Source: an uncultured Alphaproteobacteria bacterium | GTDB lineage: Bacteria > Pseudomonadota > Alphaproteobacteria > HIMB59 > GCA-002718135 | Length of the DNA stretch: 64,000 nucleotides | NCBI GenBank assembly: GCA_902560725.1 | Contig: CACEMR010000004.1 | Span: forward strand, 1-64,000 | Reading direction: 5' to 3' | In this document: piece after piece, positions 1-64,000 of the stretch | Layout: each line of letters opens with the position of its first letter | How positions within the stretch are numbered: the stretch's first letter is position 1 | Made by a program: the position numbers and the translations under genes | Notes under the pieces: generated by a model | What the model was told of the DNA's origin: nothing | Seen by the model: the letters and a program-made list of their open reading frames with translations, nothing else | The model's database searches: none

Positions 1-152
1 ATTTTTTATAATAAACTAATTCATAAGCTTTTTCATACAACATATTCACTTGTTCACTTGCAGTTATATTTGAAGAACTTTCATCTGAACTTGTGCTAGC
101 GGCAAAGCTTCCAGTACTTAAAAATAAAAATAAAAAAATAATTCTAATCATA
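1..152 (-). CDS. Partial secreted protein, N-terminus only (MIRIIFLFLFLSTGSFAASTSSDESSSNITASEQVNMLYEKAYELVYYKK...), possibly TPR-like; runs off the left edge
   Basis: Open minus frame from ATG at 152 to the window edge, with a signal-peptide-like N-terminus. Confidence 0.6.
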
Positions 153-209
153 AAAAATAAATATGATTACAAATAATAATTTCAATGTTCAGGGAGTAAA
201 TTTTCTTAA

Positions 210-668
210 TTAATGACAAGAAATAGCATATTTTTTTAGGCGGTAATAATTGTATGGCCACGGAGTTAAAAAACCAACAATTAGCATTATGGGTATAATC
301 CACCAAACCAACTTTGCCTCTCCTAATATCAACCAATCAACAGAATTCATTGCTATTTCCATAGCAAGCATTGAAATAAAACTCATCGTCAAAGCTGTTT
401 TAAAAGCAATCATTATTGCCATTTGCCTTGATAATATTATCGTTTCCAAGATAATACTTGTAATCAAACCATTAATTATAGCGAAAATCATAATTGATAG
501 AGTAGGCCAATCAATTGAATTTAATTGAAAATAAAAAATAGTTCCAAAATCACCAATTGAGCATCCAAGCAAACACCATAGAGTATTTTTTGCACTTCTT
601 CTCCAAGTATGCTTACATTTCCAATGAAAACTTTGACCGGTTTTTTTAATACTTTGTGTTAAAGACAT
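210..668 (-). CDS. DUF4396-like integral membrane protein
   Basis: 152-aa ORF with several TM segments and the motif RRSAKNTLWCLLGCSIGDFGTI, resembling DUF4396 proteins. Confidence 0.75.
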   Translation of the reverse strand: MSLTQSIKKTGQSFHWKCKHTWRRSAKNTLWCLLGCSIGDFGTIFYFQLNSIDWPTLSIMIFAIINGLITSIILETIILSRQMAIMIAFKTALTMSFISMLAMEIAMNSVDWLILGEAKLVWWIIPIMLIVGFLTPWPYNYYRLKKYAISCH

Positions 669-805
669 AGAAATTATATATTACAAAATTTGTTACTTTA
701 AATATAGTAATTTTATTCTATTTATGAATATGTTGGGACCAGGTTACATACCGAATACGCGCAATTTCAAATAAAATTTTTTCAATTCTTTCAAACGTTA
801 TTATA

Positions 806-1627
806 TTACTTAGGACATGCAGAATTACTAGCACGTTTTTGTCTGAAATTCGCTTCATATGGCCTAGCTTTGAAACAACCTATGAAGCTTGGATAACTAT
901 TTGTTGAGTGGTAATGATATTCCCCATCATGATTGTGACCGTTACACTCATCTATTTTTGTTTTATTATGAACATTTCTATCAACAAAATTCATAATTTT
1001 TATTCCATCAAAAGCCCAACCTATTTGTTTTGATTCCATATTTACTGATTCACCACACAAAGGTCCGTAGTGGTAATGATACATACCTCGTGGATCTGCA
1101 TGTCCCCCACATTGTCCAATTTTTCTATTATATATTGCTATTTTACCTTCACTATCATAAGGCCCACTTAAAACAACTCCATTTAGCGCAACTCCCACCT
1201 CTTGAATTTCTCTAGATATTTTAATTGGTTTTTCTAAAAATTCAGGCACCTTTGGAATTTTAAAAGTAAAAGACTGTTCTGCAGCGCAATTAGGGTTGTT
1301 GGTGAACAAGCTATGATCTGGTATATTATTAGATTTAATAACTAAAAAATTATCTTCATTCTGAATTGTTACTTTATTATCTGCGATAAAGTATTTAGAT
1401 CCATTCTCTTGTCTAGGAAACAATCCATTTGTTTGTTCTTGAATAAAAATTGTATCTCCTGATAAGTTAGAAGCAATTTTGTAATCATTAACAGACCCAT
1501 TATTAAAATTAAAATTATCATGAGAATAATCATGTTTTATATCTTTGTTCTCTAAAAATAATTCATGAGCAATAAGTTTATTTGTATAAAAAAATATTAA
1601 TAAGTAAAAAAACAACAATAATCTCAT
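806..1627 (-). CDS. Secreted YHYH-domain protein
   Basis: Signal peptide; GVALNGVVLSGPYD, GMYHYHYGPLC and GEYHYHSTNSYPSFIGC motifs typical of YHYH proteins. Confidence 0.85.
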   Translation of the reverse strand: MRLLLFFYLLIFFYTNKLIAHELFLENKDIKHDYSHDNFNFNNGSVNDYKIASNLSGDTIFIQEQTNGLFPRQENGSKYFIADNKVTIQNEDNFLVIKSNNIPDHSLFTNNPNCAAEQSFTFKIPKVPEFLEKPIKISREIQEVGVALNGVVLSGPYDSEGKIAIYNRKIGQCGGHADPRGMYHYHYGPLCGESVNMESKQIGWAFDGIKIMNFVDRNVHNKTKIDECNGHNHDGEYHYHSTNSYPSFIGCFKARPYEANFRQKRASNSACPK

Positions 1628-1925
1628 TAAAAACTTTTTAATAGTTTTATATTATTTGTATAGATTTTTTGTTAACATGGTGCCCCACCCGCGTATCAAC
1701 TCATATTCACTTATGTGATAATTTGATATTGTTTCTTTAGGAAAAGGCCGATTTCAATTACATTAAAAATAGTTTGAGAGAGACAAATGTAAATCCCTGA
1801 TGTACTTTGAATCACTCTTGAATCATTAGAATACACTTTTTATGCAAAATAGCTGAAATTATGGTATTGTCGCACCCTAAGAATTTGACTTATTTTAAGG
1901 TAAATACTAGAGAGTATTCATCTTT

Positions 1926-2000
1926 TGGGGCGTCGCCAAGCGGTAAGGCACCGGTTTTTGGAGTCGGCATTCGTAGGTTCGAATCCTACCGCCCCAGCCA
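1926..2000 (+). tRNA. tRNA-Gln (anticodon TTG), CCA encoded
   Basis: Acceptor TGGGGCG/CGCCCCA, anticodon arm CCGGT-TTTTGGA-GTCGG, T-arm GTAGG-TTCGAAT-CCTAC, then G-CCA. Confidence 0.95.
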
Positions 2001-2003
2001 AAT
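1931..2003 (+). repeat. Left 73-bp direct repeat (att-like) within tRNA-Gln, identical to 7428-7500
   Basis: cgtcgccaagcggtaaggcaccgg...taccgccccagccaaat identical at both positions by eye. Confidence 0.95.
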
Positions 2004-2030
2004 TTTCTACTAAATATTTTTAATTTATAC

Positions 2031-2054
2031 TTTTGACACTCTCTTGCCACTCTT
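2031..2054 (+). repeat. Left sub-terminal repeat TTTTGACACTCTCTTGCCACTCTT (candidate integrase arm site)
   Basis: 23/24 match to 7348-7371; internally a tandem of TTG[A/C]CACTC. Confidence 0.7.
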
Positions 2055-2057
2055 AGG

Positions 2058-2073
2058 AGCCTTTTTTAAGGCT
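2058..2073. other. Hairpin AGCCTT-TTTT-AAGGCT just inside the left island end
   Basis: Perfect 6-bp inverted repeat with 4-nt loop. Confidence 0.5.
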
Positions 2074-2206
2074 AAAGTTGAAGGTTCGAAACCTTTCACT
2101 AGCTTTATAAATTTAACAAAAATTTAACCTTTAAATATTTCATTATCAATCACATCATAGATATGTCACAAGTCAATCAGCTAAAAGTTTGTTAAGTATT
2201 TTTTAT

Positions 2207-2617
2207 TTAGTCCCACATAATTCCTTCCTTATATGAGAGATTTGTTGATTTACACTTAGGGCATTTAAAATTTTTAATTTTTTTTTCTGTATGTACTATT
2301 TTCTTTCTACTTTTCCTACAGCGCCCACAGTTGTTTACAGAACTAAATAAGAGGGTGTTGTTTTTATCTCTTGCCTCTACCAAAAAAGTATTTTGAACTG
2401 ATGCACACTTTTCACATTGGTAGACTTCATAACCATCATAGGTAAACTTTGCTTCTTTATTATTTTTATATAAATCATTTGCTGCTTGCCACTTTTTTTT
2501 TGGCAATAAATCTATTACATTCTCCAAAGAAGAGAAAAGAAAACCTATGCCAAATAAGTATTCATCGTCATGGCCACAATCATTACATTTAAAATAAAAG
2601 CCACTATCAAAATACAT
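2207..2617 (-). CDS. Small zinc-ribbon-like protein with four CxxC pairs (third gene of island operon)
   Basis: 136-aa ORF with CNDC, CEKC, CGRC, CPKC; start overlaps upstream stop (TAATG). Confidence 0.75.
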   Translation of the reverse strand: MYFDSGFYFKCNDCGHDDEYLFGIGFLFSSLENVIDLLPKKKWQAANDLYKNNKEAKFTYDGYEVYQCEKCASVQNTFLVEARDKNNTLLFSSVNNCGRCRKSRKKIVHTEKKIKNFKCPKCKSTNLSYKEGIMWD

Positions 2618-3000
2618 TACTTATATAATTCTTCTTTAACATGAGTGTTTAGAATTTTTAAAAAATCATCAAAATTATTAGGGTAAGCATTTTGACCTTC
2701 AGTTTTTATACTTCTCTTTTTAGGTTTATTTATTTTTAATCGCCATTCAGTACCATCCATAATTTCTAGATTAGTATAATCCCTGTTCCAGTCCCAGACT
2801 TTCAATTTATCTAAATCATCCCAAAATATATTTAATTGTTCCTCAGTTAATTTTACTTCTTCTACTATTAAAATTGGATTACTTTCTTCATCAGGATGAG
2901 ATGGTGTTTCGTGATATAAAGTTTGGTTTTTTAAAAATATCCTATCAAAACCTTCATTAAATGAACCAATTTGAAATTCAAAAATTACTAAATTTGACAT
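2617..3000 (-). CDS. Protein of unknown function, 127 aa (second gene of island operon)
   Basis: ORF with W..LDKLKVWDWNRDY...DGTEWRLKI...GQNAYP-type pattern; TAATG overlap with both neighbours. Confidence 0.75.
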   Translation of the reverse strand: MSNLVIFEFQIGSFNEGFDRIFLKNQTLYHETPSHPDEESNPILIVEEVKLTEEQLNIFWDDLDKLKVWDWNRDYTNLEIMDGTEWRLKINKPKKRSIKTEGQNAYPNNFDDFLKILNTHVKEELYK

Positions 3001-6000
3001 TATAATTTTATAGAAGGATTAGGATTTTTTATCTCCCCAATTTTCTCCGCACGGATATATGTAAAACGATCAGACATTGAATTAATATTTACAAAGCCAA
3101 AACCATAACCTGCTAATTCTTTTTCAAAAGTATCGATATCTTTAAATGTTTTGGTTGGCTCAATAATATGTATTTTACCATCAAGTTTTAGTGTTCTGTT
3201 TGCTTCTAATAAATATTTTCCAATTGTGTTACCCATAAACGATAAACAGAATATGGCGTGATCTAATGTTTCATTATCAAGAGTTGTGTGAGAGAAATCA
3301 CAGGCAATTACATTTTGATTATACGCAACATGATCAAAGCTATGTACTTCATGACTATCTTTTAAGGCATCATATATTTGTGCTTTGCCACATCCAAAAT
3401 CGCCTATTACATAATCAGAGCGTTCACTAAATACTTTAATCATTTCTTCTATTGGAACAACTGTCCATGACTTTCTATTTTCTTCATACATTTCGTGGTA
3501 GTGATCCCACTCTACTCTATCTTTTGATAAACGATTGTGCAGTTTTTCACTTGAAGTATTGTACCAACGTGCATTCATCTTAGAGAAATCACCAAAGGCA
3601 CCTATTCTTTTTTTAATATTATCTTTGTCGCCAGGTATAAACTGTGCTTTTATTTTTGTACGTTCGATAATAGTCTCTTCTCCACTACTTAGTCTGTCTA
3701 ACCACTTTTTAATATCCTGTACAACTTGAGCTTGAGTACGAATATTTTGATTAGGTAGTTGTCCATCAATTACTGCATCACCAATTGTTTTCTTAAACTT
3801 AATTCTTTCGTAACGTGATTTGCACCATGACCATTCCTGCCCATTTACTTCTGCTCTTGTTAAAGGAATAATAACATTCACTTTATTTTTCTGCCCTTGT
3901 CGATAAATTCTACCAATTAATTGTTCAAATTCTGCATTTGTCCAAGGCATAGAGTTAATAATCAAATTAGAACAAACATTTTGTAGACCATTCACGCCAG
4001 TACCAATGGTACTAGTTCCAATTAAAACATCAAGCTTACCTTTTTTAAAATCATCTATTCCTGACTTATCATCACCTGTGTGGAAACCTACACTCCATCC
4101 AGCTTTAGTAATTTCATCATATAGAAATTTATCAATATCTTGGCGATAGTGTGTATAAATTAGTGTCTTGGGTTTGATGTGTTTTAATATTTCTTTTATT
4201 TTTGCTCTAGTAGTAATCTGCTCAACATTAAGTGGGAACCATTTATTTTGAAGGGCTTTGAATTCGTCAATGTATTCAGAGCAATCAACTTCAATATCAT
4301 CCTTTATATCTATTGAAACAGTCATTGGAATTTTCATTCGCAGGCCATTAGTCATTAAACGCTGGTGCAATTTCATACAGTTTTCTTCACTAATTTTTGG
4401 TTCTAAATCATCATGTTTTTCTCCAGTAATCATTTCAATTAAACCGATACCTTCCTGCAGATTATTAATTACTGGGGTTGCTGACATGCCAAGAACAGCT
4501 AATTTGGGATTAGTTTCTCTTAATTTTGCAATCATAGAATTAATAATCCTTTTACGTTTAGACATTTTTTCAGGATCTTTTTGTTTTGCATAGTGGATTT
4601 CATCAATAACCACAAATTCAATATTTGTATTTTCTAATAACTCCATTACCTTGTCATCAGAATCTTGTTGTTGGAAAGCCTCAAAATTTAAAACCAAAAA
4701 CTTATTTTGGTTTTGATCTTGTAAATTTTGGTATTCCAAATTTTTTGTTTGAATGTAGGTCCCAGGGAAAATTGTTCCTATCTCTTCTTTCCAATTAGTT
4801 ACCACAGCATTTGGACAACACACTAAAGTTAATTTAGAGTCTATTACTCTACTTGCTAAAATAGCCGATAAAGTTTTTCCTGCGCCAGTTCCTGACCAAT
4901 TACCAACTGATCTATCCTTAACAACCCTGCTAGCAGTTCTAAGCTGCATTAAATTAGGAAGTGTTTTTTTGCCATCAATTCTAAAGTTGTAACTTTTTGG
5001 AATTACTAATTTTTCTGCTGCATAATATTCTTCCAGGAACTCCTCTCTAACTTTGAAGGTATATTTGTCTCTCGATTCTGTTTTTTCAATTTCGTTAATC
5101 ACCTCTTTTTTACTGTTTGAGTCAAATAATTTTTTCCATAACTTATTTTTTGCCGACTCTAACAAATATGTAACAGCTTCCTCATCGGAGTTTCTAATGC
5201 AATACTCTAATGTCTCAAATGTATCTTTAACATTAACTGATGGTAGATCTTGTATTATTTCGCTCCCCAACTCAAAGTTTGTATTGAGAGTGCTTTCGTT
5301 TATTTCTTGCAAATTCTCTTCACTAAGATCAATATTCTCTTTTGAGTTTTTATTATCAAAATATGTATCTAAAGATGACTCTTCTTTTTTTATAAATTTA
5401 TCAACCTCTTCTTTTGGTAGTTTATTATTTAAATAATCATTAATAAATTTTTTGGAACTAGAGTGTTTCGATGGCAATCCAGTTTGTTGGAAAATTAGAT
5501 ATATTTCTGAAGCCGTAAGTTTACTTACATAACTTTCAATTGAGTTGATAAAAGCTATTAATGATGATCTTGACCAAACTATTCTATTTGTATTCCTTGT
5601 TTTACATATTGGACAATTAACATTTCTTTTTAATCTTTTTTGTATAGAAGTTTTCCATATATGGTTTGGGTCATTTAAACATTTCCACCAAAACTGATTA
5701 CCGGAATTAAATTTAATTTTTGAAGCTTTTATGCCATTCTTCTTTTCATCAAATTCTTTACCAAATTTTGGATAAATTTTTGTTAAGGAATTAGTTGTTG
5801 AAAGAAATGAATTATTGCAAAAAGGACATTCTTTAACAACCCCGGTTCTGTACTTTATTTTTTGTTTCCAAATATGGTCGTCTGCCACATTACACTTCCA
5901 ATATATTTCTTTAGATGAGTTCGGATTTATTTTTTTAGGATCTAAATCGTTTTTCTCTTTATTTATCTGCTTCGCTATTTCTGGATATAAATCTAATAAG

Positions 6001-6971
6001 GATTCATTTTCTAAAAATTTACTGCCTCTACAATATGGACAACCCATATTTTTGGAATTTGCATGAAGAGATCTCAGCATGTGCGATAAAGTTAACTCAA
6101 AAACATGGTCTTTATTTTTATCACATTGCCACCAAAACTTTTTTCTATGTGATGCAATTGCATCACCGACCTTCTCACTATTAAGAGTGTTTGAGTAATA
6201 TTTTATTAATTTTGGATAAAGAGCTGAGACAGAGTTTGTTTTTGATTTTGTATATTTTGCACAAAATTTACATTTAATTTTTTTATCAATTTGTTTTATT
6301 TCATCTTTAGATAATTTTTTACTATAACTAGTTGCTCTTGCTATTGGTGTTTTAAAGATATGGTCTTCACCCTTTGGGCACTTAATCCAAACATCAAATT
6401 CACTTCCTGGGGAAAGTCTTCCAATTTGTTCATAACTAATCTTATACTCCTTCTTATCTTTTATTACTGACTTATAAATATTTGGAAATAATGAAGAGAA
6501 ATTATTTTCTTTATAAAATCTATAAGATTTTTTACCTAGATTGGCTTTAGTGTTACATTTATAACAAAGAATATTAGCTTTAGTTATAGAATTATATCTG
6601 CTGTTTATTGATTGCTGCCAAATATGATTTGGGTCTTTTTTACACTTCCACCAAACAACAGTACTTGAGCTTATTTTTATTTGACTATTTTTTTTAAAAT
6701 TCTTATTTTTTTTAAAATCGAAATAATCAAAAAATGCCTTTGGAATTTTTTTTAATCTTTCTGCCTCTTTACATTGTTTACAGCCTTGTATTGTTATCTT
6801 GTCGTTTCTTAATCTATTTCTTGGAATTTGTTTCCACTCATGACCGCTCTCACATTTCCACCAAACTTCGAATTTATAAGCTTTTGTAATATCTTCTATT
6901 TTTAATTTTTTATTTTTTGTAGGGTGGAATTCTTTTACAAATATATCTGGTAATGGCAGTTTTGAACTCAT
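3000..6971 (-). CDS. Large multidomain protein: six N-terminal zinc-ribbon-like repeats (DUF4379/PF14311-like), SF2/SNF2-type helicase, C-terminal Rrp8-like (Methyltransf_8) methyltransferase
   Basis: Repeated WWxC..(D/G)H.W...R...C..C units; Walker A GTGAGKT, VIDEIHYAK, LGMSATP, QLIGRIYRQGQ; C-terminal DFGCGKAQIYDA...ACDFSHTTLDNETLDHAIFCLSFMGNTIGKYLLEANRTLKLDGKIHIIEP, resembling Rrp8. Confidence 0.9.
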   Translation of the reverse strand: MSSKLPLPDIFVKEFHPTKNKKLKIEDITKAYKFEVWWKCESGHEWKQIPRNRLRNDKITIQGCKQCKEAERLKKIPKAFFDYFDFKKNKNFKKNSQIKISSSTVVWWKCKKDPNHIWQQSINSRYNSITKANILCYKCNTKANLGKKSYRFYKENNFSSLFPNIYKSVIKDKKEYKISYEQIGRLSPGSEFDVWIKCPKGEDHIFKTPIARATSYSKKLSKDEIKQIDKKIKCKFCAKYTKSKTNSVSALYPKLIKYYSNTLNSEKVGDAIASHRKKFWWQCDKNKDHVFELTLSHMLRSLHANSKNMGCPYCRGSKFLENESLLDLYPEIAKQINKEKNDLDPKKINPNSSKEIYWKCNVADDHIWKQKIKYRTGVVKECPFCNNSFLSTTNSLTKIYPKFGKEFDEKKNGIKASKIKFNSGNQFWWKCLNDPNHIWKTSIQKRLKRNVNCPICKTRNTNRIVWSRSSLIAFINSIESYVSKLTASEIYLIFQQTGLPSKHSSSKKFINDYLNNKLPKEEVDKFIKKEESSLDTYFDNKNSKENIDLSEENLQEINESTLNTNFELGSEIIQDLPSVNVKDTFETLEYCIRNSDEEAVTYLLESAKNKLWKKLFDSNSKKEVINEIEKTESRDKYTFKVREEFLEEYYAAEKLVIPKSYNFRIDGKKTLPNLMQLRTASRVVKDRSVGNWSGTGAGKTLSAILASRVIDSKLTLVCCPNAVVTNWKEEIGTIFPGTYIQTKNLEYQNLQDQNQNKFLVLNFEAFQQQDSDDKVMELLENTNIEFVVIDEIHYAKQKDPEKMSKRKRIINSMIAKLRETNPKLAVLGMSATPVINNLQEGIGLIEMITGEKHDDLEPKISEENCMKLHQRLMTNGLRMKIPMTVSIDIKDDIEVDCSEYIDEFKALQNKWFPLNVEQITTRAKIKEILKHIKPKTLIYTHYRQDIDKFLYDEITKAGWSVGFHTGDDKSGIDDFKKGKLDVLIGTSTIGTGVNGLQNVCSNLIINSMPWTNAEFEQLIGRIYRQGQKNKVNVIIPLTRAEVNGQEWSWCKSRYERIKFKKTIGDAVIDGQLPNQNIRTQAQVVQDIKKWLDRLSSGEETIIERTKIKAQFIPGDKDNIKKRIGAFGDFSKMNARWYNTSSEKLHNRLSKDRVEWDHYHEMYEENRKSWTVVPIEEMIKVFSERSDYVIGDFGCGKAQIYDALKDSHEVHSFDHVAYNQNVIACDFSHTTLDNETLDHAIFCLSFMGNTIGKYLLEANRTLKLDGKIHIIEPTKTFKDIDTFEKELAGYGFGFVNINSMSDRFTYIRAEKIGEIKNPNPSIKL

Positions 6972-7347
6972 TTACTTAATACTCAAAATTATTAATGCTT
7001 AATATTTAACACATCTTAGAGCCTCATAAAAGTTAAGTAAGAACAGGAAAACGGTAAAATTTGAACTATTACTTCCTTGTAGTTAGGTACTTCGCTAAAG
7101 AAATCTAATTTTGTATTATCGGTGTTTTTGTGTTTTATGCTTTTGCAAACCTTTAGAATTACTCGATAAAATTTGAAACAGCATAGAATCTCATAGGTGT
7201 TTTTGGGTGTTTTGAATTTTAAAACAGGTATAGCGGTCACACAGATACCGTACATTTGGTAAATTTTAAAATTTAAATAATAATATAAGCTTTCTCTAGT
7301 TTGGATGTATTTGTTTACTTTTCTAAATTTGAAGTCGAAGGTTTATT

Positions 7348-7371
7348 TTTTGACACTCTCTTGACACTCTT
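7348..7371 (+). repeat. Right sub-terminal repeat TTTTGACACTCTCTTGACACTCTT
   Basis: 23/24 match to 2031-2054, same orientation; tandem TTGACACTC x2. Confidence 0.7.
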
Positions 7372-7427
7372 TGTACCGCATTTTTTAATTTTTTAAAAAA
7401 AATGTACAAAGAATTCTGCGGAAAATT

Positions 7428-7500
7428 CGTCGCCAAGCGGTAAGGCACCGGTTTTTGGAGTCGGCATTCGTAGGTTCGAATCCTACCGCCCCAGCCAAAT
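7428..7500 (+). repeat. Right 73-bp direct repeat: 3'-truncated tRNA-Gln copy lacking most of the 5' acceptor strand
   Basis: Identical to 1931-2003; upstream bases are GAAAATT instead of TTTGGGG, so the acceptor stem cannot form. Confidence 0.95.
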
Positions 7501-7512
7501 GATTTTAAATAA

Positions 7513-8094
7513 TTATAAAATATATTTTTCAAATAAATTGATGGATTTATAAAAATAATTTGAAAATATTTCAATAAAATTGATATTAAATACTTCATTT
7601 TTTTTAACACCCCAAATATATCTTTTTTCAATCCATCCACTATTATTTTTGTTAACAATTAAACACCAATTTAATTTGCATTTAGATAAATTAATTATTG
7701 AACCGTGTGTGACTTCTCCAATTTGCTTACCATTATATGTATTAAAAACTGCAACATTTTTTTTGTTTGAAGAATTAATTATCCCATTTCTATCACCCTT
7801 AATTAAACTTTTATGAATCCAGCCAGTATTATTTTCAAAATCAATTATTTTTCTCCAGTTTTTATATTCATCTATTATTTGAATTGGAAAATTATCTATT
7901 ACATATTTAATTGAAATCGGATAGTTTTTACTTGGACCAACTCTTAAATTTGAGTCATTTGATTTTAGAGAAACGTATCTAGGTAATTCAAATCCAGTTT
8001 CAACACCAATATTTTCAGCATAACTAGAAGTAAAAAAAAATATTACTAATATGATAGTAAAGCACTTCATTTGAATATTTTCATTAACTAGCAT
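7513..8094 (-). CDS. Secreted bacterial SH3-domain protein
   Basis: Signal peptide; SLKSNDSNLRVGPSKNYPI..., GWIHKSLIKG, GWIEKRYIWGV SH3-like repeats. Confidence 0.8.
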   Translation of the reverse strand: MLVNENIQMKCFTIILVIFFFTSSYAENIGVETGFELPRYVSLKSNDSNLRVGPSKNYPISIKYVIDNFPIQIIDEYKNWRKIIDFENNTGWIHKSLIKGDRNGIINSSNKKNVAVFNTYNGKQIGEVTHGSIINLSKCKLNWCLIVNKNNSGWIEKRYIWGVKKNEVFNINFIEIFSNYFYKSINLFEKYIL

Positions 8095-8126
8095 ACTTTA
8101 TTATTAAAGTGTATAATATAAATATT

Positions 8127-8203
8127 GCGCCCGTAGCTCAATTGGATAGAGCGCCAGACTACGGATCTGGAGGTTAGGAGTTCGACTCTTCTCGGGCGCG
8201 CCA
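8127..8203 (+). tRNA. tRNA-Arg (anticodon ACG), CCA encoded
   Basis: Acceptor GCGCCCG/CGGGCGC, anticodon arm CCAGA-CTACGGA-TCTGG, T-arm, terminal GCCA. Confidence 0.95.
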
Positions 8204-8281
8204 AAAATTTAAATATTAAATTTCTAAATTATTTACTTATTTTTTAATTTAAATATATTGAAAAATTAGATTAATAAATAA

Positions 8282-9310
8282 ATGCTTAAAAATTATACAT
8301 CAGAAGATATCAAAAATGACAAAAAAATTCATAAGAATTTTTTGAATGCTAATTTTCAAGAATTAAATTTAAATTGTAATATTTATAAGGGTAATTTTTA
8401 TTTAGATTCATTTAATTACTTCACTGTAAGTGATGAATATAAAACATTTGATTCTTTGTTTTCGAGAGATATTCATCAAAGCAAAGAGCACTTTTATACA
8501 AAAGATTTTTTTGATAATTTTAAAAAAAATATCAAGCAATTTAAAGAGTATAACAATACTTTTATACTTGGTTCAAATGCGGCAGATAATTATTATTCAA
8601 ATTTATTACAATTTTTGCCAAGAATTTTTTTTATCAAAAATAAAAAAATACAAATTGCAATTCATAGAAATTCATCAACAAAATTTAGGGAGTTTATAAA
8701 GTTTATACTTGATAAAAAAAATATTGAATTTTCGTATGTCTATTTAGATGATGGTTTTTATAAATTTATAAATTGTGAAATTCCCCAATTTTTTAATTTA
8801 AAAAAATCAATTAGAGTTCTTAAAAGTTTACTATTGCCAAGTGATAGTGCTAATGAAGATAAAAAAATATATCTTACTAGAGAGGATTCTTCTTATAGAA
8901 AAATTATAAATGAATCTGATATTATTCCCATATTAAGAGCCAAGGGTTACAAAGTTATAAACCCACAACTTTATAGTATACAAGAGCAAATAAGGATATT
9001 TTCAAAAGCGGATAAGATTATAGGTCCTCACGGTTCAAATCTTTCAAATATAATATTTTCTAAACCTGGAACAGAAATATATGAAATAGGACCAGAATTT
9101 AAAAGTGATTATGAAAAGGTTTTTGAAAATAGGTATAAAGATTTAGCTATAATTAATAATTTAAAATATTTTCGATTTTTAAGTGATACTGTTCCAGTAG
9201 AAAATCATTCTAATTTAGCTACAAAGTATATAAATAAAAAAATACTTAATAATAGCAATTATTATAAAAATTTAATTGTGAAAGTTAAGGATATAAATAA
9301 TATTGAATAA
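8282..9310 (+). CDS. Glycosyltransferase family 61 (DUF563)-like protein
   Basis: IYLTREDSSYRKI...IFSKADKIIGPHGSNLSNIIFSKPGTEIYEIGP motif. Confidence 0.8.
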   Translation: MLKNYTSEDIKNDKKIHKNFLNANFQELNLNCNIYKGNFYLDSFNYFTVSDEYKTFDSLFSRDIHQSKEHFYTKDFFDNFKKNIKQFKEYNNTFILGSNAADNYYSNLLQFLPRIFFIKNKKIQIAIHRNSSTKFREFIKFILDKKNIEFSYVYLDDGFYKFINCEIPQFFNLKKSIRVLKSLLLPSDSANEDKKIYLTREDSSYRKIINESDIIPILRAKGYKVINPQLYSIQEQIRIFSKADKIIGPHGSNLSNIIFSKPGTEIYEIGPEFKSDYEKVFENRYKDLAIINNLKYFRFLSDTVPVENHSNLATKYINKKILNNSNYYKNLIVKVKDINNIE

Positions 9311-10315
9311 TCAACAGTTATTTAAAAAATATGGAAATATAGATACAAAATTAGAATTAAGTTTGTTGCATATCTTTGAGTTTTTAACATCAAAATAATT
9401 TACCAGATATTTACTTATTAAACTTTCAGAAACATTCATTTTTAAAATTTTATAGTCAATAAAATTCTTATCTTTTATAATTCTATCAATTAAAAGATCT
9501 ATATCCAAAATATCATCTATCAAAAATTTTTCTTTAGCTTGAGTTGCAGAATATATTAAAGCTCCAATTTCATTTTTTAAAATATTAATTTCAATTTTTC
9601 TAGCATTTGAAACTTTAATTAAGAAATCATCATAAATTTCCATAACTATTTCATTTAAATGATTTAATTCTTCATCTTTAGGCTTTCTAAATGGATTATA
9701 AAGATCTTTTGAAGTACCAGCATTTTGATCATAAACTTTTATTCCATTTTTAGTTTCAATTTTTTGACCAATTATGCCTCTAGATACTGATATTGGTTTA
9801 TCAAAATAATACCAACTTGGACCACTTACTCCTATACTGCCAATTATTGATCCATAATTTGCATATATTTTGTCACCACTAGTAGCAACCCAATAACCTC
9901 CTGAGGCTAAAATTTCATTACTATAAAAATAAATTTCAATTTTATTTTCTTTTTTAAAATCATTAATAATTTTTTCTAAAGATGCAGTTGCGGTTACAGT
10001 TCCTCCAGGGGAATTTATTTTAATTATCAAAATATTTGGTTTAATTTTTTTTAAGTTTGATAAATAATTTTCAACTCGATTGGGAGTGATAAATTCAAAT
10101 AAATCCCCTACTAAAGATTGGTTAAAATTATTTATAATTGGTCCGTTTAGATCTAAAATTGCTATAATATTATTAGATTCTTTATCTCCCTCTACAAAAT
10201 CAAAATTTTCTTTTTCTTCGGGAAATATATAAAATAATAAATTTAGAAGTATTATGAAAACTGTAATGCCAATCAAAAATCCTAATGTTCTTAAAAATAC
10301 ATTGAAAAATGGCAT
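9311..10315 (-). CDS. S49 family signal peptide peptidase (SppA-like)
   Basis: N-terminal TM; KINSPGGTVTAT and NEILASGGYWVATSGDKIYANYGSIIGSIGV motifs. Confidence 0.9.
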   Translation of the reverse strand: MPFFNVFLRTLGFLIGITVFIILLNLLFYIFPEEKENFDFVEGDKESNNIIAILDLNGPIINNFNQSLVGDLFEFITPNRVENYLSNLKKIKPNILIIKINSPGGTVTATASLEKIINDFKKENKIEIYFYSNEILASGGYWVATSGDKIYANYGSIIGSIGVSGPSWYYFDKPISVSRGIIGQKIETKNGIKVYDQNAGTSKDLYNPFRKPKDEELNHLNEIVMEIYDDFLIKVSNARKIEINILKNEIGALIYSATQAKEKFLIDDILDIDLLIDRIIKDKNFIDYKILKMNVSESLISKYLVNYFDVKNSKICNKLNSNFVSIFPYFLNNC

Positions 10316-10397
10316 AATTCTCTAGATATTACATATTTTATAATATTTAAAAATTATTTATTTCACTCTTGAATCAATTTTATTAATGCTTAAATGA

Positions 10398-10424
10398 TTA
10401 GCACTCTTATAGTTAGAGTGCTAA
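10398..10424 (+). promoter_or_regulatory. CIRCE element (HrcA operator) upstream of groES
   Basis: TTAGCACTC-N9-GAGTGCTAA inverted repeat. Confidence 0.95.
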
Positions 10425-10466
10425 ATAAAAAATGTTATATATCAATAACTTAATAAATGAGGAAAT

Positions 10467-10769
10467 ATGAAATTTAGACCACTACATGATAGAGTCTTAG
10501 TAAGAAGAGTAGATTCTGATACAAAAACAGCCGGTGGAATAATTATCCCAGATACAGCTCAAGAAAAACCTATGGAAGGTGAAGTATTAGAAGTTGGCTC
10601 AGGAGCTAGAGATGAAACAGGTAAGCTTGTTCCATTAGACGTTAAAAAGGGTGATAAAATCCTTTTTGGCAAATGGTCAGGTACTGAAGTTAAAATGAAC
10701 GGTGAAGATTATCTTATTATGAAAGAGTCTGACATAATGGGAATCATTACTTCAGGTAAAAAGAAATAA
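10467..10769 (+). CDS. groES: Co-chaperonin GroES
   Basis: [35 protein letters not shown]; full-length family match. Confidence 0.98.
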
Positions 10770-10772
10770 TAA

Positions 10773-12461
<1,689 letters not shown>

Positions 12462-12480
12462 CCTAGTTTAAAAAATAATA

Positions 12481-12510
12481 AAAAGGGTAATGGAAATTGC
12501 CCTTTTTTTT
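12481..12510 (+). terminator. Rho-independent terminator after groEL
   Basis: AAAAGGGTAAT-GGAA-ATTGCCCTTTT stem (one G-U) followed by T run. Confidence 0.85.
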
Positions 12511-12521
12511 TATTCAAATAT

Positions 12522-13058
12522 TTAAATTAAATTATCAATTTTTCTTTTTATTTTATAACTGTCGGGTTTAGTTACTGATGACCATGAATCCACTAATTCT
12601 CCATTTCTATTGAAAAGATACTTAAAAAAATTCCATTTAGGCGATTTTTTATATTGATTATCTATCCAGTGATAAATTGGATGAGCATTATTACCTTTAA
12701 CATTCATGGGAGATGAAGTCACAAAACCTACTCCATAATTTACTAAGCATATTTTTTTTATATCTTCTGTATCTTGATACTCTTGGGCAAAAGAATTACT
12801 TGTGGTAGCAATAATAGTTAAATCTGTATCCTTATATTCTAAGAATAAATTTTGAAGATTTTCATACTGAGGTGTAAATCCACATCTTGATGCTGTATTG
12901 ACAACTAAAATCGGTTTACCGGTAAATTTTTTGAGATTAACTTGATTTCCATCAATATCAATGAAAGAAAAATCATAAAGACTTGGGTTTTCATTAGCTA
13001 ATGGCGATTTGAATATTGAAAACATAATTAAAAAAACAAGTAAAATATTAATTTTCAT
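12522..13058 (-). CDS. Glutathione peroxidase family protein
   Basis: NTASRCGFTPQYENLQNLF and KWNFFKYLFNRNGE motifs. Confidence 0.9.
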   Translation of the reverse strand: MKINILLVFLIMFSIFKSPLANENPSLYDFSFIDIDGNQVNLKKFTGKPILVVNTASRCGFTPQYENLQNLFLEYKDTDLTIIATTSNSFAQEYQDTEDIKKICLVNYGVGFVTSSPMNVKGNNAHPIYHWIDNQYKKSPKWNFFKYLFNRNGELVDSWSSVTKPDSYKIKRKIDNLI

Positions 13059-13078
13059 GTTAGTGTAATTTAAATATA

Positions 13079-14215
13079 TTGGTTATGGAATCATTCAATA
13101 GCTTTAACAATCTTTTTTTTGATGTCTGGAATAATGGCGTTTTTGGCATAAATGCTTCTGATATTATTGTAAGTTTAATTATATTTCTGCTTTTTTATTT
13201 ACTTAGAAGGTTAATTGCACGATTTATATTAAATCGCTTATCTAAAATAGTTTTAAGTACTACTACTAAAATAGATGATGCAGTTATTGAAGTACTCGAT
13301 GGTCCGCTAAAATTTTTCCCTGTTGTTATTGGTTTCTTTATAGCATCAACTTATTTAGATTTATCCGATCAAAATCAAATTTTTTTTGACTTAATAAATA
13401 GATCCTTAATTACAATATTTATCTTTTGGTTATTACACCAATTAATTATTCCTTTTTCATTTGTAATAAAAAATTTTGAGTCAAAAATTTCTAAACCGTT
13501 AGTTGACTGGACTCTTAAAGGACTAAAGATTTTAGTCATTGTGCTTGGCATAGTTGCAATTCTTGAATTATGGGGAATTAGAGTTGGACCTGTAATAGCA
13601 GGTTTAGGTTTGTTTGGAGTAGCTGTTGCATTAGGTGCTCAAGATTTATTTAAAAATTTAATAAGTGGAATTATGATACTAATGGAAAAAAGATTTACTG
13701 TGGGAGATGTTATTCTAGTTTCTGGAGAAGTCGAAGGAGTTGTCGAGCAAATTGGTTTTAGGTCTACACTTGTAAGACGATTTGACTCAACTCCAGTAAT
13801 GGTTCCAAATTATAAATTTGCTGAACAATCAGTTACGAATTATACCCGAAGACATCATAGACGAATTAGATGGTTGATAGGTTTAGAATATAGAACAACT
13901 ATTGATCAATTAAGAAATATAAGAAATGAAATTAATACATTAATTGAAAATGAAAATGATTTTGCAAAAAATGAAAATGCAAGTTTTTACGTTAGAATTG
14001 ATAGTTTTTCGGATAGTTCAATAGATATGTTAGTTCAGGTATTTACTGTTACAAATGATTGGGGTGAATTTTTAAAAACTAAAGAAAATCTCGCGGTAAA
14101 AATTATTGAAATTGTTGAAAATAATAATGCTGGTTTTGCATTCCCAAGTCAATCACTATACTTAGAGAAATTTTCTGATGATAAACCTGAGATTTTTAAT
14201 CCTAAATCAAAATAA
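13079..14215 (+). CDS. MscS-family mechanosensitive channel
   Basis: VIAGLGLFGVAVALGAQDLFKNLISGIMILMEKRFTVGDVI motif; TM N-terminus; ATG at 13085 is an alternative start. Confidence 0.9.
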   Translation: MVMESFNSFNNLFFDVWNNGVFGINASDIIVSLIIFLLFYLLRRLIARFILNRLSKIVLSTTTKIDDAVIEVLDGPLKFFPVVIGFFIASTYLDLSDQNQIFFDLINRSLITIFIFWLLHQLIIPFSFVIKNFESKISKPLVDWTLKGLKILVIVLGIVAILELWGIRVGPVIAGLGLFGVAVALGAQDLFKNLISGIMILMEKRFTVGDVILVSGEVEGVVEQIGFRSTLVRRFDSTPVMVPNYKFAEQSVTNYTRRHHRRIRWLIGLEYRTTIDQLRNIRNEINTLIENENDFAKNENASFYVRIDSFSDSSIDMLVQVFTVTNDWGEFLKTKENLAVKIIEIVENNNAGFAFPSQSLYLEKFSDDKPEIFNPKSK

Positions 14216-14221
14216 TAAAAT

Positions 14222-15226
14222 ATGAACGAAAATAACAGAGTAATATCAGGATCTCTTTTTATTCTAGCTAGTATTGCAGTTGCATTTATTCTTAACTTTA
14301 CTCAACCAATAATGGTACCTTTTGTCCTTGCTTTATTATTAAGAATTTTAATAGACCCTATTATTGACTTTCAAACAATCAATTTACGTATTCATAGGTT
14401 TATAGCAGTATTTGTTAGTATTTGTTTAATTGTTCTTTTATTCTCAATAATAGTTCCTTTTATTGTTTCATCCGTAGCAACTTTTCTAGATTCTGCTGAT
14501 GATTATAATCAAAAAGTAATTATTTTAATTGAAGCAGTATTAATCAAACTTCAAGAATTTGATGTAAACATTGACAGAATAACCATTAGAAATAGTATTT
14601 TAGAATTACCAATTACAAATTGGGCAACTGCTATTTTAAGTAATAGTGCAAATTTCATATCAAAATTTTTACTTGTAGTAATAATCACTCTTTTTTTATT
14701 ATTAGGTACTCCCCCAAAAAATACTTCGCAAGAATGGAATGACATAATAAGATTAGTAAAAAAATATATTTTTACCAAATTTTTAACCTCTGCTTTCACA
14801 GGTTTCAGTGCGGGAATAATTTATTGGTTGCTTGGTCTTGAATTAGCATTCATATTTGGAACACTCACTTTTATTTTGAACTTTATTCCAGTTATTGGTT
14901 CAGTAATAGCAGTTTTATTACCACTACCAATCGCTTTTTTACAATATAATGATCCAACACTAGTTATTCTTATTATTGTTTTACCTACAATCATTCATCA
15001 AATAGTAGGTAATTTTATAGAACCAAAAATATTTGGTGAAAGTTTTGGACTTCATCCAATAACAATTATTTTATCTTTAATCTTTTGGGGAATGATATGG
15101 GGTTTTATAGGTGTTTTACTTGCAGCTCCTTTAACAGCAATTATAAGAATCACATTTGAAAGATTTGAAACCACAAAGCAAATCGCAAGATTATTAGAAG
15201 GTAAAATACATTTAAAAGAAACCTAG
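14222..15226 (+). CDS. AI-2E family transporter (UPF0118/PerM)
   Basis: Multiple TM; GVLLAAPLTAIIRITFERF C-terminal motif. Confidence 0.85.
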   Translation: MNENNRVISGSLFILASIAVAFILNFTQPIMVPFVLALLLRILIDPIIDFQTINLRIHRFIAVFVSICLIVLLFSIIVPFIVSSVATFLDSADDYNQKVIILIEAVLIKLQEFDVNIDRITIRNSILELPITNWATAILSNSANFISKFLLVVIITLFLLLGTPPKNTSQEWNDIIRLVKKYIFTKFLTSAFTGFSAGIIYWLLGLELAFIFGTLTFILNFIPVIGSVIAVLLPLPIAFLQYNDPTLVILIIVLPTIIHQIVGNFIEPKIFGESFGLHPITIILSLIFWGMIWGFIGVLLAAPLTAIIRITFERFETTKQIARLLEGKIHLKET

Positions 15227-15708
15227 CCTATTATTTTTTTACAAATATCATAGCTAAATCCAGCTCTAGCCATCTTTGCTAGTTTTTTTTCATAACTAAG
15301 ATTTGATTCTAATAATCTTTTTTTCTTCGCAAACAACTTTGCTGAAGTTAATTGCCAATCATTATTTATTTCTTGAAATTTTTTCAAATTATTTTGAATT
15401 TCAATTTTATTAATTCCTTTTTTGATTAAATAATTAGAAATATAATTTTTCGATTTTCCAGCTCTTGATAATGATGAAATTTTTGAATTAGTATATTTTT
15501 TATCATCAATAAGTTGGCTTTTTTCTAATTTTAAAACAATAGTATCTAAATTATTAATTAATTTACTTTTTTCATACCCTTTTATATTTAATCTAAATAT
15601 TTTTCTTTTCAGGACATTGGATAAATTATTTTTTGAAGAGTCATACTTGCTTAGATAATCAACCGCATATTTTAAAAGTTTTTTTTCGTCCACTAAATCA
15701 ATATACAA
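15223..15708 (-). CDS. recX: RecX-family regulatory protein
   Basis: Size and helical repeats with SRAGKSKNYISNYLIKKGI and MARAGFSYDICKKIIG. Confidence 0.75.
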   Translation of the reverse strand: MYIDLVDEKKLLKYAVDYLSKYDSSKNNLSNVLKRKIFRLNIKGYEKSKLINNLDTIVLKLEKSQLIDDKKYTNSKISSLSRAGKSKNYISNYLIKKGINKIEIQNNLKKFQEINNDWQLTSAKLFAKKKRLLESNLSYEKKLAKMARAGFSYDICKKIIG

Positions 15709-15741
15709 ATAAAATATATATATTAAAAGAAAAGAAATAAT

Positions 15742-16512
15742 ATGAATTCATATAATTATCTTTGTTTTATAACTTTAGTGAAAAAAGAAATTTTTAGATT
15801 TCTAAAGGTAGGAATTCAAACAGTTATAGGCCCTGCAATTAGCTCTTTATTGTTTCTGGCAGTATTTAGTTTGGCTTTAGGCAGATCTATAGAATCAATA
15901 AATGGTATTGATCTCCCATATTTTATTGCTCCAGGTTTAATAATGATGACAATGTTACAAAATTCATTTGCAAACTCAGCATCAAGTATTGGTCAGGCAA
16001 AATTTCAAGGAAACATTGTTGATATTTTAATGGCGCCACTTAATAATCTAGAACTAGCCTTGGGATATATAATTGGGTCAGTATGTAGAGGTATTATTTG
16101 TGGTATAGTTACAGCACTTGGAGTTCTGATTTTTGTTCCTCTTCAAATTTATTCTTTTACAGCACTTATTTTTTTTACCCTGATGGGCTGTATTATGATG
16201 GGATCTTTGGGAACTATAGTAGGAATTTGGGCGGATAAATGGGACCAACAACAAGGAATTACAAACTTTATAGTTTTACCCCTTACTTTTTTGTCTGGTA
16301 CTTTTTATTCAATTGCAAGACTTCCAGATTTTTGGCAAAAAGTTTCCTCACTTAATCCTTTTTTTTATAATATTGACGGGTTTAGATATGCATTTACAGG
16401 TGTTTCAGACAGCTCGTTATTACTAGGAATGATATTCTTAATAATTATTAATATAATATTAATTTTATTCTGTTATTTAATGTTTCGTAAAGGGTATAAG
16501 ATAAAATTTTAA
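15742..16512 (+). CDS. ABC-2 type transporter permease
   Basis: KVGIQTVIGPAISSLLFLAVFSLALG...LSGTFYSIARLPDFWQKVSSLNPFFYNIDGFRYAFTG. Confidence 0.9.
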   Translation: MNSYNYLCFITLVKKEIFRFLKVGIQTVIGPAISSLLFLAVFSLALGRSIESINGIDLPYFIAPGLIMMTMLQNSFANSASSIGQAKFQGNIVDILMAPLNNLELALGYIIGSVCRGIICGIVTALGVLIFVPLQIYSFTALIFFTLMGCIMMGSLGTIVGIWADKWDQQQGITNFIVLPLTFLSGTFYSIARLPDFWQKVSSLNPFFYNIDGFRYAFTGVSDSSLLLGMIFLIIINIILILFCYLMFRKGYKIKF

Positions 16513-16514
16513 TA

Positions 16515-17693
16515 ATGAATAAAAAAAACAAATCATTTGTAATGCCAACATATGGCACAAAGAAACTCAAATTTTTAAAAGGAAAAGGTTGTTATTTATA
16601 TAACAATAATAATGAAAAATATTTAGATTTTGCAAGTGGAATTGCTGTAAACTCGCTAGGTCACTGTCATCCTAAATTAGTAAGTGCCCTTTATAAACAA
16701 TCAAAACAACTCTGGCATGTTTCAAATTTATATATAATTGAAAAACAAGAACAATTTGCAAAATTATTATGTAAAAGCTCTTTTGCAGATAAGGTATTTT
16801 TTACAAATTCTGGAACAGAATCAATTGAATGTGGAATAAAAATAATTAGAGGATATCATTCTTACCATAACACAGGTAGAACAAATATAATTACATTTGA
16901 TGGCTCATTTCATGGAAGAACTTTTGGAGCATTATCTGCTCAAAAAAATAAAAAATACTCAAAAGGTTTTGGACCACTGCTTTCAGGTTTTAAAAAAGTA
17001 GAATTTAATAATATAAAGAAATTAAAGGCTGTTATTGACAATAAAACTGCTGGAATATTAATTGAACCAGTTCAAGGCGAAGGTGGAATAAGACCTGCAG
17101 ATTTAAAGTTTTTACAGTTTATAAAAAAAATATGTGATGAAAATGATATTTTGCTTTTTTTAGATGAAGTTCAGTGTGGTTTTGGTAGATCAGGTAAATT
17201 GTTTTCACATGAATGGGCTAAAATAAAACCAGATATAATGGCCGTGGCAAAAGGTATTGGATCAGGCTTTCCTTTAGGTGCATGTTTATCTACAAGTAAG
17301 GCATGTGTATCAATGACGAAAGGGAGTCATGGCTCAACCTATGGTGGTAACCCCCTTGCAATGAGTGTTGGATTAGAAGTATTAAAAATAGTTTCAAATA
17401 AAAATTTTCTTAATAGAGTTGATAAAGCATCAAGATATTTCTGGGGCAAATTAAAAGAACTGGAAAATAAATTTGATATAATTAAAGAGGTAAGAGGTGC
17501 TGGATTATTGTTAGGTATCAAAACCTATTGCGATAATTTAGAATTTTCTGAAAAGCTAAAAAAATATAGATTATTGAATGTTCCCGCAGCGGATAATACC
17601 ATCAGATTAGCACCACCATTAATAGTTTCTTACAAAGAGATTGATGAATCAATAGCTATAATTAAAAAGGTTTTAAAACAATATAATGAATAA
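16515..17693 (+). CDS. argD: Acetylornithine aminotransferase
   Basis: Class III aminotransferase motifs; immediately upstream of argF. Confidence 0.93.
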   Translation: MNKKNKSFVMPTYGTKKLKFLKGKGCYLYNNNNEKYLDFASGIAVNSLGHCHPKLVSALYKQSKQLWHVSNLYIIEKQEQFAKLLCKSSFADKVFFTNSGTESIECGIKIIRGYHSYHNTGRTNIITFDGSFHGRTFGALSAQKNKKYSKGFGPLLSGFKKVEFNNIKKLKAVIDNKTAGILIEPVQGEGGIRPADLKFLQFIKKICDENDILLFLDEVQCGFGRSGKLFSHEWAKIKPDIMAVAKGIGSGFPLGACLSTSKACVSMTKGSHGSTYGGNPLAMSVGLEVLKIVSNKNFLNRVDKASRYFWGKLKELENKFDIIKEVRGAGLLLGIKTYCDNLEFSEKLKKYRLLNVPAADNTIRLAPPLIVSYKEIDESIAIIKKVLKQYNE

Positions 17694-18585
17694 AAATTTT
17701 ATTGATATAAACAATTTCAACAAAAAGCAAATTGATGAAATAATTTCAATTGCAAAAAAAATTAAAAAAAATCCAAATAAATTCTCGACCATTTTTAAAA
17801 ATAAAACTTTAGGATTAATTTTTGAAAAGCAATCTTTAAGAACCAGATTAAGTTTTAATGTTGGAATGCAAAAATTAGGTGGTAATGTTGTTGAGCTTAA
17901 TAGTAAAGATATTGGATTTGATAATAAAAGAGAAGCACCTAAAGATGTTTTAAATGTATTAGCCCAATTCATTGATTGCCTTATGATTAGAAATAATAAC
18001 CACAAACAACTATTAGATTTAGCAAAATTAAATGTAATCCCAATAATTAATGGACTCAGTGAATATAGTCATCCATGTCAGATCCTTGGAGACTTTTTAA
18101 CAATTCAAGAAAAATTAAATGATATAAAGAATATACAACTTACTTGGATTGGTGATTTTAATAATGTTTTAATTTCTCTTTTACATCTTCAAAATATTTA
18201 TTTATTTAAATTAAATGTTGTAATTCCAGAAAAAATTATAAAACTAAACCAAAAAGAATTAAAAAAATATAATAATAAAAAATTAAAATTACTATCTGAT
18301 CCAATTATTGGTTCAAAAAAATCAAAATGTATAATGACAGACGTATGGATATCAATGGGGGATAAAAACAAAAATAAAGTTAAATATTTTAAAAACTTCA
18401 CTGTTGATAAAAAAATAATTAACAGCGCATCAAAAGATGTAATTTTTATGCATTGTCTTCCAGCTAAAAGAGGGCAAGAAGTAACATCAGAAGTTTTAGA
18501 TGGAAAAAAATCTGTTGTTTTGCATCAAGCAAAAAACAGAATGTTTATACAGCAAGCAATTTTAATTTATGTTCTTAAAAAGTAA
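17686..18585 (+). CDS. argF: Ornithine carbamoyltransferase
   Basis: KQSLRTRLSFNVGM, HPCQILGDFLT, MHCLPAKRGQEV. Confidence 0.95.
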   Translation: MNKNFIDINNFNKKQIDEIISIAKKIKKNPNKFSTIFKNKTLGLIFEKQSLRTRLSFNVGMQKLGGNVVELNSKDIGFDNKREAPKDVLNVLAQFIDCLMIRNNNHKQLLDLAKLNVIPIINGLSEYSHPCQILGDFLTIQEKLNDIKNIQLTWIGDFNNVLISLLHLQNIYLFKLNVVIPEKIIKLNQKELKKYNNKKLKLLSDPIIGSKKSKCIMTDVWISMGDKNKNKVKYFKNFTVDKKIINSASKDVIFMHCLPAKRGQEVTSEVLDGKKSVVLHQAKNRMFIQQAILIYVLKK

Positions 18586-19138
18586 AATAATTATAATTTT
18601 TTTATTCATTCTATCTTGCCAGCCTATAGAATTAATAGAGCCAGTAAAAATTGAAAATAGTAATTTAGAAAAAATCTCAATTAATGCTAAAGAAATCTCA
18701 ATAAATATAATTTATAATCCTATTTTTTCTGATGAAAATATTGAAGATCAGCTTCAAAATTCACCATTAGAATTAATTAAAAACTGGAATAATGAAAATA
18801 TTGATCATTTTGGTAACGAAAATAAATTAATAATTAATATTATAGATGCTTCTATTTTTAAAAAAGAAATAGATAATATTAATGCAAAAAAATACGAAGA
18901 AAAAACAATTTTTCAATATGAAATATTTTATTTAGTCGAATATGAACTTTACGATGACAGTGATTTTTTAATAGCTAATACTTTAGTTGAAAGTAAAAGA
19001 TCGACAACATCACAAAAATATATTTCTATAAATGAATCTGAATTGATCATAAATGAATTACTTTTAAATGCACTAAAAGATTTTACGAAAGAAACAAAGT
19101 TATTGTTATCAATGTATATGAGTGAATATATACAATGA
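18569..19138 (+). CDS. Predicted lipoprotein of unknown function
   Basis: FLFILSCQ lipobox-like N-terminus; overlaps argF end by 17 nt. Confidence 0.6.
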   Translation: MFLKSKIIIIFLFILSCQPIELIEPVKIENSNLEKISINAKEISINIIYNPIFSDENIEDQLQNSPLELIKNWNNENIDHFGNENKLIINIIDASIFKKEIDNINAKKYEEKTIFQYEIFYLVEYELYDDSDFLIANTLVESKRSTTSQKYISINESELIINELLLNALKDFTKETKLLLSMYMSEYIQ

Positions 19139-20587
19139 TTAATTTTTCCAAAAATTTAGTGATAACAATACTAATACTGTAAAAATTTCCAATCTTCCAA
19201 CAATCATAGTTAATGCCAATATCCATTTAACTTCATTATTTAGAGAAAAATAACTACCCGTTGGACCAATAACATTCCCTAATCCAGGACCAACATTAGA
19301 AATTGCTGAAGCGGCAGCAGATAATGCGGTAAGAAAATCAATATTAAAAAAACTTATAGAAATTGCAGATATTATGAATAAAAAAATATACATAAAGAAA
19401 AAACCAATAACTGAATTGTAAGTATTTTCATTAATAGCCTTACCATTAAAACGCATTACTAAAACTGCATGAGGTTTGGTTAATTTTCTTATTTGAGTTA
19501 TTGCGCCTCTAAAAAGAATTTGTAGTCTAAATATTTTGATCCCTCCTGTAGTTGATCCAGCACATCCGCCAATAAACATGATTATTAACATAATTACGTT
19601 ACCAAAACTTCCCCAATTTGAGAAATTGTTACTTGTATAACCTGTTCCAGTCAAGATAGATGTAATATTAAAACTTGCATTTCGTAAAGATAAGTTCAGG
19701 TCTTGAGATAAATTTGTATTAAGCCAAATTGAAGTAAATAAAATAACTACAAATAAAATAATAAAAAATAATTTTATTTGATCATCTTTTAAAAAAGATT
19801 TTTTTTGATTATGAAATAACTGTAAGTATAAAACAAATGGAAGACTTCCTATAATCATAAAAATTATACTTATAATCTCAATCCTAAAAGAATTAAAAAA
19901 TCCTAGAGATTGGTCATGACTCGAAAATCCTCCAGTTGAAATAGTTGTCATAGCATGAATGACTGAGTCAAATCCTGACATACCACTTATAAAATAGAGT
20001 ATTCCGCAGATTATAGATAAAGAAATATATAGAAGAAATAATTCTAAAACAAATTTATTAACTTTGGGAATAGTTTTCTCATATGGATCATCATGTTCCA
20101 TATGCAATAGTTGCATTCCTCCAATTTGAAGTGTTGGCAATATTGCCATTGCTAGTACTATTATACCTATTCCACCAAACCATTGCAGTAAAGATCTCCA
20201 AATTAAAATCCCTTCTGATAGATCTTCTAAATTATTTATTACAGTTGCACCAGTAGTGGTAATACCACTTACTGATTCAAAAAATGCATCCGTGTATGAC
20301 AATGAAGCTGATGAGTAAATAAAGGGAATTGCTCCAAAAAGAGATATTAGTATCCAAGATGAAATAGTTAATACAAAAGCTTGTCTTATACCTAGTTTTA
20401 TATTTTTTTTTCTAAATGAAATAAATAAAATCATTCCAATAAAAAAAGTTATCAAACTAGAATATAGGAACTGTTCCCAATCTTGATTATTATAATAAAG
20501 ATCATAAAACATTGGAATGATCATTGCAGTAGCTTCAATACATAATAGAAACCCAATGATATTTAATATTGACCTAAAGTCTCTCAT
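19139..20587 (-). CDS. trkH: Trk potassium uptake protein TrkH
   Basis: SVSGITTTGATV, TTISTGGFSSHD, GTGYTSNNFS, GGCAGSTTGGIKIFR selectivity-loop motifs. Confidence 0.95.
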   Translation of the reverse strand: MRDFRSILNIIGFLLCIEATAMIIPMFYDLYYNNQDWEQFLYSSLITFFIGMILFISFRKKNIKLGIRQAFVLTISSWILISLFGAIPFIYSSASLSYTDAFFESVSGITTTGATVINNLEDLSEGILIWRSLLQWFGGIGIIVLAMAILPTLQIGGMQLLHMEHDDPYEKTIPKVNKFVLELFLLYISLSIICGILYFISGMSGFDSVIHAMTTISTGGFSSHDQSLGFFNSFRIEIISIIFMIIGSLPFVLYLQLFHNQKKSFLKDDQIKLFFIILFVVILFTSIWLNTNLSQDLNLSLRNASFNITSILTGTGYTSNNFSNWGSFGNVIMLIIMFIGGCAGSTTGGIKIFRLQILFRGAITQIRKLTKPHAVLVMRFNGKAINENTYNSVIGFFFMYIFLFIISAISISFFNIDFLTALSAAASAISNVGPGLGNVIGPTGSYFSLNNEVKWILALTMIVGRLEIFTVLVLLSLNFWKN

Positions 20588-20600
20588 AATTTTAATGATT

Positions 20601-20993
20601 TTAATTTAATTTATTATACTCGAATGGATTGTCTAGAGAAAATTGTGGAATTTGTACATCAAACTTATCACCATTATCATTTTGCATTTCATATGTACCT
20701 TCCATAAATCCTGAAGATGTAGTGAGAGGCGTTCCACTAGTATATTCAAACTTTTCACCGGGGTTTAATATAGGTTGTTCACCTACAACTCCTTTTCCAC
20801 TCACTTCTTGAAGTGTACCATTTGCATCAATTATTTTCCAATGCCTATTTACTAATTGAACTTTTTCATTTCCTTGATTATCTATAGTAACTCTATATGC
20901 CCAAACAAAATGTTGATCTTCGGGTTCTGATTGATCTTCTAAATAATAAGGCTTAACAGTAATGTTTATTTTTTTAGTGGTTTTTGAGTACAT
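20601..20993 (-). CDS. apaG: ApaG domain protein
   Basis: FVWAYRVTIDNQGNEKVQLVNRHWKIIDANG...GVVGEQPILNPGEKFEYTSGTPL. Confidence 0.95.
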   Translation of the reverse strand: MYSKTTKKINITVKPYYLEDQSEPEDQHFVWAYRVTIDNQGNEKVQLVNRHWKIIDANGTLQEVSGKGVVGEQPILNPGEKFEYTSGTPLTTSSGFMEGTYEMQNDNGDKFDVQIPQFSLDNPFEYNKLN

Positions 20994-21033
20994 AAAAAAA
21001 TGCTCATTATACCAAAAGATAAATAAACTAAAG

Positions 21034-21936
21034 TTAATTTGTCTTTTTTATCTCCACCCTTCGATTTCCAGGTTGTTTAGTCTCATCTTGAGTAATAATA
21101 GCAAGAGATTCTTCACCTTTGCCTAAAATCTTTACTTTGTTATGATTAATTCCATTTTTAATTAATAAATTTTTAACTACTTCAGCTCTTTTTATTGACA
21201 AAGATAAATTATATTCTTTTGAGCCTTTTGTATCTGTATGACCAACAACAAGGTATTCGTTAATTTCATTTTTGTATTTATTTAAAAATAATTTAATTTT
21301 GTGTGCACTAACTGAAGATAAACTAAATTTATCAAAGTCAAAATAGATTATCTGCATTAACTCATTATTTTTATTTTTAGTGACAATCGTTATTTCATTT
21401 TCTGATTTATCTTTAAGATTTTTATTATTTATAGCGTTCGTATTTTTTTGAGTAATTGATATTTTTTCATAAATACTATGCATAGAATTTAAATAATCTT
21501 CTTTACATCTATTTATATCCCAAGTTTGCCAATTTTCTTCTTGCTGCTCTGACCAACAATCTAAAGATGCAATAGCTTTTGCTAGATTATAAGGATCAAT
21601 AATTTTAGCATCATAGTAAATAGATAGCAGATTATCATGAGCTATTCTAATTTCTTTAATTTTATCTAAGGGAAGTTTCCAATATGAGATTTTTTCTGGA
21701 AATATTTTATCAGTTTCTAGACTTTTAAGAGCTTTTTTAGAATATAAATTAGCCGAATTCCAATCATGCATTTCTTCAGCTTCAAATGTAGCTCTTATTT
21801 TATATTCACTTAATAAGTATTCTTGGAAATTAGTGGCTTCTTTTTCTTCTATATTAGAAAGGTGTTTGTAACTTGCTGAGCATCCAAGTAAGGTAATTGA
21901 ACAAGTGAAAGAGATGATTAGATTTTTATATTTCAT
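21034..21936 (-). CDS. OmpA-family lipoprotein
   Basis: Lipobox LLGCSAS; OmpA C-terminal domain IYFDFDKFSLSS...GHTDTKGSKEYNLSLSIKRAE. Confidence 0.85.
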   Translation of the reverse strand: MKYKNLIISFTCSITLLGCSASYKHLSNIEEKEATNFQEYLLSEYKIRATFEAEEMHDWNSANLYSKKALKSLETDKIFPEKISYWKLPLDKIKEIRIAHDNLLSIYYDAKIIDPYNLAKAIASLDCWSEQQEENWQTWDINRCKEDYLNSMHSIYEKISITQKNTNAINNKNLKDKSENEITIVTKNKNNELMQIIYFDFDKFSLSSVSAHKIKLFLNKYKNEINEYLVVGHTDTKGSKEYNLSLSIKRAEVVKNLLIKNGINHNKVKILGKGEESLAIITQDETKQPGNRRVEIKKTN

Positions 21937-22086
21937 AAGGCTTCTTTACAATCTAAAATGTCAAAACTAAGACTTAATCTAGGTAAAATTAAGGTCCACT
22001 ATTTTCTATACATGAACAGTATTTTGCTATTGCGTAACAATTAAAGTTTAAATACACAAAAGGCATATTTATTTAAGGAGTTTTTA

Positions 22087-23418
22087 ATGATTAAACATTC
22101 TACGTCGGTGGATCAATCGGACAGAAAGGTTCCCTACAATTTACGACAAAGTGGTCCAACACCAGTTCAAATGTTAATTTCAACAAGAGTAAGAAAATCA
22201 CCTTATTGGCATTTGTCAATGGAGGCGGGATGTTGGAGAGCAACTATTTACAACAGAGTTTATCATCCGAGAGGTTACGTAAAACCAGAAGATGGTGGAG
22301 CTATGGTCGAGTATGAAGCAATAAAAAATCATGTTACCATGTGGAACGTAGCAGTTGAAAGACAAATACAAGTTAAAGGACCAGATGCTGAAGCTTTTGT
22401 AGATTATGTAATTACAAGAGATGCAACAAAAATATCACCAATGAGAGGAAGATATGTAATTTTATGTAATCAATATGGAGGTGTATTAAATGATCCCATT
22501 TTATTAAGGATTTCAAAAGATGAATTTTGGTTTTCTTTATCTGACTCGGACATAGGTCTTTATTTACAAGGGGTTAACCATGATAATAGATTTAATGTAA
22601 ATATTGATGAAATAGATGTGAGTCCAGTTCAAATTCAAGGACCCAAAGCTCATGCGTTAATGAATGACTTAATTGGAGATCAAGTTAATGTAAATGAAAT
22701 GCCTTTTTATGGTTTAGCAGCAGCTAAGGTTGGAGGAAGAGAATGTATAATTTCCCAAACTGGTTTTTCTGGAGAGGCAGGTTTTGAGATTTATCTTTAC
22801 GAGTCGACCAAGTATGCTGACGATATGTGGAATGCTGTTTTAGAAGCAGGAAAAAAACATAATCTTATGGTAATTGCTCCAGCGCATCATAGAAGAATTC
22901 AAGCGGGAATATTATCTTGGGGTCAAGATATGGATAACCAACATAATCCTTTTCAATGCAATTTAGGTTATCAGGTTTCATTATCAGGAAAAGGAGAATG
23001 GAATAAACAAACTGATTATGTTGGAAAAACTGTTTTAGAAAAAATGAAATCAGATTTAAAATCGGGTCAAAAACCATATAAACTTCAACTTGTAGGCCTG
23101 AGTTTGGGTGGTAAACCAATTGAGGAGTATGCTCCAGATTTTTGGTTAGTTTCTGAAGATGGGGGCGATCCATGTGGTTTCATAACTTCTCCTTGGTATC
23201 ATCCTGAACAAGGAAGAAACATTGCAATGGGATATGTTCCATTTGATGGAACGTTAAACAAAAATGGTTTTCCTGTTGGCAATTTTGGTAAAAAATTTAA
23301 AGTTCATCTTCCTGATCAATATTCAGATACTCCAGGAACTCCTGTTGATGCTGAAGTTGTTCCTATTCCATTTACTGAATCTCACAATGCTAATACTAGG
23401 GAAGTAGTATCAGATTAA
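22087..23418 (+). CDS. GcvT-fold aminomethyltransferase / DmdA-like protein
   Basis: KNHVTMWNVAVERQIQVKGPDAEAFVDYVITRD... resembles the DMSP demethylase/GcvT family; substrate not determinable from sequence. Confidence 0.8.
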   Translation: MIKHSTSVDQSDRKVPYNLRQSGPTPVQMLISTRVRKSPYWHLSMEAGCWRATIYNRVYHPRGYVKPEDGGAMVEYEAIKNHVTMWNVAVERQIQVKGPDAEAFVDYVITRDATKISPMRGRYVILCNQYGGVLNDPILLRISKDEFWFSLSDSDIGLYLQGVNHDNRFNVNIDEIDVSPVQIQGPKAHALMNDLIGDQVNVNEMPFYGLAAAKVGGRECIISQTGFSGEAGFEIYLYESTKYADDMWNAVLEAGKKHNLMVIAPAHHRRIQAGILSWGQDMDNQHNPFQCNLGYQVSLSGKGEWNKQTDYVGKTVLEKMKSDLKSGQKPYKLQLVGLSLGGKPIEEYAPDFWLVSEDGGDPCGFITSPWYHPEQGRNIAMGYVPFDGTLNKNGFPVGNFGKKFKVHLPDQYSDTPGTPVDAEVVPIPFTESHNANTREVVSD

Positions 23419-23426
23419 AATAAAAT

Positions 23427-23456
23427 AAAGGCTTCTTTGTCTAAAGAGGCCTTTTT
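23427..23456. terminator. Rho-independent terminator between convergent genes
   Basis: AAAGGCTTCTTT-GTCT-AAAGAGGCCTTT, 12-bp stem with one G-U, followed by Ts. Confidence 0.85.
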
Positions 23457-24075
23457 ACTTTAATAAAGCTTTTATTCTATCTATTGAGATATATCCAACT
23501 ACAAATTCTTCATTTATAAAAAATGTTGGTGTACCTCTCGCTCCTGAACCATTTGCTATAAATGAAGATAACTTAACTATATTATTCACTTCCTCTTTAT
23601 ACATATCTATATTTAATTTTGCGCTATTGATCCCTAAATCTTCAATAATTTGTTGAAGTTTTAAATTATTTAAATTTCCTTCTACTGCAAATAATGCATT
23701 GTGGAGATCTATTCCCATATCTTGCATATTTGCGGCGACAACCATATTAGCTAATAGTTTTGATGACTCACTTAATATTGGATGTTGTAAAAAAACTAAA
23801 CGTGTATCATCTCTTTTCTCAATTAATTCTAATAACTCAACATGAACTTTTTTACAGTATCCACAAAAGTAATCCATAAACTCAATTATAGTATTTTCGG
23901 CAGAGTCATCACCAATCTGAATTATACCATTTTCTGGAATAGCACTTATGATTTTGAGATGATAGGCTTGTGAATTATCAAAAATTAGTTCTTGAATTGT
24001 TAATTCTGCCTTAAGAGAAAGGCTCGTTAAAGTAATAAAAATTAACATTAAAATTATTCGTTTAAAGTATCTCAT
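23455..24075 (-). CDS. DsbA/Com1-like periplasmic thiol-disulfide oxidoreductase
   Basis: Signal peptide; FMDYFCGYCKKVH active site; GARGTPTFFINEEFVVGY. Confidence 0.9.
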   Translation of the reverse strand: MRYFKRIILMLIFITLTSLSLKAELTIQELIFDNSQAYHLKIISAIPENGIIQIGDDSAENTIIEFMDYFCGYCKKVHVELLELIEKRDDTRLVFLQHPILSESSKLLANMVVAANMQDMGIDLHNALFAVEGNLNNLKLQQIIEDLGINSAKLNIDMYKEEVNNIVKLSSFIANGSGARGTPTFFINEEFVVGYISIDRIKALLK

Positions 24076-24129
24076 GATTGACCCACACTATTTAATATGA
24101 TTAAGGAAGTACAGTATTAAATAATAGAA

Positions 24130-26565
24130 ATGAAAACAAAGTCAAAAGTTGTTGTTATTGGTGGTGGTGCGGTAGGAGTTAGTACTCTTTATCACTTGGC
24201 AAAAAAAGGTTGGTCTGATGTAGTTCTTGTTGAGAGAAAAGAATTAACTTCTGGATCAACTTGGCATGCAGCAGGATTATTACCCTTGTTCAATATGAGT
24301 TATTCTGTTGGCCAATTACATAAGTATGCTGTAAAATTATATAAAACATTAGAAGAAGAAACAGGTCAAAAAGTTGGTTTTAGTGTTGTTTCAAATATTA
24401 GATTAGCAACAACAAAAGATAGAATGGATGAGTATTATCAATATTCTGGTGTTGCAAAGACGATTGGAGTTGATGTTAAGTTTTTAACCCCTGAACAAGT
24501 AAAAGAAATTTGGCCTCTTTGTAATACTGAGGGTTTAATTGGCGCAATTCAACATCCCGAAGATGGATATATCCAACCAGCTGATTTAACTCAAGCTTTT
24601 GCAAAAGGAGCAAGGGATAGAGGTGCAGAAATTTATAGAAATACTTCAGTAATTGGAATCAAAAAATCTAAAGATGATTTGTGGATAGTAGAAACTGATA
24701 AAGGATCTATAGAATGTGAACATGTTGTCTCTTGCAGCGGTAATTTTGCAAGACAAACTGGCAAAATGGTTGGTCTTGATGTGCCCGTTATTCCAGTTGA
24801 GCATCAATACATTGTAACAGACGATCATCCTGAAATATTAAAGAGAAAAGAGCAGGGTTTACCAGAAATGGGAGTTTTAAGAGACTCTGATGGATCATGG
24901 TATATGCGTGAGGAAAGAGGAGGTTTAATTTTAGGACCATATGAAAAAGGAGCTCCTGTATGTTATTTAGACGGACCTGATAAAGAGTCAGAGTTTGAAT
25001 TATTTCAAGAAGATTTGGAACGACTTGAACCACACATAGAATCAGCAATTCATAGAGTGCCAATTTTTGGAGAAGTAGGGGTAAAGAAAGTTTATAATGG
25101 TGCAATTTGTTATACACCTGATGGAAGTCCTATAGTGGGACCTGCTTGGGGTATTAAAAACTTCTGGTTAAATGAGGGACATAGTTTTGGAATTACTGCA
25201 GCAGGGGGTGCAGGATGGCAAATTGCTGAATGGATAGTGGATGGTGAACCAACTATTGATATGCTTGGAGTAGATCCAAGAAGATATGGCGATTATGCAA
25301 CAGAAGCATATTTAATTAAAAAAAATGAAGAAGCTTATGCAAATGTATTTACTATACATTATCCTGACGAAGAAAGAGAAGAGGGAAGACCTTTAAGACA
25401 AGCCCCCTGTTACGATAGATTAAAAAAACTTGGTGCTGTTTTTGGTCAAAAATTTGGATGGGAGCGTGCAAACTGGTTTGCGCCGACAAAAGAATTACAA
25501 AAAGATGATTGGTCTTTTAGAAGATCAAAATGGTTTGAACACGTTGGAAATGAATGCAAAAATGTTCAAGAAAATGCAGGTCTTTTAGATATGACTGCTT
25601 TTGCTAAATGTCGAATATCAGGACCAAAAGCTGAAGAGTTCTTAGATTATTTATTAGCAAATAAAATACCTAAAAAAATAGGTAGAGTAAATCTTTGTCA
25701 TGCACTTAATACGGCAGGCGGTGTTCATAGTGAATTTACAGTAGCAAAAGAAAAAGAAGATTCTTTTTATTTAGTTTCAGCTGGAGCCTTTCAAAGACTA
25801 GATCATGATTGGATAAACAAATGGATGCCTGAAGATGGTTCTGTAACTTATGAAAATATTACAAATAGTATTGGAGTGCTTGTCCTTGCCGGACCAAAAT
25901 CACGAGATATTTTGCTAAAAGTGACCAAAACTGATTTATCTAACGAAAATTTTCCGTGGCTTTCATCAAAAAAAATAAATGTTGGTTTTGCACCATGTAT
26001 TGCTATGAGAATGAACTTTGTTGGAGAACTTGGATGGGAATTACATCATCCAATTGAATATCAAAATCATATTTTTGATAAACTTATGGAAGTTGGTAAA
26101 GATTATGGTTTAAAACCTTTTGGTATAAGAGCTATGGAGAGTTTACGAGTAGAAAAAACTTATAAATTAGTAGGTACTGAGATGTCTATAGAATATTCAG
26201 CATTTGAGTCAGGATTAGATCGATTTGTACATCTGAACAAAGGTAATTTTATAGGAAGGGATTCACTTGTAGAATGGCAACAAAAAGGTTTTAAAAATAA
26301 AATGGTAACACTAGAAGTTCACGATGTTGAAGATGCTGATGCATTAGGTAATAACCCAATTTATAATAATGGAAAAGTTATTGGTCGTGCGACAGGAGGT
26401 AACTATGGTTTTAGGATGAAAAAGTCATTAGCTATTGGTATGGTAGAACCGGAATTTTCGAAAATTGGACAAAAACTAGAGATGGCTATTTTAGATAAAA
26501 AACACAAAGTTACTGTAATAGAGGATAGTCCTTATGATCCTAAAAATGAAAAGTTGAAACAATAA
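24130..26565 (+). CDS. FAD-dependent oxidoreductase with C-terminal GcvT domain (dimethylglycine/sarcosine dehydrogenase-like)
   Basis: [35 protein letters not shown]; GcvT-type C-terminal half. Confidence 0.92.
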
Positions 26566-26566
26566 T

Positions 26567-27316
26567 ATGAAGATACTGGTTACTGTAAAAAGAGTTATTG
26601 ATTATAATGTACAAATTAGAGTCAAAGCAGACGGTACGGGTGTTGAAAAAGAAAATGTAAAAATGTCTATGAATCCCCCTGATGAAAATGCAGTTGAAGA
26701 AGCTCTAAGAATTAAAGAGTCAGGAAAGGCAGATGAAATAGTTATTCTTTCTATTGGAAATGAAAAGACCCAAGAAACTATTCGTACAGCTCTAGCAATG
26801 GGAGCAGATAGGGGAATTCATGTTAAAACTGAAAGTGACTTAGAACCTCTAGCAATATCTAAAATAATTTCAAAAATTGCTGAGGACGAAAAACCTTCAA
26901 TTATTTTAATGGGCAAACAAGCAATTGATGATGACTCAAATCAAACTGGTCAAATGACATCAGCTCTATTAAATTGGCCTCAGGCTACATTTGCATCAAA
27001 AATTGAAATTGAAGATAAAAATGCAACAGTAACAAGAGAGATAGATGAAGGTCTTGAAAGAATAAAAGTTTCCATTCCTTTTGTTGCTTCATGTGATCTT
27101 CGTTTAAACGAACCTAGATATGCATCATTGCCAAATATAATGAAAGCTAAGAAAAAATCAATTGATGTAAAAGAAGCTTCATCTTTAGGTATTGATATTA
27201 ATCCTAGAATAGACCAATTAAAAGTAGAAGAACCTCCAGTTCGTCAAAAAGGAATTATGGTAAATGATGTACATGAACTTGTTCAAAAATTAAAAAATGA
27301 GGCAAAAGTAATATGA
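26567..27316 (+). CDS. etfB: Electron transfer flavoprotein subunit beta
   Basis: [20 protein letters not shown]...[15 protein letters not shown]. Confidence 0.97.
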
Positions 27317-28266
27317 GTGTATTAGTTTTAGCTGAACATAATAATATAGATATAAAGTCATCAACTTTAAACACTATTTCAGCAGCTTCACAAATTGATC
27401 AAGAAATACATGTACTAGTAACAGGTTATCAATGTGAAGAATTAGCAAATAAGGTTTCTAAATGTGAAAAAGTTTCAAAAGTATTTTTTGCGGATAATGA
27501 AAAACTTAAAAATCACATTGCTGAAAATATTGAGCCGTTAGTAATATCATTAGCTGATAACTATTCGCATATAATAGCCCCTGCAACAACATTTGGAAAA
27601 AATATTTTTCCAAGAATTGCTGTTAAGTTGGATATTGCGCAAGTAAGTGATGTTATAAAAATAATCAGTGAAGATACTTTTATGAGGCCAATTTATGCAG
27701 GTAATGCAATAGCTACAGTAAAATCAAATGATAAAACTAAAATTGTTACAATAAGACCAACTTCATTTGACCCTGTTGAAACAAGCGGTGGAAAAGAGAT
27801 TGTTGAAAACATTACATTTAATGATGAAAATATAAATGTTGAATTTGTTGATAGAGAAGAATCTCAATCAGAGAGACCGGAATTGAGTACAGCTAGAATA
27901 GTAATTTCTGGAGGGAGAGGGTTACAAAGTGCTGAAAATTTTAAACTTATAAATGAAATTGCAGACAAACTAAATGCAGCAGTCGGTGCTTCAAGAGCAG
28001 CTGTAGACGCTGGATATGTATCAAATGATTATCAAGTTGGGCAAACAGGTAAGGTTGTTGTCCCTGATTTATATATTGCAATTGGTATTTCAGGAGCAAT
28101 ACAACACTTAGCAGGTATGAAAGAAAGTAAGGTTATAGTTGCAATAAATAAAGATGAAGAAGCGCCAATTTTTAATGTTGCAGATTATGGGCTAAAAGCA
28201 GATTTATTTGAGGTATTGCCTCAATTATCTTCTGAACTAGATAAATTAAATACAATTCAACAATAA
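27313..28266 (+). CDS. etfA: Electron transfer flavoprotein subunit alpha
   Basis: [10 protein letters not shown]...[10 protein letters not shown]...[29 protein letters not shown]. Confidence 0.97.
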
Positions 28267-28289
28267 ATTAATTTATAAAAATACACAAA

Positions 28290-29918
28290 ATGGAAGTAAA
28301 TCGTGAGTCAATGGAATATGATGTAGTTATTGTTGGCGCGGGACCATCGGGTTTAGCAACTGCAATCAAAATTAAGCAATTAAATTCTGAAACAAACGTT
28401 TGTATTTTAGAGAAAGGATCGGAAGTTGGTGCTCATATATTAAGTGGAAATGTATTTGAAACTAAAGCCCTAGATGAATTAATACCTGATTGGAAAATAA
28501 AAAATGCCCCTATAAAAACAAAAGTTAAAAAAGAAAAATTTCTTTTTTTATCTAAAAAAAGCTCATTAAGTTGGCCTACTTGGCTTTTACCATCTGTTCA
28601 GAAAAATCATAATAATTACATCATTAGTTTAGCTAACTTATGTAGGTGGCTTGCTACTGAGGCTGAAAATTTGGGAGTAGAAATATTTCCAGGATTTGCA
28701 GCATCCAAAATTCTATTCTCAGATGATGATCAAGTCATCGGTATTCAAACAGGAGATATGGGTGTTGATAAAGAAGGAAACAAAAAAGAAAGTTTTGAAC
28801 CTGGTATTAATATTATGGCCAAAGTAACAGTATTTGCCGAAGGATGTAGAGGACATTTGGGAAAAGAGTTAATTAAAAAATATAATTTATCAAAAGGAAA
28901 ATCCCCACAGCAATATGGAATAGGTTTTAAAGAAATTTGGGAAGTTGAAGAAAGTCAACATGAAGAAGGTCTTGTAATGCATACAGCAGGATGGCCATTG
29001 GATAATTCAACTTACGGTGGAAGTTTTTGTTATCATGCTGATAGTAGGCAAATTTTTTTAGGATATGTAATAGGACTTGACTATAAAAATCCTTACTTAT
29101 CTCCTTATGATGAATTTCAAAAATTCAAAACTCATCCATCAATAAAGAAAATTCTTAATAATGGTAAACGAATTGCTTATGGTGCAAGAGCTTTAATTGA
29201 GGGAGGTATTCAAAGTTTACCAAAAATGTATATGCCAGGAGCTCTATTGGTAGGATGTGATGCAGGAACATTAAATATGCCAAAGATAAAAGGATCACAT
29301 ACGGCAATGAAGAGTGGAATTTTAGCTGCAGAGACAATCATCGATTATTTAAATAAATCAATTCCTCTATCATCATATGAAGAAAAATTTAAAAAATCGT
29401 GGCTTTATAATGAATTATTTACTGCAAGAAATGTTAAACCAAGTTTTAATTGGGGTTTAATAGCTGCAATAATTTTTACAGGGATAGATCAGATTATATT
29501 TAGGGGAAGACTGCCATTTACTTTAAAACATAAACACGCAGATCATGAATCATTACAATCTGCAAAAAATTCTAAACAGATTAATTATCCAAAATATGAT
29601 GGAGTGTTTACTTTTGATAAAACTAGTTCTGTATATTTAACAGGTACCAATCATGAAGCTGACCAGCCTGTTCATTTACAACTTAAAGATAAAGATCTTC
29701 CTATTAGCTATACTTTAAATGAATATGATGAACCTTCACAGAGATATTGTCCAGCTGGAGTTTATGAAGTAGATAAAACAGATCCTGAGGTACCAAAATT
29801 TATTATAAATGCTCAAAATTGTATTCATTGTAAAACATGCGACATAAAAGAACCATCGCAAAATATTACTTGGGTTGTACCAGAGGGTAGTGGAGGTCCT
29901 AATTATGCAAATATGTAA
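28290..29918 (+). CDS. Electron transfer flavoprotein-ubiquinone oxidoreductase
   Basis: YDVVIVGAGPSGLATAIKIKQL; C-terminal CIHCKTCDIKEPSQNITWVVPEGSGGPNY. Confidence 0.96.
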   Translation: MEVNRESMEYDVVIVGAGPSGLATAIKIKQLNSETNVCILEKGSEVGAHILSGNVFETKALDELIPDWKIKNAPIKTKVKKEKFLFLSKKSSLSWPTWLLPSVQKNHNNYIISLANLCRWLATEAENLGVEIFPGFAASKILFSDDDQVIGIQTGDMGVDKEGNKKESFEPGINIMAKVTVFAEGCRGHLGKELIKKYNLSKGKSPQQYGIGFKEIWEVEESQHEEGLVMHTAGWPLDNSTYGGSFCYHADSRQIFLGYVIGLDYKNPYLSPYDEFQKFKTHPSIKKILNNGKRIAYGARALIEGGIQSLPKMYMPGALLVGCDAGTLNMPKIKGSHTAMKSGILAAETIIDYLNKSIPLSSYEEKFKKSWLYNELFTARNVKPSFNWGLIAAIIFTGIDQIIFRGRLPFTLKHKHADHESLQSAKNSKQINYPKYDGVFTFDKTSSVYLTGTNHEADQPVHLQLKDKDLPISYTLNEYDEPSQRYCPAGVYEVDKTDPEVPKFIINAQNCIHCKTCDIKEPSQNITWVVPEGSGGPNYANM

Positions 29919-29998
29919 ATTAATTACTTAATTTCATATAGACTTTAATAAACAATAATTTTATCTAATTTCTAAATTTATTAAATTAAGAAAAAACT

Positions 29999-30832
29999 GT
30001 GAAAAAAAATAATATAGCTTTTACTTTTGCAACTGCAGAGGTGAATAGAATTGGACAATTATTCATAATGATAACAGAATTACTTACTGGAAAATTAAAG
30101 CTAAAAAAATTATATGATCAATATTTATCAGAAAACAGACCTCCAGAATATTTTTGGGATGACGCAATAACAAAACTTAAACTTACAATTATTACTAATT
30201 TTCAAGAAGGTAGTTATATACCTAAAAAAGGAAAATTAATTGTTATAGCTAATCATGCATTTGGTGTTGCTGATGGGGTATCTATATGCTCCGTTATATC
30301 AAAAGTAAGACAGGATTATAAAATGGTAACTCATAAGGTATTAAGACAAGCTGATGCGGTAAAAGATAAAATATTACCCATTGATTTTAATGAGAGTAAA
30401 GAGGCTTTATTCACCAATATAAATACAAGAAAAGAAGCAGAGACAGTCTTGCGAAATGAAGGTGTTATTGTACTTTTTCCATCGGGAAGAATTGCTACCA
30501 AAAAAAAATTAGGAAAAAATATTAAGGCAGATGATGGAGAGTGGAAACAATGGGTATCCAAATTAATTTTAAAAACAAAAAGCCCGGTATTGCCAATTTA
30601 TTTTGATGGTCAGAACAGCCAGTGGTATCACATTGCAAACAAATTAGGTCTTACTTTTAGATATTCTTTATGTATGTATGAGTTAAAAAGAAAAATTGGA
30701 GACAATATATATATGTATTTTGGTTCTTTAATATCATATGAAAACGTTGCTAAAATTGGCGATATTAAAGAAATTACCAAATATTTAAGGTCAGTTACAT
30801 ATTCTTTGGATCCACAAATTAATAATAATTAA
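29999..30832 (+). CDS. Lysophospholipid/glycerol acyltransferase-like protein (GTG start)
   Basis: IANHAFGVADG...LFPSGRIATKKK, PlsC-like motifs. Confidence 0.75.
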   Translation: MKKNNIAFTFATAEVNRIGQLFIMITELLTGKLKLKKLYDQYLSENRPPEYFWDDAITKLKLTIITNFQEGSYIPKKGKLIVIANHAFGVADGVSICSVISKVRQDYKMVTHKVLRQADAVKDKILPIDFNESKEALFTNINTRKEAETVLRNEGVIVLFPSGRIATKKKLGKNIKADDGEWKQWVSKLILKTKSPVLPIYFDGQNSQWYHIANKLGLTFRYSLCMYELKRKIGDNIYMYFGSLISYENVAKIGDIKEITKYLRSVTYSLDPQINNN

Positions 30833-30871
30833 ATATTTATTTTTTTTAATTGCTGTTTATAGAGATTTTTT

Positions 30872-31543
30872 ATGGTTGGATTTGTTGGCGCACAAGCAAG
30901 AAGAAGGAGGAGAAACAGAATTATATTCATTATTATAGGTATTTTAATTATTTTAATGTTTTTTTACCTTCCTTCTTTAGATTTAACAAATGAGCCAGAA
31001 GATTTACCAAACGAGATTTTACCAACTAAAAATGAAGAAATAACAAGCTTAGCTTCAGAATTAGAAGAATTAAAACTAGAAATATTTCAAAAAGAACAAA
31101 GAATAAAATTTAGAGACAATCAGATTTCAAAACTTAAAGATGAAATAAAAAAATTAAATGAAAAATTGAATATCCTTAAAATTGATTATGAAAATACTCT
31201 TGGAAATTATTCTGATTTAGAAAATAATACATCTGAACTTTCATCTGTGAATTTAAATGAAATTGAAAATTTAAATAAAAAAATTGATAATTTAAACAAA
31301 GAAGTTAAAAAATATAAGATCGATATAGATAAATTAAATACAGAAATACAAAATTCAATTTCTTCAGACCAATTTCAAGAAATCAAGATTGAAAACTCCA
31401 TATTAAAAAATGAGATTAAATTACTGAAGATGAAAGATATAGAAAATAATAAAAAATTAAATCAATTAGATGAATTATTAAAAGAGAAAGAAGTAGAAAT
31501 TGAGAAATTAATTTATTTAAAAGATCAACAACATCATGGATAA
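30872..31543 (+). CDS. Membrane-anchored coiled-coil protein of unknown function
   Basis: RRRRRNRIIFIIIGILIILMFFYLP anchor followed by a long K/E/L/N-rich coiled coil. Confidence 0.65.
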   Translation: MVGFVGAQARRRRRNRIIFIIIGILIILMFFYLPSLDLTNEPEDLPNEILPTKNEEITSLASELEELKLEIFQKEQRIKFRDNQISKLKDEIKKLNEKLNILKIDYENTLGNYSDLENNTSELSSVNLNEIENLNKKIDNLNKEVKKYKIDIDKLNTEIQNSISSDQFQEIKIENSILKNEIKLLKMKDIENNKKLNQLDELLKEKEVEIEKLIYLKDQQHHG

Positions 31544-32023
31544 TTATTTATTTTTTTTCCTAAATAAATAAGGTTCTTCAAATTCCCCAATCCAAATACC
31601 AACTTTTTTTGATTTAGCAATTTCTTCTTCTTTGATATAATCTAGGGAATAATATTTATAGGCTATTGCCCAGCCGTGAACAACCATTTCACTGTTTATA
31701 TCTATATTATTTATATAACATACTCCAATGTATCTGTTGTACCTATCTTCTCCATTTGTATCACATTTAATTCGATTATTTCCTATTAGTTCTCTCAAAA
31801 ATCTAGTAGATTCCAAACCACAACTCCATTTTTTACCGTCTTTTGTGCATCTTTGTTTTGTTTCTGGAGCATCTATTGCATGTAATCTAATTTTATTATT
31901 ATCAATATGAATAGTGTCACCATCAATAATTTTTGCTTTTCCATATATAGTTTTTCCATATGCTTGATTAAGACAAAATACTAAAATAAAAAAAGTACTA
32001 AATATTAAGTATCTTGCAACCAT
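31544..32023 (-). CDS. Secreted thermonuclease (SNase)-family protein
   Basis: GKAKIIDGDTIHIDNNKIRLHAIDAPETKQRC...CGLESTRFLRELIG. Confidence 0.92.
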   Translation of the reverse strand: MVARYLIFSTFFILVFCLNQAYGKTIYGKAKIIDGDTIHIDNNKIRLHAIDAPETKQRCTKDGKKWSCGLESTRFLRELIGNNRIKCDTNGEDRYNRYIGVCYINNIDINSEMVVHGWAIAYKYYSLDYIKEEEIAKSKKVGIWIGEFEEPYLFRKKNK

Positions 32024-32573
32024 CTATTAATAACTCATAAACATATTTTGCATGAGATCTATTTAAATGTATATCTATTGATATAGTTTCGTTGTTACTA
32101 TTATTTCTAATAAGAAGTATAGGTATTTTAATAAAAATTGTTTGGGCAACGTTATAATTTGTTTTTAATACCTCTTCTAAGTTTATAACTAGATATTTAG
32201 ATAGTAGAGTAAAAACATGATCACCTTCTAATCTTAATACAGTTCTGTTATATGATACATCTGTAATAGCAGTTTTTTGTGGATTTAGAGTTGATTTCAA
32301 AAGTGTTAAAACTTTTTTAGTCTCAGCTTTCGGAGTTTCTATCAACCATTCGTTAGGACTTAACCAAATTATGCTAATATTATTGTTTGATACTCTTACG
32401 TTAGGTTCAATGGGTAATACAAGATCTAAAACTGATCCTACATTTTTCATGAATTCTTTATCACCACTCTTTCCTCTAAGATTAATTTTTCCTAAAAGAT
32501 TTCTCTCTTGAATTGAGATACCATTTAAATTTTCATTACTAATTTTAAGTACAGGAGATGGATTTAAATTCAT
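31998..32573 (-). CDS. soxG: Sarcosine oxidase subunit gamma
   Basis: IIWLSPNEWLIET, DVSYNRTVLRLEG; position after soxA. Confidence 0.88.
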   Translation of the reverse strand: MNLNPSPVLKISNENLNGISIQERNLLGKINLRGKSGDKEFMKNVGSVLDLVLPIEPNVRVSNNNISIIWLSPNEWLIETPKAETKKVLTLLKSTLNPQKTAITDVSYNRTVLRLEGDHVFTLLSKYLVINLEEVLKTNYNVAQTIFIKIPILLIRNNSNNETISIDIHLNRSHAKYVYELLIDGCKILNI

Positions 32574-35566
32574 TGATTAATTCTCTTGTTCTCTGGATCA
32601 ATAAATACAGGATCTGTAATTTCCACTTCAATTGTTTCATTTTCCATAGGTGCAAAAAGTTTTTCACCTTTTTTTTCTAATCCACCTTTTATTAATGCAA
32701 GAGCAAATGAGCTATTTAAATTAGGTGAATAATAGCTTGATGTAACATGACCAACCATTTTCATTGGAAGTGTTGTAATTGTTTCAACTAATTGCGCTCC
32801 CTCTTCTAAAACTTTTTTTGGATCCTTGGTTTTTAACCCAACTAATTGTTTTCTATCTTTCTTTATCGTATCACTTCTATTTAGGGCTCTTTTTCCAACA
32901 AAATCATATTTTTTCTTACTAACAATCCAGTCCATATCTAAATCTATTGGTGTAACTGATCCATCAGTTTCCTGACCTACGATAATGAAACCTTTTTCAG
33001 CACGTAAAACATGCATAGCCTCAGTACCATAAGGAGTAATATTAAATTCATTTCCTTTATCAATACAAATATCCCATAAATATTTAGCATATCCAGATGG
33101 TACATTTATTTCATAACATAACTCTCCAGTAAAACTAATCCTCATAACCCTGCAATCAACACCACATAAATTAATATTTTTAAAACTCATGTGAGGAAAA
33201 TTATCTTTTGAAAAATCATATTCTGAATTTAATTTTTCCATTAATTTTCTTGAATTAGGACCATTTAAGCTTATTGTACCGTATTGCTCAGTCACAGATG
33301 TTAAGTACACTTCAAGCTCAGGCCATTCAGTTTGTAACCAATCTTCAAGTTTAGACATTACTGAAGCAGCGTTTCCAGTTGTTGTTGACATAAGATAATG
33401 ATACTCACCAAGTCTAGTAGTAACACCATCATCAATAACCATACCATCATCACCTAACATAACTCCATATCTACATTTACCTATTTCTAATTTTGACCAA
33501 GCATTTGTATAAATTCTGTTTAAAAATTCACTTACATCTCTTCCTTGAATATCTATTTTTCCTAAAGTTGACGCATCTAAAATACCAAGACTGTCTCTAG
33601 TTGCTTTAACTTCTCTATTTAATGCTGAAGAGAAGTTTTCTTTATCTTTTGGATAGTACCATGCACGTTTCCATTGTCCTACATCTTCAAATAGAGCTCT
33701 ATTTTCTATATGCCATTCATGCATAGGGGTGGTTCTTTCTAGATCAAAAAATTCTTTTACATGCCTTCCTGCAAGTGCTCCAAAAGTAACTGGTGTATAA
33801 GGCAAACGAAATGTTGTTGTTCCAAGTTCAGAAATATTTGTATTTGATAGCTCAGATATAATACCAAGAGCATTTACATTACTTGTCTTACCTTGATCTG
33901 TTGCCATTCCTGTAGTTGTGTAACGTTTTACATGTTCAATTGATTGAAATCCTTCTTTTAATGCTAATTTAATATCTTTGGCAGTAACGTCATTTTGAAA
34001 ATCAACAAACATTTTTGTTTTAGAAATCTTTTTCTTTGAAGTAATCCATATATTTTGATGATTACCATTTAAAATTTCACTCGTTTTATAATCTATTACT
34101 TCTGACAGTTTATTTTCTTTAAGATTTAAAAAATTAGTTACCTTTGAAGGAAGTGAGTCTAAAATTTTATGTAGATCATAATCCCCGTTACAACTTCCTA
34201 AACACAATGTTTTTTGGAATGATTCTTCAGGAACAAAACTTCCATCAAATTCTCTATATTTTAATCTTCCTTTTGATTGCGTAAATAAATGAACTGTTGG
34301 AGTCCAACCGCCTGAAACACAAATAGTATCGCATTTTATGGTAATAGATGATTTATTTTCATCTAAATTATTAATAGATAATTTTTTTAATTGAACTTCT
34401 TTAACTCGTAATCTTCCGAATGTATTACTAATTTCATATCCATTTAAAATAGTTATACCAAGTTCTCTAGCTTTTTTAGGAAAATGACCATTGGTTTCAT
34501 TTCTAATGTCAACAATAGCTTGTACATTTGCCCCTTTTTGTAAGTAGTTTATTGCAGTTTCATAAGCACTATCATTGTTCGTAAAGAATAATAAATTTTT
34601 ACCAACAGCTACCCCATATTTATTTAAATATTTGCGTGCACTGTTAGCTAGCATAATACCAGGTCTATCGTTATTATTAAATATTATAGGTCTTTCAATA
34701 GCTCCAGTTGCTAATACAACTTTTTTAGATCTAATTTTCCAAATTCTTTGTCTAATGTTATGTGTTTTAGTTAGACCTTTTTCCGGCTCCAAATCTTGAA
34801 TAGCAAGTAACAAATTATAATGAAAATAAGCAAAGCATGTTGTATTTGAAATGATTTTTACATTTGAATAACTTTTCAAATTATTTACAATATTATTTTT
34901 CCAATCATTAATTGGGATATTGTTTATTTTTATATTATCTGAAGAGCTAGATAAAATTTCTCCACCAAATTCATTTTCTTGTTCAATTAATAATACTTTT
35001 AAATTATTTTTAGCTGCAATTTCAGCAGTATAAAGACCGCTGACCCCACTTCCAACAACTAACAAATCACAATGATAATGAAAGTGTTCGTATTTGTGTG
35101 GATCATCTTTTTTAGGAGATTTTCCTAATCCTGCAGCTTGTCTTATAAAAAATTCATATGTTTTCCAAAATTTTGGAGGCCACATAAATGTTTTATAGTA
35201 AAAACCAGCCGGAAAGAATGGTGACAATAGATCATTTACAGCACCAAAATCAAAATTTACTGAAGGCCAATTATTTTGAGAGAAAGCCTTTAAACCATCA
35301 TAGAGTTGAATTTCAGTTACACGTCTATTTGGTTCAGTATACTCTTTAGTTTCTAATTGAACTATTCCGTTTGACTCTTCACTTCCAGCACTAATAATTC
35401 CTCTTGGACGATGATATTTGAAACTTCTGCCTACTAAGTGGATATTATTAGCTAATAGAGCTGATGCTAATGTATCCCCTTCGTATCCTCTATATTTTTT
35501 TCCATCAAAATAAAAATTTATAATTTTATTATTTTCGATATTTTGATTATTTTGTGAACGATTCAT
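32570..35566 (-). CDS. soxA: Sarcosine oxidase subunit alpha
   Basis: FYFDGKKYRGYEGDTLASALLANNIHLVGRSFKYHRPRGI; FAD domain plus C-terminal GcvT domain. Confidence 0.97.
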   Translation of the reverse strand: MNRSQNNQNIENNKIINFYFDGKKYRGYEGDTLASALLANNIHLVGRSFKYHRPRGIISAGSEESNGIVQLETKEYTEPNRRVTEIQLYDGLKAFSQNNWPSVNFDFGAVNDLLSPFFPAGFYYKTFMWPPKFWKTYEFFIRQAAGLGKSPKKDDPHKYEHFHYHCDLLVVGSGVSGLYTAEIAAKNNLKVLLIEQENEFGGEILSSSSDNIKINNIPINDWKNNIVNNLKSYSNVKIISNTTCFAYFHYNLLLAIQDLEPEKGLTKTHNIRQRIWKIRSKKVVLATGAIERPIIFNNNDRPGIMLANSARKYLNKYGVAVGKNLLFFTNNDSAYETAINYLQKGANVQAIVDIRNETNGHFPKKARELGITILNGYEISNTFGRLRVKEVQLKKLSINNLDENKSSITIKCDTICVSGGWTPTVHLFTQSKGRLKYREFDGSFVPEESFQKTLCLGSCNGDYDLHKILDSLPSKVTNFLNLKENKLSEVIDYKTSEILNGNHQNIWITSKKKISKTKMFVDFQNDVTAKDIKLALKEGFQSIEHVKRYTTTGMATDQGKTSNVNALGIISELSNTNISELGTTTFRLPYTPVTFGALAGRHVKEFFDLERTTPMHEWHIENRALFEDVGQWKRAWYYPKDKENFSSALNREVKATRDSLGILDASTLGKIDIQGRDVSEFLNRIYTNAWSKLEIGKCRYGVMLGDDGMVIDDGVTTRLGEYHYLMSTTTGNAASVMSKLEDWLQTEWPELEVYLTSVTEQYGTISLNGPNSRKLMEKLNSEYDFSKDNFPHMSFKNINLCGVDCRVMRISFTGELCYEINVPSGYAKYLWDICIDKGNEFNITPYGTEAMHVLRAEKGFIIVGQETDGSVTPIDLDMDWIVSKKKYDFVGKRALNRSDTIKKDRKQLVGLKTKDPKKVLEEGAQLVETITTLPMKMVGHVTSSYYSPNLNSSFALALIKGGLEKKGEKLFAPMENETIEVEITDPVFIDPENKRINQ

Positions 35567-35576
35567 AAAATATTAA

Positions 35577-35927
35577 TTACTTTTTTTTTGAAGTTGATAT
35601 ATTTCCAGAACCTATACTTGGTTCTCCTGATGGAGTAATAGGAACGTTTGCATTTAATTCAGGTGGCTGGTCTCCCATTTTATAAACTGCTAGAATTTCA
35701 TCAGTTGCAGTGTTTCTGGCTAAGTTAAACCATTGTCTACATCCAAAGATATGATTCCATCTTTCATAGTGGAGACCTTTATCATTTTTTCTAAGAAATA
35801 AATATTCTGCCCATTGATCATCGGTTAAATCAGGAGGGTTTTTAGGTCTAGCTATATGAGCTTCACCTCCACATGAGAATTCTGCTTGATCCCTTTCACC
35901 GCAATAAGGACAATTAATAAGAAACAT
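35577..35927 (-). CDS. soxD: Sarcosine oxidase subunit delta
   Basis: INCPYCGERDQAEFSCGGEAHIARP...HIFGCRQWFNLARNTATDEI. Confidence 0.96.
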   Translation of the reverse strand: MFLINCPYCGERDQAEFSCGGEAHIARPKNPPDLTDDQWAEYLFLRKNDKGLHYERWNHIFGCRQWFNLARNTATDEILAVYKMGDQPPELNANVPITPSGEPSIGSGNISTSKKK

Positions 35928-35930
35928 GTA

Positions 35931-37190
35931 TTAGTGAGCTACGGCAGCAGCGCCATGTTCATCAACTAATTCACCACTTGAAAATCTGTTAATATTAAAA
36001 GGAGCATTTAATTCATGAGCATTATCATTTGCTATTGTATGAGCAAATACCCATCCAGAACCTGGTGTAGCTTTAAAGCCTCCTGTACCCCAACCACAAT
36101 TAAAATATAAACCGTTAATATGAGTTTTACTTATAATCGGACTTGCATCAGGACATATATCTACAATTCCACCCCAATGACGAAGCATTTTCATTCTTGA
36201 AAAAATAGGAAATAATTCAACAATAGCCATTAGTGTATCTTCAACGATATTAAAACCTCCACGTTGTGTATAAGAGGTATATCCATCTGTACCTGCTCCA
36301 ATTACTAATTCGCCTTTATCAGATTGCGATACATATGCGTGTATAGTATTAGACATTACCACAGTATCAATTATAGGTTTTACAGGCTCAGAAACTAGAG
36401 CTTGAAGAGGCTTACTTTCAAGCGGTAATTTTATTCCTGCCATATTCGCAATTACACTAGTATGTCCAGCAGCTGCAACACCAACCTTACTAGAATTAAT
36501 TGTACCTTTTGTTGTTTCTAAACCAGTTATATTTCCATTTTTAATATTAATACCTGTTACTTCGCAATTTTGAATAATATCAACACCCATTTCATCAGCA
36601 CCTCTAGCATATCCCCAGGCAACAGCATCATGTCTTGCAGTTCCTGCTCTTCGCTGAAGTGTTGCTCCAAGCACGGGGTACCTAATATTAGGTGAAGTAT
36701 TTATAATAGGACAAAACTCTTTTACCTTTTTTGTGTCAAGCCATTCACAATCTATATCATTTAGTCTATTAGCATGCCAACGTCTTTTAAGTTCTCTGAC
36801 ATCATGAAGATTATGTGCTACATTCAATACACCTCTTTGTGAAAACATAACATTATAGTTTAACTCTTGAGACATTCCCTCCCAAAGTTTTAATGCATGT
36901 TCATATAATGCTGCACTTTGATCCCATAAATAATTTGATCTTATTATGGTAGTATTTCTCCCGGTATTTCCTCCACCGATCCAACCCTTTTCAATAACTG
37001 CTATATTTTTAATTCCATGATTTTTTGCTAAGTAGTAAGCAGTTGTTAGACCATGTCCTCCTCCACCAACTATTATTGCATCATAATTTTTTTTTGGCTC
37101 AGGACTTTTCCATGTTTTTTGCCAATTTTCGTGATGCGTAAGTGCATTTTTAGCAATTGAAAAGAATGAATATCTATTTTTGTGCGCCAT
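35931..37190 (-). CDS. soxB: Sarcosine oxidase subunit beta
   Basis: [25 protein letters not shown]...[20 protein letters not shown]. Confidence 0.97.
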
Positions 37191-37210
37191 TTAATTTATA
37201 TATAGCAGTT

Positions 37211-38884
37211 TTAAAAAAGACCTTCAATTTCTCCTTTTGTATTTAGTTTAATCGAATTTGCCGCAGGAACACTTGGTAAGCCTGGCATTGTCATTATATC
37301 TCCGCATATAACTACGATAAATTCTGCACCTGAAGATAATCTTACTTCTCTTACGGGAAGGACATGCCCAGTTGGTGCTCCTTTTAAATTTGGATCAGTT
37401 GAAAAGCTATATTGTGTTTTTGCAATACAAACAGGAAGTTTGCCATAACCCTCGGACTCAAAATCTTTAAGTTGTTGTCGGACTTTTGTATCAGCAACAA
37501 CTTCACTTGCATTATATATTTCTAAACCTATTTTTTCTATTTTTTTGAATAAAGGTAAATCATCTTCATATAAAAATTTGAAAGTATTTTTATTTTCTTC
37601 ACAAATTTCTACAACATTTTGCGCAAGTTCAGTAGTACCCTTTCCACCATCTGACCAGTGAGTACACATCGAAGCTTTTACACCTTGTGTTTTGCAGAAA
37701 TCAAGAACTGCATCGACTTCCTTTTGTGAGTCAGTAATAAAATGATTAATTGCAACTGTAACTGGTAATCCAAATTTACGTACATTATTTATGTGCCTTT
37801 CTAAATTTACCAGCCCATTTTTTAATGCCGTTACATTTTCATTTTTTAAATCTTCTTTTGAAACATTACCATGCATTTTTAAAGCTCTTATAGTAGCAAC
37901 TAACACAACACAATCAGGTCTTAAATTTGATTTTCTACATTTTATATCTAAAAATTTTTCAGCACCAAGGTCAGCACCAAAACCAGCTTCAGTAACTACG
38001 TAATCACTTAATTTTAAACTTGCTTTTGTTGCTATTACAGAATTACATCCATGTGCAATGTTAGCAAAAGGCCCTCCATGAATAATTGCTGGATTATTTT
38101 CAAGAGTTTGAGTTATATTTGGTCTAATTGCATCTTTAAGTAAAACTGTCATTGGTCCTTGGGCATTAAGATCTTTTGCATAAATTGATTTTTTATCTCT
38201 CGTGTATGCAATAGTTATGTTACCAATTCTTTCTTCAAGATCTTGAAGATTTTTTGCAAGGCAGAATATAGCCATAATTTCAGATGCTACTGTAATATCA
38301 AATCCATCTTGTCTTGGATAACCATTAGCAACCCCACCTAAATCAACAACTATAGACCTTAGCGATCTATCATTCATATCCATTACTCTTTTCCAAACAA
38401 CTCTTCTTATATCTATATTTAATTTATTGCCCCAATATATGTGGTTATCAATTAATGCTGATAATAGATTATGCGCTGAAGTAATCGCATGAAAATCACC
38501 GGTAAAGTGTAAATTTATTTGTTCCATAGGAACTACTTGTGCATACCCACCTCCTGCTGCACCACCTTTCATTCCAAACGATGGACCCAAGCTAGGCTCT
38601 CTTAGGCAAACTATCGATTTTTTACCTATTTTATTTAAACCGTCACTTAGTCCAACAGATGTAGTTGTCTTACCTTCACCTGCTGGAGTTGGAGTTATAG
38701 CTGTAACTAAGACCAATTTACCATCTGTTTTATTTTTTAATTTATCAATGTATTCCAAATTTAATTTTGCTATATGTCTACCCATTGGGCTGAAAGCTTC
38801 TGGCGTATCTGGTACTCCTATCTTTTCAAGAATTTCACTTATAGGGTGCATCTTAGCTTTTCTTGCTATTTCAATATCTGACAT
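37211..38884 (-). CDS. fhs: Formate--tetrahydrofolate ligase
   Basis: [30 protein letters not shown]...[23 protein letters not shown]. Confidence 0.98.
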
Positions 38885-38988
38885 ATAACTCCTTAATAAT
38901 TAGTTAATGTTCTTATAGATCATGTGTCAACTGAAACAACTTATGTTTCATTATTTGAAATAAAAAAATGTGAAGAATTTTTACAATT

Positions 38989-39927
38989 TTAAAGAATATC
39001 AAATTGATTTTTTCTACTATAGGTGAAATTTGAGTTTTCTAAATTATTTAACCATTCTGAAGTTTTTTTCATACCACCAAAGGCATAAAAATGTATTTTA
39101 TTAAGCTTTGTCTTTTTATTTGTATTTATATAATCTGCCAAATCGTACATTAATTTGTCTGGCGTATTTAATGTTGCAAGCTTAGTTAAATTGAAAGCTT
39201 GTTTAGTAACAAATCTTAAAGAATTTCCAATACCACATGACCGAGCATAATTAATTAAAGTTTTGATTGATGCTGGTCCTGGTATACCAGCGTGTATTGG
39301 CAGAGTATTTCCAAGTTGATTTAAATGCTTTTCCCAATCAATAAGAGATTTAGCTTCAAAAAAAAATTGAGTAGCAAGGTACATTTCAAAATCAACATTT
39401 TTTGCAAATTCATTTTTTTGTTTAATTGCCAAATCTAAATCTTGATTAGAAATATCTGGACTTCCCTCAGGATGCCCAGCTACACCAACATTTTTAAATT
39501 TATACTTTGATAGTAAATCAGTTTTGAGCACATCCATTGAAGAAGAAATTTCACCAGCTTGATTGCCTCCTCCACCAATAATTAATATTTTAGAACATCC
39601 TGAATCAAGGGCTAGATCACCTATATATTTTTCTAGATCTTTATTATTTAAAACAGTCCTAGCTGGCAAATGTGGAATAACATCATAACCTTCCAATTTT
39701 AGTTTTTTAGCTGTCTTGACCACATTGTGAGATTTTTCATCTGGCAAATATGTTATATAAATATTATGTTTTTTGCTCAGAAATTCAGAAAAGTTGCCAT
39801 ATTTTTCATAAACATTTGGTGTAGTTTCAATGGAATATGTGTTGAGAAAATTTCTAACAATATTAATGGTTTCTTTAGACATAATTTTTAAAATATTTTT
39901 TATATTAATTAAATAAATGAACAACAA
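38989..39927 (-). CDS. Methylenetetrahydrofolate reductase-like protein
   Basis: SGCSKILIIGGGGNQAGE, VGVAGHPEGSPDIS, IHAGIPGPASIKTLINYARSCGIGNSLRF. Confidence 0.8.
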   Translation of the reverse strand: MLFIYLINIKNILKIMSKETINIVRNFLNTYSIETTPNVYEKYGNFSEFLSKKHNIYITYLPDEKSHNVVKTAKKLKLEGYDVIPHLPARTVLNNKDLEKYIGDLALDSGCSKILIIGGGGNQAGEISSSMDVLKTDLLSKYKFKNVGVAGHPEGSPDISNQDLDLAIKQKNEFAKNVDFEMYLATQFFFEAKSLIDWEKHLNQLGNTLPIHAGIPGPASIKTLINYARSCGIGNSLRFVTKQAFNLTKLATLNTPDKLMYDLADYINTNKKTKLNKIHFYAFGGMKKTSEWLNNLENSNFTYSRKNQFDIL

Positions 39928-40852
39928 ATACTTTACTATAATTACTTTTTATCAATTCAAAATAATTAAAGATAAAAAAGATATCATTACTAAACTTAAA
40001 GATTTTTGTAAATTTAATAAAATAAAAGGAACGATATTGATTGCTGATGAAGGCATAAATGGAACAATAGCTGGTTTGGAGAAAAATATAAATTCATTCA
40101 TTCCATTTCTTGAAAATTTTAGCTTTGAGAAGCTTAATCTTAAACGATCAAAATACAAGTATATGCCATTTCAAAAACTTAAAATTAGAAATAAAAATGA
40201 AATAGTGACATTAAGAACTAAATTTTCTGATCCTACAAAAATATCTGGGGAAAAAATTAAATATAGTGAGTGGAACAAACTAATAAAAAACAAAGAGACT
40301 ATTGTGATTGATGTAAGAAATGAATTTGAGGTTAAAATAGGATCTTTTGAAGGGGCAATTAATCCACAAACCAAAAGTTTCACTGATTTCAAATCTTTTG
40401 TTCAAAAAAAATTAAATAAATCTAAAGATAAAAAAATTGCTATGTTTTGCACTGGTGGTATTAGGTGTGAAAAAGCTTCATCCTATATGATGATGAAAGG
40501 TTTTAAAAATGTTGCTCAGTTAGACGGAGGCATACTAAAGTATTTAGAAAAAACTCCAAAAAAAAATTCAATGTGGAATGGTGAATGTTTTGTATTTGAT
40601 GGAAGAGTGTCTTTGAAAAATGAATTGAAAGATGGAACATATAAACTTTGTCATGCTTGTCGATTACCGATTAGCAATAAAGATACTTATTCTAAATATT
40701 ATAACCCAGGTGTATCTTGTCATAATTGTTTTGATAAAACTTCTGATGAAAAGAAAAAAAACTTAGTTGAAAGAAACAGACAAATTAAACTTGATAAAAA
40801 AAGAGGAAATTTTAACCGTTTTATTAAGCAGTCAATTTCTGATTATGAATAA
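39917..40852 (+). CDS. trhO: Rhodanese-domain tRNA uridine hydroxylase (TrhO/YceA-like)
   Basis: LIADEGINGTIAG, VIDVRNEFEVKIGSFEGAINP, MFCTGGIRCEKASSYMMMKGFKNV. Confidence 0.92.
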   Translation: MNNKYFTIITFYQFKIIKDKKDIITKLKDFCKFNKIKGTILIADEGINGTIAGLEKNINSFIPFLENFSFEKLNLKRSKYKYMPFQKLKIRNKNEIVTLRTKFSDPTKISGEKIKYSEWNKLIKNKETIVIDVRNEFEVKIGSFEGAINPQTKSFTDFKSFVQKKLNKSKDKKIAMFCTGGIRCEKASSYMMMKGFKNVAQLDGGILKYLEKTPKKNSMWNGECFVFDGRVSLKNELKDGTYKLCHACRLPISNKDTYSKYYNPGVSCHNCFDKTSDEKKKNLVERNRQIKLDKKRGNFNRFIKQSISDYE

Positions 40853-40893
40853 ATAATACTTTATTTCATATAATTATTCTGTATAGACACCTC

Positions 40894-41088
40894 ATGGCAA
40901 AAAAAACTTCATTCGCTCTTAAACAATTAGTTCCTGAAGAAAATCCAAAAACAGGAACCAAGTATATTATAAGAAAACCAACAAAAGGATTGAAAGTTGC
41001 TGAAAAGCTTAGAATGAAAAAATATGATCCTGTGTTAAAAAAACACGTTTGGTTTGTAGAAAAAAAAATGCCTCCTCATAGTAAATAA
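40894..41088 (+). CDS. rpmG: Divergent ribosomal protein L33-like
   Basis: 64-aa basic ORF ending EKLRMKKYDPVLKKHVWFVEKKMP, resembling the L33 C-terminus. Confidence 0.75.
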   Translation: MAKKTSFALKQLVPEENPKTGTKYIIRKPTKGLKVAEKLRMKKYDPVLKKHVWFVEKKMPPHSK

Positions 41089-41134
41089 TAGATTTACCTC
41101 TTTAATTTATTCTAAATTAACATAATTTAAATTA

Positions 41135-42556
41135 ATGACAATCACTTATGGTATTCATTGGTTTAGGCAAGATTTACGATTAAAAAAAAATCCATCTATA
41201 TTATCACTATCAAATAAAGTAGATCAAATAATTCCAATTTATATTTTTGATTCAAATCAAAGAATTGGATCAACATCCAAATGGTGGTTAGAAGAATCTT
41301 TAATTAGTTTATCTCATTCAATCAAAAAGCATAATGGCAAACTGAATATTTTTTCTGGCGATCCGGAAAAAATTATATGTTCAATTTTAAAAAACTCAAA
41401 TGTTAAATGTTTATCTTGGAATAGATTATATGATCCATATTCAATTAAAAGAGATACTAAAATTAAATCTTTAGTTACTTCATTTAAAAAAGAATGCGAC
41501 TCGCACAATGGATATCTTTTAAACGAACCTTGGAATATTAAAAATAAAAGTGGAACTTTTTTTAAAGTATTTACTCCTTACTGGCGATACTGTGATGAAG
41601 TACTAAAGCAAAAAGATTATAAATTTAAAAAAATAAAAATAAACTACGCTAATTCAAAATTTAAAAATGAAATAACTATACATGATTTAAATCTAACAAA
41701 CAAAAAAGATAAATGGATAAAAAAAATTGAAAAATATTGGATACCTGGTGAAAGTAATGCAAAATTACAATTAAAAAATTATATTTCAGAAAAAGCAAAT
41801 AACTATTCTATTGGAAGAGATAGACCCGATAAAAATTTAACTTCAAAATTATCACCTTATCTTCATTTTGGAGAAATATCTGTTTTGGAAGTATATGATA
41901 CAGTTAATAATGAAAAAAAAATTAATTCTGAAAATAAAAAAAAATTTCTAGCTGAACTTGGTTGGAGAGATTTTTCTTATAATCTTTTGTTTCATTATCC
42001 AGATATGACCCAAAAACCTATACAAACTAAATTTAATAAATTTCCATGGATAAAAAATGCTAAAAATTTATCATTATGGCATAACGGTAAAACTGGTATT
42101 CCAATTGTTGATGCTGGAATGAGACAGCTATATAAAACAGGCTGGATGCATAATAGGGTAAGAATGATTGTAGGCTCATTTTTAACAAAAAATTTATTGT
42201 TACATTGGAAAAATGGAGAAGAGTGGTTTTTTGATACTTTAGTTGACGCAGACGTTGGTTCGAATTCTGCAGGTTGGCAATGGATTTCTGGTTGTGGTGC
42301 TGATGCAAGTCCATATTTTAGAATTTTTAACCCAATATTGCAGGGTCAAAAATTTGATCCAGAAGGTGATTATGTAAAAGAATTTGTTCCTGAGTTGATT
42401 AATATTCCAAAAAAATATATCCATAATCCCTGGGAAATGTCAAAGGACGATCAAAAAAAATATAATTTTGAGATTGGTACTTCATATCCATTTCCAATGG
42501 TAGATTTAAAAGAAACAAGAAATAGAGCATTAGCAGCATTTAAAACTATTAGTTGA
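41135..42556 (+). CDS. phrB: Deoxyribodipyrimidine photolyase
   Basis: IHWFRQDLRLKKNPSI; MRQLYKTGWMHNRVRMIVGSFLTKNLLLHW; DADVGSNSAGWQWISGCGADASPYFRIFNP. Confidence 0.97.
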   Translation: MTITYGIHWFRQDLRLKKNPSILSLSNKVDQIIPIYIFDSNQRIGSTSKWWLEESLISLSHSIKKHNGKLNIFSGDPEKIICSILKNSNVKCLSWNRLYDPYSIKRDTKIKSLVTSFKKECDSHNGYLLNEPWNIKNKSGTFFKVFTPYWRYCDEVLKQKDYKFKKIKINYANSKFKNEITIHDLNLTNKKDKWIKKIEKYWIPGESNAKLQLKNYISEKANNYSIGRDRPDKNLTSKLSPYLHFGEISVLEVYDTVNNEKKINSENKKKFLAELGWRDFSYNLLFHYPDMTQKPIQTKFNKFPWIKNAKNLSLWHNGKTGIPIVDAGMRQLYKTGWMHNRVRMIVGSFLTKNLLLHWKNGEEWFFDTLVDADVGSNSAGWQWISGCGADASPYFRIFNPILQGQKFDPEGDYVKEFVPELINIPKKYIHNPWEMSKDDQKKYNFEIGTSYPFPMVDLKETRNRALAAFKTIS

Positions 42557-42557
42557 T

Positions 42558-43853
42558 GTGAGAGAAAAAATAGCAATTATTGGTTCCGGCATTTCAGGAA
42601 TAAGTGCAGCATACCTATTGTCTTCTAAATATGATGTTTGTTTATTTGAAAAAAATAATAGATTGGGAGGACATACAAGAACTATTTATGTTGAAGAATT
42701 AACAAAGACAATTCCAGTCGATACAGGATTTATTGTATTCAATGAAAACAATTATCCAGATTTAACTAATTTTTTTAAATTAATTGATGTGAAATACAAA
42801 AATTCAGATATGTCTTTTGCTGTCTCAAATCAAGACCCTCTAATTGAATATAGTGGTAAAAATATCTTTTCTCTTTTTTGTAATTTTAGAAATCTATTTT
42901 CATTAAGGTTTTATAAAATGTTATTTGAAATAAGAAAACTTTATTTATTGTGTAACAGCTTGAATGTTAGTGATTTAGAACAAACTAAAACGTTAAATGA
43001 TTTTTTAAAAACTAATAATTTTTCAACTTATCTAATAAATTATCATATTTTACCTATGATATCATCTATATGGTCCAGCAATATAAGTGATGTAAAAAAT
43101 TTTCCTCTCATAACATTCATAAATTTTTTTAAAAATCATGCTTTATTTAATTTAAAAAAAAGACCTCAATGGAAATACGTAGAAGGTGGAAGTAACGAAT
43201 ATATAAAAAAAATTATTAATAAAAATGTTTTTGAGTATGAAACAAACTTCAAAATTAAAAAAATTCTTAGAGAAAATAATAAAATTAAAATAGAAGATGA
43301 TAAAAATAATATATTAGAATTTCATAAAGTAATATTCGCAATTCATGGTAATCAAGTATTGGATATTTTGGAAAAACCGACACAAGAAGAAGTAAAAATA
43401 TTTTCACAGTTTAAATATTCAACTAATTCAGCAATACTCCACTACGATCAATCTTTAATGCCTAAATCAAAAATAGCTTGGTCAAGTTGGAATTTTTTAA
43501 ATAAATCATCATCTTCTAAATTTACTTTAACTTATTGGATGAATCTCTTGCAAAAATTACCATCTAAACAAAATTATTTTGTAACCGTTAATCCTTATAA
43601 AAAGCCTAAAAATATAATTAATGAAACAACATTTGATCATCCAATATATACTACAGATACTATTTTAGCTCAAAAAAATGTTATGGAAATTCAAGGAAAG
43701 AATAATACTTTTTTCTGTGGAGCTTACCTCGGATATGGTTTTCATGAAGACGGTATTCAATCATCTTCTTATATTTGTAAATTATTACATTGCGATTTAC
43801 CTTGGAAGAGAGAGAAAAATTTTTATAATAGATTGCAAATTAATTTTGAATGA
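42558..43853 (+). CDS. FAD-dependent amine-oxidase/desaturase-like flavoprotein
   Basis: IAIIGSGISGISAAYLLSSKYDVCLFEKNNRLGGHTRT; GTG start; cassette neighbourhood. Confidence 0.9.
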   Translation: MREKIAIIGSGISGISAAYLLSSKYDVCLFEKNNRLGGHTRTIYVEELTKTIPVDTGFIVFNENNYPDLTNFFKLIDVKYKNSDMSFAVSNQDPLIEYSGKNIFSLFCNFRNLFSLRFYKMLFEIRKLYLLCNSLNVSDLEQTKTLNDFLKTNNFSTYLINYHILPMISSIWSSNISDVKNFPLITFINFFKNHALFNLKKRPQWKYVEGGSNEYIKKIINKNVFEYETNFKIKKILRENNKIKIEDDKNNILEFHKVIFAIHGNQVLDILEKPTQEEVKIFSQFKYSTNSAILHYDQSLMPKSKIAWSSWNFLNKSSSSKFTLTYWMNLLQKLPSKQNYFVTVNPYKKPKNIINETTFDHPIYTTDTILAQKNVMEIQGKNNTFFCGAYLGYGFHEDGIQSSSYICKLLHCDLPWKREKNFYNRLQINFE

Positions 43854-44623
43854 TTTCTCAAATATTATTATCTAGTATTATACATAAAAGATTTATTCCA
43901 TTTAAACACACATTGAAATATGAGGTACCAAGTCTTTTTATTAATTTGGATAATCTTGATCAATTAAGTAAAAACTATAAACTTTTTTCATTAAACTCTT
44001 TCAATCTTTTTTCTATATATGAAAATGATCATGGATATAGAGACAAAAGGTCAATAAAGACATTCGTTAAAGATTCCCTCTCTAAATTTAATATTAAATA
44101 TAAACATCTTAATATAATGATATTATGTTTTCCAAGAATATTTGGATATGTATTTGATCCTTTATCAATTATCTATTGTTATGATGATAAAAAGTTAATA
44201 TCTATTTTCTATGAAGTCAAAAATACGACTAATGAACAACACACCTATATTTTTAAAGGAAATGTAAATTTTGAAGATTTTAAATTATCTCATGAATGTG
44301 CTAAACAGTTTTATGTATCTCCATTCATAGAAATGGAGGCAAATTATAAATTTTTTAATCGAATGAAAAAAGATAAAATAAATATTAATATTGATCTTTA
44401 TGATAAAAATAATAAAAAAGTTCTAACAGCTTCTCAGCATGGTAAATTTATAGATTTTAACTCAACAAATATGCTTAAATTTTTATATTTTAATCCACTT
44501 TTAGGTTTTAAGGTAATGGCAGGAATTCTTTATGAGTCTTTAAAAATAATTTATAAAGGTGGTAAATATTACGCACGAAAAAAGAAACCAAATGATACAG
44601 TTAGTTTTGAAGGTAATTTTTAA
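43850..44623 (+). CDS. DUF1365 family protein
   Basis: HKRFIPFKHTLKYEVPSLFINLDNLD...YVFDPLSIIYCYDDK. Confidence 0.88.
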   Translation: MISQILLSSIIHKRFIPFKHTLKYEVPSLFINLDNLDQLSKNYKLFSLNSFNLFSIYENDHGYRDKRSIKTFVKDSLSKFNIKYKHLNIMILCFPRIFGYVFDPLSIIYCYDDKKLISIFYEVKNTTNEQHTYIFKGNVNFEDFKLSHECAKQFYVSPFIEMEANYKFFNRMKKDKININIDLYDKNNKKVLTASQHGKFIDFNSTNMLKFLYFNPLLGFKVMAGILYESLKIIYKGGKYYARKKKPNDTVSFEGNF

Positions 44624-45817
44624 ATGAATTTTTTTAAAACAAATTTAGATAAAACTTTTGAAAAATTATTAGTAAACTTTTTATCTAAAATTCGATACGG
44701 AAAATTAATAGTTCAATTTCCTACTGGTGAGGAGAGAGTTTTTGTTGGAAAAGAGCAGGATATATCTGCAAGTATCAAAATTTATAATTATAATTTTCTA
44801 AATTTAATTTTTAAAAAAGGTTCTGTAGGTTTTGCAGAAGCTTATATGAATGGTTACTTTTCAAGCACAGATTTAACTAATTTATTACTACTTTCTCACA
44901 AAAATGAGAGTTATTTTTTACAAAGTATAAATACTAATCTTTTTTTTGCAACCTTTGCCAAATTAAAACATTTTTTTAATAACAATTCAAAATCACAAAG
45001 TAAAAAAAACATTAAATATCATTATGATTTAGGAAATAATTTTTACGAAAAGTGGTTAGATAAGACCATGACCTATTCTTCAGCTCTATTTGATCATAAG
45101 AATACAAATTTATCAGATGCACAATTTAACAAATATAGAAAAATTGCTGAAACTTTATCTTTAGACTCAAATTCTAAAACTTTAGAAATTGGATGCGGAT
45201 GGGGCGGTTTTTCAGCATTTGTTGCGAAAAATTACAATTGCTCAGTTGATGCAATAACTATTTCTAAGGAACAATACGAATATGCCTCTGAAAAAATTCA
45301 AAATGAAGGTTTGTCTGAAAAAGTATCAGTTATATTTTCAGATTATAGAGATATCAAAAAAAAATATTCTAATATTGTTTCAATTGAAATGTTTGAAGCA
45401 GTTGGAAAAAAATACTGGCATAATTACTTTGATACAATTCACAATTCTCTTAACGATGGTGGTATGGCTGCACTACAAGTCATTACAATTGATGAAAAAA
45501 AGTCTAAAGATTATCAAAACAGACCAGATTTTATTCAACAATATATTTTTCCAGGTGGAATGCTTCCAACTAAAAAACAATTTGAATATTCTGCAAAACA
45601 CGTTGGGCTAAAATGTATTGAAAATTTAAGCTTCGGTGGTTCTTATGCAAAAACACTAAAAATGTGGAACAAACAATTTCAAAAATCTTGGAATGATTTA
45701 TCAAAGTTTGGTTTTGATATTAAATTTAAAAGAATGTGGGAATTTTATTTCTCTTATTGTGAAACAGGTTTTTCAAATAGTTCTACTGATGTTTCTCATT
45801 TTTTAATTCAAAAATAG
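44624..45817 (+). CDS. cfa: Cyclopropane-fatty-acyl-phospholipid synthase family methyltransferase
   Basis: HYDLGNNFYEKWLDKTMTYSSALF; LEIGCGWGGFSAFVAKNYNCSVDAITISKEQ. Confidence 0.95.
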   Translation: MNFFKTNLDKTFEKLLVNFLSKIRYGKLIVQFPTGEERVFVGKEQDISASIKIYNYNFLNLIFKKGSVGFAEAYMNGYFSSTDLTNLLLLSHKNESYFLQSINTNLFFATFAKLKHFFNNNSKSQSKKNIKYHYDLGNNFYEKWLDKTMTYSSALFDHKNTNLSDAQFNKYRKIAETLSLDSNSKTLEIGCGWGGFSAFVAKNYNCSVDAITISKEQYEYASEKIQNEGLSEKVSVIFSDYRDIKKKYSNIVSIEMFEAVGKKYWHNYFDTIHNSLNDGGMAALQVITIDEKKSKDYQNRPDFIQQYIFPGGMLPTKKQFEYSAKHVGLKCIENLSFGGSYAKTLKMWNKQFQKSWNDLSKFGFDIKFKRMWEFYFSYCETGFSNSSTDVSHFLIQK

Positions 45818-45819
45818 AA

Positions 45820-46332
45820 ATGCAAAAACTAAAAGTATTTTTAGTCTTAACTGGCTATCAAATAACTTGGTTAGCCTGTGTATTCGGTGAAACAAAATTT
45901 TCTTATCCTATGATGGGCTTCTGGGTTGGAATTATTTTCCTATTAAGTTATTTTTATTTTAATCATAATAAACAAAAATTTATTAAGATATCACTCTTGA
46001 TTTCAGTTCCAGGATATATTTTTGATACATTGTTGGTTTATTTTCAAATATATGACTTTGAAACTATTACTAAACTTGGCACTTTGCCATTATGGATGAT
46101 TGTTTTGTGGTTAAGTTTTAGTACTCTTTTTGATGAAATTCTTTCGTTTTTCAAAAGTTATAAAATTTTAGGAATTATTTTAAGTGGAATTTTAGGGCCT
46201 TTAACCTATTATATTGGCGAATCCATTGGAGTTATAAAAATATATAATTTTCAGGTTTTCATTATTTCAATGATATTATTTTGGATGATGTTGATGATCT
46301 ACTATCTAAATTACGTTGTAAAAACTGATTAG
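45820..46332 (+). CDS. DUF2878-like membrane protein
   Basis: TM-rich 170-aa ORF; position after DUF1365/CFAS. Confidence 0.75.
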   Translation: MQKLKVFLVLTGYQITWLACVFGETKFSYPMMGFWVGIIFLLSYFYFNHNKQKFIKISLLISVPGYIFDTLLVYFQIYDFETITKLGTLPLWMIVLWLSFSTLFDEILSFFKSYKILGIILSGILGPLTYYIGESIGVIKIYNFQVFIISMILFWMMLMIYYLNYVVKTD

Positions 46333-46892
46333 CTGTCTTGATCTACTTTTTTTGTTCTTGTGCGATTTAATGTTCTTTCTAGATCTTTATATGAACACAA
46401 ACCAACATCCATTGGACTTTTAGTTTCTAGAACTGCTTCCCTGTAAGTTCCATTTCTAATAGCATCAACCGTGTTTTTTGTAGAACCAGTTAGCTTAGCT
46501 ATTTGTGAGCTGGTCAACTCCGTTGGATATCTTTTAATTAACCACAAAATAGCATATGGCTTTTCCTGTCTTAAAGAAAGAGGAGTGTACTTCGTGTCTT
46601 TCTTTCTAGGAGGTAAGTCTTCAATAATCGTAGATTTTATAAGTGTTAAAGATGCATTTTCATCTTTTTCACATCTTTCGATTTCTACTTTAGTCAATTG
46701 ATTATTATCTATTGGATCATAACCTCTCATACCTACAGCGACGTCACCATCAGCAATGCCTTGAACTTCTAGTTCATGTAAACCACAAAATTCAGCAATT
46801 TGATTAAAAGTAAGAGCAGTATTTTCTACTAGCCATATTGCTGTAGCCTTTGGCATTAGTGGATATTTCATATTTTTCCCCTTATAATACAA
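46329..46892 (-). CDS. DUF1013 / TrcR-like cell-cycle transcriptional regulator (start may be the ATG at 46871)
   Basis: MPKATAIWLVENTALTFNQIAEFCGLHELEVQGIADGDVAVGMRGYDPI. Confidence 0.92.
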   Translation of the reverse strand: MYYKGKNMKYPLMPKATAIWLVENTALTFNQIAEFCGLHELEVQGIADGDVAVGMRGYDPIDNNQLTKVEIERCEKDENASLTLIKSTIIEDLPPRKKDTKYTPLSLRQEKPYAILWLIKRYPTELTSSQIAKLTGSTKNTVDAIRNGTYREAVLETKSPMDVGLCSYKDLERTLNRTRTKKVDQDS

Positions 46893-46924
46893 AAATTTAA
46901 TATAGATATAAAATAATACTTTAT

Positions 46925-47110
46925 ATGACTGATTTTTTTGAAATTGATGAAAAAAATAAAACTATTAAAATTCTAAATTTGGATGAATTTAGTATTGAAG
47001 ATCTAAGCAAATATTTAAAAGAACTTAATAAAGAAATAGAAAGGGTTAAATTTGAAGTGCAAAAAAAAGTTAGCGTGAAAAAAGATGCTGAAGAATTTTT
47101 TAAGAAATAA
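46925..47110 (+). CDS. DUF1192-like small protein
   Basis: 61-aa ORF FSIEDLSKYLKELNKEIERVKFEVQKK...AEEFFKK; divergent from DUF1013 gene. Confidence 0.7.
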   Translation: MTDFFEIDEKNKTIKILNLDEFSIEDLSKYLKELNKEIERVKFEVQKKVSVKKDAEEFFKK

Positions 47111-47335
47111 TTATTTTATTTTTAGGCCTTTAAAACGTTTCTGAAATCTTGCAACTTGACCTTCGGTTTCATTTAAACTGGATTTCCCACCAGTCCAAGC
47201 AGGATGAGATTTTGAATCAATATCTAACTTTAATGTATCAGACTCCTTACCCCATGTAGAACGAGTTTTGAAGGTTGATCCATCTGTCATCACAACATTA
47301 ATTTCATGGTAATTTGGATGTATTTTTTTTTTCAT
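47111..47335 (-). CDS. rpmE: Ribosomal protein L31
   Basis: [27 protein letters not shown]...[12 protein letters not shown]...[10 protein letters not shown]. Confidence 0.95.
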
Positions 47336-47360
47336 TTTTTTGCTTATATTTAATTACTGT

Positions 47361-48137
47361 TTAAAGTAAAGAGAGTTTTTTTTCTAAATCTTCATGAATT
47401 TTATTGTTTGAAGCTAATATTTCTCTTGATTCTATTGACCAGTTTTCTCCATTCACTCTAGATGTTTTCCCCCCAGCTTCTTTAACCATTAACACTCCTG
47501 AGGAAATATCCCATAAATTTATATCTTTTTCCCAAAAACCATCGAGTTTACCAGCGGCAACATATGCTAGATCCAATGCAGCAGAACCTAATCTTCTAAT
47601 TCCAGCTGTTGATTTTAAAATTTGATCAATTTCTGCAAGGTAATTATTATAAGTTCTCTTACCAAAAGGTAATCCTGTTCCAATAAGACAATCAGATAAT
47701 ATTGATCTGTTAGAAACTCTCAGTCTTTTATTATTACACCAAGCACCTTTTCCTTTAGATGACCAAAAAAATTCGTTCAATATAGGGTTATATATTATAC
47801 CTTCAGTTATTTCATCGTTAGATATTTTAGCAATTACAATACTAACATGTGGTATACCATGAATAAAATTTGAAGTACCATCAATAGGATCAATTATAAT
47901 TATATTTTCATCACCTTTTATTTCACCAGCTTCTTCAGAAATATAAGTATAATCTGGATAATAATATTTAAGAGTTTCTAACAAATTTTTTTCAACCTTT
48001 AAATCTGCATTTGTAACAAAGTCACCAATACTTTTTGAATGTATTTGTAAGTTTTCTATTTCACCGAAGTCTCTCGTTAAAATTTTACCTGCTTTTCTTG
48101 CAGCTTTTTCAAAAATATTAATTATTGCAGGCTGCAT
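47361..48137 (-). CDS. suhB: Inositol monophosphatase family protein
   Basis: FVTNADLKVEKNLLE, IIDPIDGTSNFIHGIPHVS, WDISSGVLMVKEAGG. Confidence 0.93.
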   Translation of the reverse strand: MQPAIINIFEKAARKAGKILTRDFGEIENLQIHSKSIGDFVTNADLKVEKNLLETLKYYYPDYTYISEEAGEIKGDENIIIIDPIDGTSNFIHGIPHVSIVIAKISNDEITEGIIYNPILNEFFWSSKGKGAWCNNKRLRVSNRSILSDCLIGTGLPFGKRTYNNYLAEIDQILKSTAGIRRLGSAALDLAYVAAGKLDGFWEKDINLWDISSGVLMVKEAGGKTSRVNGENWSIESREILASNNKIHEDLEKKLSLL

Positions 48138-48706
48138 TAACTTTTTGCTTTTTCAATATAGCTGCTATCAAATGTACTAATTACAACACTATCATTAACT
48201 GAAATAAACTGAGGAACTGATGTTTTTATTCCTCTTTCTAATACAGCTGGTTTATAAGAAGAAGCTGCTGTTTGTCCTTTAACTACTCCCTCTGTTTCAA
48301 TTACTTTTAAAATTATGCTATCTGGCAGTTCAAGACCAACAGCTTTTTCATTATAAAATTGTAACGTTATATTTTCATTTTCAATAAGAAATTTTGATTG
48401 ATTATTTTGAATTAAATCTGAACCTAATTCAATTTGCTCATAAGTTTGTTGATCCATGAAAATATAATTAAGATCATCTTTGTACAGATATTGAAATTGC
48501 TTTTCATCAAGTATAGCCCTTTCTACGGACTCTGAAGACCTAAATCTACTATTCATTTTTGTACCTTCTTTAATTTCTTTTAATTCAGCCTGAATATATG
48601 CCCCACCTTTACCGGGCTGTGTGTGCTGAGTTTTTAAGACTCTCCAAAGTTTATTATCAATTTCAAGAATATTCCCTACTTTAATTTCATTTCCATCTAT
48701 TTTCAT
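48137..48706 (-). CDS. efp: Elongation factor P
   Basis: IKVGNILEIDNKLWRVLKTQHTQPGKGGAYIQAELKEI. Confidence 0.97.
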   Translation of the reverse strand: MKIDGNEIKVGNILEIDNKLWRVLKTQHTQPGKGGAYIQAELKEIKEGTKMNSRFRSSESVERAILDEKQFQYLYKDDLNYIFMDQQTYEQIELGSDLIQNNQSKFLIENENITLQFYNEKAVGLELPDSIILKVIETEGVVKGQTAASSYKPAVLERGIKTSVPQFISVNDSVVISTFDSSYIEKAKS

Positions 48707-49089
48707 ATTTTTAATTTTCTAAAATTTTTAATTTTTGAGAGATCTACTACATTAAAATTAGGATTTAATACAACTTTATTTTTTTTTGCCATTTGATTTA
48801 TTTTACTTAAAATAATTTTGTTTGATCTAAGTTTTAAATAATCAATATTTTCTCTAATTATTAATATAGATAAACCATAATCAGTGCCGCTATCAACATA
48901 GAATTTTATTTTGAATTGTTTATAGTTTTTTTTAATTAGATTTATTAATACCCTTAACCAATCAATTCCAAAACCTTTAATTAAGTTGCTCTTTATGTAA
49001 ATTATTAAAATTTTCTTAGTTATTTTAGATTCTAATAATTTTTCAATCTGTGAATATGAATTTACTGAAAAACATTTTCTAATTTTCAC
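48703..49089 (-). CDS. Hypothetical protein, 128 aa
   Basis: ORF abuts gap and overlaps efp by 4 nt, consistent with an operon. Confidence 0.65.
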   Translation of the reverse strand: MKIRKCFSVNSYSQIEKLLESKITKKILIIYIKSNLIKGFGIDWLRVLINLIKKNYKQFKIKFYVDSGTDYGLSILIIRENIDYLKLRSNKIILSKINQMAKKNKVVLNPNFNVVDLSKIKNFRKLKI

Positions 49090-50093
49090 TAAATAAATTT
49101 TTTCAAATTTAACATAGTTTCAATCATTCTATTTGAAAATCCCCATTCATTATCATACCAAGACAATATCCTACAAAATTTATCTTTAACTACTTGTGTT
49201 TGTGTTGAGTCAAATATCGAGCTACTTGGGTTATGATTAAAATCTATTGAAACTAATGGCATATCATTAATGGTCAAAATATTTTTCAAAGCTTTAGTTT
49301 TAGAGGCTTTCAAAATTAATGAATTAATTTTATTTGGATTAGTTTTTTTCTTACTAGTGAATGTAAAATCTATGAGAGATACATTTGGTGTCGGTACTCT
49401 TATAGCTGTTCCGTCTAATTTACCTTTAAGTTTAGGAAGTACCAAACTTATTGCTTTTGCAGCTCCTGTAGAAGTAGGTATCATGGATTCTGCAGCAGCT
49501 CTTGCTCTTCTTAAATCTTTATGAGTTTGATCAACAGTTCTTTGGTCTCCTGTATAACTATGGATTGTAGTCATAAAGCCAGAATCTATACCCAACTCTT
49601 TATCTAGAACCATAGCTAAAGGGGCTAGGCAATTTGTTGTACATGAACCATTCGAAATTATATTGTGTTTAGAATTTAATTCATGATTATTAACACCTTG
49701 AACAATGGTTTTATCAACGTTTGTACCTGGTGCTGAAATTATAACTTTTTTGGCCCCAGCATTTATATGCCCAATAGCTTTTTCTTTAGAAGTAAAAATA
49801 CCACTACATTCTAAAACTATATCAACATTTAGAGATTTCCAAGGAAGATTATTTGGATCTTTTTCAGAATAAAAATTAATATTGTGAGATCCAACCTTAA
49901 TTCCTTTTTTTGTTTTATTAATGTTAAACGGTATAATACCGTGAATACTGTCATATTTTAATAAATGTATGCTTGATTCTAATCCGCCTAATTCGTTAAT
50001 TGCAACTACTTGAACATCTTTAATTTTTTTCTCTAAAAAGGCTCTAAAAACTAATTTTCCAATTCTTCCAAAACCATTTATTGCTATTTTCAT
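49089..50093 (-). CDS. gap: Glyceraldehyde-3-phosphate dehydrogenase
   Basis: INGFGRIGKLVFRA; SNGSCTTNCLAPLAMVLD; WYDNEWGFSNRM. Confidence 0.98.
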   Translation of the reverse strand: MKIAINGFGRIGKLVFRAFLEKKIKDVQVVAINELGGLESSIHLLKYDSIHGIIPFNINKTKKGIKVGSHNINFYSEKDPNNLPWKSLNVDIVLECSGIFTSKEKAIGHINAGAKKVIISAPGTNVDKTIVQGVNNHELNSKHNIISNGSCTTNCLAPLAMVLDKELGIDSGFMTTIHSYTGDQRTVDQTHKDLRRARAAAESMIPTSTGAAKAISLVLPKLKGKLDGTAIRVPTPNVSLIDFTFTSKKKTNPNKINSLILKASKTKALKNILTINDMPLVSIDFNHNPSSSIFDSTQTQVVKDKFCRILSWYDNEWGFSNRMIETMLNLKKFI

Positions 50094-50111
50094 ATTATTA
50101 ACCTCAATTAA

Positions 50112-52088
50112 TTATAAAGTTTTACTAATTTTTTCAATTAAGTTTTCGTCAGTTATATTAAAATGATTATAAAGTTCCTTATATGGTCCACTTTCACCAA
50201 ATGTTGTCATGCCAATAAAGTTTTCAGTATTTAAATATTTTTCCCATCCATTAATTATACCAGCCTCAATACCAAAAACAGGCTTATTACCTATAATTTC
50301 TTTTTTATAATTTAAGTCATTTTTTTCAAATAATTCAAATGAGGGAATACTAATTACTCGCGCACATATATTATCATTTTTTTTCAGTTTTTTTGACGCA
50401 GAACACGCAATTTCTACTTCTGATCCAGAGGATAGTATTGTAGCATCATAATTTTCGTAATCTAATAATACATAAGCCCCTTTTTTAACTAAATTTTCAT
50501 TTCTATTAACTGTTTGATTAATTGGAAGATTTTGTCTTGTTAATACTAATACAGTTGGTCCTGTATTATTTATTGCTGTTTGCCATGCTTCAATTGTCTC
50601 AATTACATCAGATGGTCTAATAACAATTAGATTTGGAATAGCTCTCAAAGCAGCCAAATGTTCAACAGGTTGATGTGTTGGTCCATCCTCGCCTAATCCA
50701 ATAGAATCATGAGTCATTACAAATATAACAGGAATATTCATAAGTGCTGATAATCTTATTGAAGGTCTACAATAATCAGAAAATACTAAAAATGTTCCTC
50801 CATATGGTTTTAGACCGCCATGTAATGCTATACCATTCATTATACCTGCCATAGCATGTTCTCTGATTCCATAATGAATATAATTACCTGTAAAATCTTC
50901 AGAATTTATAATTCTCATTTCTTTTGCTTTAGTGTTATTAGAACCTGTTAGATCAGCAGAACCACCTATTAAATTTGGTAAATGACTTGATATTAAATTT
51001 AATGATAACTCACTTGCTTTTCTTGTAGCACAAACAGTTTTTTCTACAAAATGCTCATTCTTAAATTTGATTATATCATTTTTTAGATTTTTATTTTCAT
51101 TATTTGAAAAATAATTATTAAAATCATCACTCTTAAAAAATTCTATATTTTTTTTATTCCAATCATCTCTTGTTTTAATATTTCTAATATGAAAATCTCT
51201 CCATATTTGTAATAAATTATTAGGAATTTCAAAAGCTTTGTTTTCCCATTTTAATTCTTTTCTAATAAGTTCTATTTCATCTTCACCCAGTGGAGATCCA
51301 TGAGAGGACGCTTTGCCAGATTTATTTGGTGAGCCATAACCTATTATTGTTTTACATGCTATAATAGTAGGTAATAAACTTTTTTTTGCTTCAATTATTG
51401 CATTATCAATTTCTTCAAAATTGTGTCCATCAATTTTAAGGTAATTCCAATTATATGATTCGAATCTTTTTTTAATATCATCTGAAGTTGAAAGATTCGT
51501 TGAGCCATCAATTGAAATAGAATTATCATCAAAAAACATTATCAATTTATTCAATTTTAAATGACCTGCAAGACTACATGCTTCATGGCTAAGACCCTCC
51601 ATCAAGCAGCCATCTCCTGCAAATACGTATGTGAAGTGATCAATTACTTCACTGCTAAATTTTGCTGATAATTTTTTTTCTGCAATAGCTAATCCTACCG
51701 CATTCGACAATCCTTGAGATAGTGGTCCAGTTGTAGTTTCTATTCCAGGTAAAGTTCCAAACTCAGGATGTCCTGCTGTTGGATGATTAAGTTGTCTAAA
51801 ATTTTTTATATTTTCAATTGTTATACTACTATATCCTAGCAAATATAAACATGAGTAAAGAAGCATAGAGCCATGACCATTGGATACAATAAATCTGTCT
51901 CTATCAATCCAATCTGGGTTTTTTGGGTCAAATTTTAAGTGAGATTTGAAGAGTATTGTAGCAATATCTGACATACCCATTGGCATACCTGGATGACCAG
52001 ATTTTGCTTTTTGCACAGCATCCATGGATAAGAAACGAATACAATTTGAGAGATCTCTTAAATTTGCGTTATTTTGATTATTGTCCAA
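50112..52088 (-). CDS. tkt: Transketolase
   Basis: CIRFLSMDAVQKAKSGHPGMPMGMSDIA; GDGCLMEGLSHEA; SIGLGEDGPTHQPVEHLA. Confidence 0.98.
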   Translation of the reverse strand: MDNNQNNANLRDLSNCIRFLSMDAVQKAKSGHPGMPMGMSDIATILFKSHLKFDPKNPDWIDRDRFIVSNGHGSMLLYSCLYLLGYSSITIENIKNFRQLNHPTAGHPEFGTLPGIETTTGPLSQGLSNAVGLAIAEKKLSAKFSSEVIDHFTYVFAGDGCLMEGLSHEACSLAGHLKLNKLIMFFDDNSISIDGSTNLSTSDDIKKRFESYNWNYLKIDGHNFEEIDNAIIEAKKSLLPTIIACKTIIGYGSPNKSGKASSHGSPLGEDEIELIRKELKWENKAFEIPNNLLQIWRDFHIRNIKTRDDWNKKNIEFFKSDDFNNYFSNNENKNLKNDIIKFKNEHFVEKTVCATRKASELSLNLISSHLPNLIGGSADLTGSNNTKAKEMRIINSEDFTGNYIHYGIREHAMAGIMNGIALHGGLKPYGGTFLVFSDYCRPSIRLSALMNIPVIFVMTHDSIGLGEDGPTHQPVEHLAALRAIPNLIVIRPSDVIETIEAWQTAINNTGPTVLVLTRQNLPINQTVNRNENLVKKGAYVLLDYENYDATILSSGSEVEIACSASKKLKKNDNICARVISIPSFELFEKNDLNYKKEIIGNKPVFGIEAGIINGWEKYLNTENFIGMTTFGESGPYKELYNHFNITDENLIEKISKTL

Positions 52089-52182
52089 TTATATAACCTT
52101 CTATTATTTTTATATTCAATTATTTTAATATTAATTGCTTCATTACAGTGACAATTATAAAATTTCAAATTATAAAATATAT

Positions 52183-52374
52183 ATGGAAAGCTTAGCTAAA
52201 ATTAAGGAACTAAAAGAAAAAATCAAAGAATTACAAATATTAATGGAAGATTTTGTTAATTTACATAAAGCTAAAAAAAACAAAATAGGAAATTTGGAAA
52301 GTGAAATCAAAGATATTAAACAAAATATGAATAAATACATAGATAATCTAGAAGAGTTGATCGATCAAAAATAA
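52183..52374 (+). CDS. Small coiled-coil protein (DUF4164-like), start trimmed to MESLAK
   Basis: ORF directly upstream of and overlapping the zapA-like gene. Confidence 0.6.
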   Translation: MESLAKIKELKEKIKELQILMEDFVNLHKAKKNKIGNLESEIKDIKQNMNKYIDNLEELIDQK

Positions 52375-52778
52375 TGCCTGTTTATAAAGCATTAATTTTA
52401 AATAAAGAAATAAGTGTCAACTATGAGGCTAATCAAAAAGAAAAATTAATTGAAGCAATTAATGCTATAAACTCTGAATTAGGAAATTACGATAATCTTA
52501 ATGGTAAAATTAGTGACAGTAAAATACTTTCTTTTTTAGCAATAAAATTACAAGCTGAAGTATTAGATTTAAATAAAAATAAACAAATAAATATTAATTT
52601 AGAAAAAAAATTTACTGACTCAAATAGCCAAAATATTAATCTTAATGATAAATTATATCAATTACGTGAACAAAATAAATTACTAGAAGAAGAAAATGAA
52701 TTAATTAATCAAGAATTAGTTAAAATACAAAGTCAAATAGACATTATAATAAGCTTAATAAAAAAATCTTATGAATGA
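52374..52778 (+). CDS. zapA: ZapA-like cell division protein
   Basis: KALILNKEISVNYEANQKEKLIEAINAINSEL then coiled coil; adjacent to 5-formyl-THF cyclo-ligase. Confidence 0.75.
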   Translation: MPVYKALILNKEISVNYEANQKEKLIEAINAINSELGNYDNLNGKISDSKILSFLAIKLQAEVLDLNKNKQININLEKKFTDSNSQNINLNDKLYQLREQNKLLEEENELINQELVKIQSQIDIIISLIKKSYE

Positions 52779-53355
52779 TAATTTATTAGATAAAAAGAAA
52801 GAATTTAGAAAAAAACAAATTGTAATTAGAAAAAAATTATTTTCAAACATTAATAAAGTATTTGATGAGTATTTATTTGAAGAGTTATTTAAAAAAATAA
52901 ATTTTGAAACTACAAATATAGTATCAAGTTTTATTTCAATAAATACTGAAATTAGTACTTCTGAATTAAATAATTATATTTTAAAAAAAAATAAAATATT
53001 ATGTTTGCCAACTATTTTAAAAAAAGATTATCATTTAGTATTTAGAAATTTTATTAATAATGATGATTTAATTGAAGGTTTCATGAAAATAAAAGAACCA
53101 CCAAATAATAGTGAAATAGTAATTCCAGAACTTATCTTTGTTCCATGTCTCGCATTTGATAATTTTGGATTTAGGCTAGGCTATGGTGGAGGTTATTATG
53201 ATAGAACATTTAGTTTTTTAAAAAATAATAAAAGAAAATTTATATCAGTTGGATACGCATTTGATGGTCAAAAAGTAACTGAGGTTCCAAAAGATAAATT
53301 TGATATTAAACTTGATTATGTTATTACTGAAAAAAAAATTTACTCTTTTGTATGA
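52771..53355 (+). CDS. 5-formyltetrahydrofolate cyclo-ligase
   Basis: LIFVPCLAFDNFGFRLGYGGGYYDRTF motif. Confidence 0.95.
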   Translation: MNDNLLDKKKEFRKKQIVIRKKLFSNINKVFDEYLFEELFKKINFETTNIVSSFISINTEISTSELNNYILKKNKILCLPTILKKDYHLVFRNFINNDDLIEGFMKIKEPPNNSEIVIPELIFVPCLAFDNFGFRLGYGGGYYDRTFSFLKNNKRKFISVGYAFDGQKVTEVPKDKFDIKLDYVITEKKIYSFV

Positions 53356-54143
53356 AGATTCTTTTTATAGGTGATATTGTTGGTAAATCTGCACGTGAAA
53401 AAGTCAAGAACAGTATTGGTATGTTAAAAAACAAATATAATCCTGATGTTATTGTAGCAAATGCAGAAAATGCAACTGGTGGACATGGGCTTTCAAAAAA
53501 AGATGCTCAGGATTTTCTTTCATCAGGAATAAATGTTCTCACTTTAGGAAATCATGCTTGGGATAAAAGAGAGATGTTAGCATTTATTGAAGAATGCCCA
53601 CAAATTATTAGAGCAATAAATTATCCAACAGGTGTGCCTGGAAAAGGTTTTTATACATTAGAATTGGTAAATGGAAAAAAATTATTAGTTATACAGGTAA
53701 TGTTGAGGTTATTTATGGGCATGTTTCTTGATGATCCATTTTATTCCATTAAAAACTTTTTACTTTCTGAAAAACTAGGATCCACATGTGATGCTATATT
53801 AATAGATATGCATGGTGAAGCAACATCAGAAAAAAATGCGTTTGGTCATTTTGTAGATGGTTCAGTTTCAGCGGTATTAGGAACTCATACACACATTCCT
53901 ACATCAGATAATAAAATATTATCTAAAGGCACAGCCTACCAAACTGATGTTGGTATGACTGGTGATTATAATTCAGTTATTGGCTTTGATATTGAAAATC
54001 CCATACACGGTTTTATAAAGGGTTATAGAACAGAAGGTGGATTCATACCTGCAAAAGGTGAAATTTCCATTTGTGGAGCCCTAATTGAAACAGATGATGT
54101 AACCGGGCTAGCGAAAAGTATAGTTTCAATAAAGGAAACTTAA
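53352..54143 (+). CDS. YmdB-family metallophosphoesterase
   Basis: MKILFIGDIVGKSAREKVKN; NAENATGGHGL; GNHAWDKREM; GTHTHIPTSD. Confidence 0.94.
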   Translation: MKILFIGDIVGKSAREKVKNSIGMLKNKYNPDVIVANAENATGGHGLSKKDAQDFLSSGINVLTLGNHAWDKREMLAFIEECPQIIRAINYPTGVPGKGFYTLELVNGKKLLVIQVMLRLFMGMFLDDPFYSIKNFLLSEKLGSTCDAILIDMHGEATSEKNAFGHFVDGSVSAVLGTHTHIPTSDNKILSKGTAYQTDVGMTGDYNSVIGFDIENPIHGFIKGYRTEGGFIPAKGEISICGALIETDDVTGLAKSIVSIKET

Positions 54144-54232
54144 TTTGCATATATTAGACACATTTTTAGAGTAATTATAAAACTTTACTAACATCGAGCA
54201 CATTACTTATAAATAATTAGAAGATATCATAT

Positions 54233-54982
54233 ATGGCTGGCCATTCTAAATTTAAAAATATTATGCACCGAAAAGGTGCTCAGGATAAAAAGCGAGCAAA
54301 AGAATTTTCACGTCTTGGTAGAGAAATTTCTGTAGCTGTTAAAGTAGGTGGTGATGACCCTGAAAGTAACATAAGACTAAGATCAGCAGTTGCTTCTGCT
54401 AAAGGTTTAAATATGCCTAAAGATAATATTGAAAGAGCAATTAAAAAAGGACAAGGCAATGACCCGGATACTAATTATGAAGAAGTAAGATATGAGGGAT
54501 ATGGACCCGATGGAGTAGCTATTATAGTCGAAGCTTTAACAAATAATAAAAATCGTACTGCTGCAGAAATACGTTCAACATTTAGCAAGTATGGAGGAAA
54601 TCTTGGTGAGACAGGAAGTGTAAGTTTTGGTTTTGAGAGACTAGGTAATATTTCACTTGATAAGAATTACACAAAGGAAGATGATTTATTTGAATTTCTT
54701 GTTGAAAATGAAACAGAAGATTATGATGTCAATGATGATGAATATTTAATATATTGCGATCAAAATAAACTGCATCAATTAAATGATAAAATAATCAATA
54801 CTTTTGGTCAAACAAATTACGCAAACTTAATTTGGAAAAGTAAAAATTCTATAAATATAGATAAGGAAAGTGCAGATAAATTATTTAGATTACTTGAAAT
54901 ACTTGAGGATAACGATGATGTACAAGGTGTTTCTTCAAATTTTGAAGTTGACGAAGCCGTAATGTCATCCTTAACATCTTAA
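54233..54982 (+). CDS. yebC: YebC/PmpR-family protein
   Basis: MAGHSKFKNIMHRKGAQDKKRAKEFSRLGREI. Confidence 0.97.
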   Translation: MAGHSKFKNIMHRKGAQDKKRAKEFSRLGREISVAVKVGGDDPESNIRLRSAVASAKGLNMPKDNIERAIKKGQGNDPDTNYEEVRYEGYGPDGVAIIVEALTNNKNRTAAEIRSTFSKYGGNLGETGSVSFGFERLGNISLDKNYTKEDDLFEFLVENETEDYDVNDDEYLIYCDQNKLHQLNDKIINTFGQTNYANLIWKSKNSINIDKESADKLFRLLEILEDNDDVQGVSSNFEVDEAVMSSLTS

Positions 54983-54995
54983 TGAAAGGAATATA

Positions 54996-55289
54996 ATGCC
55001 AGATAAAGCATGGAAAAAAAGAGAAAGAGATGTAGCTACCTATTTCAATGGCACGAGGACACCTTTAAGTGGAGGTAATGGAAAGGTTACAAGGGCTGAT
55101 GTTATTCATGATAATTTATTTATTGAATGTAAGTTAAGAGCAAAACATACTGCAATATCTTTATGGGATGATACTGCTAAATTAGCAAAAGAAGAGGGTA
55201 AAACACCAGTAATTGCATTATGCGAAAAAAACAGACCTGGATTTTGGGTTATGGTTCACAGTAGTGATTTAGAAAAAATTAAAAAATAA
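54996..55289 (+). CDS. Small putative PD-(D/E)XK nuclease (Holliday-junction-resolvase-like)
   Basis: KKRERDVATYF...PLSGGNGKVTRADVIHDNLFIECKLR fits E...D...ExK core. Confidence 0.7.
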   Translation: MPDKAWKKRERDVATYFNGTRTPLSGGNGKVTRADVIHDNLFIECKLRAKHTAISLWDDTAKLAKEEGKTPVIALCEKNRPGFWVMVHSSDLEKIKK

Positions 55290-55291
55290 AA

Positions 55292-56002
55292 ATGGAAGAT
55301 ATAAATAATATAAATATTGTAGCTGAAGCGCCTGATTTTTCAATGTTTGGGTTGTTTATGCAGGCAGACATAGTTGTAAAATCAGTAATAATTATCCTCA
55401 TTATCGCTTCAATTTATTCTTGGAATGTTATAGTTGCTAAAATACTCAGAATAAGACAATTAAAAAAACTTGAAAAAGAATTCGAGGAAATATTTTGGTC
55501 AGGAAATTCATTTGAAGATTTATATGAGACATTAAATTTTAATAAAACTGATCCCAAATCCAAAATTTTTTGTGCTGCAATATTAGAATGGAAAAAAAGT
55601 AAATCTCAATCAGATCAATCGCTAGATTTAAACTCACTAAAAGATAGAATGCAAAGATCTATGTCTGTAATTTTTAATAAAGAAAGTGAAAATGTAGAAA
55701 AAAATCTAACTTTTTTAGCTACTGCTGGATCTACTGCTCCGTTTATTGGTTTATTTGGTACGGTATGGGGTATAATGAATAGTTTTAAATCAATTGCTAT
55801 TGCTCAAAATACAAATTTAGCTGTAGTTGCTCCTGGTATTGCTGAAGCATTATTCGCTACTGCCTTAGGTTTGTTCGTAGCAATTCCAGCAGTTGTTGCA
55901 TACAATAAAATTTCTAGTGATATTTCTAAATATTTTATATCTTTAGAAACGTTTATGGATGAATTTACAACTATATTTTTTAGACAATTAGAGAAAAAAT
56001 AA
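55292..56002 (+). CDS. tolQ: TolQ
   Basis: LATAGSTAPFIGLFGTVWGIMNSF; operon position. Confidence 0.96.
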   Translation: MEDINNINIVAEAPDFSMFGLFMQADIVVKSVIIILIIASIYSWNVIVAKILRIRQLKKLEKEFEEIFWSGNSFEDLYETLNFNKTDPKSKIFCAAILEWKKSKSQSDQSLDLNSLKDRMQRSMSVIFNKESENVEKNLTFLATAGSTAPFIGLFGTVWGIMNSFKSIAIAQNTNLAVVAPGIAEALFATALGLFVAIPAVVAYNKISSDISKYFISLETFMDEFTTIFFRQLEKK

Positions 56003-56003
56003 A

Positions 56004-56429
56004 TTGGTAAATATTCATAATTCAGCAAAGATCAGACGAAGGAGGTATTCACAAATGAGTGAGATAAATGTTACCCCATTTGTTGATGTGATGCTTGTAC
56101 TTCTTATCGTATTTATGGTTACAGCTCCACTTTTAACAGTGGGAATTCCAGTGGATCTTCCTAAAGTAAAAGCCTCAGCCCTTACTGATCAAAAGGATCC
56201 TATTGAAATAACTGTTAATTTGGAGGGTGATGTTTATATAGGCGAGTCCCTTGTTGAAGTTGAAAATTTAATACCAAGAATAAATGCAATTACAGAACAA
56301 AATACTGAGGCTAGAATTTATATAAGGGGGGATAGAGTTGTAGCGTACGGGAGAATAATGGAAATAATGTCTATTATAAATTCTGCTGGATATGTCAAAG
56401 TTGCTTTAATTACTCAAAACTTAAAATAA
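56004..56429 (+). CDS. tolR: TolR (TTG start)
   Basis: MSEINVTPFVDVMLVLLIVFMVTAPLL. Confidence 0.96.
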   Translation: MVNIHNSAKIRRRRYSQMSEINVTPFVDVMLVLLIVFMVTAPLLTVGIPVDLPKVKASALTDQKDPIEITVNLEGDVYIGESLVEVENLIPRINAITEQNTEARIYIRGDRVVAYGRIMEIMSIINSAGYVKVALITQNLK

Positions 56430-56432
56430 TTA

Positions 56433-57494
56433 ATGGAAAGAATTAATTATAATTCTCTAAAGTTTTTAGAATATGTAGATAATTTAAATCCACAAAACTC
56501 TGGAATTTTTTTTTCAGTATTTCTCCATTTAATAATTTTGTTATTTGCAGTGGGTATTCCAAATTTTTTTGGACCTAAAGATATTTTTGTACCAAATGTT
56601 ATTCCTATTGAAATTTTAAATGTTTCAGAAACAACAAATATTGAAAAAAATAATAACAAAAGTGAAGAAAATAAAAATACTGCAACTAAACAAAAAAAAT
56701 TTAATGCATCTGAAAACACAGAAATTCAAAAAGTTGAATTAAAGCAAAAAGTAAATAGTGTTAATATGGAAAACGAACCTACAATTAAAATTAAAGAAAA
56801 ATCTAATATTACAATTAATGAAAAAAAATTAATTGAAGTTCAAGAAAAGGAAAATATTGAAATAAAAACTAAAGTAGAAACTATTAAAACAGATAAGATA
56901 AAACCCAAACTTAAACCTAAGCCAAAAAAAATTGAACCTAAAACAAATACTGATATTCAGATAGAACCTAAAGTAAAAGAAGAAATAAAATCAGTTAAAA
57001 AAAATGACGTAACCGCTCCAAAACAAAAGCCCGAGCAGGATTTTAATCAAATGTTAGCTTCTAGTTTGCGAGATTTAAGAAATGAAAAAACAAACAATGT
57101 TCAAAGCGAGGAATTAGAAAAAGTGAATGATAACAAACAGTCTAGCTTAGATGAAATGAATGAAAATTCAACTTTATCAATATCTGAAATAGATCTTTTG
57201 ATTCAACAGTTGTCATCTTGTTGGGTAGCCCCTGCTGGAGCTGTAATTCCAGATAATACTATAATTAAAATTTCTGCAACTTTATCAAGAAATATGGAAG
57301 TTTTATCAAATTCAATTCGTATTATTGACACAAATTTATCTAAAAGTAATCCTTTTTATGGACCTATTACTGACAGCGCAAAGAGGACACTTCTTAACCC
57401 AGAGTGTACACCACTTAAACTCCCAAAAGAAAAATATGATTTATGGAAAAATCTTACAATTAGATTTGATCATGATATTATGAAAGGCAATTAA
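56433..57494 (+). CDS. tolA: TolA-like protein
   Basis: N-terminal TM, K/E-rich middle, C-terminal Tol domain; between tolR and tolB. Confidence 0.85.
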   Translation: MERINYNSLKFLEYVDNLNPQNSGIFFSVFLHLIILLFAVGIPNFFGPKDIFVPNVIPIEILNVSETTNIEKNNNKSEENKNTATKQKKFNASENTEIQKVELKQKVNSVNMENEPTIKIKEKSNITINEKKLIEVQEKENIEIKTKVETIKTDKIKPKLKPKPKKIEPKTNTDIQIEPKVKEEIKSVKKNDVTAPKQKPEQDFNQMLASSLRDLRNEKTNNVQSEELEKVNDNKQSSLDEMNENSTLSISEIDLLIQQLSSCWVAPAGAVIPDNTIIKISATLSRNMEVLSNSIRIIDTNLSKSNPFYGPITDSAKRTLLNPECTPLKLPKEKYDLWKNLTIRFDHDIMKGN

Positions 57495-58810
57495 TGACAA
57501 AATACCTCCTTTACTCAATTGTTTGTTTTCTTTCATTAAAAGCCATATCTTTAGAAGTTACTCTTACACAAGGCACAGTTAAACCTACACCAATTGCAGT
57601 AACAGATTTATTTTCGGAAAATACAAATTTGGAAAAAGTTGGAAAAAATATCTCAAACGTTATCTCTGACAATCTTGAAAGATCAGGTCTTTTTATACCT
57701 TTAGATGATAAAGCATTTATCCAAAGTAACAAATCTTTATCAAAACAACCTCGTTTTGAAGATTGGAAGGTGATTAAAGCTCAACATTTAGTTGCTGGAA
57801 AAATTACTGGTTCTAATGGAAAAATTTCAGTTGAGTTTAGATTATACGATGTTTTTCAACAAAAACAGTTAGTTGGAAAAAAATATGAGACAAGTGAAAA
57901 AAATTGGAGAAGGGTAGCACATATAATTTCAGACTCGGTTTTTAAAAATATAACCGGTGAAGGTGGATACTTTGATACAAGAATTGTCTACGTTGCTGAA
58001 ACAGGTCCAAAGGAAAACAAACAAAAGAGATTAGCAATTATGGATCAAGATCAGGCAAATCACAGATTTCTTACCGATGGTTCATACCTAGTATTAACAC
58101 CAAGGTTTTCTCCTAATTCCCAGAAAATTACTTATATGTCATATGTAAATCGTAATAGTCCAAGAGTTTATATATTTGATATTGAAACTGGAAAACAAGA
58201 AATAGTAGGAGAATTTCCTGGAATGACTTTTGCACCTCGCTTTTCTCCCGATGGTAATAAAATTGTAATGTCATTTACTGATCCAGATATAGGTAATTCG
58301 GAAATATATGTTCTTGATTTAAAAACAAGAATTTCAAAAAGAATAACAAACAATTCTGCAATTGACGTCTCAGCAAGTTTTTCTCCAGATGGAAAAAAAA
58401 TAGTATTTAACTCTGATAGAAGTGGAAGAAGGCATTTGTATGTAACTGATAATGATGGAAAGAATGCTAAAAGAATTAGTCGTGAAGCTGGTAGTTATTA
58501 TACCCCTGTTTGGTCACCGCGTGGAGATATGATCGCATTTACTAAACAAGAGGGAGGTCAATTTTATATAGGTGTAATGGAAAATGATGGATCAAATGAG
58601 AGAATGATAGCAAAATCATTTCATGTTGAAGGACCAACATGGGCTCCTAATGGCAGATTTTTGATGTATTTTAAAGAAGAAAGAACTGCTGAGGATGGTT
58701 CTGGAGGTGAATCTAGCCTTTATTCTATTGATTTAACTGGATATAATGAGAGAAAAGTAATCACTCCACTGGGCGGATCTGATCCAGCATGGTCTCCTTT
58801 AATGCATTAA
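57494..58810 (+). CDS. tolB: TolB
   Basis: Signal peptide; repeated PRFSPDGNKI / ASFSPDGKKIVFNSDRSG beta-propeller motifs. Confidence 0.97.
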   Translation: MTKYLLYSIVCFLSLKAISLEVTLTQGTVKPTPIAVTDLFSENTNLEKVGKNISNVISDNLERSGLFIPLDDKAFIQSNKSLSKQPRFEDWKVIKAQHLVAGKITGSNGKISVEFRLYDVFQQKQLVGKKYETSEKNWRRVAHIISDSVFKNITGEGGYFDTRIVYVAETGPKENKQKRLAIMDQDQANHRFLTDGSYLVLTPRFSPNSQKITYMSYVNRNSPRVYIFDIETGKQEIVGEFPGMTFAPRFSPDGNKIVMSFTDPDIGNSEIYVLDLKTRISKRITNNSAIDVSASFSPDGKKIVFNSDRSGRRHLYVTDNDGKNAKRISREAGSYYTPVWSPRGDMIAFTKQEGGQFYIGVMENDGSNERMIAKSFHVEGPTWAPNGRFLMYFKEERTAEDGSGGESSLYSIDLTGYNERKVITPLGGSDPAWSPLMH

Positions 58811-58912
58811 TTCGTTATAATTTGAAAAAAATATATGAAATATTTAAAAAAATGTTAAGAATTTACCATTAATTAAATATAGCTAGCAAAGTATTAAGGG
58901 AGCGAGTTTTAT

Positions 58913-59431
58913 ATGTTTTATAAGTTTTTTATTTCAGCAATATTAGTATTATTCGTTGCAGCGTGTGCAACTAAACCAAAAGACGATGCTGATGCGAGTG
59001 GATCAGGCTCTACAAGTTCTGATAGTTCAGTATCTGATGGTACGATTACCGAAACTGCCGGAAGTGGAATAGTTGCAGGTTCTCAAGAGGACTTAATTGT
59101 TAATGTTGGGGACAGAGTATTTTTTGGATATGATAGTTCAGACTTAGACTCTGATGCATTAGAGTTACTTCAAGATCAAGTAGCATGGCTAAAACAAAAC
59201 AGCAATGTTTCTGTAACTATTGAAGGACATTGTGATGAAAGAGGTACAAGAGAATACAACTTGGCTCTTGGAGAAAAAAGAGCACAGTCAGTAAAAAATT
59301 ACCTAATAGGTTTGGGAATTAATCCAGATAGAGTTTCTACAATTAGTTATGGAAAAGAGAGACCTGCCGTTGTTGGTTCAAATGATGGCGCATGGGCTCA
59401 AAACAGAAGATCAGTAACTATTGTAAATTAA
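58913..59431 (+). CDS. pal: Peptidoglycan-associated lipoprotein Pal
   Basis: Lipobox VAACAT; VFFGYDSSDLDSDA...IEGHCDERGTREYNLALGEKRA. Confidence 0.97.
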   Translation: MFYKFFISAILVLFVAACATKPKDDADASGSGSTSSDSSVSDGTITETAGSGIVAGSQEDLIVNVGDRVFFGYDSSDLDSDALELLQDQVAWLKQNSNVSVTIEGHCDERGTREYNLALGEKRAQSVKNYLIGLGINPDRVSTISYGKERPAVVGSNDGAWAQNRRSVTIVN

Positions 59432-59452
59432 TACCTATTTCCTTAATACATG

Positions 59453-59473
59453 GGCGCTATTTTATATAGCGCC
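59453..59473. terminator. Hairpin terminator after pal
   Basis: GGCGCTAT-TTTAT-ATAGCGCC followed by TTAATTTT. Confidence 0.75.
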
Positions 59474-59508
59474 TTAATTTTATCTAGATTTAAATATAAA
59501 ATAATTAA

Positions 59509-60408
59509 ATGATTAAATATCTTTTTCTAATTTTATTTTGTCTTTTTTCTTATTCAGTAAATTCTAATGAAAATTTACTTACTATCCAACAACAACTAGA
59601 AAGATTACAAAGGGAAGTTTCTGATTTATCACAAACAGTTTTTAATAATAATACTAAATCAAGTTCTAACAATAATAGTGACTTAGTAACTAATCTCTCA
59701 GCAATTGATATTAGAATTTATGATCTAGAAAAAGATGTAAAAAATCTCACTGCTAATCTTGAGGAAATTTTTTTCCAATTAGAAGATTTAAGTTTAAAAT
59801 TAAATAATTTTCAAGATAATATTTTTTCAATAGAAAATAACATATTGGAATTAAAAAATATTAATATTCAAAAAAATACTTCAACTATTACAGAAGAAAA
59901 TATGGACAATAATGAAAATTCTTTAGGCTCTTTAAAGATTTCATCTGAAAATACTGTCTCTGAAAATTCTGATAGTAATGATCAAAACGAACAGGATATT
60001 ACTAAAGAAGTTGAATTATCACCTGAAGATCAATTTCAATTAGCATTTGATAATATAAGAAATAAAAACTGGGCTGATGCTAAAAATTCATTTTTAGAAT
60101 TTATTGAAAAAAATCCTAAAAATCAATTATCCGGATCTGCTCATTATTGGTTAGGTGAATTATATATGCTTGAAAAAAATTATATGGATGCAACATTAAT
60201 ATTTGCTGATGGTTATCAAAAATTTCCTGAAAGCATAAAAGCACCTGATATGTTATTTAAATTATCACAGTCTCTTTTTGAAGTTAATAAAATTAATGAG
60301 TCTTGCAAAACCCTAGAAAAGCTTATTTTAGACTATCCAAAAAATAAGTTAATAAAAAATGCAAAAAAACAAATCAAAAATTATTCATGCTTAGAAGTAA
60401 GTGAATGA
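59509..60408 (+). CDS. cpoB: CpoB/YbgF-like Tol-Pal periplasmic protein
   Basis: Coiled-coil N-terminus, TPR C-terminus (SAHYWLGELYMLEKNYMDAT); downstream of pal. Confidence 0.92.
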   Translation: MIKYLFLILFCLFSYSVNSNENLLTIQQQLERLQREVSDLSQTVFNNNTKSSSNNNSDLVTNLSAIDIRIYDLEKDVKNLTANLEEIFFQLEDLSLKLNNFQDNIFSIENNILELKNINIQKNTSTITEENMDNNENSLGSLKISSENTVSENSDSNDQNEQDITKEVELSPEDQFQLAFDNIRNKNWADAKNSFLEFIEKNPKNQLSGSAHYWLGELYMLEKNYMDATLIFADGYQKFPESIKAPDMLFKLSQSLFEVNKINESCKTLEKLILDYPKNKLIKNAKKQIKNYSCLEVSE

Positions 60409-61376
60409 AGCTTAATAAAAAAAAGTTTTTTGTATTATTAAATAAAAATCTTATTATTGAGAATAACCCTACCATAGCTGTGGCAGTTTCAGGTGGGCCT
60501 GATAGTATGGGGCTTGTATTTTTACTTAACGATTGGTGCAAATTGATTAATGGAAATTTAATTGCGCTAATTGTTAATCATAATTTAAGAAAAAATTCTT
60601 TAGAGGAAGCTACTTCCACTCAAAATATCTTAAAAAAAAAAAAAATTAAATCTAAAATATTTTCAGTTCATAATTCTCAAATTAATAAAAAAAGTATGAA
60701 TGAAGCAAGAATAAATAGATATAAATTACTAACAAATTATTGTAGATCGAATAATATACTTCATTTATTTTTAGCTCATCACAAAGATGATAATTTAGAA
60801 ACTTTTTTAACAAGGAAAGTATCAGGCAGTGATTTTGAAGGATTGAATTCGATGCAATTATTCTCACTAAATAATAAAATAAATATTGTTCGTCCGTTTC
60901 TCAACTATACAAAAAAAGAAATACTTGAATATAATTCTCATTATAAAATTCCTTTCGTAATAGACCCTTCAAATACAAATTTGAATTATACTCGTCCATC
61001 AATTAGAGATTTTTTAGGTAAAACATTAAAAAAAAATATCAAAGAAATAGAAAATGAATTCAATATTATTAAAAAATATTCAAGCCATTACAAAACAATG
61101 ATCTATGAAATATTAATTAAAAATACAACTGAAATTAGTAATAGCTATATTAAAATTAATTATAAAAATTATATGAAACTTAACAAAATATTGTCTGTAA
61201 AAATTGTAAAATGCATATTTCAATATTTCAATAAAAAAGATACTTTCCTAAGATCCAAGAAGATAGATATATTTATCAATGAAGTTAAAAAAATGAAATT
61301 TGAACAATTTAATTTGGGTGGAATGATCATTAAAAAACGAGATAATTCATTGGTTTTTTTAAAAAAACCTAACTAA
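60405..61376 (+). CDS. tilS: tRNA(Ile)-lysidine synthase
   Basis: [32 protein letters not shown]. Confidence 0.94.
60632..60645 (+). repeat. Poly(A)14 homopolymer inside tilS
   Basis: cttAAAAAAAAAAAAAAtt read directly. Confidence 0.9.
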
Positions 61377-61428
61377 TTATTCAATAAACTATTGTGTTTT
61401 TTCAATTAATTCCTATTTATTATGTATA

Positions 61429-63330
61429 ATGAAAAATATGAGCAAAAATATAATTCTATGGATAATTATAGGATTGCTTCTAATTGTATTGTTCAATCTA
61501 TTTCAGGGAACTTCAACTAATAAAAATAGTTCAAAAATTTCATTTTCTGATTTTATGGCAGCAACAGAAAGCGGTAATGTATCTGAAGTAAATATAAGTG
61601 GCAATAATGTTACAGGTTTTTTAAATGACGGAAGAGCATTTAATACATATGCTCCAAATTACCCAAATTTAGTAGATAAACTAAATGAAAGAGGTGTTAA
61701 AATAACTGCAGAACCATCTGAAAGATCGATGCACCCTTTACTAAGTGTATTGTTATCATGGTTTCCTATGCTTCTATTAATTGGAGTCTGGATATTTTTT
61801 ATGCGTCAAATGCAGGGTGGCGGCGGTAAGGCAATGGGCTTTGGTAAATCTAAAGCAAAATTATTAAACGAAGCAGTTGGGAAAGTTACATTTGATGATG
61901 TAGCAGGTATAGATGAAGCCAAACAAGAATTAGAAGAGGTTGTTGAATTTTTAAAAGATCCGCAAAAATTTTCTAGACTTGGAGGTAAGATTCCAAGAGG
62001 TGCTTTATTAGTTGGACCTCCAGGAACAGGTAAAACACTTCTTGCGAGAGCAATCGCTGGTGAGGCAAACGTTCCATTTTTTTCTATATCAGGTTCTGAT
62101 TTTGTAGAAATGTTCGTTGGTGTTGGAGCTAGTAGAGTTAGAGACATGTTTGACCAAGGTAAAAAAAATGCTCCATGTATTGTATTTATTGATGAGATTG
62201 ATGCCGTTGGCCGTCATAGAGGCGCTGGGCTTGGTGGTGGCAATGATGAGAGAGAACAAACATTGAATCAACTTTTAGTTGAGATGGATGGTTTCGAAGC
62301 AAATGCTGGAGTAATTATTATTGCAGCAACTAATAGACCAGATGTTTTAGATCCGGCTTTGCTAAGGCCAGGAAGGTTTGATAGGCAAATATCGGTTTCA
62401 AATCCTGATGTAATGGGGAGAGATAAAATCTTAAAGGTTCATATTAAAAAAATTAAAGTTTCACCAAAGTTTGATTCAAAGATTATTGCAAGAGGTACTC
62501 CTGGCTTCTCTGGCGCTGACCTAGCAAACTTAGTAAATGAGGCTGCTTTGCTTGCTGCAAGAAAAAATAAAAGAATGGTTACATTAGAAGATTTTGAGAA
62601 TGCTAAAGATAAAGTAATGATGGGTGCTGAAAAAAGATCAATGGTAATGTCTGAAGATGAAAAAAAACTTACGGCATATCACGAAGCTGGACATGCTGTT
62701 GCAACTTTACACTCACCAGCATCAGATCCAATACATAAGGCAACTATAATTCCAAGAGGAAGGGCTTTAGGAATGGTAATGAGACTTCCAGAGAAAGATC
62801 AACTATCTATGAGAAAAGATCAGATGAAAGCACATTTATTAATTGCAACAGGTGGAAGAATTGCAGAAGAAATGATTTTTGGAAAAGATAAGATTACTAA
62901 CGGCGCTGCAAGTGACATTCAAATGGTAACAAATTTAGCTAAAAAAATGATTACAGAGTGGGGGATGAGTGAGAAACTTGGAAGGTTAAGATATAACAAT
63001 GATAGTGAGGAAGTTTTCTTGGGACATTCTGTTGCTCAATCTAAAAATTTATCAGACTCAACCGCAAAATTAATAGATGAAGAAGTAAGATTTCTGGCTG
63101 AAGAAGCTGAAAACAATTGTAGAAAAATTTTACAAGATAATATTGAAGAACTCCATATCGTAGCTAAAGGACTTTTGGAGTACGAAACCCTTTCAGGTGA
63201 TGAAATTAAAGATCTAATTAAAGGAATTAAACCTTCGAGAGATGATTTTGACAACGATTTAACAACACCTCAAAAAACCTCACCGTCAGTTCCCAAAACC
63301 GGTGGCTCAGCTACTGCTCCAGCAAACTAA
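61429..63330 (+). CDS. ftsH: ATP-dependent zinc metalloprotease FtsH
   Basis: [43 protein letters not shown]. Confidence 0.99.
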
Positions 63331-63377
63331 ACTTTAAAAGACTTCACAATATTTATTTTTTTGAATAAAAGACATGA

Positions 63378-64000
63378 ATGTCTAAAATATTTGGCACTGA
63401 TGGAATAAGGTGTCTAGTTAACACTGAACCTTTAACTGCAGAAACTTGCTTAAAAATTTCTAAATCTGTTGCATACATATTAGGTAAAAATAAAAAAGAT
63501 AAAAGAGTTGTTATCTGTAAAGATACAAGATTATCTGGTTATTTATACGAGCCACTTGTTACAGCAGGATTTATATCAATGGGCATGGATGTTGTTTTAG
63601 TAGGACCACTTCCAACACCTGCTGTACCTTTGATGATTAAAACGTTGAGAGCTGATATTGGCGTAATGATTACGGCTTCTCATAATACATATGAATATAA
63701 TGGACTTAAATTTTTTGATAGTACTGGAGCAAAGTTAAGTTCATCAATAGAACAAAAAGTTGAAAAAATAGTTTTAGATAATAAAAAATATTCTAAAGTC
63801 TTAAATAACACATTTGTATCTGGAAATGCAAAAAGACTGGAGGATGCTTCAGGTAGATACTCAGAATTTTTAAAAAGTACTCTTAATAAAAAATCTTCCA
63901 CAAAAAAACTAACAATTGTTTTAGATTGTGCTAATGGAGCTACATACACTATTGCGCCAAATTTATTTTGGGAGCTGGGTCATAAAGTTATCACAATAAA
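63378..64000 (+). CDS. glmM: Phosphoglucosamine mutase, partial (runs off right edge)
   Basis: MSKIFGTDGIRCLVNTEPLTAETCLKISKSVAYILG...VVICKDTRLSGY; downstream of ftsH. Confidence 0.95.
   Translation, partial: MSKIFGTDGIRCLVNTEPLTAETCLKISKSVAYILGKNKKDKRVVICKDTRLSGYLYEPLVTAGFISMGMDVVLVGPLPTPAVPLMIKTLRADIGVMITASHNTYEYNGLKFFDSTGAKLSSSIEQKVEKIVLDNKKYSKVLNNTFVSGNAKRLEDASGRYSEFLKSTLNKKSSTKKLTIVLDCANGATYTIAPNLFWELGHKVITI

Follow-up and report, generated by a model that had tools for sequence, protein, structure and literature searches.

The conserved, effective unit of the region analysed here is a single 1,323-aa protein, in which DUF4379 zinc fingers, an SNF2-type motor and a Rrp8-type methyltransferase are fused, and the island at tRNA-Gln that carries it is a non-autonomous mobile element with this protein as cargo. 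The fusion family is apparently undescribed; literature searches by domain name and by terms for the fusion turned up no published description, and neither PADLOC nor NCBIfam was found to have a model dedicated to it. The original prediction for this DNA was an undescribed, NTP-driven three-gene system; the sequence data retain from it an apparently undescribed, presumptively NTP-driven methyltransferase on a mobile island, while the three genes as a system were not retained. The window is the whole stretch of DNA that was analysed, 64,000 nucleotides in length, and the features referred to below are as follows.

1926..2000, + strand: tRNA-Gln(TTG), intact, the insertion target (ARAGORN; Rfam 59.6 bits)
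1931-2003, + strand: left copy of a 73-bp direct repeat, starting inside tRNA-Gln (repeat comparison)
2033..2054, + strand: putative left arm-type site, 11-bp-period pair TTGACACTCTC/TTGCCACTCTT (shuffling p=0.004)
2207..2617, - strand: P3, 136 aa, multi-zinc-ribbon island cargo (ORF and Pfam scan)
2617..3000, - strand: P2, 127 aa, TAATG-coupled on both sides (sub-threshold DUF6438; phrog_24571, 3.6e-10)
3000..6971, - strand: 1,323-aa fusion of DUF4379 zinc fingers, SNF2 motor and Rrp8-type methyltransferase
3030..3623, - strand: Rrp8-family methyltransferase, aa 1117-1314 (Pfam Methyltransf_8, 1e-39; PDB 2zfu)
3837..4958, - strand: SNF2-type motor, aa 672-1045 (Pfam ResIII/Helicase_C/SNF2; motifs; Foldseek)
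4992..5576, - strand: helical middle domain, aa 466-660 (alignment and AlphaFold model)
5580..6938, - strand: N-terminal module, aa 12-464, six DUF4379 treble-clef zinc fingers (Pfam 1.7e-54; cysteines)
7350..7371, + strand: putative right arm-type site, TTGACACTCTC/TTGACACTCTT (11-bp periodicity in 0/2000 shuffles)
7428..7500, + strand: right copy of the 73-bp repeat, an attR-like tRNA-Gln fragment (repeat; Rfam)

The island at tRNA-Gln and its cargo

Three minus-strand genes joined by TAATG overlaps at 3000 and 2617 had been placed on a tRNA-targeted island, and the ORFs, both junctions (TAATG on the coding strand) and the island were found as described. The segments 1931-2003 and 7428-7500 are identical over exactly 73 bp, the right copy lacking the 5' TGGGG of tRNA-Gln. 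The site is empty in the congeners G015 and G078, where the SH3 gene and tRNA-Arg come right after tRNA-Gln, the order without insertion being DUF4396 / tRNA-Gln / SH3 protein / tRNA-Arg / GT61 / SppA / GroES. From the 73-bp tRNA copy and this uninterrupted gene order, the island was delimited to 2004-7500 (5,497 bp), which carries all three ORFs and exceeds the span originally given. Both characteristics of a tRNA-integrating island were observed: a tRNA segment is duplicated at its two ends, and relatives have the site unoccupied. The G+C content of the island is 29.4% versus 28.8% for the genome. The arm-like pattern occurs twice in the genome, once per island end and nowhere else. No recombinase was found within 2004-7500, and no helper integrase for the tRNA-Gln island was detected in the genome. 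The sole PF00589 match of the genome is a tyrosine recombinase on contig C28, beside its own small genes. The first codons of this integrase (L195 2288-3370, G000:C28) resemble read-through of a tRNA 3' end, and small membrane-protein genes lie in a run beside it; the region is probably a further island, located at another tRNA.

The same tRNA-Gln was observed to be an insertion hot spot across the genus, occupied by small cassettes without integrase (L159 89-6025 in G003, L160 936-2500 in G011, and L164 533-1863 in G005). Each cassette has a tRNA 3' fragment as its boundary and contains one or two genes, with a tandem arrangement in G003; the cargo includes SDR oxidoreductase, GST-like, fasciclin-like, and other genes. 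A direct repeat with an 11-bp period is located ~31-33 bp past the tRNA 3' end, its letters varying between cassettes (L159 and L160), and the periodicity reached p ~0.003 by shuffling in four of the six cassettes. An 11-bp-period repeat also precedes the right copy in the present island and in G003_c2. The cassette repeats look like integrase arm-type sites of differing specificity.

The two small proteins were examined as possible partners of the fusion. P2 matched DUF6438 at 9.5e-5 and 23.1 bits, below the 30-bit cut-off, and of the AlphaFold modelling proposed for the cargo, the fusion gave a usable result (pLDDT 82), while P2 alone was uninformative (pLDDT 46). A three-gene defence operon, with P2 and P3 as required partners of the fusion, is favoured by TAATG at both junctions, which implies co-translation, by the zinc-binding-like character of P3, and by an island cargo consisting of these three genes only. 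The three ORFs are indeed co-translated in this genome, but there is no support for three genes conserved as a system. In the search for co-conservation, a homologue of P2 or P3 was found at 0/80 related genomic loci, and none was present, even at E 10, among 9,345 ORFs, comprising the surroundings of these 80 loci, three plasmid records, and a first set of DUF4379-bearing viral contigs. Neither protein matched phage or plasmid records, and viral contigs searched by single-sequence pattern with either of them gave nothing. In class-wide samples of 372 genomes, P2 and P3 have one weak relative each, located elsewhere. That of P3 (L192 7407-7952, G156:C4) belongs to another family of the order, occurs without the big gene, and lies directly downstream of a tRNA-like remnant scoring below the Rfam threshold, for which reason P3 looks like independent island cargo. 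Against these results, the operon of required partners is improbable, and P2 and P3 are island-specific accessory cargo with a possible regulatory role.

Domain architecture of the fusion protein

The protein had been described as a zinc-ribbon/helicase/Rrp8-like fusion. The helicase and the Rrp8 domain were recovered, and the zinc modules were refined to treble-clef DUF4379 fingers, with CxxC at aa 64, 136, 234, 311, 382, and 453. The helical middle domain is kept in family members regardless of the type of N-terminal module. The motor contains Walker A GTGAGKT (694-700), DEIH (790), SATP (830), and GRIYRQGQ (1020), and the methyltransferase contains DFGCG (1191), ACDF (1223), and CLSFMG (1242); thus Walker A, DEIH, SATP, motif VI, DxGCG, and LSxMG are all intact in the 1,323-aa protein. 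The AlphaFold (AF2) model was built from a 49-member alignment. In Foldseek searches, the motor resembled INO80/Snf2h (TMt 0.66-0.71), with Chd1, Mot1, and CSB/Rad26 also returned, so that motifs and fold together show two RecA-like lobes with SF2 motifs and an SNF2-like fold. In line with what had been noted from the letters, no nuclease domain was found in the three proteins by Pfam and PADLOC scans, the ResIII match covering the motor only.

Methyltransf_8 scored 137.1 bits, its cut-off being 27; control genomes also contain matches above this cut-off, and the Pfam match alone was therefore not taken as proof of Rrp8 kinship. The isolated domain gave a single PDB sequence match, human nucleomethylin (2zfu, 8e-26), the alignment taking in both the Rossmann core and the extension that precedes it, beyond the SAM motif alone. 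A profile of 28 methyltransferase sequences matched 2zfu at 1.4e-52, and Foldseek returned the same structure (TM 0.87, 2.2 A). By these sequence and model comparisons, the domain goes beyond a generic SAM fold and is specifically of the Rrp8 type.

Distribution, N-terminal exchange and genomic neighbours

A genome-wide scan seeded by full-length relatives on Crinalium and Rhodococcus plasmids yielded 94 confirmed relatives, of which 80 were kept; as two short patterns were used, this number is a lower bound. The relatives, many of them MAGs, are distributed over at least 13 phyla, bacterial and archaeal, and on plasmids. They were found in Cyanobacteria, Verrucomicrobia, Planctomycetes, Myxococcota, Acidobacteria, Chlamydiae, Dependentiae, Chloroflexi, Bacteroidetes, Spirochaetes, Actinobacteria, Proteobacteria, Thermoplasmata, and Nitrososphaeria. 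Within its own order, the fusion gene is present in 1/162 genomes. The relatives are mostly stand-alone, with a patchy spread on plasmids and phages; homologues without the two partners do exist, as the original prediction had considered, but they are not the single housekeeping genes considered with them. When viral contigs were searched by single-sequence pattern with the 1,323-aa protein, nothing was returned, whereas a core profile succeeded and revealed 22 viral contigs encoding the core, among them some of 308-379 kb. In the tree, the 1,323-aa protein forms a long branch within a large mixed clade, its exact position being unsure.

Ahead of the core (aa 466-1323), family members carry DUF4379 zinc fingers, INT_rpt repeats, DUF723 repeats, or modules of the sigma-70 region 4 / alpha-CTD-like kind. 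One well-supported clade alternates between zinc fingers (L037) and INT_rpt (L061 and L075), and modules of the DUF723 type match phage homing-endonuclease families. L095 and L172 encode INT_rpt proteins in separate genes next to the core. These stand-alone arrays (L172 1983-7594 and L095 10232-11020) accompany cores without an N-terminal module of their own, and INT_rpt-like genes that Pfam does not confirm lie upstream of another such core (L083 5804-7739). At all three loci, the arrangement is as if a recognition module were supplied in trans. The planctomycete relatives L055 and L059 have long N-termini, in which segments like sigma-70 region 4 and RNA-polymerase alpha-CTD are followed by a zinc finger. 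One family member gave a TAL-repeat match (3.2e-19); a regular-expression search did not recover the repeat, and no weight is given to the match. Taken across the family, the N-terminus would look like an exchangeable candidate recognition module. At the other end, the methyltransferase is absent in the relatives L063, L074, L078, L102, and L106, which keep the middle domain and the motor; the motor may therefore work without the methyltransferase. In L074 and L078, a clean stop follows the motor.

In 13 loci of the Polyangia type (one of them labelled Acidobacteria), a MmeI / type IIG / DrmMI-like N6-adenine methyltransferase is located directly upstream on the same strand, and three more such loci start at a contig edge. 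In Bacteroidota, PDC-S02 lies directly downstream of the fusion (L087 and L088), with a Mrr domain in L088. Other neighbours are KAP PDC-S49 and DarT (L105), an AbiL pair (L096), and an FRG PDC-S15 gene (L065), in agreement with the link to defence originally drawn. Unrelated genes are nearby in the other loci, and for many relatives no defence gene is recognisable in the neighbourhood. Some relatives are linked with defence genes in the sense of association, not enrichment, the neighbours having been picked by eye with no control.

Proposed function and comparison with known systems

Module swapping and the mobile, phage-linked, and partly defence-linked distribution suggest a role in conflicts between hosts, phages, and other elements. 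In the reading preferred here, which is tentative and has somewhat less than an even chance, the fusion would be a dsDNA translocase directed to its targets and would bring an adenine methyltransferase to bear in conflicts between mobile elements. The zinc fingers would provide recognition of a duplex-DNA site or structure, the SNF2-type motor would translocate along the duplex with ATP, and the methyltransferase would modify adenine, at N1 if Rrp8 is followed, on that DNA or on RNA emerging there. For substrate specificity, Rrp8 is the sole guide, by analogy. The role in conflict would most simply be host- or island-encoded interference with foreign elements; the gene on large phages also fits an offensive role. 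The lack of a nuclease or other killing domain in the fusion counts against the preferred reading, as do the relatives without the methyltransferase and those without a defence neighbour. A bolder version is a long shot: a modular weapon, for defence or for use between elements, with which an SNF2 translocase guided by sequence would place N1-methyladenine, a mark that blocks Watson-Crick pairing, on invading DNA or nascent RNA and silence it without cleavage. If the fusion acts on foreign elements, an RNA-type, N1-adenine-like methyltransferase would join the defence repertoire, in which methyltransferases usually protect self DNA. The bolder version would also allow a kinship between fused Rrp8 domains of this kind, from bacteria or phages, and the source of the eukaryotic rRNA enzyme. 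Stand-alone relatives in cultured Sorangium, Phormidium, Polaribacter, and Nocardia make the proposal directly testable.

The strongest rival to the translocase in element conflicts is a phage or mobile-element gene that serves the elements themselves, in replication, in transcription remodelling, or in marking their own nucleic acid against the defences of the host, with cellular copies captured or carried. The 22 viral contigs with the core argue for it, as do phage genes near some of these copies (terminase in L166, DNA ligase and MazG in L180, and dNMP kinase in L169), the tree, in which rows from phages are interspersed among those from Bacteroidota and cyanobacteria, and the match of the motor to the phage helicase family phrog_62 (9.3e-41). 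However, the methyltransferase domain of the 1,323-aa protein matches no phage family in PHROGs, many cellular copies reside in ordinary chromosomes with no phage genes near, and the pairing with a DNA methyltransferase in the 13 Polyangia-type loci is a stable cellular operon. This explanation is considered rather unlikely, though better placed than the following one.

A non-conflict enzyme was also considered, whose SNF2 motor would act at RNA polymerase like RapA/CSB, while the Rrp8 domain would put N1-methyladenosine in host rRNA or mRNA. Yeast Rrp8 and human NML, which among characterised methyltransferases are the closest, do install m1A (N1 of adenosine) in large-subunit rRNA (PMC6085284), and the CSB/Rad26 and Mot1 motors among the Foldseek results and the sigma-70 region 4 or alpha-CTD-like N-termini of the two planctomycete relatives point the same way. 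The patchy mobile spread, the module swapping, and the near-absence from its own order are unlike housekeeping, and such an enzyme is accordingly given little credence.

Among known elements, tRNA-associated islands include tycheposons as well as additive flexible genomic islands in which tRNA 3' ends recur (PMC10872708). The present island shares with them tRNA insertion, a duplicated tRNA fragment, variable cargo, and occurrence in streamlined aquatic bacteria; it differs in being only 5.5 kb long and in having no recombinase aboard, the tyrosine recombinase carried by tycheposons included. The methyltransferase has in common with nucleomethylin/Rrp8 (2zfu) the extension before the SAM motif and the (F)CLSLMG motif, whereas Rrp8 is a nucleolar eukaryotic enzyme without an SNF2 motor or a zinc-finger array.

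The SNF2-like helicase DrmD of DISARM is among the best PADLOC matches of the fusion, and the Polyangia-type pairing of the fusion with a type IIG/DrmMI-like methyltransferase recalls DrmMI-DrmD. The score against DrmD was 34.3 bits with a cut-off of 610, DrmA/B/C are absent, and DrmB (MZB/DUF1998 domain, PF09369) had no match in the genome, which is ~90% complete. DrmD is not known to have zinc fingers or a Rrp8 domain. The BREX helicases BrxHI/BrxHII share motor similarity with the fusion (37 bits), and PglZ (PF08665) had no match anywhere in the genome. Membership in DISARM was rejected on the low DrmD score and the absence of PF09369, and membership in BREX on the absence of PF08665, as the original prediction had anticipated. 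Type ISP restriction-modification enzymes combine a recognition module, a dsDNA motor, and a methyltransferase in one chain. Unlike them, the fusion is without a nuclease, and its methyltransferase is of the Rrp8 type, not the N6-adenine DNA type; in overall design, it is likened to these single-chain translocating enzymes, with a module, a predicted motor, and a methyltransferase in one chain.
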